A DNA stretch of 5,716 bases from Chloroflexota bacterium. Its GTDB lineage: Bacteria; Chloroflexota; Chloroflexia; JAMDCE01. Shown piece by piece: positions 1 to 5,716 of this stretch. Both the position numbers and the translations under genes were made by a program. The stretch covers positions 1 through 5,716 of the forward strand of contig JAMDCE010000266.1 of the NCBI GenBank assembly GCA_023489135.1. Reading direction: 5' to 3'. Within the stretch, counting starts at the first letter, position 1; each line of letters begins with the position of its first letter. The notes under the pieces were generated by a model. The model was not told where the DNA came from, ran no database searches, and saw only the letters and a program-made list of their open reading frames with translations.

Positions 1-2051
1 AAGCCCTTATTGTTGAAAAGGCAAAGGCAAGCGTCAACCACCTGCGGATCATAGAGAGTGCCGCGGTTTTGCGTGATTTCGTCCAGGGCCATGTGGATTC
101 CGAGAGCCGGCCGATAGGGTCGGTGCGAGGCCATGGCTTCGACGACGTCGGCCACGGCCAGGATTCGCGCCTCCAATAGGATGTCTTCTCCCCTCAGGCC
201 CAACGGATAGCCCGAGCCGTCCATCCTCTCGTGATGCTGGAGCACGTTCTGAGAGATGGGCCAGGGAAACTCTATCGTCCTCAGGATCTCGAAACCGATT
301 TGACTGTGGGTTCGAAGGAGATCGAGTTCTATCTTGCTTATTCGGCCGGGCTTACCCAGAACTTCGGCCGGCACGCGAATCTTGCCAATATCGTGAACCA
401 GAGCGGCAAGGCGAGCGGTGGTGATCTGGTCTGGCGGAAGATGCATCTCCCGCGCTATGGCGTCTACCAGCCGTCCCACTCGTTGTTGATGCCCGGCGGT
501 GTAAAGGTCCCTCATCTCGACGGTCAGCGCCATAGCCCGGATTGTCTCCTGCAGGGCTTTCTGCAGCTTCTCGAAGCTCTGTTTCAGGCCTTCTTCGGCC
601 TGCTTTCGCTGAGCCAGAGCGTACTCAAGCTGCCTGTTGGTCTTCGAAAGCTCCTGGGTTCGCTGCTCGACCCGCTCCTCCAGTTCATCGTGTGCCCTCT
701 GCAAAGCGCGCTCGGCCCGTTTACGCTCGGTGATGTCGCGGTAAACCAGCACGGCCAGGCTAACCACTCCCTCTTCGTTATAGACGGGCGTACCGGCCAC
801 GCTCAGGTAAGCAGTCTCGCCATCGGCCAGTCGCAGACATTCCTCTTCGTCGCGAACAACCTGGCCCGAGAGCACCCGTTCGATGATAGGTTTCTCCTCG
901 GCCGGCACGATAACCTTGGGTGACACCAGGCGATCGAGAAGCTCGCCCAACGTACCGGTCGCTTGCTTGATTTTGGGAATCCCCAACAGTGCCAGTCCTG
1001 AATTGCTGGCGTTCACCAGCCTGCCATCCTTGCCAACCACGAAGATCAGGTCGGCGCTGGTCTCGAAGACCGTCCGCAGCACCGCCCAGGGACCGAGGTC
1101 CACGCCCAGCACCCGGTAGCGAAATATCGCCAGGACGAACCCCAGAGGCAAGAGAGCCCAGGCAAGGATCCCCACCTCGGGCCGCAGGAGGTAAGTCTGA
1201 AAGCCGATGTAGGGAAGAAGACTACCGCCTAGGAACACCACCGCGGCGATGCCACTGCATACGGCAACCGGCCACAAGCGTCGGTGGTCCTTGGGAGCGC
1301 GAGTGAGGAAAGGCCACAACAAAGCAGCCACGCCGACAGCCAGGCATAGAACCATATAGGCATAGCTGACCGGTTCCAGTAAGGTGAAAACTGAGGATTC
1401 CCCTAGCACTCCGAAGCTGTACCACGCGGTAAGCGGCAACAGCGCCCAAAAGAGCAGTCGCATAGGGAGAATCCAGCGACGCACCGGGACAACGCAGAAG
1501 AAGTAGGCAAAGGCAGCCGTCGCTATCTTAGTGCTGAGCCAGTTGGAGTAAATAGCCCACGGCTGGCCCGTGGCAGCAGTAGTCGGAGTTGTGGTCAGCG
1601 CAACGGAGAGCATACCCGATAGGAAGAGGAAGCGATAAGCGGTGTGGCGATCCGACGACCTGAAGTAGACCAGGAGACCGGCCGCCAGGAACTCAAGACC
1701 TAAGGCAAAAAGTGCGATAGCGGTCCCCATCTCCCAGGTACGCCGGAATAACTCCACGCGACTTCCCTGGTTTGGCGAGGTGACTTCCAGAGCGACAAAG
1801 GCGTCGGAATCCTGGGGAAGGGGAAGGTAGCGTATTCTGTCACCCGGCCGCAGACCTTGGTCCCACCCGTAGCCCGTGGGTAGCACCCAGGTCAACTCTT
1901 GTGAGCCATCGCCCAGAACGATGGCACGTATTCCTAAACCAGGAGGACTATCCTGAGCCGCGAACGTAAGTCCCAGTTGCAGCAGCACGATGCTCGCCAG
2001 CAGCACGGCGGGCCAGAGCATACGCGCGCGCGCAACAGTTTGGGATCGCAT
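1..2051 (-). CDS. ComP-like membrane sensor with PAS and HD-GYP c-di-GMP phosphodiesterase domains (C-terminus cut by window edge)
   Basis: The reading frame is open from ATG 2051 to the left edge (683 codons, no stop), so the extreme C-terminus is missing. GGAG lies 9 bases before the ATG. Residues 9-32 form a signal-like or anchoring helix. Residues about 35-104 are an extracytoplasmic PDZ-like segment (GLRPGDRI), followed by about seven hydrophobic helices (108-300) ending in AIFRYRVLGVD, the junction typical of ComP-type sensors. A PAS domain spans 325-444 and ends in DITERK; a coiled coil covers about 445-500. The HD-GYP domain is intact: TAGH (H521), HDIGK (H553, D554, K557), H582, HHERMDGSGYP (606-616), AVAD (D635) and RPYR. 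The family hydrolyses c-di-GMP in the cytoplasm, so activity is expected. It is third in an operon, 48 bases after the prenyltransferase gene. I infer that it senses the product of the two upstream genes. Confidence is high for domains, moderate for the ligand. Confidence 0.93.
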   Translation of the reverse strand, partial: MRSQTVARARMLWPAVLLASIVLLQLGLTFAAQDSPPGLGIRAIVLGDGSQELTWVLPTGYGWDQGLRPGDRIRYLPLPQDSDAFVALEVTSPNQGSRVELFRRTWEMGTAIALFALGLEFLAAGLLVYFRSSDRHTAYRFLFLSGMLSVALTTTPTTAATGQPWAIYSNWLSTKIATAAFAYFFCVVPVRRWILPMRLLFWALLPLTAWYSFGVLGESSVFTLLEPVSYAYMVLCLAVGVAALLWPFLTRAPKDHRRLWPVAVCSGIAAVVFLGGSLLPYIGFQTYLLRPEVGILAWALLPLGFVLAIFRYRVLGVDLGPWAVLRTVFETSADLIFVVGKDGRLVNASNSGLALLGIPKIKQATGTLGELLDRLVSPKVIVPAEEKPIIERVLSGQVVRDEEECLRLADGETAYLSVAGTPVYNEEGVVSLAVLVYRDITERKRAERALQRAHDELEERVEQRTQELSKTNRQLEYALAQRKQAEEGLKQSFEKLQKALQETIRAMALTVEMRDLYTAGHQQRVGRLVDAIAREMHLPPDQITTARLAALVHDIGKIRVPAEVLGKPGRISKIELDLLRTHSQIGFEILRTIEFPWPISQNVLQHHERMDGSGYPLGLRGEDILLEARILAVADVVEAMASHRPYRPALGIHMALDEITQNRGTLYDPQVVDACLCLFNNKG

Positions 2052-2060
2052 CCACCCCAA

Positions 2061-2064
2061 CTCC
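2061..2064 (-). promoter_or_regulatory. Ribosome binding site of the HD-GYP sensor gene
   Basis: GGAG lies 9 bases before ATG 2051 on the minus strand. It favours this start over the in-frame ATG at residue 11, and the resulting N-terminus has positive residues (R2, R8, R10) just before the first hydrophobic helix. Confidence 0.65.
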
Positions 2065-2099
2065 ACCCCAAGTTCTCGCTTCCTCAGGCCAGCGCGGCC

Positions 2100-3059
2100 C
2101 TAACCCACCGGCGCAACCGCGGGCTGCTGCATCCGAGGCATAAGAAGGTCGAGGATTGTCTCGGTCTCGACCAAACACACCTCTCTCAACGCCGCGGTAG
2201 CAGCGCTCCGGCTCGTTTCCGCCATCATCCAGGTGTAGTAAAGAGCGCCACTGGCCAGCAACCCCTCCCTCAGCGTCTCCGCCTCGACCGAAGACGGAGG
2301 GTCGCTCGCGGCCAGATAGGCGCACAGGTGGTCCCGGAAGCTGCTAGCGGGGCCACGCAAGACGAAAATGAGCGGCAGGCTTACCACTCGCCGCTCCAGG
2401 TCGCGCTTGCCCTTTGCCCCGGGCCACAGGTCGTGCATATCATTGGCGAGCTGCGCCAGTCGGCCCAGATGCCGGCCAAACGACGCGAACCCCGCCACTC
2501 GTGACTCATCGGCGCCCGCCATGGCCGCACCGGCAGCGCACAAGGAGCAAATCAATCCCGCTGATTTCCGATCCACCAGGGCCATGTACTCTTCCGGACT
2601 GGAGGGCCGGCCTCCCAGGTCCTGATGCTGGCCATCCGCCGCTCCGACAATGCCGAACCACACCGAAGCGCTCACAGACTCCGGAGCCCGGCTCAACGAG
2701 CGACCGGCCAGCGCGAGCAGCGCGGAGGCGAGATTTACGGCTCGCGGGATGCCGACGGCGCCGGTGATGGGACTGTCATCCCCGTCTTCGATCTCATCGA
2801 ATAGATCCGAGGAAGCGCCCACAAGCTCCGCGGCGGTGGCCAACGGTAAAGCGCTCCGCCAATCCCCACCTGCGCCCCAGCAGGGCAGCAGCGGCAGGAG
2901 CGGCCATTTGGAACGGGGAGCCGGCGAGAGCACTTTACCATCGGATGACAGAGCCAGGTGAACGGCGCGCTCAAAATCCTCTGAAAGCCGCTGCCCTTGC
3001 AGCAGACTCAGCAGGTCCAGGCGCACGTCCGCGTAAAACTGCCCGGCTCTTTCGGCCAC
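2100..3059 (-). CDS. ComQ-like isoprenyl transferase (type I polyprenyl synthase fold)
   Basis: This 319-residue protein is of normal length for the trans-isoprenyl diphosphate synthase family. The first Asp-rich motif is in SSDLFDEIEDGDD (D85, D88, D92, D94, D95), a variant of DDxxD placed as in family members after a helix ending AAEL. GQHQDL (143-148) and the Lys of DRKSAGL (K165) match the conserved GQ..D and KT positions. The second metal motif is NDMHD (206-210), with Asn replacing the first Asp. GKRDLERRVVSLPL matches the usual K.TLP region. The family binds allylic diphosphates through Mg2+. A role in prenylating the Trp of the adjacent peptide, as ComQ does for ComX, is inferred from the neighbours. 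An ordinary terpenoid chain-elongation enzyme is the alternative. The start is GTG; the in-frame codon three upstream is the TAG stop of the peptide gene, so no longer start is possible. Six bases separate the genes, implying translational coupling. Confidence 0.88.
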   Translation of the reverse strand: MAERAGQFYADVRLDLLSLLQGQRLSEDFERAVHLALSSDGKVLSPAPRSKWPLLPLLPCWGAGGDWRSALPLATAAELVGASSDLFDEIEDGDDSPITGAVGIPRAVNLASALLALAGRSLSRAPESVSASVWFGIVGAADGQHQDLGGRPSSPEEYMALVDRKSAGLICSLCAAGAAMAGADESRVAGFASFGRHLGRLAQLANDMHDLWPGAKGKRDLERRVVSLPLIFVLRGPASSFRDHLCAYLAASDPPSSVEAETLREGLLASGALYYTWMMAETSRSAATAALREVCLVETETILDLLMPRMQQPAVAPVG

Positions 3060-3065
3060 TCTACG

Positions 3066-3266
3066 CTAGCTCCAGATCAACGGCTCCACTCTCATCTGAG
3101 TCCCGTTGGGAGTGCTGAGCGCGGCGACCAGCCCCGGGGAAACGCGCGTGGCAGCGTCGCGTTCGTGGGTCGACAGCCCGCTGTTGGCGATGGCCCTGGC
3201 CGGGCTCGAGAGGAATTCCGCCCGAAAGTCCGCGTCGGTGAAGAGCCGCCGTACGAAGTTCTCCAT
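3066..3266 (-). CDS. Putative ComX-like pheromone precursor, 66 aa, ending ...Ile-Trp-Ser
   Basis: This short gene has the strongest ribosome binding site in the window (AAGGGAGGAG, 7 bases before ATG) and is followed after 6 bases by the prenyltransferase gene. The product starts MENFVRRLFTDADF, continues FLSSPARAI and SGLSTHERDA, and ends MRVEPLIWS. There is no signal peptide, no transmembrane segment and no Cys. The single Trp is residue 65 of 66. Known ComX precursors are of similar size (about 55 residues in B. subtilis 168), lack a signal peptide and carry one Trp near the C-terminus that ComQ prenylates. The first 40 residues also have the F..xL..P..A..GL...E look of some RiPP leaders. 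I infer that the C-terminal 6-12 residues become a prenylated peptide signal. In known ComX the Trp is third or fourth from the end; here it is penultimate. Overlapping frames have no comparable SD. An unrelated RiPP precursor remains possible. Confidence 0.8.
   Translation of the reverse strand: MENFVRRLFTDADFRAEFLSSPARAIANSGLSTHERDAATRVSPGLVAALSTPNGTQMRVEPLIWS
3070..3073 (-). promoter_or_regulatory. Ribosome binding site of the prenyltransferase gene, inside the peptide gene
   Basis: GGAG on the minus strand lies 10 bases before the GTG at 3059. It is formed by the last bases of the Trp65 codon (TGG) and the first of the Ser66 codon (AGC). Ribosomes finishing the peptide would cover this site, which suits coupled translation. 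Confidence 0.55.
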
Positions 3267-3273
3267 GTGTCCA

Positions 3274-3283
3274 CTCCTCCCTT
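3274..3283 (-). promoter_or_regulatory. Strong ribosome binding site of the peptide gene
   Basis: The minus strand reads AAGGGAGGAG, 7 bases before the ATG at 3266. The near-perfect anti-SD match supports the 66-residue frame over the two longer overlapping frames on the same strand and suggests high translation of the precursor. Confidence 0.85.
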
Positions 3284-3292
3284 AGTATTGGT

Positions 3293-3311
3293 ATGGAACA
3301 TCCTGTTCCAT
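3293..3311. promoter_or_regulatory. Perfect inverted repeat, probable operator or leader hairpin
   Basis: ATGGAACA-TCC-TGTTCCAT is an 8-bp perfect inverted repeat with a 3-base spacer. It lies between the candidate -10 and the SD of the peptide gene, about 10 bases upstream of the SD, a usual place for a repressor site. It is not followed by a T-run, so it is not a terminator. It has GAAC/GTTC half-sites like LexA boxes but with a 5-base rather than 4-base spacing, so I do not assign a regulator. Confidence 0.5.
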
Positions 3312-3331
3312 CCGCCTTTATGGCATGCTCT

Positions 3332-3359
3332 ATTATGCACATTGCAGGCAGTTTTGCAA
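3332..3359 (-). promoter_or_regulatory. Candidate sigma-70-type promoter of the peptide-prenyltransferase-sensor operon
   Basis: On the minus strand TTGCAA (3359-3354, 4 of 6 to consensus) and CATAAT (3337-3332, 5 of 6) are 16 bases apart, in an AT-richer stretch 66 bases upstream of the peptide ATG. The leader it would give contains the inverted repeat at 3293-3311. A second possible -10, TATAAT at 3415-3410, has only a weak -35 (TTGGAG at 15 bases). Neither is proven. Confidence 0.35.
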
Positions 3360-3379
3360 GACCCTAAGTGCCGCAAGCT

Positions 3380-3395
3380 ATTGAAGTTTTGAAGT
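3380..3395 (-). repeat. Tandem 8-mer upstream of the operon promoter
   Basis: On the minus strand ACTTCAAA is followed directly by ACTTCAAT, two copies with one mismatch. They sit about 20 bases upstream of the candidate -35. Direct half-sites in such a place can bind an activator, but the repeat is short and may be chance. Confidence 0.3.
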
Positions 3396-3422
3396 AAGTC
3401 TTCCATATCATTATATTCCTTT

Positions 3423-3608
3423 GCCGACTTCTCCAACTCTTCAACGGCCCTCTACGTGGAATGTTGCTGGAACGGCGGCCCGGTAAGCGTAGCAGACTCC
3501 AATTTCACCAACAACTATACGACGCTGGGCGGATACGCCGGGTGGGTTATGAACGTCGATAGGAGCGTGTTTGAAAACAACACCTACGCGGTTACCGGCA
3601 TAAGTTGA
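3423..3608 (+). pseudogene. 3' remnant of a parallel beta-helix repeat protein
   Basis: The plus-strand frame from 3393 to the TGA at 3606-3608 has no ATG and no SD. It encodes three similar coils starting near 3426 (DFSNSSTALYVE), 3495 (DSNFTNNYTTLGG) and 3561 (RSVFENNTYAVTG), 23 and 22 residues apart. That spacing and the Asn-rich F.NN pattern are typical of right-handed parallel beta-helix or polymorphic outer-membrane-type repeats found in secreted surface proteins and polysaccharide lyases. With only about 60 residues and no start it is most likely a decayed or recombined gene end. Chance resemblance cannot be excluded. The region upstream overlaps the divergent operon promoter, so an intact gene cannot lie there. 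Confidence 0.5.
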
Positions 3609-3680
3609 CCAAAACTTAACACTTCCATAATAGCTCGTTAATGACCTTTGGCTATAATACCCCCGACAGATAACAAGCGC

Positions 3681-3737
3681 GAAGATGTCACGGGGCGCTC
3701 GGGGTTGGGCGGGACGTTTTCAGGGTGGGACATCTTC
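3681..3737. other. G-quadruplex-type run enclosed by a 9-bp inverted repeat, in a 216-base gap without a gene
   Basis: GAAGATGTC (3681-3689) and GACATCTTC (3729-3737) are perfect reverse complements. Between them the plus strand has six G-tracts: GGGG 3692, GGGG 3701, GGG 3707, GGG 3711, GGG 3723 and GGG 3727 (the last overlaps the right arm by one base). The first four have loops of 5, 2 and 1 bases and fit the usual G3N1-7 quadruplex pattern. I see no known riboswitch consensus. No supported coding frame occupies 3609-3824. Confidence 0.5.
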
Positions 3738-3747
3738 CCTCATATTA

Positions 3748-3786
3748 GAGAGAGCCGACCGGAAGCAGGGACCGGTCGGCTCTCTC
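3748..3786 (-). terminator. Strong hairpin downstream of the histidine kinase gene
   Basis: A perfect 15-bp stem runs from GAGAGAGCCGACCGG (3748-3762) to its complement at 3772-3786, with a 9-base loop. It begins 38 bases after the kinase stop. On the minus strand the tail is TAATATGAGG, without a true U-run, so termination may be only partly intrinsic. The hairpin is symmetrical and could also act on plus-strand transcripts, where the tail is GCTTTC. Confidence 0.7.
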
Positions 3787-3824
3787 GCTTTCAGGTAGGA
3801 GACAGCGCGACTAGCAAGGATATC

Positions 3825-5681
3825 CTAGCTAATGGGCAGGGTGAAGCGGAAGGTGCTGCCTTTGCCCACTGCGCTCTCTACCCAGATGCGTCCGCCGTGC
3901 GCTTCGACGAACATCCTGCTTATGTAGAGCCCCAGACCCACACCCCCGGCCTTCCGACCCGCCCTAGGCTCATAGAAGCGCTCGAAGATGTGCGAGATGT
4001 CCTCCGGCGCAATTCCTATCCCGCGATCGGACACAGAGACCATTATCTCATAGTCTAACCTTTGCGCTTTAACCAGCACCTCGGTCTCCGGAGGAGCGTA
4101 CTTCAGCGCGTTGCTTAGCAGATTCATAAGAATGCGCTCCAGGCGGTTGGGATCGGCCGGGATAAGGGGCAGGTCCCCCGGAATCTCTACCCTGACTCGC
4201 CCGGCCTCCATCATGGCGCCGGCCCGCTCCAGCAGCTCGGCCACAAAGCACCTCACGTCCACCGGCGCCTTTTCCAGTTTTAGCTGCCCGGTCTCGAAGC
4301 GGACCGAATCCACCATATCCTGTATTATCGCGTTCATTCGCTGAGCCCCCGTGATAACGGCCTCCGCGCTCTTGCGCACAGCGACGGTCTCTCCAAGTCG
4401 CACGATAATCTGAGCGTGGCCCATGATGATGGAGAGAGGGTTTCGCAGGTCGTGGGAGACGGCCCGGATCATATCCTCGCGCTGCTCCTGTAACTTCCTC
4501 AGATCTTCTGCCCGTCGCTCTGTCTCTTCAGCATGCTCTCTTGATCGGATGGTGGAGACGGCGAGCTGTTCGTTGATCTGTCGTATCCGCTGCTCACGAG
4601 TTTGAATTTCCTCTGACATTTCGCTGAAGGCCTCGGCCAATCGCTCCAGCTCGATTGGGCCGGCTGCCTTCGCACTGGGGGTTGGCTCTTGGTGGGCAAG
4701 GCCCAGCGCCCGCTTCTGAAGATACTCGATGGGGGCGGTAATGCTGTGGCTTAGCCTCATCGCCACCAAGAAGGCCAAAGTCGCGATGAACAGAAGAGTA
4801 CCGATCTCGGCAAGAAGGTCTTGCATCACCGGGGCCATCGCCCGTGACACGGGGATGCTGGCCGAAGCCACCCAGCCGATGGAACGAATGGGAACAAACC
4901 CGGCCATTCTTTCGCGCCCATCCATACTCGAAACAAAAGTTCCGGTTACCTCCTCTCCGGCCAGCGCTTTGCGGATCAAGGGCTGCGTGGGGAGCAGGTT
5001 TCGTTGTTCCCACGAGCGTTCCACCTCGGGAGAGCGATATACCAGGAAGCCTCTTTCATCAATGATGGCCACGGCCGCGTCCCCGCCTCGCTCGATGGGG
5101 ATCTCCAGCACACCCAGGCGCTGAGCGTCCACGAGCGCCACGATGACGCCCTGCCAGGAACCTTCGGCACTGCGCACGGCCTGCGCTATGGCGAAGACGG
5201 GCATGCCTCCGTCTGGGGCCGGGAAGAGATTGCTGACGGCTGTCTGTCGTCCTTGAGCGATCTCCTGAAAATAATCACTCTCTTGGGCATCGAGTCCAAT
5301 CGCCCTGGCATTGCTGGAGGCTACGATCCGGCCCCGCGTGTCCAACCAGTCGAACTCACCAACAGCAAGGTACATGCCCGCGGCGGCGGCCAGATAATGG
5401 GGAATCTGATCGACCGGAAGGTTTTCGATGGTGATGCTCATAGCCAGCGCCCGCTCGACGCGGGTCACATCCCTCACGTAGCCTTCCACAGCCACGCCTG
5501 CCGATCGAGCCACTTCGAGATTGGCCTGAAATTCCTGTGCTCGCCGCACCTCGAACCGTCGCCAGTAGAGACCGGCCTGTGCCAGCAGGATGGGGACGAG
5601 GACGACGAGCACCAGCAGAATCATTGTGCCCCTTACGCTTCGAGGGAGGAGCCGTCTGATTCTACTCAGGAGCATTTCCAC
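3825..5681 (-). CDS. dCache-HAMP sensor histidine kinase
   Basis: This 618-residue inner-membrane two-component kinase has a complete domain set. TM1 covers about 19-39; an extracytoplasmic double Cache (dCache_1-like) sensor covers about 41-285, with the repeated features DWLDTRGRIVASS and AIIDERGFLVYRS. TM2 covers about 290-310, followed by HAMP and a long coiled coil to about 405. The HisKA phospho-acceptor is H410 in AVSHDLRNP. The HATPase motifs are N524 (N box, MNLLSNALKYAP), D552 (DRGIGI), the F box IFERFYEP and GVGLGL (580-585). dCache domains usually bind small molecules such as amino acids or carboxylates; the ligand here is unknown. No receiver domain is fused and no response regulator is in the window. 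The annotated start is GTG at 5681; ATG at residue 3 is an alternative, neither has a clear SD, and the frame stays open to the right edge, so the true start may lie outside. It has its own terminator, so it is probably not part of the peptide operon. Confidence 0.93.
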   Translation of the reverse strand: MEMLLSRIRRLLPRSVRGTMILLVLVVLVPILLAQAGLYWRRFEVRRAQEFQANLEVARSAGVAVEGYVRDVTRVERALAMSITIENLPVDQIPHYLAAAAGMYLAVGEFDWLDTRGRIVASSNARAIGLDAQESDYFQEIAQGRQTAVSNLFPAPDGGMPVFAIAQAVRSAEGSWQGVIVALVDAQRLGVLEIPIERGGDAAVAIIDERGFLVYRSPEVERSWEQRNLLPTQPLIRKALAGEEVTGTFVSSMDGRERMAGFVPIRSIGWVASASIPVSRAMAPVMQDLLAEIGTLLFIATLAFLVAMRLSHSITAPIEYLQKRALGLAHQEPTPSAKAAGPIELERLAEAFSEMSEEIQTREQRIRQINEQLAVSTIRSREHAEETERRAEDLRKLQEQREDMIRAVSHDLRNPLSIIMGHAQIIVRLGETVAVRKSAEAVITGAQRMNAIIQDMVDSVRFETGQLKLEKAPVDVRCFVAELLERAGAMMEAGRVRVEIPGDLPLIPADPNRLERILMNLLSNALKYAPPETEVLVKAQRLDYEIMVSVSDRGIGIAPEDISHIFERFYEPRAGRKAGGVGLGLYISRMFVEAHGGRIWVESAVGKGSTFRFTLPIS

Positions 5682-5716
5682 AGGGCTGCGGTCGCGTCCG
5701 GCTATCCTCGTGTAGT

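Follow-up and report, generated by a model that had tools for sequence, protein, structure and literature searches.

The window, a stretch of 5,716 nucleotides of Chloroflexota DNA (contig JAMDCE010000266.1), carries on its minus strand three co-directional genes in the order X-Q-R, which probably form a signalling system in which a prenylated peptide pheromone acts through a membrane receptor on the hydrolysis of c-di-GMP. We infer the biochemical steps as follows. The enzyme Q would attach an isoprenoid chain to Trp65 of the precursor peptide X, the leader of X would be removed and the core exported, and the exported core would bind the sensor of the receptor R. R would then hydrolyse c-di-GMP through its HD-GYP domain, and the peptide would switch this hydrolysis directly and without a kinase relay, the sign of the switch likewise being putative. 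The window system belongs to a larger Chloroflexota X-Q-P family in which kinases are the rule as receptor outputs.

A preliminary description of the window had proposed a locus of a peptide, a polyprenyl-synthase-fold enzyme and a receptor, and the open reading frames, Pfam and AlphaFold2 bear this out. X (3066..3266, minus strand) encodes 66 residues and is separated by 6 nt from Q (2100..3059, minus; 319 aa), which is followed after about 33 nt by R (3..2066, minus). R starts at a GTG at 2066, with an alternative ATG at 2051, and its coding part is complete, because a database copy (P0007, 683 aa) stops at the same residue; the stop codon lies just beyond the window edge. The ribosome-binding site of X, GGGAGGAG (3274..3281, minus), ends 7 nt before the ATG. 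Further upstream, a consensus scan found a promoter-like -35/-10 pair, TTGCAA-16-CATAAT (3332..3359, minus), a match that does not in itself evidence function; the scan gave three such matches within 2990-3900, where shuffled sequence averaged 0.6. A kinase gene upstream (5681-3825) was weighed as a possible partner and dropped, as it has its own dCache/HAMP sensor and lies 558 nt off, and no counterpart of it was noticed at other loci. The layout of X, Q and receptor recurs at other loci whose neighbourhoods were read, beyond what chance would give.

The peptide X had been described as a 66-aa peptide with a C-terminal Trp; the length stands, but X ends in LIWS and Trp65 (codon 3072..3074, minus), the predicted prenylation site judging from the sequence and from the Trp in the C-terminal region of X at other loci, is penultimate rather than last. 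Residues 1-39 (3150..3266, minus) form an NHLP-like leader that matches TIGR04509 (E 8.5e-8; 32.1 bits, cut-off 34) and NF038399 (E 3.1e-7; 30.4 bits, cut-off 40), in both cases under the curated cut-off, while the relatives L073 and L090 pass that of NF038399. The ComX family PF05952 was absent from the Pfam matches of X at E <= 1, a weak test in that the B. subtilis control likewise fell under the PF05952 cut-off, and a protein-database search returned X itself alone, the search being a weak one with so short a query. The RiPP-type leader, one of the two affinities that had been envisaged for the peptide, finds sub-threshold matches, whereas the ComX affinity finds none; on sequence grounds, strict ComX membership of X fails, given the PalX-like leader and the gene order X-Q-R. 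Elsewhere in the family X occurs as a tandem multi-core precursor (L001, L091, L092 and L095) or fused to Q.

Conservation of the Trp in the small ORF had been set beforehand as a test, and the residue was kept: X as picked carries a Trp among its 30 C-terminal residues at 30/30 Chloroflexota loci, the source ORF lists being Trp-filtered for 10 of these and not for the other 20. A Trp-blind rule taking the nearest small upstream ORF, which passes over X for another ORF at 10 of 29 loci, the window included, was applied to 29 Q loci and 10 ordinary prenyl-synthase loci. It places a Trp in the last 30 residues at 24/29 Q loci versus 2/10 ordinary loci, in the last 14 residues at 21/29 versus 1/10, and second from the end at 12/29 versus 0/10. 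With selection rules that differ between the two groups, a small ORF near the start with a Trp in its last 14 residues was seen at none of 14 ordinary loci and in 28 of the 30 picked X. The Trp comparison covers loci more distant than the closest Q relatives of the window (P0002-P0004), and a second X is not known within the window's own Q clade.

Q matches PF00348 (Pfam, E 2.7e-14), and its AlphaFold2 model (mean pLDDT 90.9) has the prenyl-synthase (trans-IDS) fold shared with prenyl diphosphate synthases. It is conceivable on these grounds that Q is a synthase that elongates chains or makes terpenes, that its isoprenoid product serves as the ligand and that X is an unrelated small protein, but this is highly improbable in view of the motifs and the tree. 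The first Asp-rich motif, DEIED (2784..2798, minus), is present and the second is a pseudo-SARM, NDMHD (2430..2444, minus), of the NDxxx type that ComQ requires (PMC5331326). The IPP-binding motif RRG is missing from 34/34 Q sequences and GKxxR from all 33 that cover that region. The 14 ordinary synthases used for comparison are those of 36 loci that fit an RRG-containing pattern, and the presence of RRG in them is therefore by selection, that of GKxxR being unselected. In a quick tree Q forms a clade apart from these 14 (99 SH-aLRT); together with the loss of RRG this upholds the separation from chain-length synthases on which the preliminary description had made its reading depend. In addition, a Trp peptide lies just upstream of Q wherever X is readable. 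A Gln before the SARM (Q203) decides nothing, because it is invariant in the A3 profile yet found in ordinary synthases too. The fold matches of the Q model include, at rank 26, Ord1, which PMC13290415 describes as a Trp farnesyltransferase. Overall, Q is predicted to prenylate the Trp of X.

R comprises, in order, a predicted TM1, a PDZ-like domain, seven helices, a PAS domain and an HD-GYP domain, with eight helices predicted altogether. The AlphaFold2 model of the sensor (pLDDT 88.5) shows a beta domain at residues 41-102, counted from the Met at 2051 (1746..1931, minus), followed by seven predicted membrane helices that end in an AIFRYR linker (1119..1730, minus); the about seven helices and the linker were as previously described. 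The PDZ-like segment of that description is seen in the model and in clear PDZ matches of receptor relatives (L072, 8.7e-6; L088, 9.7e-7), but the sequence of R itself gives no significant match (PDZ_6, E 0.2). Against the PDB the sensor model matched nothing at E <= 0.001, with a weak resemblance to rhodopsin and GPCRs. The order continues with PAS_4 (PF08448, E 1.7e-12; 717..1067, minus) and HD_5 (PF13487, E 7.5e-36; 39..524, minus), the latter carrying HDIGK and HHERMDGSGYP, which fit the HDxGK and HHExxDGxGYP motifs of HD-GYP phosphodiesterases. A Pfam search of R found neither HisKA_3 (PF07730) nor HATPase (PF02518). An HD-GYP output in place of a kinase had thus been recognised correctly, but the PAS domain had gone unmentioned.

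Thirty-five further Q loci were read in Chloroflexota, giving 36 with the window. A receptor of one sensor family stands directly behind Q in 33 of the 36; at L092 the receptor is not visible at the contig end, and L140 and L141 have none. Kinase receptors are commonest (28/36). HD-GYP replaces the kinase at four loci, namely the window, L032, L036 and L072, the last three likewise being free of HATPase, and the adjacency of Q and an HD-GYP receptor, part of the triplet for which a neighbourhood survey had been suggested, recurs in them. At E 1e-45 a first Q profile (A2) left Q and ordinary synthases mixed, and neighbourhoods were used to decide. The A3 profile matched in 139 of 393 genomes; 11 of these at >= 285 bits and one partial match of 220.6 bits (G188) were counted as Q, and most of the remainder, with scores up to 228 bits, were not gone through individually. 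Bit score alone cannot separate Q, since true loci in other classes go down to about 226 bits, and further Q may have been missed, L109-L112 being examples. A plasmid search found two Streptomyces prenyl synthases and nothing else.

The sensor of R is homologous to those of the ComP-like kinases adjoining X-Q and of the remaining HD-GYP receptors. When the sensors of the two types of HD-GYP receptor are compared as profiles, they align with a probability of 97.4% (E 9.2e-12), and the Q and sensor distances of 30 loci correlate (Spearman 0.746; 0/2000 permutations). The HD-GYP domain of R groups 100/100 with that of L108 and with a pair of differently built HD-GYP proteins, and falls apart from those of L032, L036 and L072. 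A single origin is rejected on this grouping, and judging from the domain tree the HD-GYP outputs stem from at least two sources. The sensor relatives P0008 and P0011 have GGDEF domains. Genes for GGDEF proteins were found in 4/4 relatives tested and PilZ in 1/4; in genome G428 the receptor is the sole HD-GYP candidate found, next to one GGDEF protein and no EAL match.

Two further explanations concern the ligand and the purpose of the locus. The window sensor may have another ligand, because the sister receptor of L108, which has the same sensor type and an HD-GYP domain, lacks X-Q beside its gene, and genome G414 has no Q match at E <= 1e-50; the nearest neighbours of the window's Q and of its sensor also differ between the two trees. 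R would then be a mere neighbour and X-Q would serve a different receptor. We consider such drift unlikely, as R shares the strand of Q and starts some 33 nt after it, a search with the window sensor (hits in 5/363 genomes) places it directly behind X-Q in 4 of these 5, and the adjacency of Q and an HD-GYP receptor is repeated in L032, L036 and L072 with other sensors of the family. It is also possible, if rather unlikely, that X-Q yields a prenylated RiPP which is secreted and serves chiefly for something else, as an antimicrobial or a surfactant, and that R senses this product or the envelope solely to regulate the producer; NHLP-type leaders are typical of RiPP precursors, and the tandem multi-core X resemble high-yield precursors. 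Against this stand the one-family receptor directly behind Q in nearly all loci and the correlation between the trees of Q and of the sensor; genes for transport or immunity were not noticed in the stretches read, the flanks not having been systematically annotated.

The pheromone-receptor reading has its closest precedents in Bacillota. In Paenibacillus alvei PalQ prenylates the Trp of the NHLP-type PalX, and the adjoining palP gene encodes an annotated histidine kinase, for which the accessible parts of the reports describe no signalling test (PMC10853753). This three-gene cluster of an NHLP-type precursor, an isoprenoid-synthase-fold enzyme and a sensor resembles the window, and the fold and motif loss of Q are in keeping with a trans-IDS-like enzyme that prenylates Trp. 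However, the Trp of PalX is itself terminal and extension past it abolishes PalQ activity (PMC10853753, PMC13290415), whereas X has a Ser after the Trp and a leader similarity under the curated cut-offs; unlike PalP, the receptor ends in HD-GYP, and the host is a member of the Chloroflexota. ComQ of RO-E-2 accepts a Trp at the second, third or fourth position counted back from the C-terminus (PMC4008528, PMC5331326), and the 2014 ComQXPA census reports none beyond Firmicutes (PMC4008528). The ComX-ComQ-ComP-like logic put forward initially is largely supported. X fits the 52-73 aa precursors with a Trp near the C-terminus, Q shows PF00348 with FARM and the NDxxx/GDxxx pseudo-SARM of ComQ, and R keeps a multi-helix sensor as in ComP, with HD-GYP replacing PF07730 and PF02518; by contrast, the Bacillus order is Q-X-P-A, and X has a PalX-like leader and is not matched by PF05952. 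The 28 Chloroflexota kinase loci share X, Q and the homologous sensor with the window, but have a histidine or hybrid kinase output, many with a response-regulator gene nearby. Quorum signals that end in c-di-GMP hydrolysis are familiar from RpfC-RpfG and RpfR; there the DSF/BDSF signals are fatty acids, RpfG acts downstream of a kinase as a response regulator of its own and RpfR is cytosolic, whereas the window combines a ribosomal peptide with a membrane receptor and HD-GYP in one chain. Our literature search found neither a prenylated-peptide receptor with HD-GYP output, in line with the earlier view that no such system had been described, nor a ComQXP system in Chloroflexota.

If the reading is true, prenylated-peptide quorum sensing reaches beyond Bacillota into Chloroflexota, and a peptide pheromone acts straight on c-di-GMP turnover without kinase or regulator, following at least two separate domain swaps; neighbours would be counted without the usual kinase relay. 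A broader proposition, for and against which we see about equal weight, is that Chloroflexota prenylated-peptide systems use modular receptors, with one PDZ-7TM family on kinases, HD-GYP and GGDEF, such that c-di-GMP is set in one protein step at the window and three further loci and its removal in G428 is governed by density alone. With its one GGDEF and one HD-GYP protein, G428 would make the link from density to c-di-GMP testable. X and Q offer a concrete pair for mass spectrometry, and the family, with its multi-core and X-Q-fused precursors, is a source of candidate Trp prenyltransferases.

The window holds three co-strand genes on the minus strand: X (3266-3066), a 66-aa candidate precursor peptide, Q (3059-2100), a 319-aa predicted Trp prenyltransferase of the trans-IDS fold, and R (from 2066 or 2051 to 3), a membrane receptor. 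With gaps of 6 nt between X and Q and about 33 nt between Q and R, the tightly packed operon of the preliminary description stands; X is preceded by a strong ribosome-binding site and, further up, by a promoter-like match. The stop codon of R is beyond the window edge, and the identical database protein P0007 has the same last residue. In the model of R an N-terminal helix precedes a beta domain (41-102) and then seven helices, with which hydropathy is broadly in accord; PAS and HD-GYP domains come next towards the C-terminus. Model and motifs (HDIGK, HHERMDGSGYP) agree on the kinase-less HD-GYP receptor with about seven helices that had been proposed, and domain and motif searches found no kinase domain in R. 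A histidine kinase gene (3825-5681; dCache, HAMP, HisKA and HATPase domains) lies upstream on the strand of X, 558 nt from it, and is apparently separate from X-Q-R. Behind it, a long GC-rich inverted repeat (3748-3786; agagagccgacc...ggtcggctctct) is absent from the terminator-scan list. A plus-strand 50-aa ORF with Asn/Gly-rich repeats (3456-3608) resembles by eye a fragment of a beta-helix protein.

The model of Q has an isoprenoid-synthase fold (AlphaFold2 pLDDT 90.9; PDB matches), and its PDB fold matches include Ord1, which farnesylates free Trp according to an excerpt of PMC13290415. P0002-P0004 are the sole close relatives of Q (54-61%); P0004 carries the label Dehalococcoidia, which makes a Chloroflexota source likely for the window. 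Q does not group with chain-length prenyl diphosphate synthases, the outcome that would have counted against the proposal: a quick tree, some of whose branches are long, parts Q from ordinary synthases with an SH-aLRT of 99, and of the IPP-binding motifs RRG is missing from 34/34 Q sequences and GKxxR from the 33 that cover the site (that of locus L036 is cut there). Both motifs are present in 14/14 ordinary synthases, which were chosen with a pattern that includes RRG. The second Asp-rich motif of the window's Q is NDMHD, of the type ComQ requires; ComQ needs NDxxx or GDxxx at this site, and Asn to Asp cuts activity drastically (PMC5331326, in extract). ND is also found in three ordinary synthases, and the site is DD, not ND, in Q of L001, L002, L033, L090-L098 and L109-L112. 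In L140 (1562-2842) and L141 (Q ORF, minus strand) an X leader and Trp segment are in frame with Q, giving 426 and 461 aa. Genome G1023 has four Q loci, and in L074 (G188) Q seems broken, with a 214-aa ORF and then about 1 kb up to the receptor, X and a hybrid kinase being kept.

The leader at the start of X is NHLP-like (TIGR04509, E 8.5e-8; NF038399, E 3.1e-7; each under the curated cut-off). PalX of Paenibacillus alvei is described in part of PMC10853753 as NHLP-type too, with a conserved terminal Trp. When 10 of the 29 X from other loci were compared with leader models, two (L073, L090) passed the NF038399 cut-off, five (L034, L038, L069, L072, L091) matched under it, that of L032 gave a weak match (E 0.0098) to a TOMM leader model and those of L037 and L111 had no match. 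A protein-database search with the window's X returned no homologue. The expectation that the small ORF keeps a Trp near its C-terminus was borne out. X was readable in 30 of the first 32 Q loci (off contig in L036 and L093), and as picked it has Trp among its last 30 residues in 30/30, 10 of them from Trp-filtered lists (L032, L070-L074, L109-L112) and 20 from unfiltered ones; Trp is penultimate in 17 and terminal in L072, masked L001 lying outside these two positional tallies. All four G1023 loci likewise have Trp. A Trp-blind control, taking the same-strand small ORF with its stop closest to the enzyme start, yields an ORF at 29/31 Q loci; Trp falls within 14 residues of the C-terminus in 21, within 30 in 24 and second from the end in 12, the rule having picked a non-X ORF at 10 of the 29, the window among them; at ordinary loci it yields 10/14, with counts of 1, 2 and 0. 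The precursors of L001 (1471-2184) and, upstream of Q, of L091, L092 and L095 have tandem core repeats (EGPFPGWQGMELA, GPNGPWGWQF, GPNGPWDWQF), and hence several Trp cores each.

Q loci, accepted by neighbourhood, occurred in 8/400, 12/393, 3/29, 10/298 and 2/158 genomes of overlapping draws, and in 4/363 by sensor search. Among the 36 read, window included, receptor output is a kinase in 28 (26 by Pfam, L138 and L139 by reading) and HD-GYP in four (the window, L032, L036, L072); two run off the contig (L002 inside the receptor, L092 before it), and L140 and L141 have no receptor directly behind Q. The sensor of R alone matches 5/363 genomes. In four (L109-L112) X is directly followed by a divergent Q, and this by kinase and response-regulator genes; the fifth, L108 (4841-7192), has a sister PAS-PAS-HD-GYP receptor with no X-Q adjoining, which may be read as an orphan or eavesdropping receptor. 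Protein-database entries show this sensor type fused to a kinase (P0009, P0010) or, in the close sensor relatives P0008 and P0011, to PAS-GGDEF, so that it there carries the c-di-GMP enzyme of opposite action.

Four related genomes of unstated completeness all encode GGDEF genes (G272 one, G196 two, G428 one, G414 five), none of the four has EAL, and PilZ is found in one of them, G196. The X-Q receptor of G428 is its sole PF13487 candidate; with one GGDEF, this one HD-GYP candidate and no EAL match, the c-di-GMP network of that genome, its completeness unstated, is apparently minimal. In L036, some 1 kb past the HD-GYP receptor, the other strand carries a GGDEF match (G196:C59:4186-4659).

A search of open-licence literature, with most subscription papers and all preprints outside its scope, showed, among the papers listed, neither a ComQXP system in Chloroflexota nor a peptide-pheromone receptor with HD-GYP. 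The portion of PMC8895600 seen mentions only a kinase-regulator pair for Chloroflexi, and in the accessible part of the ComQXPA survey PMC4008528 there are none beyond Firmicutes. The sole paper with ComQ and Chloroflexota together, PMC12352652, is unrelated, judging from an extract.

Most likely, Q would prenylate X at Trp65, enzymes encoded elsewhere would cut and export the product, and the PDZ-7TM sensor of R would bind it in processed form; within R the signal would pass via PAS to HD-GYP and change c-di-GMP. Distances in the Q tree correlate with those in the sensor tree (Spearman 0.746, 0/2000 permutations, 30 loci), although the window has other nearest neighbours in one than in the other. 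The sensors of the two HD-GYP receptor types are homologous (hhalign 97.4%, E 9.2e-12). The window's HD-GYP domain clusters (support 100/100) with that of L108 and those of two HD-GYP proteins that have another architecture, against a background for which the domain was obtained from 10/15 loci. Because the HD-GYP domains of the two types differ, and the sensor tree calls for at least six changes of output (a quick tree, L074 omitted and L002 unlabelled), HD-GYP output was likely gained at least twice.
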